Assembly (NCBI GenBank): GCA_903847405.1
Contig: CAINDP010000007.1
Location: 1 to 48,968 of the forward strand
Reading direction: 5' to 3'
Length of the DNA stretch: 48,968 nucleotides
From: an uncultured Myxococcales bacterium
Lineage (GTDB): Bacteria; Myxococcota_A; UBA9042; DTJE01
A program made the translations under genes and the position numbers. The notes beneath the pieces are model-generated. The model searched no databases. It worked only from the letters and a program-made list of their open reading frames with translations, and was not told where the DNA came from. Shown one piece after another: positions 1 to 48,968 of the stretch. Every line of letters begins with the position of its first letter. Within the stretch, counting starts at the first letter, position 1.

Positions 1-1536
1 CCAGTCGAAGGCCTGATCCTCCACCCAGACCGGCACGAACAGCGGGCGCGCGTGGCGGCCGGCCTTGTCGGCCAGTTCGAAGCGCCAGGCATGCTTGCCC
101 TTCGCCAGGCCCGCGTCGTCCACCGTGAACGTGCCCCCGTCGGCGTCCCAGGCCCCCGGGATCGCCACGCCGTTGCGGGTCAGCGTCGCCTGCGCCGCGT
201 CCAGTTCCGTGCGCGGGCGTCCGTACAGCGCCGACACCGTCATCGTCACGCGCCCGCCGGCCACCGTCGGGCCTTCCTTCAGGACCAGCACCGGGTTGTC
301 GCAGTCGGGCACGCGCAGCAGGGAATTGCGCGTCCCCCCCACGAATTTCGTGTAGGGGTTGCCCGGGTCCAGTTCCCACCGGTCCTGGCCGGCCTCGCGC
401 CAGTAGACCTTGTAGGCATAGTCCCCGGCCTGGACGTCCGGCAGGGCCAGTTCCCACCACGCTCCGACCTTCGCCAGCGGGTGGGACGTCGCGGACCAGC
501 CGTTGAACTCGCCCCGCAGGTACAGGGGACCCGCGGCCGCCATCTGGAAGCGCACCGTCACGCCGCAGGTGCGCGTCGCGATGGTTCCGGTGTCCTGGAC
601 GCACGCGTCCTGGCCGTCCAGCCGGTAGCCCGTGTCGCAATTGCACGAAAACGCGCTGCCGTCGGCGACGCAGGCCGTCCGGTGGGCGCCGGTCGGGCAG
701 GGGTTCGGGGTGCAGGGATCGATCGACGTGTCGGTGCAGGCGCCGTTCACGAAGGCATAGCCGTCGTCGCACAGGCACATCGCGGCCGTGCCGTCGGCCG
801 TGCAGACGGTGCGGTGCGGATCGTCGGTGCCGCAGGGGTTCGGGTCGCAGGGGTCCGTGGTTCCGGCGACGCACTTGATGCCGTCCCGGATCCAGCCGTC
901 GGCGCACGCATCGCAGGTGGTGCCCGTGTAGCCTTCGTGGCATGTGCAGGCCGCCTCGCCGCCCGCCGATCGGCAACTGCCGTGGATGCAGGGGTTCGGG
1001 TCGCACAGCGACTGCGTCACGCATCGCAGGCCCTCGGCGAAGTACCCGTCGGCGCACCGGTCGCACGTGTCGCCCGCGTAGCCCTGGTGGCAGGTGCAGG
1101 TCACCTGGCCGTCCACCCGGGCGCACAGCCCGAACACGCACGGGTCGCCTTCGCAGGGGTCGCCGGGGACGCACTGGCCGCCCCGGGGCATGAACCCGTC
1201 CGCGCACTGGTCGCACAGGGGCCCGCCGTAGCCGACGTCGCACCGGCAGACCGGCAGGGAGTTCACCGCCTGGCAGGCGCCGCGGGCGCAGGGATCCGCC
1301 TGGCAGGGATCGACCAGGCAGGTGGCGCCGGCCGCCAGGAAGCCTTCGTTGCACAGGCACACCGGGCTGGCGTCCCGCAGGGCGCAAATGCCGTTTCCGC
1401 CGCAGTCGATACCGCTGCAGCCGTCGCCGGACCCGGCCCCGTCGCAGCCGGAGGCCACGAGGGCCGCGGCCGCGATCAGTGCCAGGCCCAGCCGGGATGC
1501 GGTCCTGCCGCCAACACGGACCATGCGTTCGTTCAT
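1..1536 (-). CDS. Secreted EGF-repeat/CBM48 lipoprotein, probable amylase-type enzyme (C-terminus outside window)
   Basis: The frame stays open to the window edge, giving 512 residues with no stop. The N-terminus is a lipoprotein signal peptide with lipobox ASGC (Cys31). Residues 35-310 hold about six EGF-like, six-cysteine units with motifs such as GYxGxxCDxCADG. Residues 325-410 (LYLRGEFNGWS, YAYKVYW, ELDPGNPY) match the CBM48/AMPK glycogen-binding fold, followed by a beta-sandwich-like stretch to about 505 (PVWVE). In known secreted GH13 amylases this order precedes the catalytic barrel, so an alpha-glucan-degrading enzyme is inferred; no catalytic residue is visible here. Start ATG 1536 has AAGG 8 nt upstream, next to the GGGAGG that ends a palindromic repeat (1547-1628). 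A second in-frame ATG lies at 1524. Confidence 0.8.
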   Translation of the reverse strand, partial: MNERMVRVGGRTASRLGLALIAAAALVASGCDGAGSGDGCSGIDCGGNGICALRDASPVCLCNEGFLAAGATCLVDPCQADPCARGACQAVNSLPVCRCDVGYGGPLCDQCADGFMPRGGQCVPGDPCEGDPCVFGLCARVDGQVTCTCHQGYAGDTCDRCADGYFAEGLRCVTQSLCDPNPCIHGSCRSAGGEAACTCHEGYTGTTCDACADGWIRDGIKCVAGTTDPCDPNPCGTDDPHRTVCTADGTAAMCLCDDGYAFVNGACTDTSIDPCTPNPCPTGAHRTACVADGSAFSCNCDTGYRLDGQDACVQDTGTIATRTCGVTVRFQMAAAGPLYLRGEFNGWSATSHPLAKVGAWWELALPDVQAGDYAYKVYWREAGQDRWELDPGNPYTKFVGGTRNSLLRVPDCDNPVLVLKEGPTVAGGRVTMTVSALYGRPRTELDAAQATLTRNGVAIPGAWDADGGTFTVDDAGLAKGKHAWRFELADKAGRHARPLFVPVWVEDQAFDW

Positions 1537-1546
1537 GCGCCCCACC

Positions 1547-1628
1547 TTCCCTCCCGAGCGTGCAGGCGCAGGCGATGGGTTTCCGGAGGAAACTCTCGCC
1601 GGAGCCGAAGCCGACTCGGGACGATCCT
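1547..1628 (-). repeat. Palindromic element, copy 1 (upstream of the EGF/CBM48 lipoprotein)
   Basis: Full copy in minus orientation. The outer stem TCCCGAG/CTCGGGA is at 1621-1615 and 1558-1552, a middle stem is GGCGA/TCGCC, and the inner hairpin is GTTTCC-TCC-GGAAAC. The 5' flank is GGATCG and the 3' flank GGGAA. The inner loop is TCC here and TGC in the other full copies, so the difference falls in the loop and the stem is preserved. The GGGAGG end points at the start codon at 1536, 13 nt away. Confidence 0.85.
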
Positions 1629-1811
1629 CTCCTGCGTGCAGGGACCGGCCGTTGTCATCCGTCGCGTAGTCTAGAACAAGGAAGGCGTCGCGGCTTGCAA
1701 GACTTTCGTCCCCGGTTCGCCCCGGTTCGTCCCCGACCCGCACGCGGGTCCCATCGATCCCGACCGTGGGATCGGCGATACTGCCCAGCGGTTTCCGCGT
1801 GGAGGTTCCCG

Positions 1812-3965
1812 GTGGCGACGATTTCCGGCCGGTTCCTGATCCAGGCCGTCCTGGCGGGCCTGGTCGTCCTGGCTGCGGCCTGCGGGGGTTCCGGGGGCGG
1901 GGACGCGCGCGACGCCCTCGCCGACGCGGGCGACGCGGACCCGGGTGCCGAATCGGGGCCGGACGCGGCGGACGACGGGACACCCGCGGATGGCATGGAT
2001 GCCGCGGACGTTGTGCCGGAGGCCGTCGAGGACGCGCATCCCGGCGACGTTCCGGGGGCTTGCGACACCTACCCGGCCGGGCCCTTCGACCCGGATGCCT
2101 TCGACCCCGTCCGCGGCTGGATTCTGCTGGACCGGGATCCGGCGGCCGTCCGGGCGGCCCTGGAGGCGGCACCGCGCTTCGGGATCAACCACGTGCAACT
2201 GTCCGAAGACCTCCTGATGGACATCGACGAACTGCTGGACGACACGCCCGAAACCCTGGCGCGCGTCGCCGGGCTGAACGAGGCCATCGCCCTGGCCCAC
2301 GACAAGGGCATCCGGGTCTACGTGTGGTGCCACGAACTGCCCACCGGCGCCATCGCGGTGTGCTACGGCCCGGACGGCGACCTGTGGCGCCAGCGGGCCG
2401 AGGCCTACCGCAAGGGGATCGCCCGGATCCCGGACGTGGACGGCGTGATCCTGATGTTCGGATCGGCGGGCACCCCCCCCTGGTTGAGCTTCTGCGACTG
2501 CGACTGGTGCCCGGACACCTACGGCGAAAGCCTGGACAGCCCGCCCCAGGCCGAGCGCCTTCGCCTGATCGTCCAGAACGTGGCCGCGGTGGTGACGGGC
2601 GAACTGGGCAAGGAGGTCATCGGCCGCGTGTTCATCCACGAGGCCGAGGAAAACGCGTGGCACCAGGAGGGCCTGGCGGCTGCGACCTGCACGCCGTTCG
2701 TGACGATGCACAAGGACGCGGTGAACGACTGGCAGCCGTACAACCCGCCCGATCCCACGATGCCGGTGGCGCCGGGGCGGCCCGCGTTCATGGAAACCGA
2801 CGCCGCGGGCGAGTACTTCGGCCAGTCCGAACTGCCCTTCGCGGCGCCCGGGTACTACCGGTACCGGCTGGCCTACGCCCGGGAGCACCAGGGCATCGGC
2901 TATGCGGCCCGCATCGAGCGCGGGTCGAACCGCGCCCTGGGCACGCCCAACGAGGTGAACCTGTGGGCGCTGACGCGCCTGCTTGAGGACCCGCGGACAC
3001 CCCTGGCCGCGATCTGGGACCAGGCGTTGCAGTCCCTGTACGGCGTGGCGCCGGGGTCCGAATCGTCCCTGACGCTGCGGTCGGTGCTGGAGACCTCCTT
3101 CCCCATCCGGGTGAAGTCGCACTATGCCCTGGGGATCTGGGCGCTGGACAAGGGCAGCGACATCCCGTCCCAGCCGGAGTTCGGCCAGTTGTTCCAGCGC
3201 GGGGACATGCGGAAGTGGGACCCCGACTGGACGGCGACCTGGGAAGCCCTGGATCACCCGGATCGCGGCACCGTGCTGCGCATTCACCAGGAGGGCACCG
3301 AGGCCGTGGTCCTGGCCGGGGAGGCCCGGGCGACCTTCCTGGACCGGCGGCCGGCGCTGGAGTCGGCCGGGATGCGGGCTGCCGACCTGGACGATCTGGA
3401 CCGCCGTCTGCGGCACCAGGCGCACGCCGCGACCGCCTGGCGCGCCGTGGACCTGTTCCTGTGGGCGTCGCGGGCCCGCGGCCAGGGCGTCGTGGACCCG
3501 GACCTGGCGGCCTTCATGGCCCATGCGGTGCAGGAACTGCGGGACACGGCGGATGCCATGGACGCCGAGGGGTTGTCGGACGTGGACTTCGCCGGACCGG
3601 GACGCCTGCGGGGATTCGCCGACGCGGCCGTGAAGGGCGTGCCCGAGGGGACCGTGGGCCTGGCGCCGCCCGAGCCGCTCTTCAGCCCCCTTCGGGTCGT
3701 TTCGGTCGGACCGGACCGGGTCACCCTGCGCTTCCGGACCAGCCGGGCAGCCCAGGTGACGCTGGACCTGGGACTGGAGATGCCGGGGTACGGCCGGACC
3801 GTCGCCGTGGGCGCCGTGGCGGCAGGGGAGGACCGGGACGTCGCCGTGGACGGCCTGGAGGCGGGCCAACGCTACGTGGCGCGCCTGCGGGCGCCGACAG
3901 GCGAAGGACCCGAGGCGACGGGCGGCGAGACCTGGATCTTCACGACCTTCCCGCCCGTGCCGTGA
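1812..3965 (+). CDS. Glycoside-hydrolase-like TIM-barrel lipoprotein
   Basis: Length is 717 residues. GTG 1812 is chosen because GGAGG (1801-1805) lies 6 nt upstream and a signal peptide begins there (VLAAAC, Cys24). An Asp/Ala-rich acidic tether of about 55 residues follows. The core (about 85-480) has the alternating strand/helix pattern of a TIM barrel: GINHVQLSEDLL, KGIRVYVWCHEL, a DGVILMFGSAGTPPW loop, then FVTMHKDAVNDW and RPAFMETDAAGEY. Extended aromatic and acidic loops resemble GH67/GH115-type glycosidases, but I cannot assign a family. The C-terminal 95 residues look like a fibronectin-III-type domain. It is divergent from the preceding lipoprotein and 61 bp upstream of the next gene. 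A role in extracellular glycan handling is inferred from fold and neighbours. Confidence 0.7.
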   Translation: MATISGRFLIQAVLAGLVVLAAACGGSGGGDARDALADAGDADPGAESGPDAADDGTPADGMDAADVVPEAVEDAHPGDVPGACDTYPAGPFDPDAFDPVRGWILLDRDPAAVRAALEAAPRFGINHVQLSEDLLMDIDELLDDTPETLARVAGLNEAIALAHDKGIRVYVWCHELPTGAIAVCYGPDGDLWRQRAEAYRKGIARIPDVDGVILMFGSAGTPPWLSFCDCDWCPDTYGESLDSPPQAERLRLIVQNVAAVVTGELGKEVIGRVFIHEAEENAWHQEGLAAATCTPFVTMHKDAVNDWQPYNPPDPTMPVAPGRPAFMETDAAGEYFGQSELPFAAPGYYRYRLAYAREHQGIGYAARIERGSNRALGTPNEVNLWALTRLLEDPRTPLAAIWDQALQSLYGVAPGSESSLTLRSVLETSFPIRVKSHYALGIWALDKGSDIPSQPEFGQLFQRGDMRKWDPDWTATWEALDHPDRGTVLRIHQEGTEAVVLAGEARATFLDRRPALESAGMRAADLDDLDRRLRHQAHAATAWRAVDLFLWASRARGQGVVDPDLAAFMAHAVQELRDTADAMDAEGLSDVDFAGPGRLRGFADAAVKGVPEGTVGLAPPEPLFSPLRVVSVGPDRVTLRFRTSRAAQVTLDLGLEMPGYGRTVAVGAVAAGEDRDVAVDGLEAGQRYVARLRAPTGEGPEATGGETWIFTTFPPVP

Positions 3966-4026
3966 CGCCTTCCCCAGTGGTCCCCATCCGTGCCATCATC
4001 GCGCGCAGTCGCATCGGAGATGTCCC

Positions 4027-7002
4027 ATGACCCGCGCGTGGAACCTGGCCTCCTTGCCGGTCGGTTGCCTGGGCGTGCTGCTGATGGCGGCCTGCGGGGG
4101 CGCCGGCTCCGGGGCGGACGTGGGGCCGGGCGGCGACATCGACGTCCCGCTGCAGGACCTCCCGTTGGCGGAACTGGTGGGGGATGGCGGTCGGGATCCT
4201 GGCGGGCTGGACGCGGTGGGCGAGGTCCCCTGCATCCCCGACTGCGCGACCGTCGGCGACCGCCAGTGCGCGCCGGGCGTCCAGGGTTTCTACGAGGTGT
4301 GTGCGGTCGGCGACGGCGGCTGCCTGCTGTGGGGCGTCGCGGTCGACTGCGGCAATGGCAAGGCCTGTGACGGCGGCCAGTGCCTTGCGACCTGCCTCAG
4401 CGACCCGGGCTGTGCGAAGGCCGGCGACCGCCGTTGCGGCACCGCGATCGCGTTCCAGGAATGCGTCGAGGCGGCCGCGGGATGCTTCAAGTACGGCGAG
4501 GATCAGGCCTGCCCGGACGCGCAGACCTGCGTGGGCGACGGGGCCTGCGAGTGCCAGCATTCCTGCCCGACGGTCGGGGACCGCCGGTGCTTCACGGACG
4601 CGCCGAACCTGTACCAGGCGTGCGCCGAAAACCCGGCGGGCTGCCGCGTCTGGGGTGCGGAAACGGCCTGCGAGGGCACGGCGGTCTGCAAGGGCGCCGG
4701 CGTCTGCGAGGACGTGTGCGTCGGCGACTGCGCGAACGAGGGCGACCTGGCGTGCGCGTCGGGCACCGCCTACCAGATGTGCCAGACCCGCCAGCCCGGC
4801 TGCCTCAAGTGGGGCCAGCCCGTGGCCTGCCCCGGCGCCCTGACCTGCGGCGGCGGCGAGTGCCAGGTGGCGTGCGTTTCCGACGCGGCCTGCACGGCGG
4901 CCGGGGTCACGGGGTGCACCACGGAGGGCCTGCAGAGGACCTGCGAGGAGGTCGCGCCCGGGTGCCTGAAACTGGGGGTCGCCACCGCCTGCCCCTTGCA
5001 CCAGGCGTGCGCCGGGTCTGCCTGCGCCTGCGAATCGCCCTGCGCCGAGGGGGAATCGGACTGCTCGGCGACCGACGCGCGCTATCGCAAGGTCTGCACG
5101 AAGGACGAGGCGTCGTGCACGTTCTGGGACTACGAGGACTGCGGCGGCGGCTCCAACTGCGCGGCCGGCGTCTGCGTCGCGATCTGCGGCAGCGACCCGG
5201 GCTGCGGGTCGGCCGGCGTGACCCGGTGCGAATCGCGCGATGCCTTCGCGACGTGCGCCGAAGTGGCCGGGCACCCCGGCTGCATCCAGTTCGGGGCGTC
5301 GGCGGCCTGCCCGGCGCACCAGGAGTGCCAGGACGCCACGGGCGCCTGCGCGTGCCGTGTCGAGGCCGCGTGCACCGCGGTCGATGCGAAGCGCTGCATC
5401 GACTATGACAACCGGGCCACCTGCACACAGGATGAGGCGGGCTGCCTGTACTGGGGCGCGCCCGAGGCATGTCCCGTGGGGAACACGTGCAGCGACGGTG
5501 TCTGCGGGCCCCTGTGCGTGTCGGACCTGGACTGCCCGACCGCGGGCACGAACCGCTGTACCGTCGAGGGCCTCCTGCAGACCTGCGTGGACGTTCCGGA
5601 CGCCCCGGGCTGCATCAAGTGGGCTCCGCCCCAGGCCTGCCCGACCCACAAGGTCTGCGTGGACGGCACCGGATGTGCCTGCGACAACCCGTGCGTCGCC
5701 GACCAGTCCCGGTGCATCGGGCTGTCCCAGCGCCAGACCTGCGCGGCCCCCGATCCGCTGGGGTGCACGTCCTGGTCCGACCCCCAGGCGTGCGGGGCCG
5801 GCGACTCCTGCGTGCAGGGCGCCTGCCACCGCGTCGTGTCGCCCGTCATCGAGTGCGGCAGCGTCACGCTGAACCTGGTCAACCAGGGTTGGTCGCAGGT
5901 CGAGGTCCGGGGCAATTTCCAGGGGACGACCTGGGTCGCCGTGCCCGCGGTTCTGACCGGCGGCATCTGGACGGCGACGGTCGTGGTGACGACCGCCGGG
6001 CGGTACGAGTACAAGTTCGTCGCGGACGGGACCTGGGTGAAGGATCCGCTGAACCCCGATTCGGTCCTGCCCATGGACAACAGCGTCGCCACGGTGGAGT
6101 TCGTCCGGACCTGCGACATCCTGGGCGCGGGCCGCTGCACGACCGCCGGCGCGCTGGAAACCTGCCAGGAAAACCATGGCTGCACGGCCTGGCTGCCCCC
6201 GGCCGACCCCTGCACGGCCGCGGACCGGTATTGCGAGGCGGGCGCCTGCCACCCGATCGTCTCGCCGGTCGTGACGGACACCTCGGTCGCCTTCACGGTT
6301 CGCGACCAGGGCTACCCGGTCGAGGTCGGCGGGGACTTCACCAGCCCGACCTGGGGCGTGTTCTTCCTGCTGGCCGAACTGCCCGGGCGCCGAACGACGA
6401 CGCTGCTGGCCGCCGACGTCCCCGGCCTGGCGCCGGGCAAGCACGTCTACAAGTTCCGCGTGTCGGCGACCGGGACCTGGTTCTTCGATCCGTCGAACCC
6501 GCTGAAGGAAGGCGACGGCGAGGGGGGCTTCAACTCGGTGTTCACGATGCCGACGCCCTGCGTCCCGGGCTGCGACACCCCCGGCGCCACGCGCTGCAAG
6601 GACACGGGCCACGTCGAGACGTGCGGGGTCGACGCCTACGGATGCGCCGCCTGGAACGCCACGCCCTGCGACGGGGGGCTGGCCTGCCTGCGCCAGCGCT
6701 GCGAAGGGGAGCCGGTCATCGACGCGATCGCGAAGACCGCGACCTTCGTGTACGTGGACGACGGATCCGCCACCGTGAAGGTGACCGGGGACTTCCTGAC
6801 GCCGTCCTGGGACGCGGGGACGGCGCTGGCTCTGACGAAGACCGGCGGCGTGTGGGTGGCCACGACGTCGCCCCTGGCGTCGGGCACCTGGAAGTACAAG
6901 ATCCTCAAGAGCGACGGCGCGACGACGACCTGGATCCGCGACCCCTTCAACAGCGGGGACGACGGCTCCAACGACCACAACAACCTGTTCACGATCCCGT
7001 GA
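4027..7002 (+). CDS. Cys-rich repeat lipoprotein with three CBM48-like glucan-binding domains
   Basis: Length is 991 residues; ATG 4027 has GGAG 8 nt upstream. The signal peptide ends in LMAAC (Cys23), followed by an acidic tether to about residue 75. Ten tandem Cys-rich units of about 52 residues follow (pattern Cx3C, GDRxC, YxxC, GCxxWG, C), reaching about residue 598. Then three CBM48/AMPK-type domains (about 605-690, 745-845, 895-991) are separated by single further Cys-rich units. Each CBM carries the diagnostic pattern GxF followed by W, YKF or YKI, and a DPxNP or DPFNS loop. No catalytic domain is present, so this is probably a surface glucan-binding or adhesion protein. The function is inferred from domains. 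Confidence 0.8.
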   Translation: MTRAWNLASLPVGCLGVLLMAACGGAGSGADVGPGGDIDVPLQDLPLAELVGDGGRDPGGLDAVGEVPCIPDCATVGDRQCAPGVQGFYEVCAVGDGGCLLWGVAVDCGNGKACDGGQCLATCLSDPGCAKAGDRRCGTAIAFQECVEAAAGCFKYGEDQACPDAQTCVGDGACECQHSCPTVGDRRCFTDAPNLYQACAENPAGCRVWGAETACEGTAVCKGAGVCEDVCVGDCANEGDLACASGTAYQMCQTRQPGCLKWGQPVACPGALTCGGGECQVACVSDAACTAAGVTGCTTEGLQRTCEEVAPGCLKLGVATACPLHQACAGSACACESPCAEGESDCSATDARYRKVCTKDEASCTFWDYEDCGGGSNCAAGVCVAICGSDPGCGSAGVTRCESRDAFATCAEVAGHPGCIQFGASAACPAHQECQDATGACACRVEAACTAVDAKRCIDYDNRATCTQDEAGCLYWGAPEACPVGNTCSDGVCGPLCVSDLDCPTAGTNRCTVEGLLQTCVDVPDAPGCIKWAPPQACPTHKVCVDGTGCACDNPCVADQSRCIGLSQRQTCAAPDPLGCTSWSDPQACGAGDSCVQGACHRVVSPVIECGSVTLNLVNQGWSQVEVRGNFQGTTWVAVPAVLTGGIWTATVVVTTAGRYEYKFVADGTWVKDPLNPDSVLPMDNSVATVEFVRTCDILGAGRCTTAGALETCQENHGCTAWLPPADPCTAADRYCEAGACHPIVSPVVTDTSVAFTVRDQGYPVEVGGDFTSPTWGVFFLLAELPGRRTTTLLAADVPGLAPGKHVYKFRVSATGTWFFDPSNPLKEGDGEGGFNSVFTMPTPCVPGCDTPGATRCKDTGHVETCGVDAYGCAAWNATPCDGGLACLRQRCEGEPVIDAIAKTATFVYVDDGSATVKVTGDFLTPSWDAGTALALTKTGGVWVATTSPLASGTWKYKILKSDGATTTWIRDPFNSGDDGSNDHNNLFTIP

Positions 7003-7007
7003 AGCCC

Positions 7008-7036
7008 TTGAGCGGCTGCCCGCGATCCGATAGAAC
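7008..7036 (+). promoter_or_regulatory. Candidate sigma-70 promoter of the 577-residue lipoprotein gene
   Basis: TTGAGC (7008-7013) and TAGAAC (7031-7036) are separated by 17 bp, each matching consensus at 4 of 6 positions. They lie in the 62-bp gap before ATG 7065, giving a leader of about 20 nt that contains the GGGGAGG ribosome site. Confidence 0.4.
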
Positions 7037-7064
7037 AACGAAGTCATCGATTCGGGGAGGCCGC

Positions 7065-8798
7065 ATGCGCGTTTCGGAAGCAGTGTCGTTCGCAGCGGGG
7101 ACACTGGTTGCGTCCTGGGTGGCGTTGCTGGTGGGGACGACCGTCGGCTGCGGTGCCTCGGAATGTGGGTGTCTCGCAGACCCGGCCCCTCGGCTGGATG
7201 TTCCCGCGAGTGACGTTCCCGATGCGACCGGCGACCTCACCGGTGACGCGCCGCTTGACGACGCGCAGGGGACCGACCTTCCAGTCCAGGACCTCGTGGC
7301 CGACACACCCGTCGATTCGCCCTTCGACGTCGAGGTGATCACGACCGCGGGCGGCCTGCCCCTGTCGTTGCCGTTCGTCTACGCCCGCCCCGACGTCGGC
7401 ACGCCGCCGACCGATGCGGAAATCACCGAGTTCACGAAGAAGATCACCGGGCTGTGGAAGCAGGTCGACTACTTCACCTGGGCCGCCGAAACCAGCGCCG
7501 GGATGGACGTGTCCACGGGCAAGCCGGACTACCTGATCTGGTGGCACGACTTCGTGGCCGTGAAGGCGGGCGACACGGTGACCTTCCGGGCCAACGCCGC
7601 CGACGGGGGCAGCCACAACAACGCCGTGCCCACGGGCGTCGTGCTGACCAGCGCCCTGTCGGGCTACCTGGTGTCCCAGGACCCAGCGATGAAGACGATC
7701 GTCGAGCAGTACACGAAGTCGATCACGGCCTGCATGAAGGGCTTCGTGTACGACGAAACCGACACCGTGGACTGGCTGATGGCCCGCAACATCACGGGCA
7801 CCAACCACCAATTCACGCTGCCCTCGGGCAAGAAGAAGCGCGTCGAATACGACCAGTGGCACTTCGCCTACACGGGCTGGAACGCCGACCGGTTCGAGTA
7901 CCCGAACAACCCCACCTGGGGCGACATCTGGGTCACGAACAAGCGGTCCAAGGACGACCTGCCGTACTGGTACCGCCTGGGCGCGTGGCTGCCCTACGTC
8001 ATCGAACTGGCGAAGGACGAAACCGTCCGCGCCGCCGCCACCGAGGCCTACGGCCTGCTGCAGCGGTCCGCGCGGGACATCGTGGAGTCGGGCTGGAAGG
8101 TCCGCACCAAGGACGCCGCGGGGACGATCTACATCCCCGACGACCAGGACCTGGCCAGCTTCGTCGCCTACACCGACCTGATCCCGGACGCCGAGTGCGA
8201 CGCCCGCCTGTCCACCGCGCTGCTGGGCTATGGCGACACGCAGGGGGTCGAGTGCGGCAGCGGACAGGGCAGCCCCTATGACGACATCGCGGGGACCGGA
8301 AACTATTTCAACTACAACATCATCACGTACTTCCACCAGGCGGCGATCCTGCTGGCGCTGACCACCGGCCATCCCGCCGAGGCCCGGGCGATGCTGGAGG
8401 GCCTGGTGCTGCGCCTGGCGCGCTATCGCGATCCCGCCAGCGGCGAGGCCGGCCAGAAGGTGGATTCCTTCCAGCGCGAGATCGCCGTGTGGCTGATGCG
8501 CGGCGCGGTGGTGGGCCTGCCCCTGACCTCCGAGGAGGCCCGCATCGTCCAGCAGTTCCACCTGCAGGCCGTGACGCGGTACGCATCCTTCCCCAACTGG
8601 AACCTCTGGGACGCCTCGGTGCCCGACGGCACGTATTCGTTCCGGGACGGCTTCCACCCCGGCTACAACCCCGACTCGATCCAGATCGAGGATCTGGCCA
8701 CGCTGCTGGAGTACTGCTGGTCGCCCTTCAAGAACCCCGCCGGCGTGCGGTTCGTCGACTGTGATGTCGTGCTGGACCCGGCGAAGTGGGGCGGCTGA
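7065..8798 (+). CDS. Lipoprotein of unknown function, probably all-helical
   Basis: Length is 577 residues. ATG 7065 follows GGGGAGG by 4 nt. The signal peptide ends in TTVGC (Cys29), then an Asp/Pro/Val-rich tether runs to about residue 90. The rest is a soluble domain rich in amphipathic helices and aromatic residues (WYRLGAWLPYVIEL, NYFNYNIITYFHQAAILLAL, LATLLEYCW), which would fit an alpha/alpha-toroid, but I recognise no family. Conserved-looking loops include YDQWHFAYTGWNADRFEYP and FRDGFHPGYNPDSIQIED. It has its own candidate promoter but follows the CBM protein on the same strand, so a shared surface function is possible. Confidence 0.7.
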   Translation: MRVSEAVSFAAGTLVASWVALLVGTTVGCGASECGCLADPAPRLDVPASDVPDATGDLTGDAPLDDAQGTDLPVQDLVADTPVDSPFDVEVITTAGGLPLSLPFVYARPDVGTPPTDAEITEFTKKITGLWKQVDYFTWAAETSAGMDVSTGKPDYLIWWHDFVAVKAGDTVTFRANAADGGSHNNAVPTGVVLTSALSGYLVSQDPAMKTIVEQYTKSITACMKGFVYDETDTVDWLMARNITGTNHQFTLPSGKKKRVEYDQWHFAYTGWNADRFEYPNNPTWGDIWVTNKRSKDDLPYWYRLGAWLPYVIELAKDETVRAAATEAYGLLQRSARDIVESGWKVRTKDAAGTIYIPDDQDLASFVAYTDLIPDAECDARLSTALLGYGDTQGVECGSGQGSPYDDIAGTGNYFNYNIITYFHQAAILLALTTGHPAEARAMLEGLVLRLARYRDPASGEAGQKVDSFQREIAVWLMRGAVVGLPLTSEEARIVQQFHLQAVTRYASFPNWNLWDASVPDGTYSFRDGFHPGYNPDSIQIEDLATLLEYCWSPFKNPAGVRFVDCDVVLDPAKWGG

Positions 8799-8892
8799 CC
8801 GCCCCCATCCACCCCGCACGCCGCCCCCCGCCCTGACGTTTGACGCCGTTCACCGTCCGCAGGATCGTAGTCTGGGAATCCGGAGAAATCCC

Positions 8893-9243
8893 ATGCGATA
8901 CGGCACGACGTCCGAACTCCCGGATGCGGTTCGCACGGCGCTCCCGGAGCCGGCGCAGGAGGTCTACCGGGAGGTGTTCAACCGCGCCCTCGACGAGCAG
9001 GAGGACACCCGGGAACCGGAGGAGGCGCGGATCACGGCGGCCCATGATCTGGCCTGGAAGGTCGTGACGCGCCTGTCCAAGCAGGACCCGCGCGATCGCT
9101 GGTCCCCCAAGGCCTTCGACGGAATCGTCCCCGGTCTGGGCGCCGACGGCGAGCGTTCGTCCCCCATCCCGGACCTTCGCATGGGGGAACCCCGGAAGAC
9201 CAGCGGGATGCGCAAGACGACCAGTTCGGGGTCGGACCGGTAG
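8893..9243 (+). CDS. ChaB family protein
   Basis: Length is 116 residues. ATG 8893 follows GGAG by 7 nt. Residues 1-62 fit the ChaB family pattern: MRYGTTSELPDAVRTALP, then AQEVYREVFNRALDE, then AAHDLAWKVVTRL. E. coli ChaB (76 residues) is annotated as a regulator of the cation antiporter ChaA, but its biochemical role is poorly defined and no chaA is nearby. The C-terminal 50 residues (Ser/Arg/Lys-rich, low complexity) exceed the usual family length. The gene ends 41 bp before the hybrid kinase on the same strand, so co-transcription is possible. Confidence 0.75.
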   Translation: MRYGTTSELPDAVRTALPEPAQEVYREVFNRALDEQEDTREPEEARITAAHDLAWKVVTRLSKQDPRDRWSPKAFDGIVPGLGADGERSSPIPDLRMGEPRKTSGMRKTTSSGSDR

Positions 9244-9284
9244 ACCGCCGGAACACCGGGAGCCCTGGCGGCAGGAGTGTGGGG

Positions 9285-11672
9285 ATGGTCGATGCCCCCG
9301 AACTCGTGGAAACCGTCGAACGACTCCGGCGGGAGATCGCGGAGCGACGTCGGATCGAGAAGATGCTCCGGGCCAGGGAACGGACCCTCAGGAAGAGCGA
9401 GGAGCGGTACCGGGGCCTGTTCGAAAGCTCGCACGACGCCCTCATGCTGCTGGAGCCGCCCGACTGGCGGTTCACGTCCGCGAACCCTGCCATGGTGGAA
9501 ATGTTCCGGGCCCGGAGCGCGGAGGATTTCCTGTCCCGGACGCCCTGGGACCTGTCGCCGCCCCGTCAGCACGACGGACGCATCAGCGGCGACAAGGCCC
9601 GCGAAATGATCGAAACGGCCGTGCGCAAGGGGACCCACTTCTTCGAATGGACCCATCGGCGCCTGGACGGCCAGGATTTCCCCGCCACGGTGTTCCTGAA
9701 CCGTGTCGGGAAGGGCCGGAAGCGGCTGCTGCAGGCCACGATCACGGACATCACCGACCGGAAGCGCAGCGAAGAGGAGTTGGTGGAAAGCGAGTCGCGC
9801 TTTCGGAAGATCTTCGAAGGCGGGCCCCTGGGGATGGCCACGGTCGGGCCGGACTTTCGCTTCACCAAGGTGAACGAGGCGTTCTGCCGCTTCCTGGGGT
9901 ACTCGGAGGCGGAGTTGAAGGAGCGGACCTTCCTGCAGGTCACGCACCCGGACCATACCGGAGGGGATGCGGCAGCGATCGCCCGGTTGGCCCGCGGGGA
10001 AGTGGCGGCCTACCGGACCGAGAAACGCTACGTCCGCAAGAACGGGGAATTCATCTGGGGGGCCGCTGCGATATCGACCCTCCGGGATCGGGACGGGCGC
10101 CTGGTTTCCTTCCTGGCCTTCGTCGAGGACATCACCGAAAGCCGGGCGGCCCAGGAGAAGATCGCCGCCCAGAAGGAACGTCTGGCCGTGACCCTGCGCA
10201 GCATCGGGGATGGCGTGATCACGACCGACGTGCAGGGCCGCATCGAACTGTTGAACGGAGTCGCCGAGACGCTGACGGGGTGGCGGCAGGAAGACGCAGC
10301 CGGAAGGCCCCTCGGGGAGGTGTTCCGCATCATCAACGAACGGACGCGCGAGCCCTGCGAGGATCCGGTCACCCGGGTCCTGGCCACCGGGCAGGTCGTC
10401 GGCCTGGCCAACCACACGGTGCTGGTCTCGCGGGACGGGCCCGAGCGCGCCCTGGCGGACAGCGGCGCGCCGATTCGCGATGCCGAAGGTCGCATCGTGG
10501 GCGTGGTGCTGGTGTTCCGGGACGTGACGGACCGGCAGCGGATGGAGGAGGAACTGCAGCGGTCGCAGAAACTGGAATCCCTGGGGATCCTGGCCGGGGG
10601 GATCGCCCACGACTTCAACAATCTGCTGACCGCGATCCTGGGAAACGTGTCGTTGGCCCGCCTGGACGCGGTTTCGGACAGCCCGATGGCCGGGTGGCTG
10701 GACAGCGCCTCCAGTGCTGCCGGGCGGGCCCAGAACCTTGCGCAGCAACTGTTGACCTTCGCCCGGGGCGGTGCGCCGGTTCGCCGAACGACGGGCATCG
10801 GCCCGCTGATCCAGGATGCGACGGGGTTCTCGCTGCGAGGCCCGAACGTGCGGTGCGAGTTCGCGATCGCGGAGGATTTGTGGCCGGTGGACGTGGACGT
10901 GGGGCAGATCAGCCAGGTGATCAGCAACCTGGTGGTCAATGCCGACGATGCCATGCCCGACGGGGGAACGATTCGTGTTTTCGCGCGCAACGTGCCCCCG
11001 GACGGTGAACTGCCGGCGGCTCTGCCGAAGGGACGCTACGTGGAAATCGTCGTCGCGGACCAGGGGCCGGGAATCCCCCAGGAATACCTGTCGTGCATCT
11101 TCGATCCCTACTTCAGCACGAAACGGAAGGGGGCCGGCCTGGGCCTGACGACCTGCTATTCCATCGCCCAGAAGCATGGCGGCACCGTCATCGCCGAGTC
11201 CCGGCCCGGCGCGGGAGCGAGCTTCCATTTGTACCTGCCGGCGTCCGCGCAGGAACCGGTGATGCCGGTGGTCGACGGCGCGATACCGCACGGCCACGGG
11301 CGGATCCTGGTGATGGACGACGAGGCGATGATCCGGGAGGTCTGCGGCCACATGCTGGTGCGCCTGGGCTACGAGGTCGAATCCGCCCAGGACGGCGCCG
11401 AGGCGATCGAACGGTATGTCGCGGCCCGGGCGGAAGGGCGGCCGTTCGACGCGGTGATCCTGGACCTGACGGTGCCGGGCGGGATGGGAGGCCGGGAGGC
11501 GGTCGGCCGGATCCTGGAAATCGATCCGCGCGCCCGGTTGATCGTGTCCAGCGGCTACTCCAACGACCCGGTGACGGACGACTACCGGGCCTACGGGTTC
11601 TGCGCCGTCATGGTGAAGCCCTACAGGGTCGGGGATCTGGGGCGGGCCCTGCAGGACGCGCTGGGCCGCTAG
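9285..11672 (+). CDS. Soluble hybrid histidine kinase with three PAS domains and a receiver
   Basis: ATG 9285 (795 residues) is preferred over in-frame GTG 9279 because AGGAG lies 7 nt upstream. Order: N-terminal coiled coil (1-40), PAS1 (about 40-160), PAS2 (about 168-288), PAS3 (about 295-418), an H-box GGIAHDFNNLLTAILGN with phospho-acceptor His442, an HATPase domain with N-box SNLVVNADDAM, G1 DQGPGIP (592-598) and G2 GAGLGL (617-622), then a receiver domain (673-795) with acidic pair Asp678/Asp679, phospho-acceptor Asp727 and Lys778. No membrane segment is visible, so it should sense a cytosolic signal through PAS. No separate response regulator lies in the window. The HAHDFNN-type H-box is typical of deltaproteobacterial PAS kinases. 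Confidence 0.93.
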   Translation: MVDAPELVETVERLRREIAERRRIEKMLRARERTLRKSEERYRGLFESSHDALMLLEPPDWRFTSANPAMVEMFRARSAEDFLSRTPWDLSPPRQHDGRISGDKAREMIETAVRKGTHFFEWTHRRLDGQDFPATVFLNRVGKGRKRLLQATITDITDRKRSEEELVESESRFRKIFEGGPLGMATVGPDFRFTKVNEAFCRFLGYSEAELKERTFLQVTHPDHTGGDAAAIARLARGEVAAYRTEKRYVRKNGEFIWGAAAISTLRDRDGRLVSFLAFVEDITESRAAQEKIAAQKERLAVTLRSIGDGVITTDVQGRIELLNGVAETLTGWRQEDAAGRPLGEVFRIINERTREPCEDPVTRVLATGQVVGLANHTVLVSRDGPERALADSGAPIRDAEGRIVGVVLVFRDVTDRQRMEEELQRSQKLESLGILAGGIAHDFNNLLTAILGNVSLARLDAVSDSPMAGWLDSASSAAGRAQNLAQQLLTFARGGAPVRRTTGIGPLIQDATGFSLRGPNVRCEFAIAEDLWPVDVDVGQISQVISNLVVNADDAMPDGGTIRVFARNVPPDGELPAALPKGRYVEIVVADQGPGIPQEYLSCIFDPYFSTKRKGAGLGLTTCYSIAQKHGGTVIAESRPGAGASFHLYLPASAQEPVMPVVDGAIPHGHGRILVMDDEAMIREVCGHMLVRLGYEVESAQDGAEAIERYVAARAEGRPFDAVILDLTVPGGMGGREAVGRILEIDPRARLIVSSGYSNDPVTDDYRAYGFCAVMVKPYRVGDLGRALQDALGR

Positions 11673-11716
11673 TTCGCGACGAACGAATCAATCCATCAGG
11701 CGCGACGGGGGCGTGG

Positions 11717-11745
11717 TTGTATCGGCGGTGGTCTTCGCCTAGCAT
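11717..11745 (+). promoter_or_regulatory. Candidate promoter before the MopE/Gly-rich lipoprotein gene
   Basis: TTGTAT (11717-11722) and TAGCAT (11740-11745) are 17 bp apart in the 124-bp gap between the kinase and ATG 11797. The match is 3 of 6 and 4 of 6, so it is weak alone, but no other good pair is visible in the gap. Confidence 0.3.
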
Positions 11746-11796
11746 CGACCGTTCCCAGCGGGACTTCCCGTGTCCTCATTCCCATCGAGGTGAACC

Positions 11797-14508
11797 ATGG
11801 TTTGCAGGGAAGGATTCCGGCGGTCGACCCCGGTTCTGGCGGCCCTCCTGATCGCTGCGGCCGCGTCCTGCGGGGGCGGCAGCGGCCCGGTCACCGCCGT
11901 CGACGCCATCACGGATATCTCCTATCTGGACGTGACCGTCGGGGACCCGGGCGACAGCGGCGTCGCGCGCGATCCGGCCGGCGGCGAGGACCTCGACGCC
12001 CATGCGCTGGAAATCAGTTTCCACCCGGACGTGAAGGATGACGGTAACGGCCTGCTGACCATCAACGAACCGTGCCGCTCGAACGGCGAGTGCCTCAGCG
12101 GGTTCTGTGTCGAGGGAGTCGAGGGACCGGTCTGCACGCAGCCCTGTGTCCTGGAATGTCCGCTGGGCTGGATCTGCCGGGCCAGCCGGATCGGCAGCGA
12201 CGTGGTTTCCCTGTGCCTGCCTCCCGGCGCCGACCTGTGCAAGCCCTGCAAGGTGGACACGCAGTGCAGCGACGGCGCCTGCATCACGGTCGGGGACGGG
12301 ACCTTCTGCGGCCGGGATTGCCGGGAAGGGGCCTGCCCGGCGGGGTTCGATTGCACGGATGCGACGACGTCCGAGGGCGCGGGGCGCCAGTGCGTTCCGC
12401 GCAGCCGGGCCTGCGACTGCCTGGTGACGCAGGCCGGGGCCGAGCGGCCCTGTGCGCGGCAGAACCAGGCGGGCACGTGCCTGGGGTTCGAAACATGCGA
12501 CCCCGAAACGGGCTGGCTGTGCAACGCGCCGGTGCCGATGGTCGAGGTCTGCAACGGCCTGGACGACAACTGCAACCGCCTGGTGGACGAAACCTTCCCG
12601 GAGCTGGGCGCGCCCTGCCACACGGGCCTCGGCGAGTGCCGTCGGGAGGGCGCCTTCCGGTGCGTGGCCGACGGGTCCGCCACCGAGTGCGGGGCGGTGG
12701 CCGGGGACATCGCGGAGGAGGCGTGCGACTACCTCGACAACGATTGCGACGGGCAGACCGACGAGGACTTCCGGGTCGAGGGCGGCGGGTACGTGGACGA
12801 CCATTCCTGCGGGAACTGCTACGTGGACTGCACCGCGATCTACACGCCGGCCAGGCACCACGCGGACGGGGTCTGCAGCGATGCGACCGGTTCCCCGCGG
12901 TGCGCCTACGACTGCAATTCCGGATGGGTGGACGCCGACCACAATCCCGAAAACGGCTGCGAACTGCAGATCGATCCGGACGGGATCTACGTGGCCACCC
13001 CCGCGAACGGCGGCGCCGACGGCGACCCGTGCGGGAGGCTGTGGGACGCGCCCTGCGCCACCATCACGGCGGCCCTGGCGCAGGCCGTGCAGTCCGGTCG
13101 TTCGCGCATCCTGGTGTCGGACGGCGTCTATGCCGAGAACGTCGTGATGGTCGATGGCGTTTCGGTGCTGGGCGGGTACGGCGCGGCGACATGGCAGCGC
13201 GATCCCGGCAGCAACCTGACCATCCTCCAGGGGACGACCCCGGACAGCGCGGTGTCCCCGCATCGCAAGGCCGTGGTCGCCGTGGGCATCACGAAGGCGA
13301 CCGAGTTCTCGGGATTCACGGTCTACGGCGAAAACGTGTACGGCCAGCGTCCGGACGGGCGGGGCGGGAACAGTTATGCGTTCCATGTCCGGGACTGCGG
13401 GCCGGGCCTGGTGATCCGGGACGGCATCGTCATTTCGGGGCGGGGCGCGCCCGGCACGACGGGGGCGAACGGTTCCCGGGGGCCCAACGGCCCGGACGGT
13501 GCCGGTGGCGCACAGTGCACCGCTTCCGGCGTGGTCGGTGCGTGCGCGGGCGTGACCAGCGCCGGGGGCGCAGCGGGCGCCAGCGAATGCGGCGTTTCGG
13601 GCGGCCGGGGCGCGGATTCGGTGTGTGCGGCGGGGATCGTGCAGATGCCGTCGGGGGGCCAGGGATCGGGCGCCGCGGCGGGCCTGGGGGGCGCCGGGGG
13701 CTGGTCCGACACGGTCAGCGCGGCGTGCCTGGTCTGTCACAGCGACGGCCAGGTCGATTTCGGATTCGACGGGGGCCGGGGCGGTTCGGGTGGCACCGGG
13801 ACCGCCGGGGCCGGATGCACGGACGCGAACGGCCAGATTTCCGGCGGCGAGTGGCTGTCCGAAACGGCCGGCGCCGGAACGGCCGGCGTGGCCGGATCCG
13901 GTGGCGGCGGCGGCGGCGGCGGGGCCGGCGTCGATCTGGACGTCGCGTGCGGCTACGACGATCGGGTCGGTTCGGCGGGCGGCGGCGGCGGAGCGGGCGG
14001 CTGCGGAGGCCTGGGCGGCGAGGCGGGGCGGGGCGGCGGCGCCTCCATCGGCCTGTTCGTCATCAACACGACGGGCGTCGCCGGCCTGGTCCCGGTGGTC
14101 CGCGACCTTCGCGTGGTCCGCAACCATGGCGGCCCGGGAGGGCAGGGCGGCAGCGGCGGCACCGGGGGTGTCGGCGGCTCCGGCGGCGGGGGCGGTTCGG
14201 TGGACTGCGCGCAGAACGCCGCGGGAAACCCCTACTGGTTCAAGGTCTGCATCGGCAAGGGCGGCACCGGTGGCGACGGCGGGATTGGCGGCGCGGGCGG
14301 CGGCGGCGGCGGGGGCTGCGGCGGGCCTTCCTGGGGCATCCTGGGGGTCGGTGTGGCCGGCGACGTGCCGGACTGGTGCACGCCTTCCGGTTCCAACGTG
14401 TTCGGTGCCCTGGGCAGCGGCGGGCCCGGCGGGGCGGGCGGCAACTCGGCAGGGCAGACCGGCACCGCCGGGGCGGCGGGCGACGCCGCGGACTGCCGCA
14501 TCCAGTGA
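11797..14508 (+). CDS. Lipoprotein with Cys-rich module, MopE-type motifs, beta-helix and Gly-rich C-terminus
   Basis: Length is 903 residues; ATG 11797 follows GAGGTG. Signal peptide ends AASC (Cys25), then an acidic tether. Residues 85-250 are a Cys-rich module also found in the 2483-residue lipoprotein at 16358-23809 (CTQPC, CPLGWICRAS, LCKPCKVD, CPAGFDCTD). Two MopE-type motifs follow: CNGLDDNCNRLVDE (about 252) and CDYLDNDCDGQTDE (about 311); in MopE-like proteins these acidic motifs are annotated as metal-binding. Residues about 395-470 (ATITAALAQAVQSG, ILVSDGVYAENV, SVLGGYG) fit the start of a right-handed parallel beta-helix. The last 350 residues are dominated by GGxGG runs. Surface location is inferred; no enzyme motif is visible. 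Confidence 0.75.
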   Translation: MVCREGFRRSTPVLAALLIAAAASCGGGSGPVTAVDAITDISYLDVTVGDPGDSGVARDPAGGEDLDAHALEISFHPDVKDDGNGLLTINEPCRSNGECLSGFCVEGVEGPVCTQPCVLECPLGWICRASRIGSDVVSLCLPPGADLCKPCKVDTQCSDGACITVGDGTFCGRDCREGACPAGFDCTDATTSEGAGRQCVPRSRACDCLVTQAGAERPCARQNQAGTCLGFETCDPETGWLCNAPVPMVEVCNGLDDNCNRLVDETFPELGAPCHTGLGECRREGAFRCVADGSATECGAVAGDIAEEACDYLDNDCDGQTDEDFRVEGGGYVDDHSCGNCYVDCTAIYTPARHHADGVCSDATGSPRCAYDCNSGWVDADHNPENGCELQIDPDGIYVATPANGGADGDPCGRLWDAPCATITAALAQAVQSGRSRILVSDGVYAENVVMVDGVSVLGGYGAATWQRDPGSNLTILQGTTPDSAVSPHRKAVVAVGITKATEFSGFTVYGENVYGQRPDGRGGNSYAFHVRDCGPGLVIRDGIVISGRGAPGTTGANGSRGPNGPDGAGGAQCTASGVVGACAGVTSAGGAAGASECGVSGGRGADSVCAAGIVQMPSGGQGSGAAAGLGGAGGWSDTVSAACLVCHSDGQVDFGFDGGRGGSGGTGTAGAGCTDANGQISGGEWLSETAGAGTAGVAGSGGGGGGGGAGVDLDVACGYDDRVGSAGGGGGAGGCGGLGGEAGRGGGASIGLFVINTTGVAGLVPVVRDLRVVRNHGGPGGQGGSGGTGGVGGSGGGGGSVDCAQNAAGNPYWFKVCIGKGGTGGDGGIGGAGGGGGGGCGGPSWGILGVGVAGDVPDWCTPSGSNVFGALGSGGPGGAGGNSAGQTGTAGAAGDAADCRIQ

Positions 14509-14524
14509 GCCTCCCGAACCGGGT

Positions 14525-15142
14525 CTACGACCGCAAAAGCGCCGCCATCTGCGCAAGCGCGGCGAGGGCGGTGGGAAGCGCCGCGACGGTCATCGGCAGG
14601 GCGCTGGACCAGACCAGGAACGTGACCCGTGCCAGCAGTCCGCCGTAGAACCCGGCGACCAGATCGTCGCCCATGACGCCGAACGCACTGTCGGTTCGAT
14701 CCAGGAAGTTCGCGGGCAGCGGCTTGGTCGCGTCGAACAGGCAGAAAAGGGCGAAGGGCAGGAACAGGGCAGGGCCCTGGAGGCCCGACAGGAGGCAGGC
14801 CAGCCACGCCCCGGACACCTCGTCGATGGTGACCTCGGACGGATCCTCGACGCCGCTGGACCGCTGGACCCGCGTGACGGCGACGGTGCCGACGACGGTG
14901 ACCGCCCCCAGGAGCAGGGCCGACACCAGGGGGGAAGGCAGGAACGCCGCGATCAGGGTGCCCACGATGGCGCCCCAGAGTCCGCCGACCGGCAGGAAGC
15001 CGGTGAAAAGCGTCGACGCGAAGGCCAGGGCCGCGCGGTCCAGCGCGGGGCCGTTGCGCAGGATGGCCCGCACCCGGGGGCGACCGGCGCGCCGTGCGAT
15101 CGACTGGGCCTTGGCGTTCGAGCGTGTGCGGAACCATTCCAT
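14525..15142 (-). CDS. pgpA: Phosphatidylglycerophosphatase A
   Basis: Length is 205 residues, a little longer than usual PgpA (about 160-175) because of the N-terminal extension. Family motifs are in order: the membrane-entry segment TGFLPVGGLWGAIVGT, the acidic DPSEVTIDEVSGAW motif containing the catalytic/metal-binding Asp and Glu, and FCLFDATKPLPANFLD with the FDxxKP signature. Three or four hydrophobic segments fit an inner-membrane enzyme that dephosphorylates phosphatidylglycerol phosphate in phosphatidylglycerol synthesis. ATG 15142 lies 20 nt after the PI-PLC stop and has only a weak ribosome site, so translation may depend on the upstream gene. The 3' end converges with the preceding lipoprotein gene across 16 bp. 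Confidence 0.85.
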   Translation of the reverse strand: MEWFRTRSNAKAQSIARRAGRPRVRAILRNGPALDRAALAFASTLFTGFLPVGGLWGAIVGTLIAAFLPSPLVSALLLGAVTVVGTVAVTRVQRSSGVEDPSEVTIDEVSGAWLACLLSGLQGPALFLPFALFCLFDATKPLPANFLDRTDSAFGVMGDDLVAGFYGGLLARVTFLVWSSALPMTVAALPTALAALAQMAALLRS

Positions 15143-15162
15143 GGCGATCCGCCCCGCGAGTG

Positions 15163-16290
15163 TCAGTGGATGGCCGCAAGGTTCTCGATGGCCTCGGACG
15201 TGCACTCCGGCGGCGCCGTGACGGGATTGCACCGGGACGGCGTGCCGCCGGCCAGGTCGAACCAGTAGGCGCCGGCCGCCGACTGCACCGGGTAGTCCGT
15301 GCTGATGATGTGGGCGCCCAGGCGCTGGGCTGCATCGGCGCCCGCCTGGTTCGAGGCGTCCGAGTCGCCCACGCCGTCCGGACTGGTCCGTTGCAGGTAG
15401 CCCGCCGCGACGTTCGCCTGGATCTCTGCCTCGTCCCGCACGGGGTTTCCGTTCTCGATGACGCCGCACCAGGGTTCGCCGCCCTCGCCACGGAGGAAGA
15501 ACACGCCGCCTTCGCTGTTCGGGTGCAGCAGCAGGTAGTTGTCGCGATGTTCCGAGGTGTCCAGCAGGATGAAGAACGCCTTGCTGCGCGTGCTGCCCAG
15601 GGTCGGCCAGCCGTCCTTCTGGAGGGCTTCGGCCACTGTCGCCCGGGCGCCGCGCACGTCGTCCGGGACCACCAGTCGCTGGCGGGGCCACACCGACAGG
15701 ATTTCGGCGTCCAGATCGGCGTAATGGCCCACGATCTTCTCCCACTCCTCGTCCACGTCGTCCTTGGGCTCGACCAGCACGTACAAGACCTGGTGCCCGG
15801 GATGGGCGTCGGACCACGTCTTCAGGATCGTCAGGCATTCCTTGAACGTCGCGCAGGTCGTTCCCGGATCCGCCAGGGGGATGTGGTGCACCGTGAAGGC
15901 CAGGAGGTCCGAGTCCCAGTGCACGTCCAGTTCCACCTGCCGGATGCCCTGGTCCTGCAACTGCACGTCCAGCGGGGCGTGGGTGTACTTCCACTGCGCC
16001 ATCGCCCCCTCGGACTCCACGTGGTACGAGTTGTGGGTGCCCTTCACCTGGATGTGGTTCAGGCGCAGCACATTGTCCAGGGGGCCCACGAAGGCCGGGA
16101 TGTCCACGGGAACGTCGGCGGGTGTGTCCACGGGAACGTCGGCGGGTGTGTCCACGGGAACGTCGGCGGGTGTGTCCACGGGAACGTCGGCGGCGACGTC
16201 CTCGCCGCCCTGGTCGTCAGGGGCGATCCCCGTCGAGTTCCCGCCGCACGCGGCCAACGCCAGCACCAGCACCCACGCCATCCGTCGCAT
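15163..16290 (-). CDS. Ca2+-dependent phosphoinositide-phospholipase-C-type lipoprotein
   Basis: Length is 375 residues. ATG 16290 (GAGG 6 nt upstream) is preferred over the adjacent GTG 16293. The lipobox is textbook (LAAC, Cys15). An acidic tether with three DVPVDTPA repeats and one DVPVDIPA follows (about 33-64). The catalytic region starts at about 75 with NHIQVKGTHNSYH, then DVQLQDQGIRQVELDVHW and FTVHHIPL, matching the PI-PLC-C1 family (first catalytic His in the GTHNSYH motif, second in VHH). A late HIISTDYP motif completes the barrel. The substrate may be a phosphoinositide-like or other glycerophospholipid head group; the window cannot decide. It is co-directional with pgpA, 20 nt downstream. 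Confidence 0.85.
   Translation of the reverse strand: MRRMAWVLVLALAACGGNSTGIAPDDQGGEDVAADVPVDTPADVPVDTPADVPVDTPADVPVDIPAFVGPLDNVLRLNHIQVKGTHNSYHVESEGAMAQWKYTHAPLDVQLQDQGIRQVELDVHWDSDLLAFTVHHIPLADPGTTCATFKECLTILKTWSDAHPGHQVLYVLVEPKDDVDEEWEKIVGHYADLDAEILSVWPRQRLVVPDDVRGARATVAEALQKDGWPTLGSTRSKAFFILLDTSEHRDNYLLLHPNSEGGVFFLRGEGGEPWCGVIENGNPVRDEAEIQANVAAGYLQRTSPDGVGDSDASNQAGADAAQRLGAHIISTDYPVQSAAGAYWFDLAGGTPSRCNPVTAPPECTSEAIENLAAIH
16102..16192 (-). repeat. 24-bp in-frame tandem repeat in the PI-PLC tether
   Basis: About 3.8 nearly identical 24-bp units (16102-16125, 16126-16149, 16150-16173, partial 16174-16192) encode DVPVDTPA. Near identity at the nucleotide level indicates recent slippage or unequal recombination, so copy number is probably variable between strains. 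Confidence 0.9.
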
Positions 16291-16322
16291 CACGAACCTC
16301 GTTGGACAATCCCCGGGGAGGG

Positions 16323-16352
16323 ATTCTACCGTGGACCTCGACCCGATGTCGC
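16323..16352 (-). promoter_or_regulatory. Candidate promoter of the PI-PLC gene
   Basis: On the minus strand GCGACA (16352-16347) and TAGAAT (16328-16323) are 18 bp apart, matching consensus at 4 and 5 of 6 positions. They sit in the 67-bp gap after the giant lipoprotein gene, giving a leader of about 25 nt before ATG 16290. Confidence 0.4.
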
Positions 16353-16357
16353 GGGTT

Positions 16358-19300
16358 CTATTTCGGACACGAGGGGCAGCCGCCGCAGTTGTTGTCGCTG
16401 CACCCCCCCACCGCCATGTTCCCCGTCACTTGCAGCGTGTAAGGGCTGCAGCCCGTGCCCGCGTGGAACGCGACGTGGATCAGGACGTCCATGCTGTCGC
16501 TGCATCCCAGCAGGCAGGCGAACCCGGTGTGATCGTCCCAGCAGAAGCCGACGTCCTCGGTCCCGCCGGTGCCGGCGCCGGCGCCCAGGCTGGCGCCGGA
16601 GCAGGCGGAGAAGGTGTAGACGTCATAGTCGGTGGACGCCGGGACGACCAGGTGGACACCGGCGCTGAGGTAGGACTGGCTGCTGGAGTCCTCGTTCACG
16701 GTCACCCGGTACCATCGGCCCCTGGTGCCGGTGGCGCTGAGGACGTCCGAACCGCTGTCGCCCTTGATGGTCCCGAGGTATTGCGCCGTGGCCTGCGTGT
16801 TCGTGTCGAGGCCCAGGTTCACCTCGCACCCGTCGCCGTCGATCCCGTTGCAGTTGCCGTAAAGGTCGTCGCAGGCGGAAATGGAGCAGGTCCCGGTGGC
16901 GCAGGTGGGGTTGGCATTGGTTCGCCAGCACGGGACGCCGCAGTCCCCGCAGTCGGTCAGCGTGCGGATCCCGCGCTCGCAGCCGTTGACGACGTTTCCG
17001 TCGCAGCTTTTCCAGCCGTCGCTGCACGTCGGCGCGCACGTGCCGTTCGTGCAGGTCGTGGTGCCGTTGGCGTTCGAGCAGGCGTTGCCGCAGGACCCGC
17101 AGTGGTCGACGTCGGTCGACGTCATTTCGTCCGTGGCGCCGTCGCAGTCGTTGTCGCGTCCGTCGCACGACGTTTCGCCGGCCGCCTGGTAGAACCCGCT
17201 GCACGCCTGGTAGCGCGTGCCGTCGCAGTCCAGCCAGCGCCCGCCCGCGCAGAGCCCGGCCGGCTTCGTGCAGCCGCTGCAGACGCCCTGGGTCAGTTCG
17301 CAATATCCGAGGTCGTTGGTCAGCAGGTCCGGATCCTCCGCGTCGGTGCTGCCGTCGCAGTCGTCGTCCAGTCCGTTGCAGGTTTCGGGGGCGGGCATGC
17401 CGGGCGTGCAGGAGTTCGGCGCGCCGTTCACGCACGCCGGTACCTGGCGGGCGCACAGGCCCAGCCCGCACGTGACGACACCCGGGTTGACGTTGGTGCA
17501 GGTGCCCGGGATCCCGCCCGTGCAGGTGCCCGACGTCGGCACCTGGCAGACGGGGTCGCAGTCGGCCCGGACGTCGCCCGGGGGCTGCGTCGGGCACAGG
17601 TCGGCCGCGGGCTGGCAGCCGCCGTTGCCGTTGCAGGCCGTGTCGGGAACGTCCGCCCGGTCGCGGCACCGGCCGTCCGTCCAGCCGGCGAAGGAGCCGT
17701 CGCACAGGACCGTGCCGCACTCGCCGTCGGGATCCTGCGCGACCCCGACGTAGCTGCACGTCCCCTCGAGGCCGGGCACGTCGCATCGCCGGCAGAGTCC
17801 CGTGTTGCATGCGCTGGTGCAGCAGGTCCCGTCGACGCACGACAGCCCCGCCTGGCAGTCGGTGGCCTGCGTGCACGGGGTTCCTGCCGCGAGGTCCGCC
17901 TGGCAGGTGCCGCCGCTGCAGTGGGCGTTCGCGTCGCAATCGGAATGGAACGTGCACGAGTTGGCGCAGGTCGGGTACACCTGGGTCTGGTCGGCCGTGC
18001 ACAGGACGGCAGGGTAGGCACCGCAGTCGCTGGCCTGCAGCCCGGCGCAGCCCGAGTCGTCGTTCACCAGCACGCCCGGCTCGCAGGACTGGCCGGCGGT
18101 GCAGATCGCATCGCGCCGGTCCCCCTGGCATTGCGTCGGGGTTGTGCAGGTGGGCACCTGTCGATAGCCCGCCGGGCAGTTGGCTGCCGTCGCGCAACAG
18201 TCGCCCGCAGCGCAGCAGAAGCCGTTCTGGCAATGTCCGGCCGTGCAATCCGAATCCTCGTCGCACGGCGCCCCGTCCGGCAGGTCCGCCAGGCACGCCG
18301 GTGGATCGCAGTGGGCGTTGCCGTCGCAGTGCGCTTCCGTAGCGCAGGTCGCGGCGCAGGCCGGTGCGGACTGATCGACCAGGCCGCTGCAGTACATCGA
18401 GGGGTACAGATCGCAGGCCAGGGCTTCCCGGGCCGGATCGCAGGCCGTGTCGTCCGGGACGTTGGCCGTCGATCCGCACCTGCTGACGACGCAGGTCGCG
18501 TCCACGCGGTGGCCCTGGCAGGTGGCCGCGGTGTCGCAAGTCGGAGGCGCCTGGTACAGGACCGGGCACGCCGCGGCCGAATCGCAGCAGTCGCCCGTCG
18601 CGCAGCAGAAGCCGTTGCCGCAGTGGCCGCCGGTGCAGTCGGACCCCTCGTCGCACGAGTACCCGTCGGCCAGGTTGGGCTGGCAGGTGCCGTCGCAGTG
18701 CCAGCCGGACAGGCAGTCGGTGTCCAGCGTGCACGTGGCCGCGCACTGGGGCTCGACCTGGCTGACTTGCCCGCTGCAGTGGACGGGAAGGAACGGGGAA
18801 CAGTCCTTGGCCGGCGTGTCGCGCGTGCAGCCCTGGTCGTCGTCGAGGCCGGGGCCGATCGCGCAGACGTTGGATACGCAGGCCGCGTCGCGGCGTGTCC
18901 CCTGGCAGGTCGTCGGCACGTCGCACGCCGGAGCCTGGCGGAAGGCTGCCGGGCAGTCGAACGCCTGCGCGCAGCAGGTGGTGTCGGTCCCGACGCAGCA
19001 GAAGCCGTTGGCGCAATGGCCGCCGACGCAGTCGGAATTCTCGTCGCAGGCGCTGCCGTCGTTCACGTCCGGGACGCAGGCGGCGCCGTCGCAGTGGGCG
19101 TTCCCGTCGCAGTCGGCATCGGAGCCGCAGGTCAGCGGGCAGGGCGGTTCTGCCTGGGTCGTCGCGCCGCTGCAGGCGACCGACGGGAACGGACCGCACT
19201 CCTTGGCCACGACCAGCGTCGTGCAGGCCTGGTCGGTGTCGATGCCGACCCGCGTGGAACACATCCAGTCCACGCATTGGGCCGCGTCCTGCGACCCCTG

Positions 19301-22300
19301 GCACGTCGTCGGGAAGTTGCACGTCGGGGGCTGGGTGTAGGGCGCCGGACAATCGGCCGGCGACACGCAGCAGTCCCCCGCGCGGCAGCAGAACCCGTTG
19401 CGGCAGTGGCCGGTCGTGCAGTCGGAGGCCTCGTTGCAAGGGCTGCCGTCGGGGGTGTCGGCCTGGCAGGTCCCGTCGCAATGCGCCTCGGGGTCGCAGC
19501 CCGCGTCGGTCGCGCACGCGGCGGGGCAGGTCGGCTGCCCCTGCTGGGTGGCGCCGCTACACGTGATCGACGCGTACGGGCCGCAGGTCGACGCGACCAC
19601 CGCGCCGTCACAGCCGCTGTCGTCCGGGAGGTCGCCGGTGCTGCCGCAGATTGAACCGACGCAGGACGCGTCCACGCGGTGCCCCTGGCACGTGACCGGG
19701 TCGACGCAGGTCGGCGGTGCGCCGTAGCGGCCGGGACAGTGGGCGGCGATGTCGCAGCAGTCGCCGGCCACGGACCGGCAGCAGTACCCGTTGCGACAGT
19801 GGCCTGCCGTGCAGTCCGTGTCGACCAGGCAGGGGTTGCCGTCCGCGAGGTTCGCGACGCAGAAGCCGCCCGTGCAGTGTGCGCCGGGGTCGCAGTCGTT
19901 CAGAAGGGTGCAGCCGGTGGGGCACGCCGGGGCGACCTGCTCGCGGGCCGAGGTGCAGAACACCGAGGGATACAGGACGCAGGTGCTGGCCAGTTGTCCC
20001 ACGCACCCCTGGTCGTCGTCCACCAGGGGGCCGACCTGGCAGCGGTTGTCCGAACAGACCGGATCCCGGCGCTGGCCCTGGCAGTCGGCGGGGGCGACGC
20101 AGGCGGAAGCCTGTCCATAGCGGGCCGGGTCGCAGTTCCCGGCCGCGGCGCAGCAGTCCCCCGCCGCGCAGCAGAAGCCGTTGCCACAGTGATGGCTGGT
20201 GCAGTCCGAGTCCTCGTCGCAGGTCCCGCCGCCCGGCAGGTTGGGCAGGCATTGCGCGGCGTCGCAGTGGGCGCCTTCATCGCAGCCTGCGTCCGACGAA
20301 CACTGGGTCGTGCAGGGAGGTTCGGCCTGGTCGGACTGGCCGTTGCAGGTCACGGTCGGGTACAGCCCGCAGTCCTTCGACGCGATCAAGGAGGTGCACC
20401 CCTGGTCGTCGGGCGTGCCGGGCTGGGTGAGGCATACGTTGCCCCGGCAGACGGCGGCCGCGACGGTGCCCTGGCAGGTGGTCGGAAAGTCGCATGCCGG
20501 CAGGCCGCGGTAGCCCGGGGGGCAGTCCGCCGCCACGGTGCAGCAGTCGCCCCTGGCGCAGCAGAAGCCGTTCCGGCAATGGCCCCCGGTGCAGTCGGAG
20601 TTCTCGTCGCAGACGGCGCCGTCGGGCTGGTCGGCCAGGCAGACACCGTCGCAATGCGCCGCCGGGTCGCAGTCGGCGTCCCCGACGCAGGCGGCCGGGC
20701 AGGCCGGGCTGGTCTGGTTGACGGCGCCGCTGCACGTCGCGTCCACGTACAGACCGCAGGGATTGGCCACCACGCCGCGGTCGCAGGCCTGGTCGTCCGG
20801 AATGTCCGCCCCGCGGCCGCAGACGGCCCCCAGGCAGGTGGCATCGACCCGGTGTCCCTGGCAGGTCGCGGCGTCGTCGCACGACGGCGCGTCGTGGTCG
20901 CCGGCCGGGCAGTCCGTTGCGGTCCCGCAGCAATTCCCCGACGGGCAGCAGAAGCCGTTGGCGCAACGTTTTGCGGCACAGTCGGAGTCCTCGTCGCAGG
21001 ACAGGCCGTCCGGCACGTCGGGCTGGCACGTCACGTCGCAGTGGAAGCCGGGCTGGCACTCGGCATCGCTCCCGCACGCCGCTCCGCAGATCGGCGCGAT
21101 CTGGCGCACGGCCCCGGTGCAGCGCACCGGCTGGTAGGGCGCGCAGTCCTGGGCGACCACGTCCGGCCCGCACCCGCCGTCGTCCTCGAGCCCCTCGCTG
21201 ATCGCGCACGTCGCGGCCAGGCATGTGGCGTCGCGGCGCGTGCCCTGGCAGGTGGCCGGCGTGTCGCACGTCGAGGCCACGGTGTAGGCCGGGGGGCAGT
21301 CCGCGGGCTGTCGGCAGCAGTCGCCCGCGGCGCAGCAGAAGCCGTTTCCGCAGTGGTCGCTGGTGCAGTCGCCTGCGTCGACGCAGGGTTGGCCGTCGGG
21401 GTTGTCGGCTACGCACGCCCCGCCGGCACAGTGGGCGTCGGCGTCGCAGTCCCGGGTTTCCCGGCACGTGGCCGGGCAGGCCGGTTCGGCCTGATCCGGG
21501 GCGCCCGTGCAGAACGCCGCAGGATACAGGCCGCAGTCCTTCGCCTGGGTGACCGGCGTGCAGCCCGAATCGTCCGGGGTGCCCGCGGCCGTGCCGCACA
21601 CGTGGCTCTGGCAGATCGCCGCGTCGATCTGGCCCTGGCAGGTGCTGGGGAACAGGCAGGTCGGGCGGCCGCCGTAGGTGGCCGGGCAGTCCGTCGGGCT
21701 GTTGCAGCAGTCGCCGCCCGTGCAGCACAAGCCGTTGTCGCAGTGCCCGCTGCGGCAGTCGGAGGGCTCGTCGCAGGCGCCGCCGTCGGGGGTGTCGGCC
21801 AGGCAGGTCCCGTCGCAATGCGCTTCGTCGTCGCAATCGGCGTCCGCGAGGCAGCCGAAAGGGCACTCCGGAGCGGTCTGGTTCGCCGCGCCGGTGCAGT
21901 GCACCGCACGATAGAAGCCGCAGGGGTTCGACTGGATCGCCCCCGTGCAGCCCGAGTCGTCCGGGAGGTTGTCGGTGGAGGCGCACGTGGCACCGACGCA
22001 GCGCGCGTCGATCCGGTGGCCCTGGCAGGTCGGCGCGTCGTCGCACGCCGCGGCCAGGCCATAGCGCGACGGGCAGTCCCCGGCGGCACCGCAGCAGTCG
22101 CCGACCGCGCAGCAGAACCCGTTCTCGCACCGCTTGACCGCACAGTCGCCGGGCTCGTCGCAGGGTTGGCCGTCGGGAGTGTCGGGGATGCAGGTGCCGT
22201 CGCAGTGCCAGCCGTCGCGGCATTCGCGGTCGGCCACGCAGGCGGTCGGGCAGGCCGGGGTGACCTGGACCAGCGCGCCGGTGCAGGTGACTGCCTGGTA

Positions 22301-23809
22301 CGGCGCGCAGGCGTTGGCCACGGTCTGGGGGCCGCACGCGGAATCGTCCTCGACCGCCGGCCCGATCGTGCAGGTCCACAGGCTGCAGACCGCGTCGTGG
22401 TGGGTTCCCTGGCAGGTTGCGGCGTCGTTGCAGGTGGGCGCGATGGCGTACCGGGAAGGGCAGTCGGAGGGCTGGCTGCAGCAGTCGCCGCCGGTGCAGC
22501 AGAAGCCGTTGGCGCACCAGCCGTGGGCGCAGTCCGCGTTGCCGAAGCAGGGGTACCCGTCCGGCACGTCGGCGATGCAGATCCTCAGCGTCGGGTCGCA
22601 GTGCGCGGATTCCACGCAGGTCGTGTCATCCTCGCAGGACGACGCGCAGCGGATGCCCTTCGCACCGCCGCCCTCGCACGTGTATCGTCCGCATTCCACC
22701 TCGTCCGGGCTCACGCACTCGCCGTGCACGCACGTCGCCACACCCGTCTCGAAGTAGCGGTTGGCGCTGCCGGTGCAGGCGAACGAGGGGCAGTCCGAAA
22801 CGGCTTCGTCCGTGGTGCCGTCGCAGTCGTCGTCCACGGAATTGCAGGCTTCGGTCGTGGCCTTTCCCGCGGTCGAGCACGCCGCCGCGTCCGGCGACGC
22901 GCACGCCACGCGCCCGTCGGCGCACAGGCCGGTGCCGCAGGCCTCCGCGACGGCCCGGACGGTCCCGTCCCAGTCGACGCTCGTGAAGCCCTCGTCGAAC
23001 TGCTGGTCGCAGTCGTTGTCGCGGCCGTCGCACGCTTCCGCTTCGGGCGTCGCGGCGGTGCAGTCGCCCCAGCCCTCGGCGCCCCGGCAGGTCTCTTCGC
23101 CGAAGCACGTGCCGATTTCGGCCACTGTGTTCTGGCACCCGCGCTTCGTGCCGTCGACCCCCTCGCCGCAGATGCAACTGGCCGTCGTCGGCAGGCACTG
23201 GCGCGCGGTCAACTGACCGGTCAGGTCGTCCGTGAGGTCGGTGCAGGCGTAGCCGTCAGGACACTCGCCGGTGCGCGCGCAGTCGGCGGCGCAATAGAGG
23301 CCGGCGGCCGCTCCCGTGCCGATGCGAAGGCACAGGTCGCCCTCGGCAGCGCAGTCCAGGTCCACCGTGCAGGGCTTGCACAGGCTGTGCGTTTCGGGGG
23401 CGCAGAGGTACTCCACGTCGGGGTAGGTGTTCACGACGGCCTTGCACAGCCAGCCCGCCGGGCATTCGTCCAGGCAGGACTGCGTGCAGACGCTCCCGTC
23501 CAGGTACGGGACGCACCGCAGGCTGGCGCAGTCGGCGTTTTCGCGGCAGGGGCACAGGAACGCGCCGGGCGTCGACGCACAATCGGGGGGGGCATCCGTC
23601 AGGCCGTCCTCGGGGCCCGGGTCCGGCAGCGCCTCCGGGAGATCGTCGCCCGCGTCCAGGGAAACTTCCGGGATGACGACTTCCAGCGTGTCCGGCAGGG
23701 GGATGTCCACCGGGTCGGACTGCGACGACTTCGCGCATCCTCCGGCCAGGAACCCGGCTGCAACCAGTACCGCTGCCAGCGTGACGCGGAAGATGACGGT
23801 GTTCAGCAT
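16358..23809 (-). CDS. Giant Cys-rich repeat lipoprotein (2483 residues)
   Basis: ATG 23809 follows GGAGG by 5 nt. The signal peptide ends LAGGC (Cys25), then an acidic tether (26-76). Residues 85-260 are the Cys-rich module shared with the lipoprotein at 11797; two MopE-type motifs follow (CDGRDNDCDQQFDE, CNSVDDDCDGTTDE). Residues 421-1978 are twelve tandem units of 129-131 residues with pattern CDExSDC, GHCxNGFCC, GDCC, DCPxxY, TCQG, DDxGC, CGxY, AHCDG, DTPDG. Further MopE-type motifs lie near the C-terminus (CNGLDDDCDGSTD, CDGRDNDCDGATDE), followed by a likely beta-sandwich (about 2350-2460) and a Cys-rich tail CSDNNCGGCPSCPK. It is probably a disulfide-stabilised surface fibre. Long open frames on the opposite strand are shadows of its GC-rich codons. 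Confidence 0.85.
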   Translation of the reverse strand: MLNTVIFRVTLAAVLVAAGFLAGGCAKSSQSDPVDIPLPDTLEVVIPEVSLDAGDDLPEALPDPGPEDGLTDAPPDCASTPGAFLCPCRENADCASLRCVPYLDGSVCTQSCLDECPAGWLCKAVVNTYPDVEYLCAPETHSLCKPCTVDLDCAAEGDLCLRIGTGAAAGLYCAADCARTGECPDGYACTDLTDDLTGQLTARQCLPTTASCICGEGVDGTKRGCQNTVAEIGTCFGEETCRGAEGWGDCTAATPEAEACDGRDNDCDQQFDEGFTSVDWDGTVRAVAEACGTGLCADGRVACASPDAAACSTAGKATTEACNSVDDDCDGTTDEAVSDCPSFACTGSANRYFETGVATCVHGECVSPDEVECGRYTCEGGGAKGIRCASSCEDDTTCVESAHCDPTLRICIADVPDGYPCFGNADCAHGWCANGFCCTGGDCCSQPSDCPSRYAIAPTCNDAATCQGTHHDAVCSLWTCTIGPAVEDDSACGPQTVANACAPYQAVTCTGALVQVTPACPTACVADRECRDGWHCDGTCIPDTPDGQPCDEPGDCAVKRCENGFCCAVGDCCGAAGDCPSRYGLAAACDDAPTCQGHRIDARCVGATCASTDNLPDDSGCTGAIQSNPCGFYRAVHCTGAANQTAPECPFGCLADADCDDEAHCDGTCLADTPDGGACDEPSDCRSGHCDNGLCCTGGDCCNSPTDCPATYGGRPTCLFPSTCQGQIDAAICQSHVCGTAAGTPDDSGCTPVTQAKDCGLYPAAFCTGAPDQAEPACPATCRETRDCDADAHCAGGACVADNPDGQPCVDAGDCTSDHCGNGFCCAAGDCCRQPADCPPAYTVASTCDTPATCQGTRRDATCLAATCAISEGLEDDGGCGPDVVAQDCAPYQPVRCTGAVRQIAPICGAACGSDAECQPGFHCDVTCQPDVPDGLSCDEDSDCAAKRCANGFCCPSGNCCGTATDCPAGDHDAPSCDDAATCQGHRVDATCLGAVCGRGADIPDDQACDRGVVANPCGLYVDATCSGAVNQTSPACPAACVGDADCDPAAHCDGVCLADQPDGAVCDENSDCTGGHCRNGFCCARGDCCTVAADCPPGYRGLPACDFPTTCQGTVAAAVCRGNVCLTQPGTPDDQGCTSLIASKDCGLYPTVTCNGQSDQAEPPCTTQCSSDAGCDEGAHCDAAQCLPNLPGGGTCDEDSDCTSHHCGNGFCCAAGDCCAAAGNCDPARYGQASACVAPADCQGQRRDPVCSDNRCQVGPLVDDDQGCVGQLASTCVLYPSVFCTSAREQVAPACPTGCTLLNDCDPGAHCTGGFCVANLADGNPCLVDTDCTAGHCRNGYCCRSVAGDCCDIAAHCPGRYGAPPTCVDPVTCQGHRVDASCVGSICGSTGDLPDDSGCDGAVVASTCGPYASITCSGATQQGQPTCPAACATDAGCDPEAHCDGTCQADTPDGSPCNEASDCTTGHCRNGFCCRAGDCCVSPADCPAPYTQPPTCNFPTTCQGSQDAAQCVDWMCSTRVGIDTDQACTTLVVAKECGPFPSVACSGATTQAEPPCPLTCGSDADCDGNAHCDGAACVPDVNDGSACDENSDCVGGHCANGFCCVGTDTTCCAQAFDCPAAFRQAPACDVPTTCQGTRRDAACVSNVCAIGPGLDDDQGCTRDTPAKDCSPFLPVHCSGQVSQVEPQCAATCTLDTDCLSGWHCDGTCQPNLADGYSCDEGSDCTGGHCGNGFCCATGDCCDSAAACPVLYQAPPTCDTAATCQGHRVDATCVVSRCGSTANVPDDTACDPAREALACDLYPSMYCSGLVDQSAPACAATCATEAHCDGNAHCDPPACLADLPDGAPCDEDSDCTAGHCQNGFCCAAGDCCATAANCPAGYRQVPTCTTPTQCQGDRRDAICTAGQSCEPGVLVNDDSGCAGLQASDCGAYPAVLCTADQTQVYPTCANSCTFHSDCDANAHCSGGTCQADLAAGTPCTQATDCQAGLSCVDGTCCTSACNTGLCRRCDVPGLEGTCSYVGVAQDPDGECGTVLCDGSFAGWTDGRCRDRADVPDTACNGNGGCQPAADLCPTQPPGDVRADCDPVCQVPTSGTCTGGIPGTCTNVNPGVVTCGLGLCARQVPACVNGAPNSCTPGMPAPETCNGLDDDCDGSTDAEDPDLLTNDLGYCELTQGVCSGCTKPAGLCAGGRWLDCDGTRYQACSGFYQAAGETSCDGRDNDCDGATDEMTSTDVDHCGSCGNACSNANGTTTCTNGTCAPTCSDGWKSCDGNVVNGCERGIRTLTDCGDCGVPCWRTNANPTCATGTCSISACDDLYGNCNGIDGDGCEVNLGLDTNTQATAQYLGTIKGDSGSDVLSATGTRGRWYRVTVNEDSSSQSYLSAGVHLVVPASTDYDVYTFSACSGASLGAGAGTGGTEDVGFCWDDHTGFACLLGCSDSMDVLIHVAFHAGTGCSPYTLQVTGNMAVGGCSDNNCGGCPSCPK
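17876..22549 (-). repeat. Array of twelve approximately 390-bp coding repeats
   Basis: Twelve in-frame units encode 129, 129, 130, 129, 129, 130, 130, 131, 130, 131, 130 and 130 residues. By diagnostic positions they fall into types in the order A B C A B C D B C A B D. Type B carries GHRVDA or GHRIDA, type C carries DAA or AAA plus KDCGLYP-like, type A carries WHCD or FHCD, and type D carries GxRRD with AHCxGG. B occupies positions 2, 5, 8 and 11. Confidence 0.85.
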
Positions 23810-23868
23810 CGGGGCCTCCGATGGGGCTGCGCCCAGGGCTCCAGGGATGGGTTCAAGACGTTGAGGAG

Positions 23869-23897
23869 AGTATCGATGGAGGGCCGGGAAGGGTCAA
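23869..23897 (-). promoter_or_regulatory. Candidate sigma-70 promoter of the giant lipoprotein gene
   Basis: On the minus strand TTGACC (23897-23892) and GATACT (23874-23869) are exactly 17 bp apart (5 of 6 and 4 of 6 consensus matches), in the 131-bp gap between tRNA-Leu and ATG 23809. The predicted leader is about 50 nt. Confidence 0.5.
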
Positions 23898-23940
23898 TCG
23901 ACGGGCCGGCGCGGTCAGGAAGGACACCGACCTTGCGTGG

Positions 23941-24025
23941 TGGTGCGAGAGAGGGGACTCGAACCCCTAAGCCTTTCGGCGCTGGAACCTAAATCCAGGG
24001 CGTCTGCCAATTCCGCCACTCTCGC
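23941..24025 (-). tRNA. tRNA-Leu (anticodon UAG)
   Basis: An 85-nt class II tRNA with acceptor stem GCGAGAG/CTCTCGC, discriminator A and encoded CCA. The anticodon stem CTGGA/TCCAG closes the loop TTTAGGT, giving anticodon TAG. The long variable arm (GCGCCGAAAGGC) and the T arm with GTTCGAGTC are as expected for tRNA-Leu. It lies 55 bp downstream of the RelA/SpoT homologue on the same strand and has its own promoter. Confidence 0.97.
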
Positions 24026-24056
24026 GACGACGCGGCGATGCGCGTCAACGGGGATG

Positions 24057-24084
24057 AGGGTAGCCCGGCGACGCGGGGTGTCAA
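24057..24084 (-). promoter_or_regulatory. Promoter of tRNA-Leu
   Basis: On the minus strand a perfect TTGACA (24084-24079) is followed after 16 bp by TACCCT (24062-24057). The predicted start is about 25 nt before the tRNA 5' end. The TGA stop of the upstream RelA/SpoT homologue lies within this -35 box. Confidence 0.6.
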
Positions 24085-25733
24085 GGCGCGGATCCGTCGC
24101 TGGACCGCGGGAACAGGCGTCCCAGCAGGCCCCGTCCGACCTTTTCCAGCGCGCCGCGGGTGGCGCCCCGTCCGGCCTTCTTGTAGCGCCAGTGCGCGGC
24201 GTCGCCGTCGGGGCCGTCCGCCTGGAGGTGCATTTCGGGGGTGCGCAGTTGGACCTCGAACACCGGGCCCTCGGTGGCGCGCAGGTGGGTGTGCAGGCTC
24301 TGGTAGCCGTTGGGCTTGGGCCGCGCGATGTAGTCCTTGAAGGACAGCAGTTGCGGCTCGAACCGGCGGTGCAACGCGTCCAGGGCACGGTAGCAGTCCC
24401 CGGTCCCGGGCAGGATCAGCCGGAAGCCGAAGACGTCCTGGACCTGGTCCACCGCGATGTCGAGGGCCTGCATCTTGCGCCAGATGCCGGCCACGTGCTT
24501 GGCGCGGCGTTGCAGGTCCACGATGGACACCCCGGCCCCTTCCAGCGCCGCGCGGATCGCATGCTCGCGCAGGCCCAGCCACGCGGGCGGCGAGTCCGTG
24601 ATCGACGAAAGGTACGCCCCCACCCGCGCAAACGCCTCGGGGTTCAGCACGCGGAGGGCCGCGTCGTCCAGCCGCGAACGGAGGCCCAGATCGCCCAGGC
24701 GCTCCGCCATCAGGACGTCCTGCTCCCAGGTCACCCGGGCGTGCTCGACCACCTCGGGGTCGTCGGGGCTCTGGGACTCCAGCAGGCGCAGTTTGTACAT
24801 CAGGTACGTGCGTTCCATCTGGGATTCGGACTCGTCGTCCGGGCCGGTGTCGCCGGTCGCGCCGGGGCGTGCGGGCTGTGCCCCGGCGGCCGCCAGGGGG
24901 GGGACGATGGGCCCCGGGGTCGAGGCGGCGGCGTCGTGACGGGGGAAAGCACAGGCGACCCCGTCGGGATGCGGGACGTTCATTGCCCTGCGCTGGGCCT
25001 CGACCAGGCGGCGCACCGTCTGTTCGAGGTCGGACCCCAGCCGCCAGATCTCGTGGCCGAGGTACCGCCATTCAGGCGCCCCCTGGACGTCCTTGAGGAC
25101 GCCCAGGTAGCCGTGACCCATCTGGCGCAGGCCTTCCTGCAGGCGGTGCAGCGGGCGGGCGACCAGGAAGTGGTTGGCCACGACCAGCGAACCCACCACC
25201 GACAGCACCAGCAGCGCCATCTGCAGGAACCAACTGCGCCAGCGTCGCCGCGCCTCGTCGGGGAACGAGGGTGCGTCGGTCCAGACGGCCAGGGTTCCGG
25301 GATCGCGCCCCAGCACCGGCGAAAACACGGGCAACTGGGCATAGGGCACGCCGGTGGACGGGGCCTTGTCGAACCGCAGCAGCACCTCGGGATCCGAGGA
25401 CGCGACGATCTGGCCCAGGCCATCCACGAGGTCCAGGCGGACGGACGATCGGGCCCGGTTCAACACCTGTCGCGAAAACCGATCGATGCGGGCCTGGGCC
25501 GTTGCGAGGTCCCGGGTCGCCTCGATGTCCTCGACGAGGGAACCCATGAATTCGTCCAGCAGCATCTTGCGGTCGGTGCTGTCGTGGTCGATGTTCCGGT
25601 ACAACTGGACCAGGCTGAAGGCGCCGACGACGGTCGCGACGGTGACGGCGGTGACCAGGGCGAACCGCCATCCCAGGGGCACGCGCTCCAGGATGCGGCT
25701 GGGATTGGGCCAGCCTTCCGGGTGTCTCCGCAC
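24081..25733 (-). CDS. Transmembrane RelA/SpoT homologue: sensor-like module fused to (p)ppGpp synthetase domain
   Basis: Length is 550 residues from GTG 25733, with GGAGG 4 nt upstream. TM1 is about 24-44, an extracytoplasmic domain covers about 45-167, TM2 about 168-192, and a HAMP-like linker starts RPLHRLQEGL at 193. A Pro/Ala-rich linker (about 255-305) leads to a region like the one just before the synthetase in long RelA/SpoT proteins (AERLGDLGLRSRLDDAALRVLNPEAF). The synthetase domain (about 400-520) keeps the family motifs: AKHVAGIWRKMQ, Asp433 and Arg438, FKDYIARPKPNGYQSLH (466-481) and EVQLRT with Glu493. The HD hydrolase and the TGS/ACT regulatory domains are absent. I infer a membrane receptor that makes alarmone in response to an envelope signal. 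Divergent from the next gene, it has a deleted palindromic element just upstream of its start. Confidence 0.85.
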   Translation of the reverse strand: MRRHPEGWPNPSRILERVPLGWRFALVTAVTVATVVGAFSLVQLYRNIDHDSTDRKMLLDEFMGSLVEDIEATRDLATAQARIDRFSRQVLNRARSSVRLDLVDGLGQIVASSDPEVLLRFDKAPSTGVPYAQLPVFSPVLGRDPGTLAVWTDAPSFPDEARRRWRSWFLQMALLVLSVVGSLVVANHFLVARPLHRLQEGLRQMGHGYLGVLKDVQGAPEWRYLGHEIWRLGSDLEQTVRRLVEAQRRAMNVPHPDGVACAFPRHDAAASTPGPIVPPLAAAGAQPARPGATGDTGPDDESESQMERTYLMYKLRLLESQSPDDPEVVEHARVTWEQDVLMAERLGDLGLRSRLDDAALRVLNPEAFARVGAYLSSITDSPPAWLGLREHAIRAALEGAGVSIVDLQRRAKHVAGIWRKMQALDIAVDQVQDVFGFRLILPGTGDCYRALDALHRRFEPQLLSFKDYIARPKPNGYQSLHTHLRATEGPVFEVQLRTPEMHLQADGPDGDAAHWRYKKAGRGATRGALEKVGRGLLGRLFPRSSDGSAP

Positions 25734-25742
25734 TCGGCCTCC

Positions 25743-25780
25743 GTTCCTCCCGAAGCCGAAGCCGCCTCGGGACGGTCCAA
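25743..25780 (-). repeat. Palindromic element, internally deleted copy
   Basis: In minus orientation it keeps the 5' end TTGGACCG-TCCCGAG and the 3' end TCGGGAGGAAC but has only 25 bp between the outer arms' limits, versus 70 bp in full copies. A net 45 bp is missing from the middle. It sits 10-47 bp upstream of GTG 25733, with its GGGAGG directed at that start. The rest of the 252-bp divergent gap holds only the promoter listed at 25950. Confidence 0.75.
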
Positions 25781-25949
25781 GGGTTCAAGGCGCCGACGTC
25801 GGCGCCCGGTGCCTGGGTCAAACCCCTCGATTGCAGGGCTATTCCGGTGCATCGTACCCCGTGCCTCCCGTCCGGGGAACCCTTTCGGCCCGAATGCCCG
25901 GACGCGCGGCCCGAACGGGGGCTCCTGGGGGGGCGCATGCAATGCCTGC

Positions 25950-25978
25950 TCGACTTCGGATCGTGGCGCCGCTATCAT
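25950..25978 (+). promoter_or_regulatory. Candidate promoter giving a leaderless transcript
   Basis: TCGACT (25950-25955) and TATCAT (25973-25978) are 17 bp apart, 4 of 6 and 5 of 6 matches. Only 7 nt separate the -10 box from ATG 25986, so transcription would begin at or next to the start codon. No Shine-Dalgarno sequence is present, which agrees with leaderless initiation. Confidence 0.45.
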
Positions 25979-25985
25979 CCCTCGC

Positions 25986-26375
25986 ATGAGACCCACACCC
26001 TTCCAGGTCTTCTGTGGCTACTATCTCGGTCTGAACCGGGAGTTCGTCTACAAGTTCTTCAACCAGATGCAGTTGGCGGCGCACTTCGGGATGGACCCGG
26101 CCGAGCTGCGGCACCTGATGGAAGAGTACTACCTGACTCCCGAAATCACGCGCCACGTGAACTACAACATGGCCAAGGCGCATGCCACGGCGCAGGAACT
26201 GTTCGACGCCGGCGGCAAGGACGATGTCATCGCCTTCGCCAAGACGGCGTTCGAGGAGTTCCACCAGGCGCTGGTCCGGTACGATCCGTCGAAGGACTTC
26301 GAAAACGTGGACTATGACCGCCTCTTCCCCGGCGACAAACCCCCCACGCCCATCGATGACGATGCTGGCGATTGA
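25986..26375 (+). CDS. Conserved-looking small protein of unknown function
   Basis: Length is 129 residues. I do not recognise a family. It is soluble, mostly helical and acidic at the C-terminus (PTPIDDDAGD). The N-terminal half (FQVFCGYYLGLNREFVYKFF, then LAAHFGMDPAELRHLMEEY) resembles a small DNA- or ligand-binding helical domain, but that is only an impression. The start ATG 25986 is the first ATG after the -10 box and has no ribosome site. The gene overlaps the first ABC ATPase gene by 20 bp, so the two are probably translationally linked, which suggests a role connected with the transporter pair. Confidence 0.65.
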   Translation: MRPTPFQVFCGYYLGLNREFVYKFFNQMQLAAHFGMDPAELRHLMEEYYLTPEITRHVNYNMAKAHATAQELFDAGGKDDVIAFAKTAFEEFHQALVRYDPSKDFENVDYDRLFPGDKPPTPIDDDAGD

Positions 26376-27174
26376 CGGCCTGCGGGTCGTGCATCGCGGC
26401 CCGCGGACGCCGGTCGTGGCGGTCGCCGGGCTGGATCTGGCCGTCGCCCCCGGCCGCGCCGTCGCCCTGGTGGGCGAATCGGGCAGCGGCAAGAGCACCG
26501 TGATCAACATCGTGCTGGGACTGCTGAACCGTGCCGAGGTTTCGGGCGCGGTGACGGTGGACGGCGTCGACATGCTGCGGGCGCCCCAGCGGGTCCTGCG
26601 GCGGATGCGCGGGCGCCGCATCGGCTTCGTGGGGCAGCAGTCCTTCGCCGCGTTCGATCCCCTGTTCCCGGTGGACGCCCAGTTGCGGGAAGCGTGGCGG
26701 GCGCACGCGGCGGGCGGGGCGACAGGCATGGACGCGGCGATTGCCGGGGCACTGGACGTGGCGGGCCTGGACCTGGCGGGGCTGGCGGCGGGCCTTCCGC
26801 CCCACCGGCTGTCGGGCGGGATGCTGCAGCGGGCGCAGGTGGCGGCCGCGTTGCTGCACCGGCCGCCGCTGGTGCTGGCCGACGAGCCCACGTCGGCGCT
26901 GGATGCCCTCCTGGCGCGGCGCCTGGCCGAGGCCCTGCGGGCCCTGCGGGACAATGGGACCGCGGTCCTGCTGGCGACGCACGACCTCGGGTTGGCGGCC
27001 CGGGTGGCCGACGAGGTCGTGGTGATGCGCGCCGGGACCGTGGTCGAGCGGGGACCCGTCGGGGAGGTCTTTGCGCGGCCCCGGGAGGCCTACACGGAAG
27101 CCCTGCTGGCCGCGCACCCGTCCCGGGGGCTTCTGTTGGATCGCCCCGAGGTCGTGGACGAGGCGGGAGCATGA
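26356..27174 (+). CDS. ABC transporter ATP-binding protein, peptide/nickel (DppD/OppD) type
   Basis: Length is 272 residues from ATG 26356; ATG 26362 is an alternative two codons in. Motifs in order: Walker A GESGSGKST, Q-loop region FVGQQSFAAFDPLFP, signature LSGGMLQRAQ, Walker B LVLADEP followed by D-loop TSALD, and H-loop THD. The FDPLFP stretch after the Q-loop is typical of the dipeptide/oligopeptide/nickel import family. The C-terminal PREAYTEALLAAHP is the family's usual tail. The gene overlaps both neighbours: 20 bp with the 129-residue gene, and by ATGA with the next ATPase. No permease or binding protein is nearby, so the partner membrane proteins must be encoded elsewhere. Confidence 0.92.
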   Translation: MTMLAIDGLRVVHRGPRTPVVAVAGLDLAVAPGRAVALVGESGSGKSTVINIVLGLLNRAEVSGAVTVDGVDMLRAPQRVLRRMRGRRIGFVGQQSFAAFDPLFPVDAQLREAWRAHAAGGATGMDAAIAGALDVAGLDLAGLAAGLPPHRLSGGMLQRAQVAAALLHRPPLVLADEPTSALDALLARRLAEALRALRDNGTAVLLATHDLGLAARVADEVVVMRAGTVVERGPVGEVFARPREAYTEALLAAHPSRGLLLDRPEVVDEAGA

Positions 27175-27992
27175 GCGGGGTGTCGCTGGAGATCCGGGGC
27201 CTGACCGTTCCTCGCGGACGGCCCGGCGACCCGCCGATCCTGGACGACGTGTCGCTGTCGATGGCGGCCGGCGTCCGCCACGGGCTGATCGGCGCCAGCG
27301 GTTCCGGGAAGTCGACGCTGCTGCGCGCGGTCCTGGGGCGCGTCCCTGCGGCTTGCGGCGCCGTCCGTGTCGGCGAATGGACGGTGCCCGCCGCGGACCG
27401 TGCGTCGTCGCGGATGCTGGCAAGAACCGTGGCGTGGATCCCCCAGGACGCGGCCGGCTCCCTGGACCCCTGCATGACCGCCCGGGAGGCCGTGGCCGAA
27501 GGGTTGCTGCTGCACGGGATCGCGTCGGGCCGGGAGGCCGGGCGTGTTGCCGCGGAGCACCTGGAACGGGTGGGAATTCCTGCCGACGCCTTCGATCGTC
27601 GGCCGGGCGAACTGTCGGGCGGGCAATCCCAGCGGGTCGCCGTGGCGCGGGCCCTGGCGACGGGTCCGGGCCTGGTGCTGGCCGACGAGCCCACGTCCGC
27701 CCTCGATCCCCTGCTGCAGGCCCGCCTGCTGCACCTGCTGTTCGAACGGTGCGCGGCGTCGGGCGCGACGGTCCTGCTGGTCGCCCACACCCTGGGGATC
27801 GTGCGCCGATTCTGCGACGCGGTGACGGTCCTCCAGGACGGTCGGATCGTGGAAACCGGGGCGACACCAGACGTGCTGGACCGCCCGGCCCACCCGGTCA
27901 CCCGGGCCCTGATCGCGGCCGAACTTCTGCCGATCCCGGAAGGCTCCCTCGCTGCGGCCCATCCCCCCTCGCCCCGCGGGCCCGTCGATTGA
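27171..27992 (+). CDS. ABC transporter ATP-binding protein, DppF/OppF type
   Basis: Length is 273 residues. The start overlaps the previous stop as ATGA, so translation is coupled. Walker A is GASGSGKST, the Q-loop stretch is WIPQDAAGSLDPCMT, the signature LSGGQSQRVAVARAL, Walker B and D-loop LVLADEP and TSALDP, and the H-loop AHTLG. The histidine is followed by T instead of the common D. The pair forms the usual two-ATPase arrangement of peptide or nickel importers, in which one DppD-like and one DppF-like subunit heterodimerise at the membrane. The substrate cannot be read from these genes. Confidence 0.92.
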   Translation: MSGVSLEIRGLTVPRGRPGDPPILDDVSLSMAAGVRHGLIGASGSGKSTLLRAVLGRVPAACGAVRVGEWTVPAADRASSRMLARTVAWIPQDAAGSLDPCMTAREAVAEGLLLHGIASGREAGRVAAEHLERVGIPADAFDRRPGELSGGQSQRVAVARALATGPGLVLADEPTSALDPLLQARLLHLLFERCAASGATVLLVAHTLGIVRRFCDAVTVLQDGRIVETGATPDVLDRPAHPVTRALIAAELLPIPEGSLAAAHPPSPRGPVD

Positions 27993-28053
27993 CGCTCCCG
28001 GCCGCCGGGCGTACCGTTCAATCCATGCGAATCCCCCCAGAAGGAAGGACATC

Positions 28054-30720
28054 ATGAAGAACATGTCGTTGGATTGTCCCGAGTCGGCTTCGTCTTCGGC
28101 GAGAGTTTCCTGCGGAAACCCATCGCCTGCGCCTGCGCGCTCGGGAGGAACCCTGGATTGTCCCGAGTCGGCTTCGTCTTCGGCGAGAGTTTCCTGCGGA
28201 AACCCATCGCCTGCGCCTGCGCGCTCGGGAGGAACACCGGTGATTGCCGTGGTGTTGGTCCTGCTGCTGTGCGCCTGCGGGGACAGCGGCGGTGGAGGGG
28301 TGACGGACAACGGCGGGAAGGACGTGATCCTTGCCGTGCCGGATCTGCCCGCCTTCACCCCCCCGGAGAAGAACGCGCTGGTCGGGCGCGTGCTGTCCTC
28401 GACCGGGCAGGGACTCGAGGGCGTGGCCGTGTCCGCCGACTCGGGCGGATCCGCCGTGACGAACTACGACGGGTACTACTTCATCGCCGACGTTCCGCCG
28501 CGGGACCGGATCGTCGTGTCCTTCCGGGAGGAGGGCTTCATCCCCGCCACCCGCTCGGGCGCCATGGTGCTGGATGGCCGTACCGTGGTCAACGCCGTGC
28601 TGCTGCCGCGGGTCGCGTCGAAGCCCCTGGGCGACGGCGCGGCCGTGTTCAGCCAGGGCACCGTGACCCTGGACAAGAGCGCCGTCGTGGACCTGAACGG
28701 CGTCCCCGTGACGGGCGACGTGCAGGTTCGCGCCACGCCCATTCCGACCCGGGGCGCGGGCGTCATCGCGGCGCCGGGCGACTTTTCCGCCACCACCCAG
28801 GCCGGCGCGACGGCGCAACTGGAAACCTACGCGATGTCGGACTACCAGGTGGTGGGCGAGGACGGCGCGGAACTGAAGATCGGCGCCGGGAAGACGGCCG
28901 ACATCGAAATGCTGCTGCCCGCGGACACGACGCTGGAGGAAGGCGACGTGTTGCCGGCGTGGCACTTCGATGACGTGACGGGACGCTGGATCGAGGAAGG
29001 GACGGGCACCGTCGTGAAGTACTCGGCAGACCCGACGCGGCTGGCGTTCAAGGCCACGGTCAGCCACTTTTCGACCTGGAACTGCGACAAGACCATGGAA
29101 ACGACCTGCATCTCGGGCACCGTGAAGCTGTGCGACGGGACGCCCGCACCGTCGGCCGACCTGTCGGCGCAGGGGGTTTCGTACGACGGTACCTCGGGGG
29201 GATTCGCGGGCCTGGACGGGACGTTCTGCGTCGCCGCCAAGACGGGTGCGACGGTGACGCTGGCCGCGGCCTCCGGGTACGGCGCCGCGCGCCTGGTGGC
29301 CGTGACCACGGTGCAGACGGGAACCGCCGCGTCGTCCTGCCCGGGGCCCTGCACCCAGGCGGACATCGTGCTTCCGTGCAGCCCGAAGGATTCGACGGTG
29401 GACTGCGACGACACGTGGTTCGCGGGATGCACCTCCTGCGTGCAGGGGCGCGTCGTGGACAAGGACGGGAATCCCCGGCCGGCCGTCCTGAAGGCGGCCG
29501 CCGGCAACAGCACGTTCACGGTCGTGACGGACCAGGCCGGGCACTACTGCGCGCCGGCCGCCAAGGGGGCGCTGGTGACGATCACCGCCAGCGGGCCCAG
29601 CGGGGAAACCGGGGCGATCACCACCGTGCCGCAGAACGCCGGCCAGTGTCCGGACTGCGAAACGGCGCCGGATCTGACGCTGAACGACGCGGTCCAGACG
29701 GGCACCGAAGGTCTCGACTTCGCGACGTGTCCGACGGACCTCGGCGGGCTGGCGTTGACCGGCCTGGTGGCCAACGGCAGCGATCCGCGCCTGGCGAAGA
29801 TCGACGGTGGATGGGTGACGCTGATCGACCGCGGGGCCACCATGGAAACGGGACGCTGGCAGCTGGCGATCAGCCTGGTGTCGTCGAAGTCCGTGGGCAT
29901 CGCGGGCGCCCCGATCGCGACGGTGGACCTGTACCTGGACGCGGCGCCGACGGCCGCGGCCACCTTTGACGTCGCCGACGGCGAGGGGTACGTGGTCCAG
30001 GGGAGCGCATGGTCGGCCGCCGGGTCGCTGACCGGCCTGGGCGGTGAAACCTACCAGTTGCAGGGCGGCACCAGTTCGCCGATCGGGTCGGGCCAGATCC
30101 GCTTTGACGGCGGGTTCGCGAACGTGGGTGACCCGGTGAAGGGCTCGTTCGTGCTGTCGCTGGTGCCGGGCTGCGCCCCGAAGGGCGCCTCGCTGAACCT
30201 CAAGGGGACGTTCGACACGACGGTGCATGCGTCGCCCAGCACGGTGCCCGACTTCTCGGGGGGCGTCGACTCGCCGGCGTTCAAGTACTGGAAGTGCTCG
30301 ATGTTCGACCTGTTCGTGACGGTCACGACGATGCAGTACTTCGAGGGGGCCATCCAGATGACCGTCGACGGCGTCATGGCCGCCACGGAAGCGAACCCGC
30401 TGGATACCGCGAAGTACGAATGGGAGCAGGACTCCCTGACGCTGGCCTTCTACGGCAAGGACACCACGCTGAGCCTGTCCGTGGAGCATCCGGTGGCGGG
30501 GGAGAACCTGGTGACCTACGGCACGCTGTTCTTCGCCGATTCGGAGTGCTACTACCAGCCCGCGGGCGGCAAGGTGGTCCTGGTTGCGTTCAACGGGGCC
30601 GAAACGGACCGGTGGCTGACCGGCACGTTCGACATCCAGTTCACGGCGGCCGCCGGATCCGTGGGGAACTGTCCGGACCGCCTGGTCGAAGGACAGTTCG
30701 GCGCGCCGGTGTGCCGCTAG
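28054..30720 (+). CDS. Large lipoprotein with carboxypeptidase-regulatory-like domains; signal peptide interrupted by two repeat copies
   Basis: Length is 888 residues from ATG 28054 (AAGGA 5 nt upstream). The predicted signal peptide is split: MKNMS, then 56 residues from two palindromic-element copies, then a hydrophobic stretch and lipobox LCAC. An alternative GTG 28240 has GGGAGG 7 nt upstream, but its product would lack a positive n-region (MIAVVLVLLLCAC). The body has a carboxypeptidase-regulatory-like beta-sandwich (about 106-165, GLEGVAVSADSGG, TNYDGYYFIADVP), then a FAM171/ZU5-like region ending in SHFSTWNCDK (about 345-355), and a second such beta-sandwich (about 465-520). The C-terminal 300 residues are beta-rich and unassigned. 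It probably acts at the outer surface; enzyme motifs are absent. Confidence 0.75.
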   Translation: MKNMSLDCPESASSSARVSCGNPSPAPARSGGTLDCPESASSSARVSCGNPSPAPARSGGTPVIAVVLVLLLCACGDSGGGGVTDNGGKDVILAVPDLPAFTPPEKNALVGRVLSSTGQGLEGVAVSADSGGSAVTNYDGYYFIADVPPRDRIVVSFREEGFIPATRSGAMVLDGRTVVNAVLLPRVASKPLGDGAAVFSQGTVTLDKSAVVDLNGVPVTGDVQVRATPIPTRGAGVIAAPGDFSATTQAGATAQLETYAMSDYQVVGEDGAELKIGAGKTADIEMLLPADTTLEEGDVLPAWHFDDVTGRWIEEGTGTVVKYSADPTRLAFKATVSHFSTWNCDKTMETTCISGTVKLCDGTPAPSADLSAQGVSYDGTSGGFAGLDGTFCVAAKTGATVTLAAASGYGAARLVAVTTVQTGTAASSCPGPCTQADIVLPCSPKDSTVDCDDTWFAGCTSCVQGRVVDKDGNPRPAVLKAAAGNSTFTVVTDQAGHYCAPAAKGALVTITASGPSGETGAITTVPQNAGQCPDCETAPDLTLNDAVQTGTEGLDFATCPTDLGGLALTGLVANGSDPRLAKIDGGWVTLIDRGATMETGRWQLAISLVSSKSVGIAGAPIATVDLYLDAAPTAAATFDVADGEGYVVQGSAWSAAGSLTGLGGETYQLQGGTSSPIGSGQIRFDGGFANVGDPVKGSFVLSLVPGCAPKGASLNLKGTFDTTVHASPSTVPDFSGGVDSPAFKYWKCSMFDLFVTVTTMQYFEGAIQMTVDGVMAATEANPLDTAKYEWEQDSLTLAFYGKDTTLSLSVEHPVAGENLVTYGTLFFADSECYYQPAGGKVVLVAFNGAETDRWLTGTFDIQFTAAAGSVGNCPDRLVEGQFGAPVCR
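28069..28151 (+). repeat. Palindromic element, first of two tandem in-frame copies
   Basis: Full 83-bp copy: TTGGATTG flank, outer stem TCCCGAG (28077-28083) and CTCGGGA (28140-28146), middle stem GGCGA/TCGCC, inner hairpin GTTTCC-TGC-GGAAAC, and GGAAC tail. It is read in frame with the lipoprotein as LDCPESASSSARVSCG plus a Pro/Ala-rich tail. The period to the next copy is 84 bp, exactly 28 codons. Confidence 0.92.
28154..28235 (+). repeat. Palindromic element, second tandem copy
   Basis: Core 28161-28230 is identical to the first copy in outer, middle and inner stems. It ends in GGGAGG 7 nt before GTG 28240. Identity between the copies indicates recent duplication. Confidence 0.92.
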
Positions 30721-30758
30721 GCGCGTTCCCGGGTCCGATCGAAAAGGAGCGGTGCACC

Positions 30759-31217
30759 ATGGCGGACATGTACAGCAAGATCTTCGTCGCCCGCTGGACG
30801 GACATGGACTTCAACGCGCACATGCGCAACACCGCCTACCTGGATCTGGCGGGGGACCTGCGGATGATGTTCTTCCAGGAACACGGGTTTCCCCCCCAGG
30901 AATTCGTCCGGCGGCACGTGGGGCCGGTGGTCCAGCGGGACGAACTGGAGTACTTCCGCGAGGTGCACCTGCTGGAGGAGGTCGTCGTGACCCTGGCCCT
31001 GTGCGGCCTCAGCCGGGACGGCTCGCGCTTCCGCATCCGGAACGAGTTCCTGAAGGAGGACGGGACGCGGGTGGCGCAGTTGAACAGCCTGGGGGGGTGG
31101 ATGGACCTGGAAACCCGGAAACTGGTGTCGCCGCCGCCTGCCCTGGCCGCCGCCCTGGACAGCCTCCCCCGGACCGACGATTTCGACGAAATCCTTGTCG
31201 AACGCGCCCGCAAGTAG
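30759..31217 (+). CDS. Acyl-CoA thioesterase of the hot-dog (4HBT) family
   Basis: Length is 152 residues. ATG 30759 follows AAGGAG by 9 nt. The motif ARWTDMDFNAHMRNTAYLDLAGDLR (shown here only as DMDFNAHMRNTAYLD) matches the 4HBT active-site pattern, where an Asp and the following helix bind the CoA thioester. LGGWMDLETRKLVSPP matches the usual C-terminal strand. It is a single hot-dog domain and would act as a dimer or tetramer in the cytoplasm. The substrate is unknown. It follows the lipoprotein by 38 bp and converges with the Fe-S protein gene. Confidence 0.9.
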   Translation: MADMYSKIFVARWTDMDFNAHMRNTAYLDLAGDLRMMFFQEHGFPPQEFVRRHVGPVVQRDELEYFREVHLLEEVVVTLALCGLSRDGSRFRIRNEFLKEDGTRVAQLNSLGGWMDLETRKLVSPPPALAAALDSLPRTDDFDEILVERARK

Positions 31218-31247
31218 CCCGCGTTCCGCGCCGTTACGGGCGCCTTC

Positions 31248-32570
31248 CTACGTCGCCTTGGCCATCCATCCCTGCGGGCTCTTCTTGAATCCGTCCAGCG
31301 CCAGCCGGACGAAGGTGGACTTGACCTGCTCGCGGGCCAGGGCGGCCTTCGTCGGCGGCAGCGTCAGGATCATCCGCACCAGCGCGTTCAGCACGCGATG
31401 GCTGAGGCGCTTCGGGTCGTCGAAGAGCAGGTTCTGCAGCTTCCCGCGCTCCAGCGCCTGCAGCATCATCTTTTCCATCATCGATTCCGGCGTGTGGAAG
31501 CGGGCGGCGTTCTTCTTCAGGGACAGCGCGTCGAACTTGCAGTGGGGCACGCACACCCCGCAGCCCAGGCAGGTGTCGGCGTTCACGACGGCCTGCGTCT
31601 TGCGCCTGGGCGCGCGGCCGGAGGGCGACGCCGGGACCAGGCGGATGGCTTCGACGGGGCAGGCCTTCACGCACTTGTTGCAGCCGTTGCAGCCGTCCTG
31701 ATCCGCCTCGGCCAGCCAGCCCGACGTGATGATCGCCTCGCGATTCTTCAGCAGGCGGATGCCTTCCAGGATTTCGCAGCAGCAGGGGCAGCAGTTGCAG
31801 ATGAAGGTGGGGCGCTGCTTCACGTTGTCGCACATCTGGACCATGCCGCGTGCCCGCGAGTCCGCCAGGATTTCCAGCGCGCGGGCCTTGTCGATGCGCC
31901 GGGCCATGCCGTTGCGGATGAGGTACTCGGCGCCGACGCCCAGGCTGAGGCAACTGTCGGGGGGGTAGTCACAGCCGTTGCCCAGGCGGCGCGCGACGTG
32001 ACGGCAATAGCACAGTCCTTCGGCCCAGGAGCCGGCCCCTTCGACGATCGCGGTGCCCCGCTCCCAGTCCAGGATCTCGGTGTGGCTGGACGGGGGCAGC
32101 ACGTCCTCGTTCACCAGCGGGCGCGTCAGGAAGGTCGGGCCCTCGAACATCATCCGGGCGAAGGCCTGGTCCGGGTCCGCCCGCAGGTAGTCCCACATCA
32201 GCCGCGCGACCTTGTCCTGATCGATGTCGGTGCGCATCCGGTTCATGCTGAACTCGAAGAAACCGACCATCGGAGGGTTCAGGAAGTAGACGGTCTTGCC
32301 GTCGGGCCGTTCCAGGTCGAACACCAGCCCGCGCTGGGCGAGGCTGTCCAGGATCGCCTGCGTTGCCGGCACGTCCAGGCCGGCCAGCGTGGCGATCCGG
32401 CGCGTGCCGGACAGCTTCATCGGCATCACGGACGCCACCTGGGCTTCCTGGGGCGAAAACAGTTCCGCCAGCAGCGGGAACAGGGCAGGGTGGTCCGGCA
32501 GGCCGATGGACCCCTTCTGCAGGCGCAGTTGGAAGTTGCGGTACTCCTTTCGACCGGGGTCGTGCGACAT
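31248..32570 (-). CDS. Winged-helix/2x[4Fe-4S] ferredoxin-type protein
   Basis: Length is 440 residues. ATG 32570, with GAGG upstream, is preferred over the upstream in-frame TTG. The N-terminal third looks like a winged helix (GTRRIATLAGLDVPATQAI, then LAQRGLVFDL). The middle has two unusual clusters of cysteines: CYCRHVARRLGNGCDYPPDSC and CNCCPCCCEIL. The C-terminal half holds two classic [4Fe-4S] ferredoxin motifs, CNGCNKCVKACP and CLGCGVCVPHC. This combination is common in anaerobic and deltaproteobacterial genomes as an uncharacterised electron-transfer protein. Partner and role are not known. A good -10 box (TAGAAT, 32599-32594) lies upstream. Confidence 0.8.
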   Translation of the reverse strand: MSHDPGRKEYRNFQLRLQKGSIGLPDHPALFPLLAELFSPQEAQVASVMPMKLSGTRRIATLAGLDVPATQAILDSLAQRGLVFDLERPDGKTVYFLNPPMVGFFEFSMNRMRTDIDQDKVARLMWDYLRADPDQAFARMMFEGPTFLTRPLVNEDVLPPSSHTEILDWERGTAIVEGAGSWAEGLCYCRHVARRLGNGCDYPPDSCLSLGVGAEYLIRNGMARRIDKARALEILADSRARGMVQMCDNVKQRPTFICNCCPCCCEILEGIRLLKNREAIITSGWLAEADQDGCNGCNKCVKACPVEAIRLVPASPSGRAPRRKTQAVVNADTCLGCGVCVPHCKFDALSLKKNAARFHTPESMMEKMMLQALERGKLQNLLFDDPKRLSHRVLNALVRMILTLPPTKAALAREQVKSTFVRLALDGFKKSPQGWMAKAT

Positions 32571-32636
32571 CGGGACACCTCGCAAATCGGAGTGATTCTA
32601 TCCTGAGGCGGTCGTGAGGTGGAAACGGGAATTCGG

Positions 32637-33938
32637 TCAGGAATGCGCGGCAGGGGCGTCCGCCAGGGCACGGACGCGGTCCAGGACCTCGCGGTGCCCG
32701 GACACGCGATAGCGGCCGCCGTCCTCGTCGTACGATTCTTCCAGCACCACGCAGGTCGAGTACATCAGGGCCCGCACGGCGCCCTGGTCGTGGCGCAGGA
32801 CGAACCAGGCCTCCTCGATGGCGCCCTGGAAGATGGCGACCAGTTCGCCATGGACACGGGCCACGTCGGCCTCGGACTTGGCCGAAATCATCCATGCGTC
32901 GGGGTAGGCCGCGCGCAGGGCAGCCAGCCGGGCCGGGTCGTCGATGCGGTCGCACTTGTTCAGGACCAGCCGCGTCGGCGTGTCCCCGGCGCCGATCTCG
33001 GCCAGGACGTCGTGCGTCGTCTGCTTCTGGGCCTCGAAGGCCGGGTCCGAGGCGTCCACCACGTGCAGCAGCAGCGAGGATTCCAGGGTTTCGTCCAGGG
33101 TGGACTTGAAGGACGCCACGAGGTCGTGGGGCAGGTTCCGGATGAAGCCGACCGTGTCCGACACCAGGATGCGCGGGTCGGCCGGCGGGTGCAGGGCGCG
33201 GACCGTCGTGTCCAGCGTGGCGAACAGCTTGTCGGCCACGTACACGTCGCTGCCGGTCAGGGCCCGCATCAGGGTGGACTTGCCGGCGTTCGTGTACCCG
33301 ACCAGGGCCACGCGGCGCAGATCCTGGCGGCGGGACCGCTGGGTGATGCGTTCCTGCTCGATCCGGACCAGGTCCTCGCGCAGTTCGGCGATGCGGTCGC
33401 GGACCTTTCGGCGGTCCAGTTCGATGTGCGTTTCGCCGGACCCCTTGGACCCGATGCCGCCCTGCTGGCGACTGCCCTTGCCCTTGTTCATTTCACGGAG
33501 GCGCGGCGCCATGTAGGCCAGGCGGACAATTTCCACCTGGACGCGGGCCTCCCGCGTCTTGGCGTGACGGTGGAAGATTTCCAGGATGACGGCGGTGCGG
33601 TCCAGCACGTCCGCCTTGACCGCCTTGCCCAGTTCCCGCGCCTGGGAGGGCCGGACCTCGTGGTCCACCAGCACGACCTGGTTGCGCTTGGGATGGGCCT
33701 CGCGATCGGCCTCCAGGAGGGCCGCCAGTTCCACGACCTTGCCCGGCCCCATGTAGGTGGCCGAGTCGAAATGGTGCAGCTTCTGGACCTGCCGGTCGAT
33801 CACCTCGAGGCCCAGGGTCTTGGCCAGGCGGTACAGTTCGGCGAGGGAGGCGTTGACCTCCTCCTCCGTGACGTTGGGCAGTTGCACGGCGGCCAGCAGG
33901 GCGCGGGGCGGGGCATCGTCGTCGAACACGTCGAACAC
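32637..33938 (-). CDS. hflX: GTPase HflX
   Basis: Length is 433 residues from GTG 33938 (GGAGG 4 nt upstream); an upstream extension of the frame runs through the hairpin repeat and is rejected. The N-terminal HflX domain carries VIDRQVQKLHHFDSATYMGPGK and FHRHAKTREARVQVEIVRLAYM, followed by the glycine-rich QQGGIGSKGSGETHIELDRR stretch. The G domain has G1 GYTNAGKST, G3 DTVGFI and G4 NKCD. HflX is a ribosome-associated GTPase that splits stalled or stressed 70S ribosomes. The gene is divergent from the double adenylate kinase gene, with hairpin repeat A between them. Confidence 0.95.
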   Translation of the reverse strand: MFDVFDDDAPPRALLAAVQLPNVTEEEVNASLAELYRLAKTLGLEVIDRQVQKLHHFDSATYMGPGKVVELAALLEADREAHPKRNQVVLVDHEVRPSQARELGKAVKADVLDRTAVILEIFHRHAKTREARVQVEIVRLAYMAPRLREMNKGKGSRQQGGIGSKGSGETHIELDRRKVRDRIAELREDLVRIEQERITQRSRRQDLRRVALVGYTNAGKSTLMRALTGSDVYVADKLFATLDTTVRALHPPADPRILVSDTVGFIRNLPHDLVASFKSTLDETLESSLLLHVVDASDPAFEAQKQTTHDVLAEIGAGDTPTRLVLNKCDRIDDPARLAALRAAYPDAWMISAKSEADVARVHGELVAIFQGAIEEAWFVLRHDQGAVRALMYSTCVVLEESYDEDGGRYRVSGHREVLDRVRALADAPAAHS

Positions 33939-34056
33939 GGGACCTCCGGGACTGGGGGCGGCCGCGTGGCACGGGAGCCACGGCGCGACGAAGGACTTGT
34001 ACCCTGTTTCGCCGTGGCGGGGAAGCGGATGCCGGGCCCTGCCGCCATCCGGGGCG

Positions 34057-34132
34057 GGAAAATGGGGACGGAAGGAAAATGGGGACAGACACCAATTTCC
34101 CCTGAGGAAATTGGTGTCTGTCCCCATTTTCC
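34057..34132. repeat. Large inverted-repeat hairpin, copy A
   Basis: A perfect 27-bp inverted repeat (34074-34100 and 34106-34132) with a 5-nt loop CCTGA. Arms begin GGAAAATGGGGACAGACACC. A 13-bp partial copy of the arm start, GGAAAATGGGGAC, precedes it at 34057-34069. It lies in the 236-bp divergent gap between hflX and the double adk. The design resembles REP/BIME-type elements mobilised by RAYT transposases; no transposase is present in the window. Confidence 0.95.
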
Positions 34133-34174
34133 CCGCGGCGGGTATCATTCGTCTGTCCGGAGTGAAGAAGCAAC

Positions 34175-35344
34175 ATGCTGAACGTCGCGCTGTTCGGGCC
34201 GCCGGGGGCCGGGAAGGGCACGCAGTCCGCGCGGCTGATCGAGCGGTACGGGCTGCACTACGTGGCGACCGGCGACATCCTGCGCGCCGAGATCCGCGAG
34301 GGCTCGGCCCTGGGGGTGGCTGCCCGGGCCATCATCGAGAAGGGCGGCCTGGTGCCGGACGAAATCATCGTCCAGATCCTGGAAAAGACGATCCGGGAGA
34401 ACACCGGCGCGAACGGGTTCCTGTTCGACGGCTTCCCGCGGACGTTCGTGCAGGCGTACATCCTCGAGGGCCTGCTGCTGAAGATGCACACGTCGCTGAT
34501 GAACCTGGTCAGCCTGGAGGTTCCCCAGGCGATGTGCCTGGAGCGCCTGCTGGGGCGTTCGCGGACCTCGGGACGCAGCGACGACACCCGGGAAGTCATC
34601 GAGTACCGCCTGCGGGAATACCAGGAAAAGACCGCGCCGGTCCTGGACTTTTACGACGAACGCGGCGTTCGCGTGGCCGTGGACGGCACCGGAACGGTGG
34701 ACGAGGTGTTCCGCCGGATCACCGACGTCCTGGACCGGTCCCTGCGCAAGGTGCAGTTGAACGTCGTGTTGCTGGGCGCACCCGGCGCGGGTCGGGGAAC
34801 CCAGGCCCCCGCCCTGGCGGCCCGGTACAACCTTGCCTACCTGGCGACCGGGGATCTGCTGCAGGGCGAGGTGCGTCGCGGGACTCCGGCGGGACGGAAG
34901 GCGGCGGAACTGCTGGAGGCCGGGCGCCTGGTCCCCGACGAGATCGTCATCCGGATGATCGAGGGGACGCTGCAGTCGCACCCGGACAAGAACGGGATCC
35001 TGTTCAAGGGATTTCCCCGGACGCTGGTCCAGGCGTACATCCTGGACGGCCTGCTGCGCCGGATCGGGTCCCGGGTGAACTGCATCCTGGACATCCGGGT
35101 GCCCACCCTGGAACTGATCAAGCGCCTGGCCGCCCGTGCGGGCACTCCGCGCGCCATGCCTTACGACCGCGCCACCGATACGATCGTGCGCCGCCTGGAG
35201 GAGCACGAGCGCTACGCGACCGCGATTGCGAACTACTACGAAAAGACCGGCCGCCACCGCGTCATCGATGGCGTGGGGGCGCAGGACGAGGTCTTCGGGC
35301 GCCTGTGCGCACAGGTGGACATCGCGTTCCGACAGGCGCGCTGA
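34175..35344 (+). CDS. adk: Tandem adenylate kinase: active first domain, degenerate second domain
   Basis: Length is 389 residues, about twice a usual short-type Adk. Domain 1 (1-192) has P-loop GPPGAGKGTQ (8-17, Lys14), NMP-binding motif DGFPRT (85-90), and a short LID with GRSRTSGRSDD, matching active zinc-free Adk. Domain 2 (193-389) keeps the fold (TGDLL, GRLVPDEI, VQAYI) but has GAPGAGRGTQ with Arg207 at the catalytic Lys position, KGFPRT with Lys278 instead of the conserved Asp, and no GRxDD motif in the LID. It is therefore probably a pseudokinase that may regulate or stabilise domain 1. No SD is obvious; TATCAT (34143-34148) may be the -10 box. Confidence 0.9.
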   Translation: MLNVALFGPPGAGKGTQSARLIERYGLHYVATGDILRAEIREGSALGVAARAIIEKGGLVPDEIIVQILEKTIRENTGANGFLFDGFPRTFVQAYILEGLLLKMHTSLMNLVSLEVPQAMCLERLLGRSRTSGRSDDTREVIEYRLREYQEKTAPVLDFYDERGVRVAVDGTGTVDEVFRRITDVLDRSLRKVQLNVVLLGAPGAGRGTQAPALAARYNLAYLATGDLLQGEVRRGTPAGRKAAELLEAGRLVPDEIVIRMIEGTLQSHPDKNGILFKGFPRTLVQAYILDGLLRRIGSRVNCILDIRVPTLELIKRLAARAGTPRAMPYDRATDTIVRRLEEHERYATAIANYYEKTGRHRVIDGVGAQDEVFGRLCAQVDIAFRQAR

Positions 35345-35373
35345 GCACCTGGAACGCGCCGGGAGGGCGAATC

Positions 35374-36111
35374 ATGTTCCTGGGCCATTTCGCCATGGCG
35401 TTCGCGGCGAAGGCGGCGGCGCCGAAGACCTCCCTGGGCACCACCCTGCTGGCGGCCCAGGCGGCGGACCTGCTGTGGCCGACCCTGCTGCTGCTGGGCG
35501 TGGAACGGGCCCGGATCCAGGAGGGGATCACGAAGGTGATTCCCCTGGACCTGGAGTACTACCCCTTTTCCCACAGCCTGCTGGCGGCGGTCCTCCTGGG
35601 CGCCCTGATCGGAGGCGTCCACCTCCTCTTTGGATCGTCCCGAGTCGGCTTCGGCTCCGGCGAGAGTTTCCTGCGGAAACCCGTCGCCTGCGCCTGCGCG
35701 CTCGGGAGGAACAACCGACGCGATGTCCGGGGGGCCGTCGTCCTGGGCCTGGCCGTCCTCAGCCACTGGGTCCTGGACGCGGTGTCCCACCGTCCGGACA
35801 TGCCGCTGGCGCCGGGAATCGACCTCCGGGTCGGCCTGGGGCTGTGGAACTCGGTGGAAGGAACGGTCGTGACGGAACTGGTCCTGTTCGCGGCCGGCGT
35901 CGGCCTGTACCTGTGGCGCACGACGGCGCGCGACGGGATCGGGCGGTGGGCCCTGTGGGCGCTGCTGGCGATCCTGGGGGGCCTCTTCGCGGGGAACATT
36001 GCCGGCGTGCCGCCGCCGAACATGGACGCCGTCGCCTGGGCAGGCCAGGCCCTGTGGCTGTTCGTCGCTTGGGCGTGGTGGATCGACCGGCACCGTGACG
36101 TCACGCGGTGA
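35374..36111 (+). CDS. YdjM-like inner-membrane protein (putative metal-dependent hydrolase family), carrying a palindromic element
   Basis: Length is 245 residues; GGGAGG lies 7 nt before ATG 35374, 29 bp after the double adk. Motifs typical of the YdjM family are GHFAMAFAAK at the start, the FSHSLL motif, and LSHWVLDAVSHRPDMP with two conserved His and an Asp. About five membrane segments are seen. Residues 86-113 are encoded by a full palindromic element read as SSRVGFGSGESFLRKP and a Cys/Ala tail; this falls in the loop between predicted TM segments. Function of the family is not established. The stop codon is 1 bp before hairpin repeat B. Confidence 0.75.
   Translation: MFLGHFAMAFAAKAAAPKTSLGTTLLAAQAADLLWPTLLLLGVERARIQEGITKVIPLDLEYYPFSHSLLAAVLLGALIGGVHLLFGSSRVGFGSGESFLRKPVACACALGRNNRRDVRGAVVLGLAVLSHWVLDAVSHRPDMPLAPGIDLRVGLGLWNSVEGTVVTELVLFAAGVGLYLWRTTARDGIGRWALWALLAILGGLFAGNIAGVPPPNMDAVAWAGQALWLFVAWAWWIDRHRDVTR
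35630..35712 (+). repeat. Palindromic element inside the YdjM-like coding region
   Basis: Full copy with 5' flank TTGGATCG, outer stem TCCCGAG (35638-35644) and CTCGGGA (35701-35707), middle GGCGA/TCGCC, inner GTTTCC-TGC-GGAAAC, and tail GGAAC. It differs from the lipoprotein copies at a few unpaired or wobble-like positions and is read in a different frame (SRVGFGSGESFL instead of DCPESASSSARV). Confidence 0.92.
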
Positions 36112-36112
36112 C

Positions 36113-36199
36113 GGAAAATGGGGACAGACACCAATTTCCTCAGGGGAAATTGGTGTCTGTCCCCATTTTCCTTGTCCCCATTTTCCGTCCCCATTTTCC
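36113..36199. repeat. Large inverted-repeat hairpin, copy B
   Basis: The same 27-bp inverted repeat as copy A (36113-36139 and 36145-36171), with loop TCAGG, the reverse complement of copy A's loop; copy B therefore lies in the opposite orientation. Two extra partial arms, GTCCCCATTTTCC, follow at 36174-36186 and 36187-36199. It fills most of the gap between two convergent genes and may act as a bidirectional terminator. Confidence 0.95.
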
Positions 36200-36212
36200 G
36201 GGGGGAAGGGTT

Positions 36213-36986
36213 CTACCCTTCCCCCCCGAACAGATCGGCGACACGCACCAACCCCGGGGCCCGTCCCACCAGGCGTCGGGCCAGGTGGATGGCGCCCTGG
36301 GCCAGGGCCAGGCGCGACGAGGCCCGGTGCGTGATCTCGATCCGGTCGTGGTCGCCCAGGAAGTAGATCGTGTGGTCGCCGATGACCTCGCCGCCGCGTA
36401 CCGCCAGGACGCCCAGTTCCTCGGGGCCGCGAGGGCCGCACTGGCCTTCCCGGCCCGTGACCACCGTCAGGCTTCCGTCCGAAAGGCCCTCGGCCAGCGT
36501 CATGGCGGTTCCCGAGGGAGCGTCCCGCTTGTGGCGGTGGTGGATTTCGACGATCTCGACGTCGTAGCGCGGGCCCAGCATCGCGCGGGCCATGCGGGAC
36601 AACTCGTGCAGGCAGTGGACGCCGACGCTGGTGTTGCTGGCGACCAGGATGGGTGCGCCGGCGGCCGCCTCGCGCAGGGCGTCCATGTCGGCGGGCGACA
36701 GGCCGGTCGTGCCAACCACGACGGGGATGCCGCGCAGCGCCAGGGCACGGGCGAAGGGCACCGCGCCCGAGGGATGGCTGAAGTCGATGCCGACGTCCAC
36801 CTCGTCCGCGGCCGCGGGATCCGTGTGCAGCGCCAGGGGGCCCCAGGGACTGGCGATCTCGCGTCCCGTTTCGGGGTGACCGGCGGTTTCGAGGAGGGCG
36901 CCCACTTCGACGCCGGATTCGCCGGCCGCCGCCTCGAGGACCATGCGTCCCATGCGTCCACGGGCTCCGTTGATGGCGATTTTCAT
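36213..36986 (-). CDS. dapB: 4-hydroxy-tetrahydrodipicolinate reductase
   Basis: Length is 257 residues from ATG 36986 (GGAG 7 nt upstream). The Rossmann motif [10 protein letters not shown] opens the protein, then the catalytic [15 protein letters not shown] loop with the conserved His and Lys (about 150-165), and the C-terminal [14 protein letters not shown] helix. It reduces the cyclic dihydrodipicolinate precursor with NAD(P)H in the lysine and diaminopimelate pathway. It stands alone, without other dap genes nearby, convergent to the YdjM-like gene and divergent from metK. Confidence 0.95.
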
Positions 36987-37064
36987 GGGGCGGCTCCACG
37001 TTTCGGTGGAAACAGCATCGCAAAGCGGGGGGCGACGGTCAAGCATCCGGCACCAGACGGGTAA

Positions 37065-37093
37065 TTGACTTTTCCCGATCCGGGAGGTATCCC
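37065..37093 (+). promoter_or_regulatory. Candidate sigma-70 promoter of metK
   Basis: TTGACT (37065-37070) is followed after 17 bp by TATCCC (37088-37093), 28 bp before ATG 37121. Match is 5 of 6 and 3 of 6. The short leader leaves no room for a SAM riboswitch between this promoter and the gene. Confidence 0.5.
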
Positions 37094-37120
37094 TTTGCCG
37101 CCATTTGCGGGAGCAGGACC

Positions 37121-38281
37121 ATGGCTCAGGGTCGCTACATCTTCTCCTCCGAGTCGGTTACCGAGGGGCACCCGGACAAGGTCGCGGACCAGATCTCCGA
37201 TGCGATCCTCGATGCCATCATTGCCCAGGATCTGCACTGTCACGTGGCGTGCGAGACCCTGGTGACCACGGGCCTGGCGTTCGTCGCCGGTGAAATCACG
37301 ACGGATTGCTGGGTGGACATCCCCGGCGTCGTTCGCAGCACGATCGAACGCATCGGCTACACCGACCCGACCATGGGCTTCGACGCGAAGACCTGCGCGG
37401 TCGTGACTTCCATCGACAAGCAGTCGCCGGACATCGCCATGGGCGTCAACCGCGGCAGCGCGGAATCGCAGGGCGCGGGCGACCAGGGCATGATGTTCGG
37501 CTACGCCAGCAACGAAACGCCGGAGTTGATGCCGGCCCCGATCATCCTGGCGCACCAGTTGACGCGGCGCCTGGCCGCCGTCCGCAAGTCCGGGCTGCTG
37601 CCCTGGGTGCGCCCCGACGGCAAGTCGCAGGTCTCGGTGTCCTACGAGGACGGCGTGGCGAAGGAAGTCACGGCGATCGTCGTGTCCACGCAGCACGGGC
37701 CCGACGTTTCGACCGAGGACCTCCACGAAGGGATCACCGAGGAAGTGATCAAGCGGGTCGTGCCGGCGCACCTGATGACGGCGAACACCAAGATTTTCGT
37801 GAATCCCACCGGCCGGTTCGTCATCGGCGGACCGATGGGCGACTGCGGCCTGACCGGGCGCAAGATCATCGTCGATTCCTACGGCGGCATGGGCCGGCAC
37901 GGCGGCGGCTGCTTCAGCGGCAAGGATCCCAGCAAGGTGGACCGCAGCGGCGCGTACTACGCCCGCTACGTGGCCAAGAACGTCGTGGCCGCCGGGCTGG
38001 CGGACCGCTGCGAAATCGAGGTGGCGTACGCCATCGGCGTGGCCGAGCCGGTCAGCGTCCTGGTGGAAACCTTCGGGACGGAAAAGCTGTCGCTGGACCG
38101 GATCCACGAACTGGTCCTGAAGCACTTCGACTTCCGGCCGGGCCTGATCGTCCGCCAGTTGGACCTGCTGCGGCCGATCTACCTGCAGACCGCGGCCTAC
38201 GGCCACTTCGGGCGCATCGAGGACGGCTTCTCGTGGGAGCGGACCGACCGGGCCGCCGCGCTGAAGGCCGACGCGTTCTAG
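37121..38281 (+). CDS. metK: S-adenosylmethionine synthetase
   Basis: Length is 386 residues, normal for MetK. Family motifs: [54 protein letters not shown], and the C-terminal GHFGR. It joins ATP and methionine to SAM, with the HPDK histidine and KDPSK loop contributing catalysis. One conserved loop reads GGGCFSGKD where GGGAFSGKD is usual, a mild difference. The ribosome site AGGA precedes ATG 37121. Confidence 0.97.
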
Positions 38282-38339
38282 GCCGGGCATCGGCTTTCCG
38301 TCCGCATCCCACCGCTATCGCATCGTCCAGACCGGGGAA

Positions 38340-38864
38340 TCACAGTCGGGTCAGCACGGCCCAGGCGGCCAGGGGGCGCCAGGGGCCCAGGGCCAGGACC
38401 ACCCGTGCGAGCAGGACGGTGGGGTTGCCCGGGGCGGCCTCGACCACGTAGGCGCGGATGACCTGCAGAGGATCCAGGAACGACGTCCGGCCGGGGCGGG
38501 TCCGGGCGGACAGGGCCCGGGCGTACCGGTTGTCCCGATCGGCTGGATCGACGGTGCGCAGCGTGAAGGCGGCGGAGGGCAGGGCGCATCCGGCCGCCTG
38601 GAAGGGCGCCCAGGGGCCCGCAGGACCGTTCTGCTGGGCCCGGACGAGGGTTGCGTCCAGGCTGCCCAGCGGACCGGGGGATGCCGGCTGGAAGCGCAGC
38701 AGGAAACTGCCGCCGAAGCCGGGGATCAAGGAACCCGATCGGACGTACACGCCGTACTCGGCGCCGGCCAGGGCGTGAAGCGCCGGGCCGCGACGATCGC
38801 GCAGGATCCCTGCCAGGTCATCCTCGGGACAGGCGGCCAGGACCACGGGCGTGAATGCGTCCAT
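38340..38864 (-). CDS. Hypothetical protein, 174 residues
   Basis: I do not recognise a family. It is a soluble protein with a mixed alpha/beta pattern (HALAGAEYGVYVRSGSLIP, SFLLRFQPASPGPLG, LLARVVLALGPWRPLAAW). ATG 38864 has GAGG 4 nt upstream. It lies 53 bp downstream of the epimerase gene on the same strand and converges with metK across 58 bp, so it is probably co-expressed with the epimerase. The frame shows the strong third-position GC typical of genes here. Confidence 0.5.
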   Translation of the reverse strand: MDAFTPVVLAACPEDDLAGILRDRRGPALHALAGAEYGVYVRSGSLIPGFGGSFLLRFQPASPGPLGSLDATLVRAQQNGPAGPWAPFQAAGCALPSAAFTLRTVDPADRDNRYARALSARTRPGRTSFLDPLQVIRAYVVEAAPGNPTVLLARVVLALGPWRPLAAWAVLTRL

Positions 38865-38917
38865 CCTTCCTCACGGGGTTTCGGTTTCCACTTCCGGGCG
38901 ATTGTCGCACGAAACGG

Positions 38918-39958
38918 TCACCCGCCCCGCACGGCGGCACCCAGGGCGGCCAGCCCGACGCCCGGGTCGGTGAACCGCGGCTCGAAGCCGGCGCCGGTCA
39001 GGCGGGCCGTCGACACCCTCAGGTCCGCTTCCAGGGCCTCGGCAAGGTCCGGGTCCAGGGACGGGAGGGCGTCCCTGCGCGATGCCAGCAGTTCGTCGGC
39101 CTTCCCGGCCAGTGCCAGGGCGGCGCCCAGCCACCGGGCCTGCACGCCGGGCAGGGGCAGCGCGATGATGCCACGCGCCTCCGCCGTCCGTCGCAGCAGC
39201 CGCGCCGCCGTAGTGTTCGTGCCGTCGGTCACGAAGAACGTGCCGTTCTCGCCGGAGGTGTACTTGCACAGGTGCACCGCGGCGCTGCACGCGTCGTCGA
39301 TGTGGCACAGGGGCACGTCGCCCGCGTCGTCCATGGGCACGGGCAGCGCCGGGAACCACGAAGGCCGGAACAGCGCGGACAGGGGAAGACCCGCGTCCGG
39401 CCCGATCAGATGCCCCGGTCGCACGATCGTGAACCGGAGGTCCGCCTCGGTGCAGCGTCGTCGCACGACGTGCTCGGCCAGCGACAGGGCGCGCGCCAGA
39501 TCCCCCCGCGGGTCGGCCGGGGCGGACTCGTCCACGCTGCCCCGCCCGGCGCCGGGGCCGGCCACGGACACGGACGAAAACAGCACCAGCCGCCGCAGTC
39601 GATTCGCCGCGCGGGCGGCCGATTCCACGGAGTGGCTGGTCCCCTGCACCACGGTGCGCCACATTCCCTTCCACGAGCGGTCCCCTTCCCGGGGACGCGC
39701 CGTCAGGAAGAGGAAATCGACGTCGCGCAGCAGCGGTTCGAGGGCGCCGGCGGACGAGATGTCGAGGGTCTGGACCCACGCTCCCGCGTCCCGGGCCGCC
39801 TCGAAGCGCGCCCGCGCCCGGCCGCCGGCCACGTCCAGGACGTCCAGCGATTCGGCCGCGACCACGTCGTGCCCGGCCCGGGCCAGCATCACCGAAAGGC
39901 GGCCGCCCAGGGCGCTGCCTGCGCCTGCGACGATGCTACGGTACTTTTTGGGTGCCAT
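38918..39958 (-). CDS. NAD(P)-dependent epimerase/dehydratase (extended SDR)
   Basis: Length is 346 residues from ATG 39958 (GGGAGG 5 nt upstream). N-terminal Rossmann strand IVAGAGSALGGRLSVMLARAGHDVV, written here in part, has the GxxSALGG pattern. The middle has LVLFSSVSVAGPG, matching the SSSVAVYG region of 3-beta-HSD-like epimerases, and RFTIVRPGHLIGP plus CHIDDACSAAVHLC, the HVDDVARA motif. The usual YxxxK active-site Tyr is not obvious (LAEHVVRRRC replaces YgxSKxxAE), so catalytic ability is uncertain. Substrate unknown; a sugar-nucleotide or sterol-like substrate is only a guess. Confidence 0.75.
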   Translation of the reverse strand: MAPKKYRSIVAGAGSALGGRLSVMLARAGHDVVAAESLDVLDVAGGRARARFEAARDAGAWVQTLDISSAGALEPLLRDVDFLFLTARPREGDRSWKGMWRTVVQGTSHSVESAARAANRLRRLVLFSSVSVAGPGAGRGSVDESAPADPRGDLARALSLAEHVVRRRCTEADLRFTIVRPGHLIGPDAGLPLSALFRPSWFPALPVPMDDAGDVPLCHIDDACSAAVHLCKYTSGENGTFFVTDGTNTTAARLLRRTAEARGIIALPLPGVQARWLGAALALAGKADELLASRRDALPSLDPDLAEALEADLRVSTARLTGAGFEPRFTDPGVGLAALGAAVRGG

Positions 39959-40116
39959 GGATTCCTCCCGGAGTCGCCCCTCCCAATCCCACCGTTGAGG
40001 CCTGCCTGTCAAGCCCCGGGGATGCGTAGGCCCCCCAGATCCCCGCATTGCATCCGCCGTGCGCCTGTGTTATTTGTTCCCGGCTTTTCGCGGCGACACC
40101 CTTTTCGAGGTCGGCC

Positions 40117-40866
40117 ATGTCGGGTCACAGCAAGTGGGCAACGATCAAGCACAAGAAGGGCAAGGCGGATGCGGCTCGCGGGCGCATCTTCACCAAGCTC
40201 ATCAAGGAAATCACCATTGCGGCCCGCATGGGCGGCGGTGATGCCGACACCAATCCGCGCCTCCGGCAGGCGGTGTTGACGGGCAAGGGCCAGAACATGC
40301 CCAACGACAACATCGATCGCGCCATCAAGAAGGGCACGGGCGAGCTGGAAGGCGTGTCGTACGAGGAAATCACGTACGAGGGCTACGGGCCCGGCGGCGT
40401 GGCGCTGATCGTGGACTGCATGACGGACAACAAGAACCGCTGCGTGTCCGAAATCCGGCGCATCTTCGCGAAGGGCAACGGCAATATGGCGACGCAGAAC
40501 GCCGTGGGCTGGATGTTCGAAATGAAGGGCCTGATCGAAGTCGAAGTCGAAGGCAAGACCGCCGACGACATGATGGAAGTCGCCCTGGACGTGGGCGCGG
40601 ACGACGTGACGGGCGAGGAAGGCCTGTTCGAGTTCGTGACCCCCCCCAGCGACCTGATGGACGTGGCCGAAAAGCTGCGGGTGGCCGGGTACAAGGTCAC
40701 GTCGGCGAAGTCGGCCAAGGTCGCGAAGAACATGACCACCATCACCGGGAAGGACGCCGAGCAGGCCCTGAAGCTGGTCGATGCCCTGGAAGACTGCGAC
40801 GACGTCCAGAACGTATTCCACAACTTCGACATCGACGAGTCGGAACTGGAACGGCTGATGTCCTGA
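40117..40866 (+). CDS. yebC: YebC/TACO1-type translation regulator
   Basis: Length is 249 residues from ATG 40117 (GAGG upstream). The N-terminus is [21 protein letters not shown], a variant of the family start; [11 protein letters not shown] and [14 protein letters not shown] follow, then [11 protein letters not shown]. Homologues relieve ribosome stalling on proline runs and were earlier annotated as transcription factors. It begins the yebC-ruvC-ruvA-ruvB block on one strand, an arrangement common in bacteria. Confidence 0.95.
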
Positions 40867-40913
40867 CGGGCCGGGTCGGATCCCTGCACCCGTTCCCGCC
40901 CCCCGGAATCACG

Positions 40914-41435
40914 ATGGGTCGCGTCCTCGGTATCGATCCTGGCAGCCGGATCACCGGCTGGGGGGTCCTGGAAGGCGACTGGGGGCGCACCCGCTGCGTC
41001 GCCAGTGGCACCTTCCGCCTGGGCGACGATGCCGCCATGGGCCCCCGCCTGAAACTGCTGCACGAAAACCTCGTCCGCGTGATTGCCGAATTCGCCCCCG
41101 AGGCCGTTGCCGTGGAGCGGGTCTTCGTGGCGAAGAACGCCGACAGCGCGCTGAAACTGGGGCACGCCCGGGGCGTGATCCTGCTGACCATCGAGGAGGC
41201 GGGACTGCCGATGCACGAATACTCGCCGGCCCAGGTGAAGAAGTCCGTGACCGGCAGCGGGCGGGCCTTCAAGGGGCAGGTCGGCATGCTGATCCGGGCG
41301 ATCCTGAACCTGGACCACGACCCGCCCGAGGATGCCGCCGACGCACTGGCCATCGCGTTGACGCACCAGATGCTGGGCGGGACCCGGACGCTGGCCGAGC
41401 TGGCCGGGGCGTCGTATGGGAGGAAGGGACGATGA
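40914..41435 (+). CDS. ruvC: Holliday junction resolvase RuvC
   Basis: Length is 173 residues. The catalytic acidic tetrad is present: Asp8 in GIDPG, Glu68 in AVERVF, Asp140 and Asp143 in PEDAADALAIAL, matching E. coli D7/E66/D138/D141. It cuts Holliday junctions symmetrically with RuvAB. It lies 47 bp after yebC and overlaps ruvA by ATGA. Confidence 0.97.
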   Translation: MGRVLGIDPGSRITGWGVLEGDWGRTRCVASGTFRLGDDAAMGPRLKLLHENLVRVIAEFAPEAVAVERVFVAKNADSALKLGHARGVILLTIEEAGLPMHEYSPAQVKKSVTGSGRAFKGQVGMLIRAILNLDHDPPEDAADALAIALTHQMLGGTRTLAELAGASYGRKGR

Positions 41436-42025
41436 TCGGCTACCTGCGCGGTCGTGTCGCGGCCATCGGGCCGAACGACGTGATCGTGGACGTCGGGGGC
41501 GTGGGCTACGAGGTCGTCGTGGACCGGCAGGCCCGCATGGCCATCGGGCCCACGGGCAGCGAACTGGTCCTGTGGGTGCGGACGATCGTCCGCGAGGACG
41601 CCATCACGCTGTTCGGGTTCGACGGCGAGATCGGGCGGACCGTGTTCGACCTGCTGGTGACCGTGTCGGGCATCGGCCCGCGCATGGCGTCGGCGATCCT
41701 GGGCGGGTTCCCCCTGGAGGAGCTGGTCGAGGCGGTGCGGGAAAAGAACCTGAAGAAACTGACGACCATCACCGGCGTGGGCAAGAAGACGGCCGAACGC
41801 CTGGTGCTGGAACTGTGCGACAAGTTCTTCGCGCTGCCGGTGGTTGCGTCGACGCGGCCCGACGGGATCCCGCCGGCGCTGTTCGTCGACGTCCGATCCG
41901 CGCTGGCCAACCTGGGCTTCACGGTCCGGGACGTCGAGGCCGCGCTGCGCCTGATCAAGCCGGAGTCGCCGCCCACCCTGGAGGGTGTCGTGCGGCAGGC
42001 CCTGGCGGTCCTTTCGGCGCGCTGA
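41432..42025 (+). CDS. ruvA: Holliday junction branch migration protein RuvA
   Basis: Length is 197 residues, normal for RuvA. Domain I begins [28 protein letters not shown] (part shown), domain II has the two helix-hairpin-helix motifs VSGIGPRMA and [12 protein letters not shown], and domain III is the helical RuvB-contact region. Start and ruvC stop overlap as ATGA, so translation is coupled. RuvA binds the junction as a tetramer and recruits RuvB. Confidence 0.97.
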
Positions 42026-42068
42026 CGGAATGGGGGACGGGGGAGGCTTGCCGCCCCGGGGAGACGCG

Positions 42069-43094
42069 ATGTCGGACGACACCTCACGAGGACTGGCGAC
42101 GCCGCTGAAGACCGACGAGGAGGCCAGCGAGTTCGCGCTGCGCCCCCGGTCCTTCGACGAGTTCGTCGGCCAGGACGCCCTGAAGGCGAAACTGAAGATC
42201 TTCGTCACCGCGGCGCGGCAGCGGGGCGATGCGCTGGACCACATGCTGCTGTGCGGCCCGCCCGGGCTGGGCAAGACGACCCTGGCGCACATCATGGCGG
42301 CCGAACTGGGCGTCGAGATGAAGCAGACCTCCGGTCCCGCCCTGGAAAAGAAGGGGGATCTGGCCGGCATCCTGACGAACCTGAACGAGCGGGACGTCCT
42401 GTTCGTGGACGAAATCCACCGCCTGAACCCCGTCGTGGAAGAAAACCTGTACCCCGCCATGGAGGACTACTCGTTCGACGTGGTCATCGGCGAGGGGCCC
42501 GGGGCCCGGTCGATCCGCCTGAAACTGAAGAAGTTCACCCTGATCGGGGCGACCACGCGGACCGGGTTGCTGACGGGCCCGCTGCGGGACCGCTTCGGCA
42601 TCGTGGAGCGCCTGGACCACTACCCGATGATCGACCTGGCCACCATCGTGCGGCGATCGGCGCGCATCCTGGGGGTGAACCTCACGGAAGGCGCGGCGGA
42701 CGAAATCGGGCGCCGGGCCCGGGGCACGCCGCGGATCGCGAACCGCCTGCTGCGGCGCGTGCGGGACTTCGCGCAGGTCGAGGGCGACGGCACCGTGACG
42801 ACCGACGTGGCCGAATCGGCCCTGACGCGGCTGGACGTGGACAAGTGCGGCCTGGACGCCATGGACCGCCGCTACCTGCTGACCATCATCGACAAGTTCG
42901 GGGGCGGGCCCGTGGGCGTTTCGACGATGTGCGCGGCGCTGTCCGAGGAAAAGGACACGCTGGAAGAGGTCGTCGAGCCCTACCTGCTGCAGGAGGGGTT
43001 CCTGCAGCGGACGCCCCAGGGACGCGTCGCCACGGCCCGCGCCCTGCAGCACCTGCACCGCGAATCGCCCCGCCCGAACGGCGAACTGCTGTAA
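42069..43094 (+). CDS. ruvB: Holliday junction branch migration ATPase RuvB
   Basis: Length is 341 residues from ATG 42069 (GGGGAG 7 nt upstream). Walker A is GPPGLGKTT, Walker [11 protein letters not shown], sensor [18 protein letters not shown] containing the arginine finger, and the C-terminal winged helix [14 protein letters not shown]. It forms the hexameric motor that drives branch migration with RuvA. Confidence 0.98.
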
Positions 43095-43103
43095 CGCGCG
43101 TTC

Positions 43104-43865
43104 CTAGTCCAGCGACCGCCCGCCATCCACCGCCAGCGTCACACCGGTCACATGCGGGGATTCGACCAGGAAGCGCACGGCCCGGGCGATGTCCTCCGGG
43201 GTGCCGATGCGGCCCTGCGGGATGCGGGCGATGACCCGTCGCCGATCGTCGTCCGACTCGTCATCGCGGAACAGCACGGTGCCGGGCGCCACGGCGTTGA
43301 CCGTGATCGCCGGAGCCAGCGCCTTCGCCAGCGACTTCGTCAGCATGTCCAGGCCCGCCTTGGACACGCAGTAGGGGACGTGGCTGCGGAAGGGGCGTTC
43401 GGCGGCCACGTCGGTGATGTTGACGATGCAGCCGCGGCCCGAGGCCTTCATTCGCGGGGCGGCCTCCAGGCAACACAGGTACGGCGCCTTGAGGTTCGCG
43501 GCCACGTGGAAGTCGAAGTCCGCTTCGGTCAGGGATTCCACCGGGGTGCGGCGAAAGACCGCGGCGCAGTTCACCAGCACGTCCAGCCTGCCGAAGGCCT
43601 CGTCCACCGAGCGGAAGAGGGCCGCCACCTCGCCGGCGACGACCAGGTCGGCATGGACCACGACGGCGCGCCGCCCCAGGGCGCGGATCTGGGCGGCGAC
43701 GGACTGGGCTTCCTCGGGGGACGCGCGATGATGGATCGCGATGTCGTGGCCGGCCCGGGCCAGCTCCAGCGCGATCGCGCGCCCGACACGCTTTGCCGCG
43801 CCCGTGACCAGGGCGACCGGATCGCGCGGCACGACGGGTTCGGGGGCGACGAAGGCGCGGTCCAT
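43104..43865 (-). CDS. Short-chain dehydrogenase, pteridine-reductase-like
   Basis: Length is 253 residues; AAAGGAG precedes ATG 43865. NAD(P)-binding motif VTGAAKRVGRAIA, then HADL, LVNCAAVF, active-site Ser in NITDVA region and Tyr-Lys in PYCVSKAG, and VNAVAPG. The TGAAKRVG form and the N-terminal half resemble pteridine reductase/FolM-type SDRs that reduce dihydropterins, so a folate or tetrahydromonapterin role is possible. It converges with ruvB and is the second gene of a two-gene unit with the small lipoprotein (9-bp gap). Confidence 0.88.
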   Translation of the reverse strand: MDRAFVAPEPVVPRDPVALVTGAAKRVGRAIALELARAGHDIAIHHRASPEEAQSVAAQIRALGRRAVVVHADLVVAGEVAALFRSVDEAFGRLDVLVNCAAVFRRTPVESLTEADFDFHVAANLKAPYLCCLEAAPRMKASGRGCIVNITDVAAERPFRSHVPYCVSKAGLDMLTKSLAKALAPAITVNAVAPGTVLFRDDESDDDRRRVIARIPQGRIGTPEDIARAVRFLVESPHVTGVTLAVDGGRSLD

Positions 43866-43874
43866 GGGCTCCTT

Positions 43875-44690
43875 TCAGTTGCCGGCGGGCGCGACGTCCG
43901 CGGGGCAGAACCCGTCCACGGTGAACTGCGGTTGGCCGCCAAGGATGGTGGCCCGGCCCCAGACCCAGTAGGACAGCTTCGGATTGAGGGGGCTGCAGGT
44001 GTCGAAGACGTCGCATTCGTTCCCGTTGCAGCCGATCGCCATGCCCTTCCCGTTCAGCACGATGGGGAAGTTTTCGTCCCCGATGAACAGGAGCGCGGAG
44101 CAGGTGTTGCAGCAGGGATTGTCCTTGGGGCAGATCAGCGTGCCGCAGGTCTGCTGGCCCGGCCAGGCCTTGGCCAGGACCTTCACGAAGACGGTCTGGC
44201 CCTTCAGCAACTGGATCACCAGATCCTCGATCTGCATCGCGCCCTTGCCCGAGCAGTCGTCGATGGGGGCACAGTACTGGTGCCCATCCGAGTCGCTGAC
44301 GCAGGTCGTGCCGGGGGCGCAGGGGTGGGCCTCCAGGCCGCAGGGGGCATCCGCCGACCCGTTGTCGTGCGGGGGGACGTCGGCGCCGGGCGGGAGGTCG
44401 TCGTCGATGACGTCCGGGTCATCGGAATCCGCTGCGGGAACATCCCGGGCGGGGCCCAGGTCGTTCCATTCCACGGTGTCGAAGGAGCCCTGGTCCGCGC
44501 CCACGTCCGCGCCGATGATTTCGTGAGAACCCTGGTCCTGGGCGGCGCCGTCCGGGCTGCCGTTTTCCAGGAACACGGCATCCTGCAGCATCGGGACGTC
44601 GCCGGCGGCGAAATCCAGAACGCCCGTGCTGCCGCCCCCCTCGCACGCGGCGAAGGCGATCGTCAGCAATACCGGGCCAATCCAGCGCAT
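43875..44690 (-). CDS. Small Cys-rich lipoprotein with acidic tether
   Basis: Length is 271 residues; GGGAGG lies 4 nt before ATG 44690. Signal peptide ends FAAC (Cys16). An Asp-rich tether runs to about 115 (DDPDVIDDDLPPGADVPPHD). A Cys-rich part follows: CGLEAHPCAPGTTC, then CPKDNPCCNTCSALL, and GCNGNECDVFDTC. The central IEDLVIQLLKGQTVFVKVLA looks like a small beta domain similar to lipoprotein-attached NTF2- or DUF-type folds, but I cannot assign it. A perfect TATAAT lies upstream. It is co-transcribed with the SDR. Confidence 0.75.
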   Translation of the reverse strand: MRWIGPVLLTIAFAACEGGGSTGVLDFAAGDVPMLQDAVFLENGSPDGAAQDQGSHEIIGADVGADQGSFDTVEWNDLGPARDVPAADSDDPDVIDDDLPPGADVPPHDNGSADAPCGLEAHPCAPGTTCVSDSDGHQYCAPIDDCSGKGAMQIEDLVIQLLKGQTVFVKVLAKAWPGQQTCGTLICPKDNPCCNTCSALLFIGDENFPIVLNGKGMAIGCNGNECDVFDTCSPLNPKLSYWVWGRATILGGQPQFTVDGFCPADVAPAGN

Positions 44691-44727
44691 TCGTCCTCCC
44701 GGAACCCCAGGTCGGCAATACGTCGGC

Positions 44728-44757
44728 ATTATAGGAAATCGGCGGCCCGGATGCCGA
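44728..44757 (-). promoter_or_regulatory. Promoter of the small lipoprotein-SDR unit
   Basis: On the minus strand TCGGCA (44757-44752) and a perfect TATAAT (44733-44728) are 18 bp apart. It lies 38 bp before ATG 44690. Confidence 0.5.
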
Positions 44758-44790
44758 GGAAAAGGCACGCACTGTCGCATCGGGACGCGT

Positions 44791-45816
44791 TCAAGGCTGG
44801 ACGACGACCTTCCCGATTACCTCGCGGGCCTCGAGGAGCCGGTGGGCAGTGGGCAGTTCGGCGAGGGGGAGGACCGCGTGGACCACGGGCTTCAGATCGC
44901 CGGATGCGGCCAGGGCCAGGACGGCGGCCAGTTCCGGGAGGCTGCCCATGGTGGATCCCAGGACCGACAACGACAGGAAGAACAGCCGTCGCAGGTCGAT
45001 CGTGGGCGCGGCGCCGGCCGTGGCCCCGCAAGTCACGAGGCGGCCGAACCGCTTCAGGTGGCGAAGGCCCGCCTCGAAGGTCCGGTCCCCGACCGAGTCG
45101 ATGACGATGTCGAAGGCGGGCTTGCCGAGGGCGTCCTTGAGGACGGACGAGGGGTCGCCGTCCCGCGGGAGGACCACGACCTCGGAGGCGCCCAGGGCGG
45201 ACACGGCCGCGCGCTTCGTTTCCGATCCGACCAGCGCGATCACGCGCGCCCCGGCCAGGGCGGCCAACTGGACGGCGGCCGAGCCGACGCCCCCTGCGGC
45301 GGCGGTCACCAGCACCGTTTCGCCCCGGGCCACGCGGGCCCGGGTGTGCAGCATGTGGAACGCGGTCAGGGGCGCCAGGAGGATGGACGCGGCCTCCGGG
45401 AAGGTGAGGTTGGCCGGTTTGCGGAGCACGTGCGTGGACGGCACGCAGACGAATTCCGCGCACCCGCCGTTCACGTGCTCGCCCAGGATGGCGTAGGCCG
45501 GGCAGGCGACGTCGTTCCCGGCCCGGCAGGCCTCGCAGTGCCCGCAGGAAACGAACGGCGCCGCGACGACCTCGGTGCCGACCGGCAGGCCCGGATCGTC
45601 GGAGGCGTCCACGATGCCGGCGATGTCGGACCCCGGGATCAACGGCAGCGGGAAGTGATGCCCCGGGACGCCTCGTCGCACCCAGGTGTCCAGGTGGTTC
45701 AGGGCGGTCGCCCGGATCCGGATTCGCACCTGTCCGGGCTGGGGCACGGGGGCCGGCTCCTGGGTGATCGTCAGGGTGTCCGGGTTGCCGTGCCTGCGGA
45801 TCACGACAGCGCGCGT
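44791..45816 (-). CDS. Zinc-type alcohol dehydrogenase / quinone oxidoreductase family (MDR)
   Basis: Length is 341 residues if the ACG at 45816 is the start. That codon gives an N-terminus TRAVVIRRHG equal to the family's usual MRAVVIRRHG, and it has GGAGGA 4 nt upstream. The only standard alternative, GTG 45804, has no ribosome site at the right distance. The protein carries the structural-zinc Cys cluster CGHCEACRAGNDVAC, substrate pocket residues ALNHLDTWVRRG, and the Rossmann stretch VTAAAGGVGSAAVQLAALAG. It should be an NADPH-dependent oxidoreductase; the substrate is unknown. It follows the membrane protein gene by 47 bp on the same strand. Confidence 0.88.
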   Translation of the reverse strand, partial: TRAVVIRRHGNPDTLTITQEPAPVPQPGQVRIRIRATALNHLDTWVRRGVPGHHFPLPLIPGSDIAGIVDASDDPGLPVGTEVVAAPFVSCGHCEACRAGNDVACPAYAILGEHVNGGCAEFVCVPSTHVLRKPANLTFPEAASILLAPLTAFHMLHTRARVARGETVLVTAAAGGVGSAAVQLAALAGARVIALVGSETKRAAVSALGASEVVVLPRDGDPSSVLKDALGKPAFDIVIDSVGDRTFEAGLRHLKRFGRLVTCGATAGAAPTIDLRRLFFLSLSVLGSTMGSLPELAAVLALAASGDLKPVVHAVLPLAELPTAHRLLEAREVIGKVVVQP

Positions 45817-45863
45817 ATCGTCCTCCGGAACCGTGGATTGGAAAAAGGATATCGCTTCTGCGG

Positions 45864-47441
45864 TCAGGCGACCAGCGTCAACTGCAGCACAGCGGCCAGG
45901 ATGGCGGGGGTGAGGATGGCAGACTCGCGATCGGGATGCAGGCGGCCGGCCACGACAGCGACCGCTGCCAGGAGCGCCGAGGCGAGGGCGACGGGGACGG
46001 CTCCGGCCGGGGCGTTGACCAGGGCGGGGGCGAGGGCCAGGGAGGCGGCCCGCACCAGCACCAGGACGGCGAAGAGAACGGCGAAGGGGGGGATGGGAAG
46101 CGGCTTGCGGGGAGCCTTTCGGGCCAGCGACACGATCAACGCCAACCCGGCGGCCAGGGGGCCCACCGATGCCAGGAGGCCCCAGGACAGCGGAAGGACG
46201 TAGGGGCCTGCCTGGGTGGGCGCGGCTTCCAGGACCGACAGCGACGCGGGAAGGCGCGGGAGGACGTCGCGCTGGAACCGCGCCGTCAGGTCGGCAAAGG
46301 TGTCGGGCAGCGCGACATGGCCCACCGCGTACCCCAGGAGCAGCACGGCGGTCGCGATGGCGAGGGCGCCTGCGATCAGGCCGACGATGCGCGCGAACCC
46401 CGCGGCCCTTGGCGCGGACGCGCGAACCAGCAGGACCAGGACCAGCGCGAGGGCCGTGGCGCCCAGGAGGGCCCGCAGCGGCTCCAGGAACGTCACGGCC
46501 GGGAAGGAACCGACCCATCCGGCAACGTCGAGGGGCGTGCGGGCCATCACGGCGTTCAGGACGGGGGCGCCCAGGGTGCCGGCGCCGATCGGGACCTCGC
46601 CGCGACCGGGACCGGCCAGGGGGTTCACCAGGAATCCCAGGATCGCCAGCGACAGCCAGGACAGGACGTTCCTGCGATCGACCTCGGGCAGCGCGGCTGC
46701 GCGGCGACCGGCCAGGACCAGCAGCACGGCAGCGGCCAGGGAGGCCAGGAGCGACGCCGCGGCCGGAACCGCCATCGGCAGCGTGATGGCGCCCAGGGCG
46801 TCCGGCGGCACCGCGGACGGACGACGGGCATCCACGCGGAACGAGACGCTGGTTGCGGGCGCCGCGGCGCCGTCGGCTGGCAGGTGGGCGACCACGACGC
46901 CATCCGACCGGCGCTCGGCCGCCCAGGGGCCCAGGGACGTCACGCCGAAGGCCACGATGCGCGGGCCGCTGGCGCCGGGGAGCTGGTAGATCGCGCCTTC
47001 CTCGACCACCTGGCGACCGCCGGGCGCCTGGTCCAGGATGGGTTCGATCGTGAGGCGGGTCGGATCCCGGAGGTCCAGGGGAGCCGCGACCAGGCCGGCG
47101 GCACCGAACGCGATGCCGGCGACCAGCAGCAGGACGCCGCCCGCCAGCGTCCAGCGGTCCAGCCGGGGGCGGGCGCCGGGGTTCTGGAGGACCACCGCCA
47201 GCCCATGGGCCACGAGGGCGGCCAGCAGGGCCCAGGGCAGAAGCCCCCGGCCCAGGTGGTTCAGCCCCAGGACCGTGATGAACGGTCCGATCCCGTGGGA
47301 CCACGCCAGCAGTACCTCGCGGTCGGCGAGGCCCTGGGGCACGTCCAGCGCGGCCATGCACAGGGCGGCAAACCCCAGCAGTGCCGCGGCAGCGAAGCGA
47401 GGTGAAGCAACGACCCGGAGCGCGATTTTGTTCGCATTCAT
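45864..47441 (-). CDS. Multi-pass membrane protein with ResB-like N-terminus
   Basis: Length is 525 residues from ATG 47441. TM1 (about 12-32) is followed by DVPQ, then two more TM segments (about 70-90 and 105-125) with the spacing seen at the start of ResB/CcsB cytochrome c biogenesis proteins. An extracytoplasmic region (about 130-215) follows, then seven or eight further TM segments without the tryptophan-rich WGxxWxWD motif of CcsA. I cannot assign the C-terminal part. No cytochrome c genes are nearby, so the ResB link is weak. A clear SD is lacking. Confidence 0.7.
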   Translation of the reverse strand: MNANKIALRVVASPRFAAAALLGFAALCMAALDVPQGLADREVLLAWSHGIGPFITVLGLNHLGRGLLPWALLAALVAHGLAVVLQNPGARPRLDRWTLAGGVLLLVAGIAFGAAGLVAAPLDLRDPTRLTIEPILDQAPGGRQVVEEGAIYQLPGASGPRIVAFGVTSLGPWAAERRSDGVVVAHLPADGAAAPATSVSFRVDARRPSAVPPDALGAITLPMAVPAAASLLASLAAAVLLVLAGRRAAALPEVDRRNVLSWLSLAILGFLVNPLAGPGRGEVPIGAGTLGAPVLNAVMARTPLDVAGWVGSFPAVTFLEPLRALLGATALALVLVLLVRASAPRAAGFARIVGLIAGALAIATAVLLLGYAVGHVALPDTFADLTARFQRDVLPRLPASLSVLEAAPTQAGPYVLPLSWGLLASVGPLAAGLALIVSLARKAPRKPLPIPPFAVLFAVLVLVRAASLALAPALVNAPAGAVPVALASALLAAVAVVAGRLHPDRESAILTPAILAAVLQLTLVA

Positions 47442-47630
47442 GGCCGGGAGCGGTACCACGGGGGGGGTGAGGGTGTCAACCCGCCGGGCGCTGACCGACA
47501 GCCCTGCAACCGCCGGGGCTGTAGACCGGGAGCCGTTCGGCCCTTCCGTTCCAGGCCGATCGACCCCATAATGCGCACGCGTCGATCCACGGGGGCCGCC
47601 TCGGGGCCGTTCAATGAGGCAGGAGTCGCG

Positions 47631-48527
47631 ATGCGCGGGAAGGACTACTACGTGATCCTCGGGGTGGAACGGTCGGACACGGCGGACGAGATCCGCAAGG
47701 TCTACCGGAAACTGGCGATGAAGTTCCACCCGGATCGGAACCCGGGCGACAAGGCCGCCGAGGAGCGCTTCAAGGAAATCAACGAGGCCTACGCGGTGCT
47801 GGGCGACGCTGAAAAGCGGAAGCAGTACGACTCGTTCGGTGCGGAGGGCTTCGGCCAGCGCTATTCCCAGGAAGACATCTTCCGCGGGTTCGACTTCCAG
47901 TCGATTTTCCGGGACATGGGGGGCGGGGGCGGTGGCGGAGGCGACCTGTTCGAGTCGCTGTTCGGCGGCCGCGGTGCCGGCCGGGGCCATCGGCCCGGAC
48001 CCGCCCCGAAGGGCGAAGACGTGAAGACCGACCTGCGGATTTCGTTCTACGAATCCATCGAGGGCGGCGAGCGGATCGTGCAGGTACCGTCGCCGACGGG
48101 CGGCTTCGAAAAGGTCAACATCAAGGTGCCCGCGGGCGTTTCCACCGGCAAGACCCTCCGCCTGCGGGGCAAGGGGGCGGCGTCGATGTACGGGGGCGAC
48201 CGCGGCGACCTGTACCTGCGAATCCTGGTGGAGGCCGACGCGGTCTTCACCCGGGACGGCAACGACCTCCGTTGCGAGGTGAAGGTGCCGGTGTCGATGC
48301 TGGTGCTGGGCGGCACCGTCGAGGTGCCCACGCTGTCGGGGCCGAAGCGCGTCAAGGTGGCCGAGGGCACGCAGCCCGGCGCCACGATGCGCCTGCAGAA
48401 GATGGGTGCGCCGGGTACGGGCGGTGCACGCGGCGATCTGTATGCCCGGTTGATGCCCGTCCTGCCGACGACCCTCGACGATCCTCTGCGCCGCCTGTTC
48501 CGCGAACTGGCCGAAGCCGGGTTCTGA
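47631..48527 (+). CDS. CbpA/DnaJ-type co-chaperone without zinc finger
   Basis: Length is 298 residues. ATG 47631 has AGGAG 5 nt upstream. The J domain (1-70) has the HPD motif in FHPDRN and KDYYVILGVERS at the start. A Gly/Phe-rich linker (about 85-135) with an eight-Gly run follows, then the two beta-sandwich C-terminal domains (about 140-290; VPAGVSTGKTLRLRGKG, GDLYLRILVE). The four-CxxCxGxG zinc domain is missing, so it is CbpA-like instead of DnaJ proper. It stimulates DnaK ATPase; no dnaK is in the window. CATAAT (47567-47572) may be a -10 box. Confidence 0.93.
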   Translation: MRGKDYYVILGVERSDTADEIRKVYRKLAMKFHPDRNPGDKAAEERFKEINEAYAVLGDAEKRKQYDSFGAEGFGQRYSQEDIFRGFDFQSIFRDMGGGGGGGGDLFESLFGGRGAGRGHRPGPAPKGEDVKTDLRISFYESIEGGERIVQVPSPTGGFEKVNIKVPAGVSTGKTLRLRGKGAASMYGGDRGDLYLRILVEADAVFTRDGNDLRCEVKVPVSMLVLGGTVEVPTLSGPKRVKVAEGTQPGATMRLQKMGAPGTGGARGDLYARLMPVLPTTLDDPLRRLFRELAEAGF

Positions 48528-48543
48528 GGGTATCCTGCGCTCC

Positions 48544-48968
48544 ATGGACGATTCCAGGCCAGCCCGGGTCCCCGTCGATGAAGGCGCCTTCGAGTGCCCG
48601 GACGTCGCGGTCGGACACGCAACCCATCCCTCCGGCGGAACCGGGTGCACGGTGATGGTGCTGCCCCGTGCGTGCCCCTACGCGGTGCACGTGGGAGGCG
48701 GCGCCTCCTCGCTGCGGCAGGTGGCTGCCCTGGTGCCGGGGCACTCGGTGACGGTGGCGGATGCCTTCCTGGTGACCGGCGGCAGCGCCTACGGCCTGGA
48801 CGCAGCGGGCGGGGTCCTGGCGGGACTGGAAGCCCGGGGACGCGGGACGGCCGTGGGCCGGATGCGGGTTCCGGCGGTTCCGACGGTGGCCCTCTTCGAC
48901 CTGTACGTGGGTGATCCCGATGTCCGGCCCGACGGTGCGATGGGCGCCGCGGCCCTGGCGGCGGCCCG
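48544..48968 (+). CDS. P1-family peptidase (DmpA/peptidase S58), partial
   Basis: The frame is open to the window edge (141 residues). Motifs at the N-terminus match the P1 family: VGHATHPSGGTGCTVMVLP, VHVGGGASSLRQ, FLVTGGSAYGLDAAGGVL, VPAVPTVALFDLYVGD and GAMGAAALAA. Members such as DmpA are self-processing aminopeptidases; the nucleophile would lie beyond the window. Start ATG 48544 is 16 bp after dnaJ-like. A TATCCT (48531-48536) 7 nt upstream may be a -10 box that gives a leaderless transcript. Confidence 0.9.
   Translation, partial: MDDSRPARVPVDEGAFECPDVAVGHATHPSGGTGCTVMVLPRACPYAVHVGGGASSLRQVAALVPGHSVTVADAFLVTGGSAYGLDAAGGVLAGLEARGRGTAVGRMRVPAVPTVALFDLYVGDPDVRPDGAMGAAALAAA

Follow-up and report, generated by a model that had tools for sequence, protein, structure and literature searches.

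Classically, (p)ppGpp is raised by Rel on stalled ribosomes, through protein partners of SpoT or Rel, or by induced small synthetases. Membrane receptors such as WalK, CusS and the HAMP-linked diguanylate cyclases have a TM-PDC/Cache-TM-HAMP input half, in which PDC/Cache serves to bind small molecules and HAMP acts as a dimer.

The window analysed here is a stretch of 48,968 nucleotides from an uncultured Myxococcales bacterium, whose genome (G000; handles of this form denote genomes) is 96.7% complete. A sequence-only reading had placed a membrane receptor-like RelA/SpoT homologue at 24081-25733. This was borne out, as an open reading frame, a RelA_SpoT match and two predicted transmembrane (TM) segments are all present. 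The encoded protein is real, conserved and unusual, and combines two known kinds. Exported alarmone synthetases, in the available part of their description, are secreted via a signal peptide or secretion domain (PMC12691689); the window protein resembles them in having a synthetase tied to a membrane-targeting N-terminus (Z of 9.7 for a Streptomyces exported enzyme) but is predicted to have two conserved TM helices rather than one N-terminal signal. Its TM pair and HAMP-like element would put the enzyme in the cytoplasm. RelZ and Tas1 are, in the accessible portion of their source, likewise fused forms in which a synthetase is joined to another domain, but there the partner is RNase HII or a toxin-delivery domain and not a transmembrane receptor (PMC7591505). 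The main text of an RSH survey, in the part available, contains the words “transmembrane” and “fusion” zero times (PMC3153485). Among the matches listed in searches of the CC-licensed PMC literature there was no membrane-receptor RSH.

Domain order and the sensor half

At 24081-25733 on the minus strand a 567-codon open frame encloses 550 codons counted from GTG. The frame is not a chance one, given its overall dN/dS of 0.27 against a 77%-identical copy in G001 and the presence of six further full-length copies in five other genomes. From N- to C-terminus the 550-residue protein consists of TM1, an extracytoplasmic domain of ~125 residues, TM2, a HAMP-like element, a flexible linker and a RelA_SpoT synthetase, and it ends ~30 residues past the synthetase. 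The features of the locus are:

24081..25733, minus strand: whole gene (550 aa, GTG start; ORF call, and purifying selection in the comparison with the 77%-identical G001 copy)
25608..25664, minus strand: TM1, residues 24-42 (hydropathy 2.23, 7/7 copies; model helix 20-72)
25233..25607, minus strand: putative extracytoplasmic PDC/Cache-like sensor domain, residues 43-167 (model alpha-alpha-beta-beta-alpha-beta-beta; WalK and CusS sensor domains at Z 8.1-8.6)
25176..25232, minus strand: TM2, residues 168-186 (hydropathy 2.21, 7/7 copies; dN/dS 0.07)
24981..25175, minus strand: HAMP-like element and next helix, residues 187-251 (helices 157-205 and 220-251; dN/dS 0.07)
24843..24965, minus strand: disordered linker, residues 257-297 (pLDDT below 50; poorly conserved; dN/dS 0.45)
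24537..24842, minus strand: helical region before the synthetase, residues 298-399 (alignment to RelSeq from residue 148; model similar to Rel over 297-510)
24174..24506, minus strand: RelA_SpoT synthetase domain, residues 410-520 (PF04607, 1.1e-29; R410, K412, K420, D433, R438, K473, Y477, H481, E493)
23941..24025, minus strand: tRNA-Leu, immediately downstream (ARAGORN, Rfam; borders the empty site in G002)
25986..26375, plus strand: divergent 129-aa ORF, outside the system (in 13/13 relatives searched; other edge of the empty site)

RelA_SpoT is the sole Pfam family above cut-off in the window protein (103.4 bits, cut-off 27). The HD hydrolase and the TGS and ACT domains, said earlier to be missing, indeed gave no Pfam match there. 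NCBIfam spoT_relA aligns to residues 332-526 only and scores 159.5 bits, where 499 is required for a whole protein; such a partial alignment is expected, since the synthetase protein corresponds to one part of Rel.

The earlier claim of two TM segments agrees with hydropathy, which predicts the pair in all seven copies. The loop between the pair is 125 residues long in the window protein and 111-131 residues in six of the seven; in G001 an extra low-scoring segment is called, and its two TM segments nonetheless align with those of the window. Residues P194, L195, L198, M205, G208, G218 and E221 of the HAMP-like element are invariant in all seven copies. Pfam finds no HAMP match in the window protein, while HAMP passes the cut-off in the G176 relative (25.5 bits versus 25). 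The HAMP-like linker of the sequence-only reading is probable on these conserved residues and the G176 match. That reading needs one correction here: ~40 residues, disordered in the model and variable in length in the seven-copy alignment, separate HAMP and enzyme. Because this disordered, variable-length linker intervenes, a rigid helical push on the synthetase is unlikely, and the modelled linker weakens the case for classical HAMP coupling.

An AlphaFold2 model built from 23 sequences has a mean pLDDT of 77.7 and an overall pTM of 0.44; residues 300-500 are mostly well predicted and the domain arrangement is not predicted. By VIA-align, for which a Z under 8 to 13 can mean merely a common arrangement, the N-terminal half of the full model (residues 16-258) superimposes on the integrative model of WalK (Z 10.7, rmsd 5.3, 234 aligned), a separate sensor model matches WalK similarly (Z 10.6, rmsd 4.0, 184 aligned), and the WalK, CusS, KinD and McpU sensor domains match at Z 8.0-8.6, with ribosomal protein rows reaching 7.5. 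In a Foldseek search, full WalK (E 2.8e-5) was the only match under 0.001. The sensor domain is probably of the single PDC/Cache type, as in WalK or CusS, rather than dCache, a family named in the sequence-only reading.

Of 356 phylum genomes searched with a profile built on the N-terminal halves of the seven copies, 86 have a match at E<=1e-5. Members of the family, 7 in all, range from E 7e-88 to 3e-109; every other match is at 5.8e-11 or weaker, and most of these cover TM2-HAMP only. Five such outside matches were examined and proved to be histidine kinases (L095, L100, L106) or GGDEF proteins (L096, L099). The one match outside the family to span nearly the whole profile (6-231 of 233, E 8.9e-10) lies in G241 and proved to be a HAMP-containing histidine kinase. 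As all six examined outside matches are histidine kinases or GGDEF proteins, the input half is of the histidine kinase/cyclase kind, and the idea that a synthetase here replaces a kinase or cyclase output fits these relatives. The window protein probably shares the input half of WalK, CusS and the HAMP-linked diguanylate cyclases and differs from them in its output, which is RelA_SpoT rather than HisKA/HATPase or GGDEF. Among the 356 genomes, with six outside matches examined, the full sensor-half unit was found fused only to RelA_SpoT, save for the distant G241 histidine kinase.

The synthetase domain and its relation to long Rel

The sequence-only reading depended on a RelA_SpoT HMM match and on homologues keeping the catalytic residues, and both were found. 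The synthetase residues listed above are kept in 7/7 sensor synthetases, the window included, and an alignment of these seven with 16 Rel domains (23 sequences) shows H455, D467, Q495 and R497 to be invariant also. When aligned to the RelSeq structure 1vj7, residues R410, K412, K420, D433, Y477, H481 and E493 correspond to R241, K243, K251, D264, Y308, H312 and E323, which have roles in substrate and metal binding; D433 and E493 had been singled out earlier as part of the intact catalytic motifs. The window protein has SFKD at the RxKD motif. SFKD recurs in G001 and one G006 copy (G006a), where, as in the window, the Arg ahead of FKD in Rel (RelSeq R295) is replaced by Ser; RFSD is found in G073 and RFKD in the remaining three copies. 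This site varies among active enzymes, as E. coli RelA has FDD there. Residue N475 is Ser in G176, G185 and G073. The synthetase domain is likely to be catalytically active.

The predicted model superimposes on S. aureus Rel with a Z of 18.7 (rmsd 4.8, 213 aligned, model residues 297-510) and on E. coli RelA with a Z of 17.7, versus 10-13 for small synthetases and 11.4 for CapRel (VIA-align). The helical region 298-399 is the counterpart of the stretch between HD and synthetase in long Rel. Thus, the window protein has in common with the long RSH proteins (Rel/RelA/SpoT) the synthetase and the preceding helical region, all catalytic residues tested and the fold; it differs in lacking HD, TGS, RIS and ACT and in having TM-sensor-TM-HAMP as its N-terminal half. 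Like the small alarmone synthetases (RelP/RelQ/RelV) it has no hydrolase or ribosome-binding domains, and RelP and RelQ share its fold at Z 10-13. Unlike them it contains the long-Rel helical region, its sequence match to them is weaker than to long Rel, and its family adds two TMs and a sensor half in 7/7 copies.

Besides the window gene, its genome has a single RelA_SpoT gene at E<=0.001. This second gene encodes a long Rel with HD_4 (6.8e-49), RelA_SpoT, TGS and RIS, and is cut at a contig end. In a survey of 207 genomes at least 197 had one or more RelA_SpoT genes among the matches listed. For G002 (96% complete) this survey found no RelA_SpoT gene at E<=1e-5; its long Rel may lie in an assembly gap or may be truly absent.

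Distribution, selection and locus

The sensor-synthetase fusion is conserved, with seven full-length copies, the window included, in 6 of 377 Myxococcota genomes. The searches covered 52 relatives and the 377 phylum genomes, two sets that overlap, and the 377-genome search scored three candidates per genome, whereby a miss is possible. Relative to the window protein the copies are 77% (G001), 44-45% and 35-38% by alignment (two in G006), 42% (G176), 33% (G185) and 33% (G073) identical. The G073 frame is open; the TGA within its match is simply the stop codon that ends the gene, which the alignment just includes. Eight other genomes of the 377 matched at E<=1e-55 over the synthetase part alone and were taken, by coverage, as ordinary RSH. 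Order-level searches around G176 (14 genomes), G185 (63) and G073 (183), which share several genomes with the 377, gave no new member. A contig scan with six short peptide patterns, whose reach is close relatives, returned a single locus taken as the G001 copy. Matches were present in 67 plasmid and 33 phage records, none spanning 80% of the query, and at 13 IMG/VR loci, all of them C-terminal (residues 320 onwards).

In a maximum-likelihood tree of the synthetase domain only (44 rows) the seven copies form one clade (100/99), in which G185 and G073 are long branches, such that the usual caution about long-branch joining applies. Selection acts on both halves of the protein. Between the window gene and the G001 copy, dN/dS is 0.18 in the synthetase region, 0.31 in the periplasmic domain, 0.07 in HAMP and in TM2, 0.45 in the linker, 0.52 in the C-terminal tail and 0.84 in the N-terminal 23 residues; the value for TM1 (1.23) comes from only 22 codons and is unreliable. 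These values place HAMP and synthetase of the window gene under purifying selection.

The tRNA-Leu adjacency is common to G000 and G001. In G002, of the same genus, the interval from tRNA-Leu to the 129-aa ORF is ~270 bp, has no match to the gene and represents an empty site. A relic lies on another contig (L037:5892-5999; G002:C39), where the C-terminal end of a sensor synthetase is followed by a stop; 36 residues match at 53% and 27 residues (500-526) at 70%. Given this empty site and displaced relic, the gene is mobile or readily lost within the genus. Rfam reported no RNA element besides the tRNA at the locus, and a promoter scan returned nothing on the minus strand directly upstream of the gene.

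A conserved operon was considered and rejected, as neighbours differ and no gene is common to all loci (some contigs are short). The second G006 copy is preceded, at a distance of 4 bp from its ATG (L034:3822), by a 188-aa two-TM HAMP-like protein (L034:3251-3817). In G073 a 35%-identical protein of this type (L069:2839-3396) lies ~4 kb upstream of the sensor synthetase; it adjoins genes of the NhaA-type antiporter and ferric-reductase-like kinds, and MerC is found downstream. These proteins of about 185-190 aa have no output domain, and their Pfam HAMP match is marginal (0.056). A profile built from the G006 and G073 copies gave G253 (L074) as its single independent match, so that the small protein is known from 3 of 377 genomes and lies near 2/7 sensor synthetase copies; in G253 it occurs alone, no sensor synthetase being found at E<=1e-55. 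We treat it as a lead, not as evidence. In G176 a subtilase gene (L070:6497-8272, minus strand) overlaps the sensor synthetase gene where the latter probably begins, which suggests that the two are co-transcribed.

Proposed function and competing explanations

On balance, we favour the reading that the window protein is an accessory inner-membrane one-component receptor with (p)ppGpp synthesis as its predicted output. In such a receptor, the extracytoplasmic PDC/Cache-like domain between the two TM helices would control, via the HAMP-like element, a cytoplasmic Rel-type synthetase that would make (p)ppGpp from ATP and GDP or GTP. An extracytoplasmic ligand might alter the HAMP dimer and thereby change the pairing or exposure of the two tethered synthetase domains. 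As the sensor synthetase has no hydrolase, the task of clearing (p)ppGpp would fall to the separately encoded, HD-containing long Rel. Regulation of the synthetase from outside is predicted and fairly likely. Counting against the receptor reading are the rarity of the family (6/377 genomes), the same-genus genome G002, which holds just a relic, the lack of a Pfam HAMP match in the window protein, its Ser in place of the Arg ahead of FKD, and the low pTM of the model. There is about an even chance that the protein is, more broadly, the founder of a class of transmembrane alarmone receptors whose extracytoplasmic Cache-HAMP input acts directly through a Rel synthetase, in which an external ligand rather than ribosome-sensed starvation sets (p)ppGpp and some lineages employ a second two-TM subunit, HAMP-like, devoid of output and encoded 4 bp upstream. 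A receptor that makes the alarmone directly would give the stringent response a one-component input route, as c-di-GMP has, would make the envelope-to-alarmone link directly testable within one polypeptide, and would provide a model from nature for building a ligand-controlled alarmone switch in the laboratory.

The N-terminal half might instead only anchor and dimerise a constitutive or local synthetase, perhaps near a membrane machine, with no ligand switch. The disordered linker between HAMP and enzyme is consistent with this, as is the weaker conservation of the periplasmic domain (dN/dS 0.31) relative to HAMP (0.07) and enzyme (0.18). Yet that domain is predicted to be a folded PDC/Cache-like one and is under purifying selection, and a plain anchor would have no need of a HAMP-like element held at 0.07; we consider a simple tether rather unlikely. 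The 27-36 residues that are left in G002, close to a stop codon, the rarity of the family and the long branches of G185 and G073 would fit a decaying or catalytically silent Rel duplicate, an explanation made very unlikely by catalytic residues invariant in 7/7, a synthetase dN/dS of 0.18 and seven open frames.

A patchy distribution and the presence of CapRel among the structural matches (Z 11.4) could also point to an enzyme that is toxic through alarmone synthesis or tRNA pyrophosphorylation (toxSAS/CapRel-like, or a defence module) and that either its membrane part or a partner restrains. A candidate partner would be the small HAMP-like protein with two TMs that lies upstream of the sensor synthetase in G006 (at 4 bp) and in G073 (at about 4 kb), but it was not found in G000 or G001, no neighbour is conserved across the loci, some of which lie on short contigs, and the synthetase is nearest to long Rel in both sequence and fold (Z 18.7 versus 11.4). 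PADLOC PDC-S33 (54 bits) was the one match of that program and covers the RelA_SpoT stretch alone, and the defence or toxin assignment was not adopted; we regard it as quite unlikely.

Elsewhere in the window, a 389-aa ORF (34175-35344, plus strand) apparently contains two adenylate-kinase-like halves in tandem. An 888-aa ORF from 28054 (plus strand) opens with two identical 28-residue tandem copies before a lipoprotein-like signal; its true start may lie downstream, with the repeats intergenic. On the minus strand, 16358-23809 encodes a repeat protein of 2483 aa, rich in cysteine, that has CNGxDDDCD-type motifs and begins like a lipoprotein.

Follow-up and report, generated by a model that had tools for sequence, protein, structure and literature searches.

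An uncultured Myxococcales bacterium carries what is most probably a small non-autonomous mobile palindrome of 81-84 bp, restricted to one genus and lately active in this genome. By lifestyle the element is like the Rickettsia palindromic elements (RPEs), being a long stem-loop palindrome that is dispersed and frequently inserted in frame, with empty sites in relatives. New here is the reading-frame bias of the copies inside genes, 21/25 of which in one set and 7/7 in another use two of the six possible frames. The window (the whole stretch of 48,968 nucleotides that was analysed) is part of contig 7 of assembly G000 (5.65 Mb, 273 contigs), and comparisons were drawn with a sister species (G001) and a third species (G002), all three of one genus.

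The sequence-only reading had described an element of about 83 bp in four full copies and one deleted copy, with its outer, middle and inner stems kept and a loop of TGC or TCC. Both claims held: all the copies were located, and the stems are exact in 4/4 full copies, three with the loop TGC and one with TCC. The pattern TCCCGAG-N40..70-CTCGGGA matches four times in the window, against 0.02 matches expected by chance, and four or more matches arose in 0/100 shuffles. The copies, the stems of copy 1 and the interrupted genes are as follows.

1549..1628, minus strand: full copy 4, divergent genes on either side, loop TCC (97.4 bits)
25745..25779, minus strand: deleted copy, TGGACCGTCCCGAGGCGGCTTCGGCTTCGGGAGGA, middle gone and both ends retained
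28054..30720, plus strand: lipoprotein gene with carboxypeptidase-regulatory-like domains, copies 1 and 2 in its signal peptide
28070..28152, plus strand: full copy 1, first of a head-to-tail pair of period 84 (102.5 bits, E 6.9e-20)
28077..28146, plus strand: outer stem TCCCGAG/CTCGGGA of copy 1, the outermost pair being T-A, G-C, C-G or A-T among copies
28098..28127, plus strand: middle stem GGCGA/TCGCC around the apical hairpin GTTTCC-TGC-GGAAAC, copy 1
28154..28235, plus strand: full copy 2, second of the pair, the same as copy 1 across 82 shared bases
35374..36111, plus strand: YdjM-like membrane protein gene, lengthened in frame by 28 codons (GSSRVGFGSGESFLRKPVACACALGRNN) through copy 3
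35631..35712, plus strand: full copy 3, within a gene (105.1 bits)

The deleted copy lies immediately upstream of the minus-strand gene 24081-25733. The sole Rfam match in the window is a tRNA gene at 23944-24025 on the minus strand.

Orthologues in the sister species expose both in-gene sites of the window as insertions. The G001 orthologue of the YdjM-like protein (L160) lacks exactly 28 residues, and the Pfam YdjM match is just under the cut-off. The product of 28054..30720 reads MKNMS, the insert and then PVIAVVLVLLLCACG, such that the tandem pair contributes 56 in-frame codons after codon 5, while the G001 orthologue (L236) begins MNNTFTWCAFLCAALLSACG and is of equal length minus the insert. 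Gene calls had left this pair (28070-28235) in intergenic DNA, and only the orthologue reveals an N-terminal in-frame insert; a comparable N-terminal insertion is seen at L015 relative to L251. Our in-gene counts are for this reason minimal.

For the wider set we collected 133 sequences by pattern, one or two of them spurious, and called genes with a codon log-odds model trained on the element loci. Roughly a quarter of the copies lie within genes, and most are intergenic. Our strict in-gene set (n=25) requires at least 20 coding residues on each side and leaves out tandem and C-terminal cases (n=28 before their removal). Empty sites, with orthologues taken from G001, G002 or G000, were compared in about 20 genes and show the in-gene copies to be clean insertions: where the element sits, most orthologues fall short by 27 or 28 residues, and in the best-aligned DNA of two relatives the gaps are net 81 or 84 bp. 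With the insert present, transketolase, RecD2 and TruB still score above NCBIfam cut-offs. The other interrupted genes include those for a TatD-type nuclease, an error-prone DNA polymerase, argininosuccinate synthase, endonuclease III (the copy lies in its C-terminal Cys-rich region) and a LigA-like protein, identified by motif, whose insert lies just ahead of the EPKFDG motif. AlphaFold models of the G001 transketolase (three sequences; mean pLDDT 37) were uninformative. The junction in that protein and the peptides of the two dominant frames are given below.

Transketolase of G001, insert junction: ...GRMLAA, then RMLPERAGVGDGFPK...
Frame A peptide: PESASAPARVSCGNPSPAPARS
Frame A' peptide: PPERAGAGDGFPQETLAGAEADSG

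In the strict set frames A and A' together account for 21 copies and B or B' for 4/25, and the Arg-rich frames C or C' are not used at all (0/25); before tandem and C-terminal cases were removed, the share of A and A' was 24/28. This excess has p 3e-7 against an expectation of one third and p 4e-9 against a left-flank target-preference model derived from intergenic copies. Since that model predicts just 27% for A + A', and 52% for B + B', target choice cannot account for the bias. In a second set of 38 previously unused copies, all seven in-gene copies were again in A or A'. Peptides A and A' are abundant in Gly, Pro, Ser and Ala, have few bulky hydrophobic residues and are weakly charged. The coding fraction of the window is ~94%, so that random insertion would be expected mostly in genes, yet genes hold no more than about a quarter of the copies. 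No broken frames were found when same-strand neighbour pairs closely flanking copies were compared with orthologues; wherever both orthologues could be located, the pairs were ordinary neighbours and never one split gene. The simplest reading of the frame bias, and to us a probable one although it is inferred from sequence alone, is survival of harmless peptides only, the inserts being translated.

The element had further been said to contain no stop codon in any of the six frames and to look like a selfish element under selection not to break genes. The openness holds over the core of the four window copies and fails genome-wide, where 39/115 copies have at least one closed frame. Nor is it a telling feature: six open frames are also found in 23% of the window's 83-bp stretches, and among dinucleotide shuffles of the consensus the share is 15%. 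We therefore rejected openness, common in this 70% GC DNA, as evidence for selection. Stop trinucleotides number 46 compared with 76 under random placement of the same mutations, a test that cannot tell constraint on the stems apart from selection against stops. Nothing clearly indicates that the element itself evolved to be stop-free. The claim of selection held in part, as the selection that is visible acts, in all likelihood, on each insertion: lengths are multiples of three, no broken genes were found and two frames are strongly preferred.

The unit has the left end TGGA and a right end of about GGAGGAACA, and its predicted fold is a single long imperfect hairpin made up of the outer stem, stems of 2, 3 and 5 bp and a 6-bp apical hairpin, with two conserved symmetrical internal loops (TNC opposite TNC). 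RNA folding beats shuffles by 2.1 to 3.6 standard deviations and DNA folding by 1.5 to 2.2. By mutual information the strongest column pairs are 14-83 (T-A, G-C, C-G, A-T) and 24-75 (G-C, A-T), and over the whole structure 50 cells are altered on both sides compared with 14.7 in shuffles and at most 22 in sliding controls. An exception is the central 3-bp stem, in which about half of the sampled copies have a broken middle pair, mostly through G-to-T. An older-looking subfamily of 22 copies has the apical stem GATTGC/GCAATC instead of GTTTCC/GGAAAC, and further compensated apical stems are GATCGC/GCGATC, GTTTGC/GCAAAC and GTTTTC/GAAAAC. As the stems covary and the mismatched loops remain unchanged, the folded shape, loops included, is the conserved thing. 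The covariation and the rewritten apical stem make it likely that selection acts on a folded strand. Template-switch repair of imperfect palindromes might supply part of the covariation; it is unlikely to be the whole story, because repair would tend to erase the conserved mismatched loops. Wobble pairs hinted at the minus strand as the folding strand (31 vs 12 cells, p 0.005), an idea that we dropped since the count by pair type (16 vs 9) is not significant.

Some copies depart from this anatomy. At L007 (2619-2713), L111, L113 and L136 a variant has about 15 added right-arm bases (CCCTTCGCCTGAAGGCTCGGC), possibly a small extra hairpin; the L113 variant adds 33 codons to a dehydrogenase-like gene. 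At L110 (~1430-1511, minus strand) GGCTCC is repeated several times in the left arm, forming a small slippage array inside the copy.

A weak AT-leaning motif (~TCAT) stands before the left end, which is sharp, and the right end is ragged, with head-to-tail arrays of periods 78-84. No target-site duplication was detected in flank statistics (best z 3.5 among ~600 column-pair comparisons) or at the empty sites of relatives. At L038, L059 and L080 a second unit, truncated or diverged, starts in the right flank of the copy, from which we infer that arrays decay in place; the L080 array adds net 87 bp to a gene.

With up to 3 mismatches allowed, the core pattern occurs 85 times in G000 and the reversed-pattern control not once. 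A covariance model built on 56 copies finds at least 124 copies in G000, at least 120 in G001 and one in G002, the first two figures being lower bounds since 150 candidates were scored per genome; it finds 0 copies in 49 other genomes of the same class. Searched with a stricter exact core pattern, one genome per species across 84,980 species, the only matches are in CAIOFV01 (uncultured Myxococcales bacterium isolate MJ-time_bin-5834), which we take to be the sister species G001. The phages, plasmids and viral contigs searched gave zero matches. Copies or arrays stand at the ends of G000 contigs 45, 182, 194 and 205 and of G001 contigs 10, 122, 135 and 152; the assembly thus breaks at the repeat, and the real copy number is probably above the count. 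As for age, 13/74 G000 copies are identical to some dispersed copy and 42/74 are within 2 nt of one, compared with 0/41 in G001, and this copy-to-copy identity points with good probability to recent activity in G000 and older activity in G001. The L131 site is filled in G001 and empty in G002, and in the G000 orthologue a short stretch (TPERGG...) looks like what is left, in frame, of the element's right end, so that this insertion is possibly older than the G000/G001 split.

Among the families searched (only Y1, RVT_1 and IS110), neither a RAYT nor any other transposase could be connected with the element, and no transposase gene was seen between like ends. G000 has a single Y1 (RAYT-like) gene of 221 aa (L146, 1300-2200, contig 82) with a sub-threshold REP_Tyr_transpos match. 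It sits between inverted repeats AAAGTGGGACAGTCACCC and GGGTGACTGTCCCACTTT that are unrelated to the element, and was rejected as the mobiliser on account of these terminal repeats of its own and the lack of a convincing element match nearby; the Y1 search found no match in G001 (at least 120 copies) or in G002. Reverse transcriptase was rejected as well, with none in G000, one partial gene in G001 and five in the single-copy G002 (contigs 2, 5, 12, 46 and 68), as was IS110, with one gene in G000 that has no adjoining element and none in G001. A composite transposon was considered and rejected at L007, where the open reading frame between inverted copies encodes a membrane-type protein without transposase features by eye. 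We note that the absence of a gene is weak evidence because the genomes are drafts, 92 to 97% complete.

Taken together, dispersal into intergenic DNA and genes, the lack of target-site duplication, the conserved fold and the frame sieve are established, and the likely overall explanation is a selfish non-autonomous mobile palindrome moved in trans, whose in-gene copies are filtered by the host. In the mechanism that we infer, the hairpin, as single-stranded DNA or RNA, would be recognised by an unidentified enzyme acting in trans; the conserved mismatched internal loops may serve as recognition features, by analogy with E. coli REP; and the element would be joined at sites following the short AT-leaning motif (~TCAT). 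The element would be selfish, and the in-gene pattern would reflect host purifying selection sieving random insertions and not a coding function. That a folded strand is the substrate is an inference, resting on covariation and analogy alone with no assay. The ragged right end (periods 78-84) counts against the overall explanation, being unlike the cleanly cut end of a transposon, as does the lack of an identified mobilising enzyme.

One rival to this explanation is that the element is a RAYT substrate, a REPIN-like element outside the GTAG class. An imperfect hairpin with conserved mismatches, the lack of target-site duplication and a left-flank preference all fit HUH enzymes working on single-stranded DNA; TnpA activity depends on mismatches in the stem of E. 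coli REP (PMC8266576); and G000, the bearer of young copies, does have one Y1 gene with its sub-threshold match. Against this, inverted repeats of its own (GTGGGACAGTCACCC) enclose that gene and nearby there is no convincing match to the model, a Y1 match is absent from both G001, despite its abundant copies, and G002, and the consensus has no terminal GTAG tag; we consider this rival unlikely.

The remaining alternatives fare worse. The byp elements of yeast mitochondria are hairpins bypassed by the ribosome, and structured hairpins in many conserved genes, such as those for endonuclease III and the LigA-like protein, could suggest that the inserts are likewise bypassed, or cut from the mRNA, and hence remain untranslated. 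Bypass or removal would accept any length and frame, whereas the observed copies are in frame, split no genes and are dominated by two of six frames, and a bias in peptide chemistry makes sense only if the peptide is made; we hold this to be very improbable. Nearly as hard to credit is a regulatory RNA or 5'-UTR element in place of selfish DNA. In its favour, intergenic copies are in the majority and few lie between convergent genes, the stem is conserved, and the right end GGGAGGAAC is Shine-Dalgarno-like and stands just ahead of several start codons. However, the neighbouring genes are unrelated, sites are empty in the sister species, copies lie in either orientation, as tandem arrays and in coding sequence, near-identical copies are dispersed, and no intact copies, as a regulatory role would lead one to expect, were found at orthologous positions in both species. 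Finally, were the repeat simply the coding DNA of a conserved protein domain or linker, that could explain the ~quarter of copies within open reading frames, but four different frames, both strands and unrelated proteins are used, intergenic copies have the same stems, and orthologues without the insert refute it, so this possibility is all but ruled out.

Among known systems RPEs are the nearest by lifestyle. According to reviews, these palindromes measure 105-150 bp and occur as in-frame fusions in conserved genes of Rickettsia, and for guanylate kinase both translation and activity have been demonstrated; for RPEs and Wolbachia palindromic repeats, which like our element are dispersed hairpins found both in intergenic DNA and in frame in conserved genes, target-site duplication is not established (PMC2229807, PMC10969869). 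Unlike RPEs, the element is shorter (81-84 vs 105-150 bp) and belongs to another phylum and a larger, high-GC genome; a sequence relation was not detected, with the caveat that only pattern and covariance searches were run and no RPE sequence was aligned. For the element, sister-species empty sites, covariation and reading-frame bias have been measured. The proposed resemblance to RPEs, with a different sequence and host, thus held, borne out by the ~20 empty-site genes, the genome census and the distribution test. Of the checks that the sequence-only reading named, further copies in the genome were found (at least 124 in G000 and at least 120 in G001), which removes the refutation that there would be none; orthologues gave empty sites of net 81 or 84 bp without target-site duplication; the RNA fold surpassed shuffles by 2.1 to 3.6 standard deviations; the search for a RAYT or transposase gave none linkable to the element; and refutation by a single conserved protein domain was not met, the orthologues being empty and the proteins unrelated.

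GTAG REP/REPIN sequences share with the element many copies and an imperfect hairpin with conserved mismatches. The element differs in having no terminal GTAG (column composition, 115 copies), in being longer than REP, in lacking a cognate RAYT flanked by the repeat and, unlike those extragenic repeats, in residing in genes (25 strict copies in the first set and 7 in the second). CGTC-tagged palindromic repeats, which take in RPE-4 and RPE-6, are also palindromic and reported without a dedicated transposase (PMC3733652), and the young G000 subfamily reads ATCGTCCCGAG. Yet CGTC is present in 46/74 G000 but only 3/41 G001 copies, its T is in our element the covarying outermost stem base, so that there is no unpaired tag, and there is no unpaired CCA tail on that strand. 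Like MITEs (Correia/NEMIS, ERIC, RUP), some of which yield in-frame fusions in bacteria (PMC2229807), the element is short, non-autonomous, stem-looped and dispersed; unlike them, it has no target-site duplication and no TA ends, and an autonomous partner was not found. No myxobacterial or similar in-frame palindrome appeared in the open literature searched, subscription journals being outside its scope.

Selfish palindromes in protein genes have mostly been regarded as an oddity of the obligate intracellular bacteria Rickettsia and Wolbachia. The same in-gene lifestyle is now seen in two uncultured myxobacteria with large GC-rich genomes, each with at least 120 copies, and because sister genomes supply empty sites, the insertion rules, the unit length and the survival filters become measurable. 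The frame bias is a natural experiment on which protein insertions of 27-28 residues are tolerated, and the long-open question of how such palindromes move now has a concrete target in the missing enzyme. A bolder reading, which on present evidence is rather less likely than not, is that this is a protein-inserting palindrome family outside the Rickettsiales whose folded single strand is moved by a kind of enzyme not yet linked to such repeats. If that were true, each genome, with its tens of natural in-frame insertions, would amount to an insertion scan of conserved proteins and a source of new protein segments.
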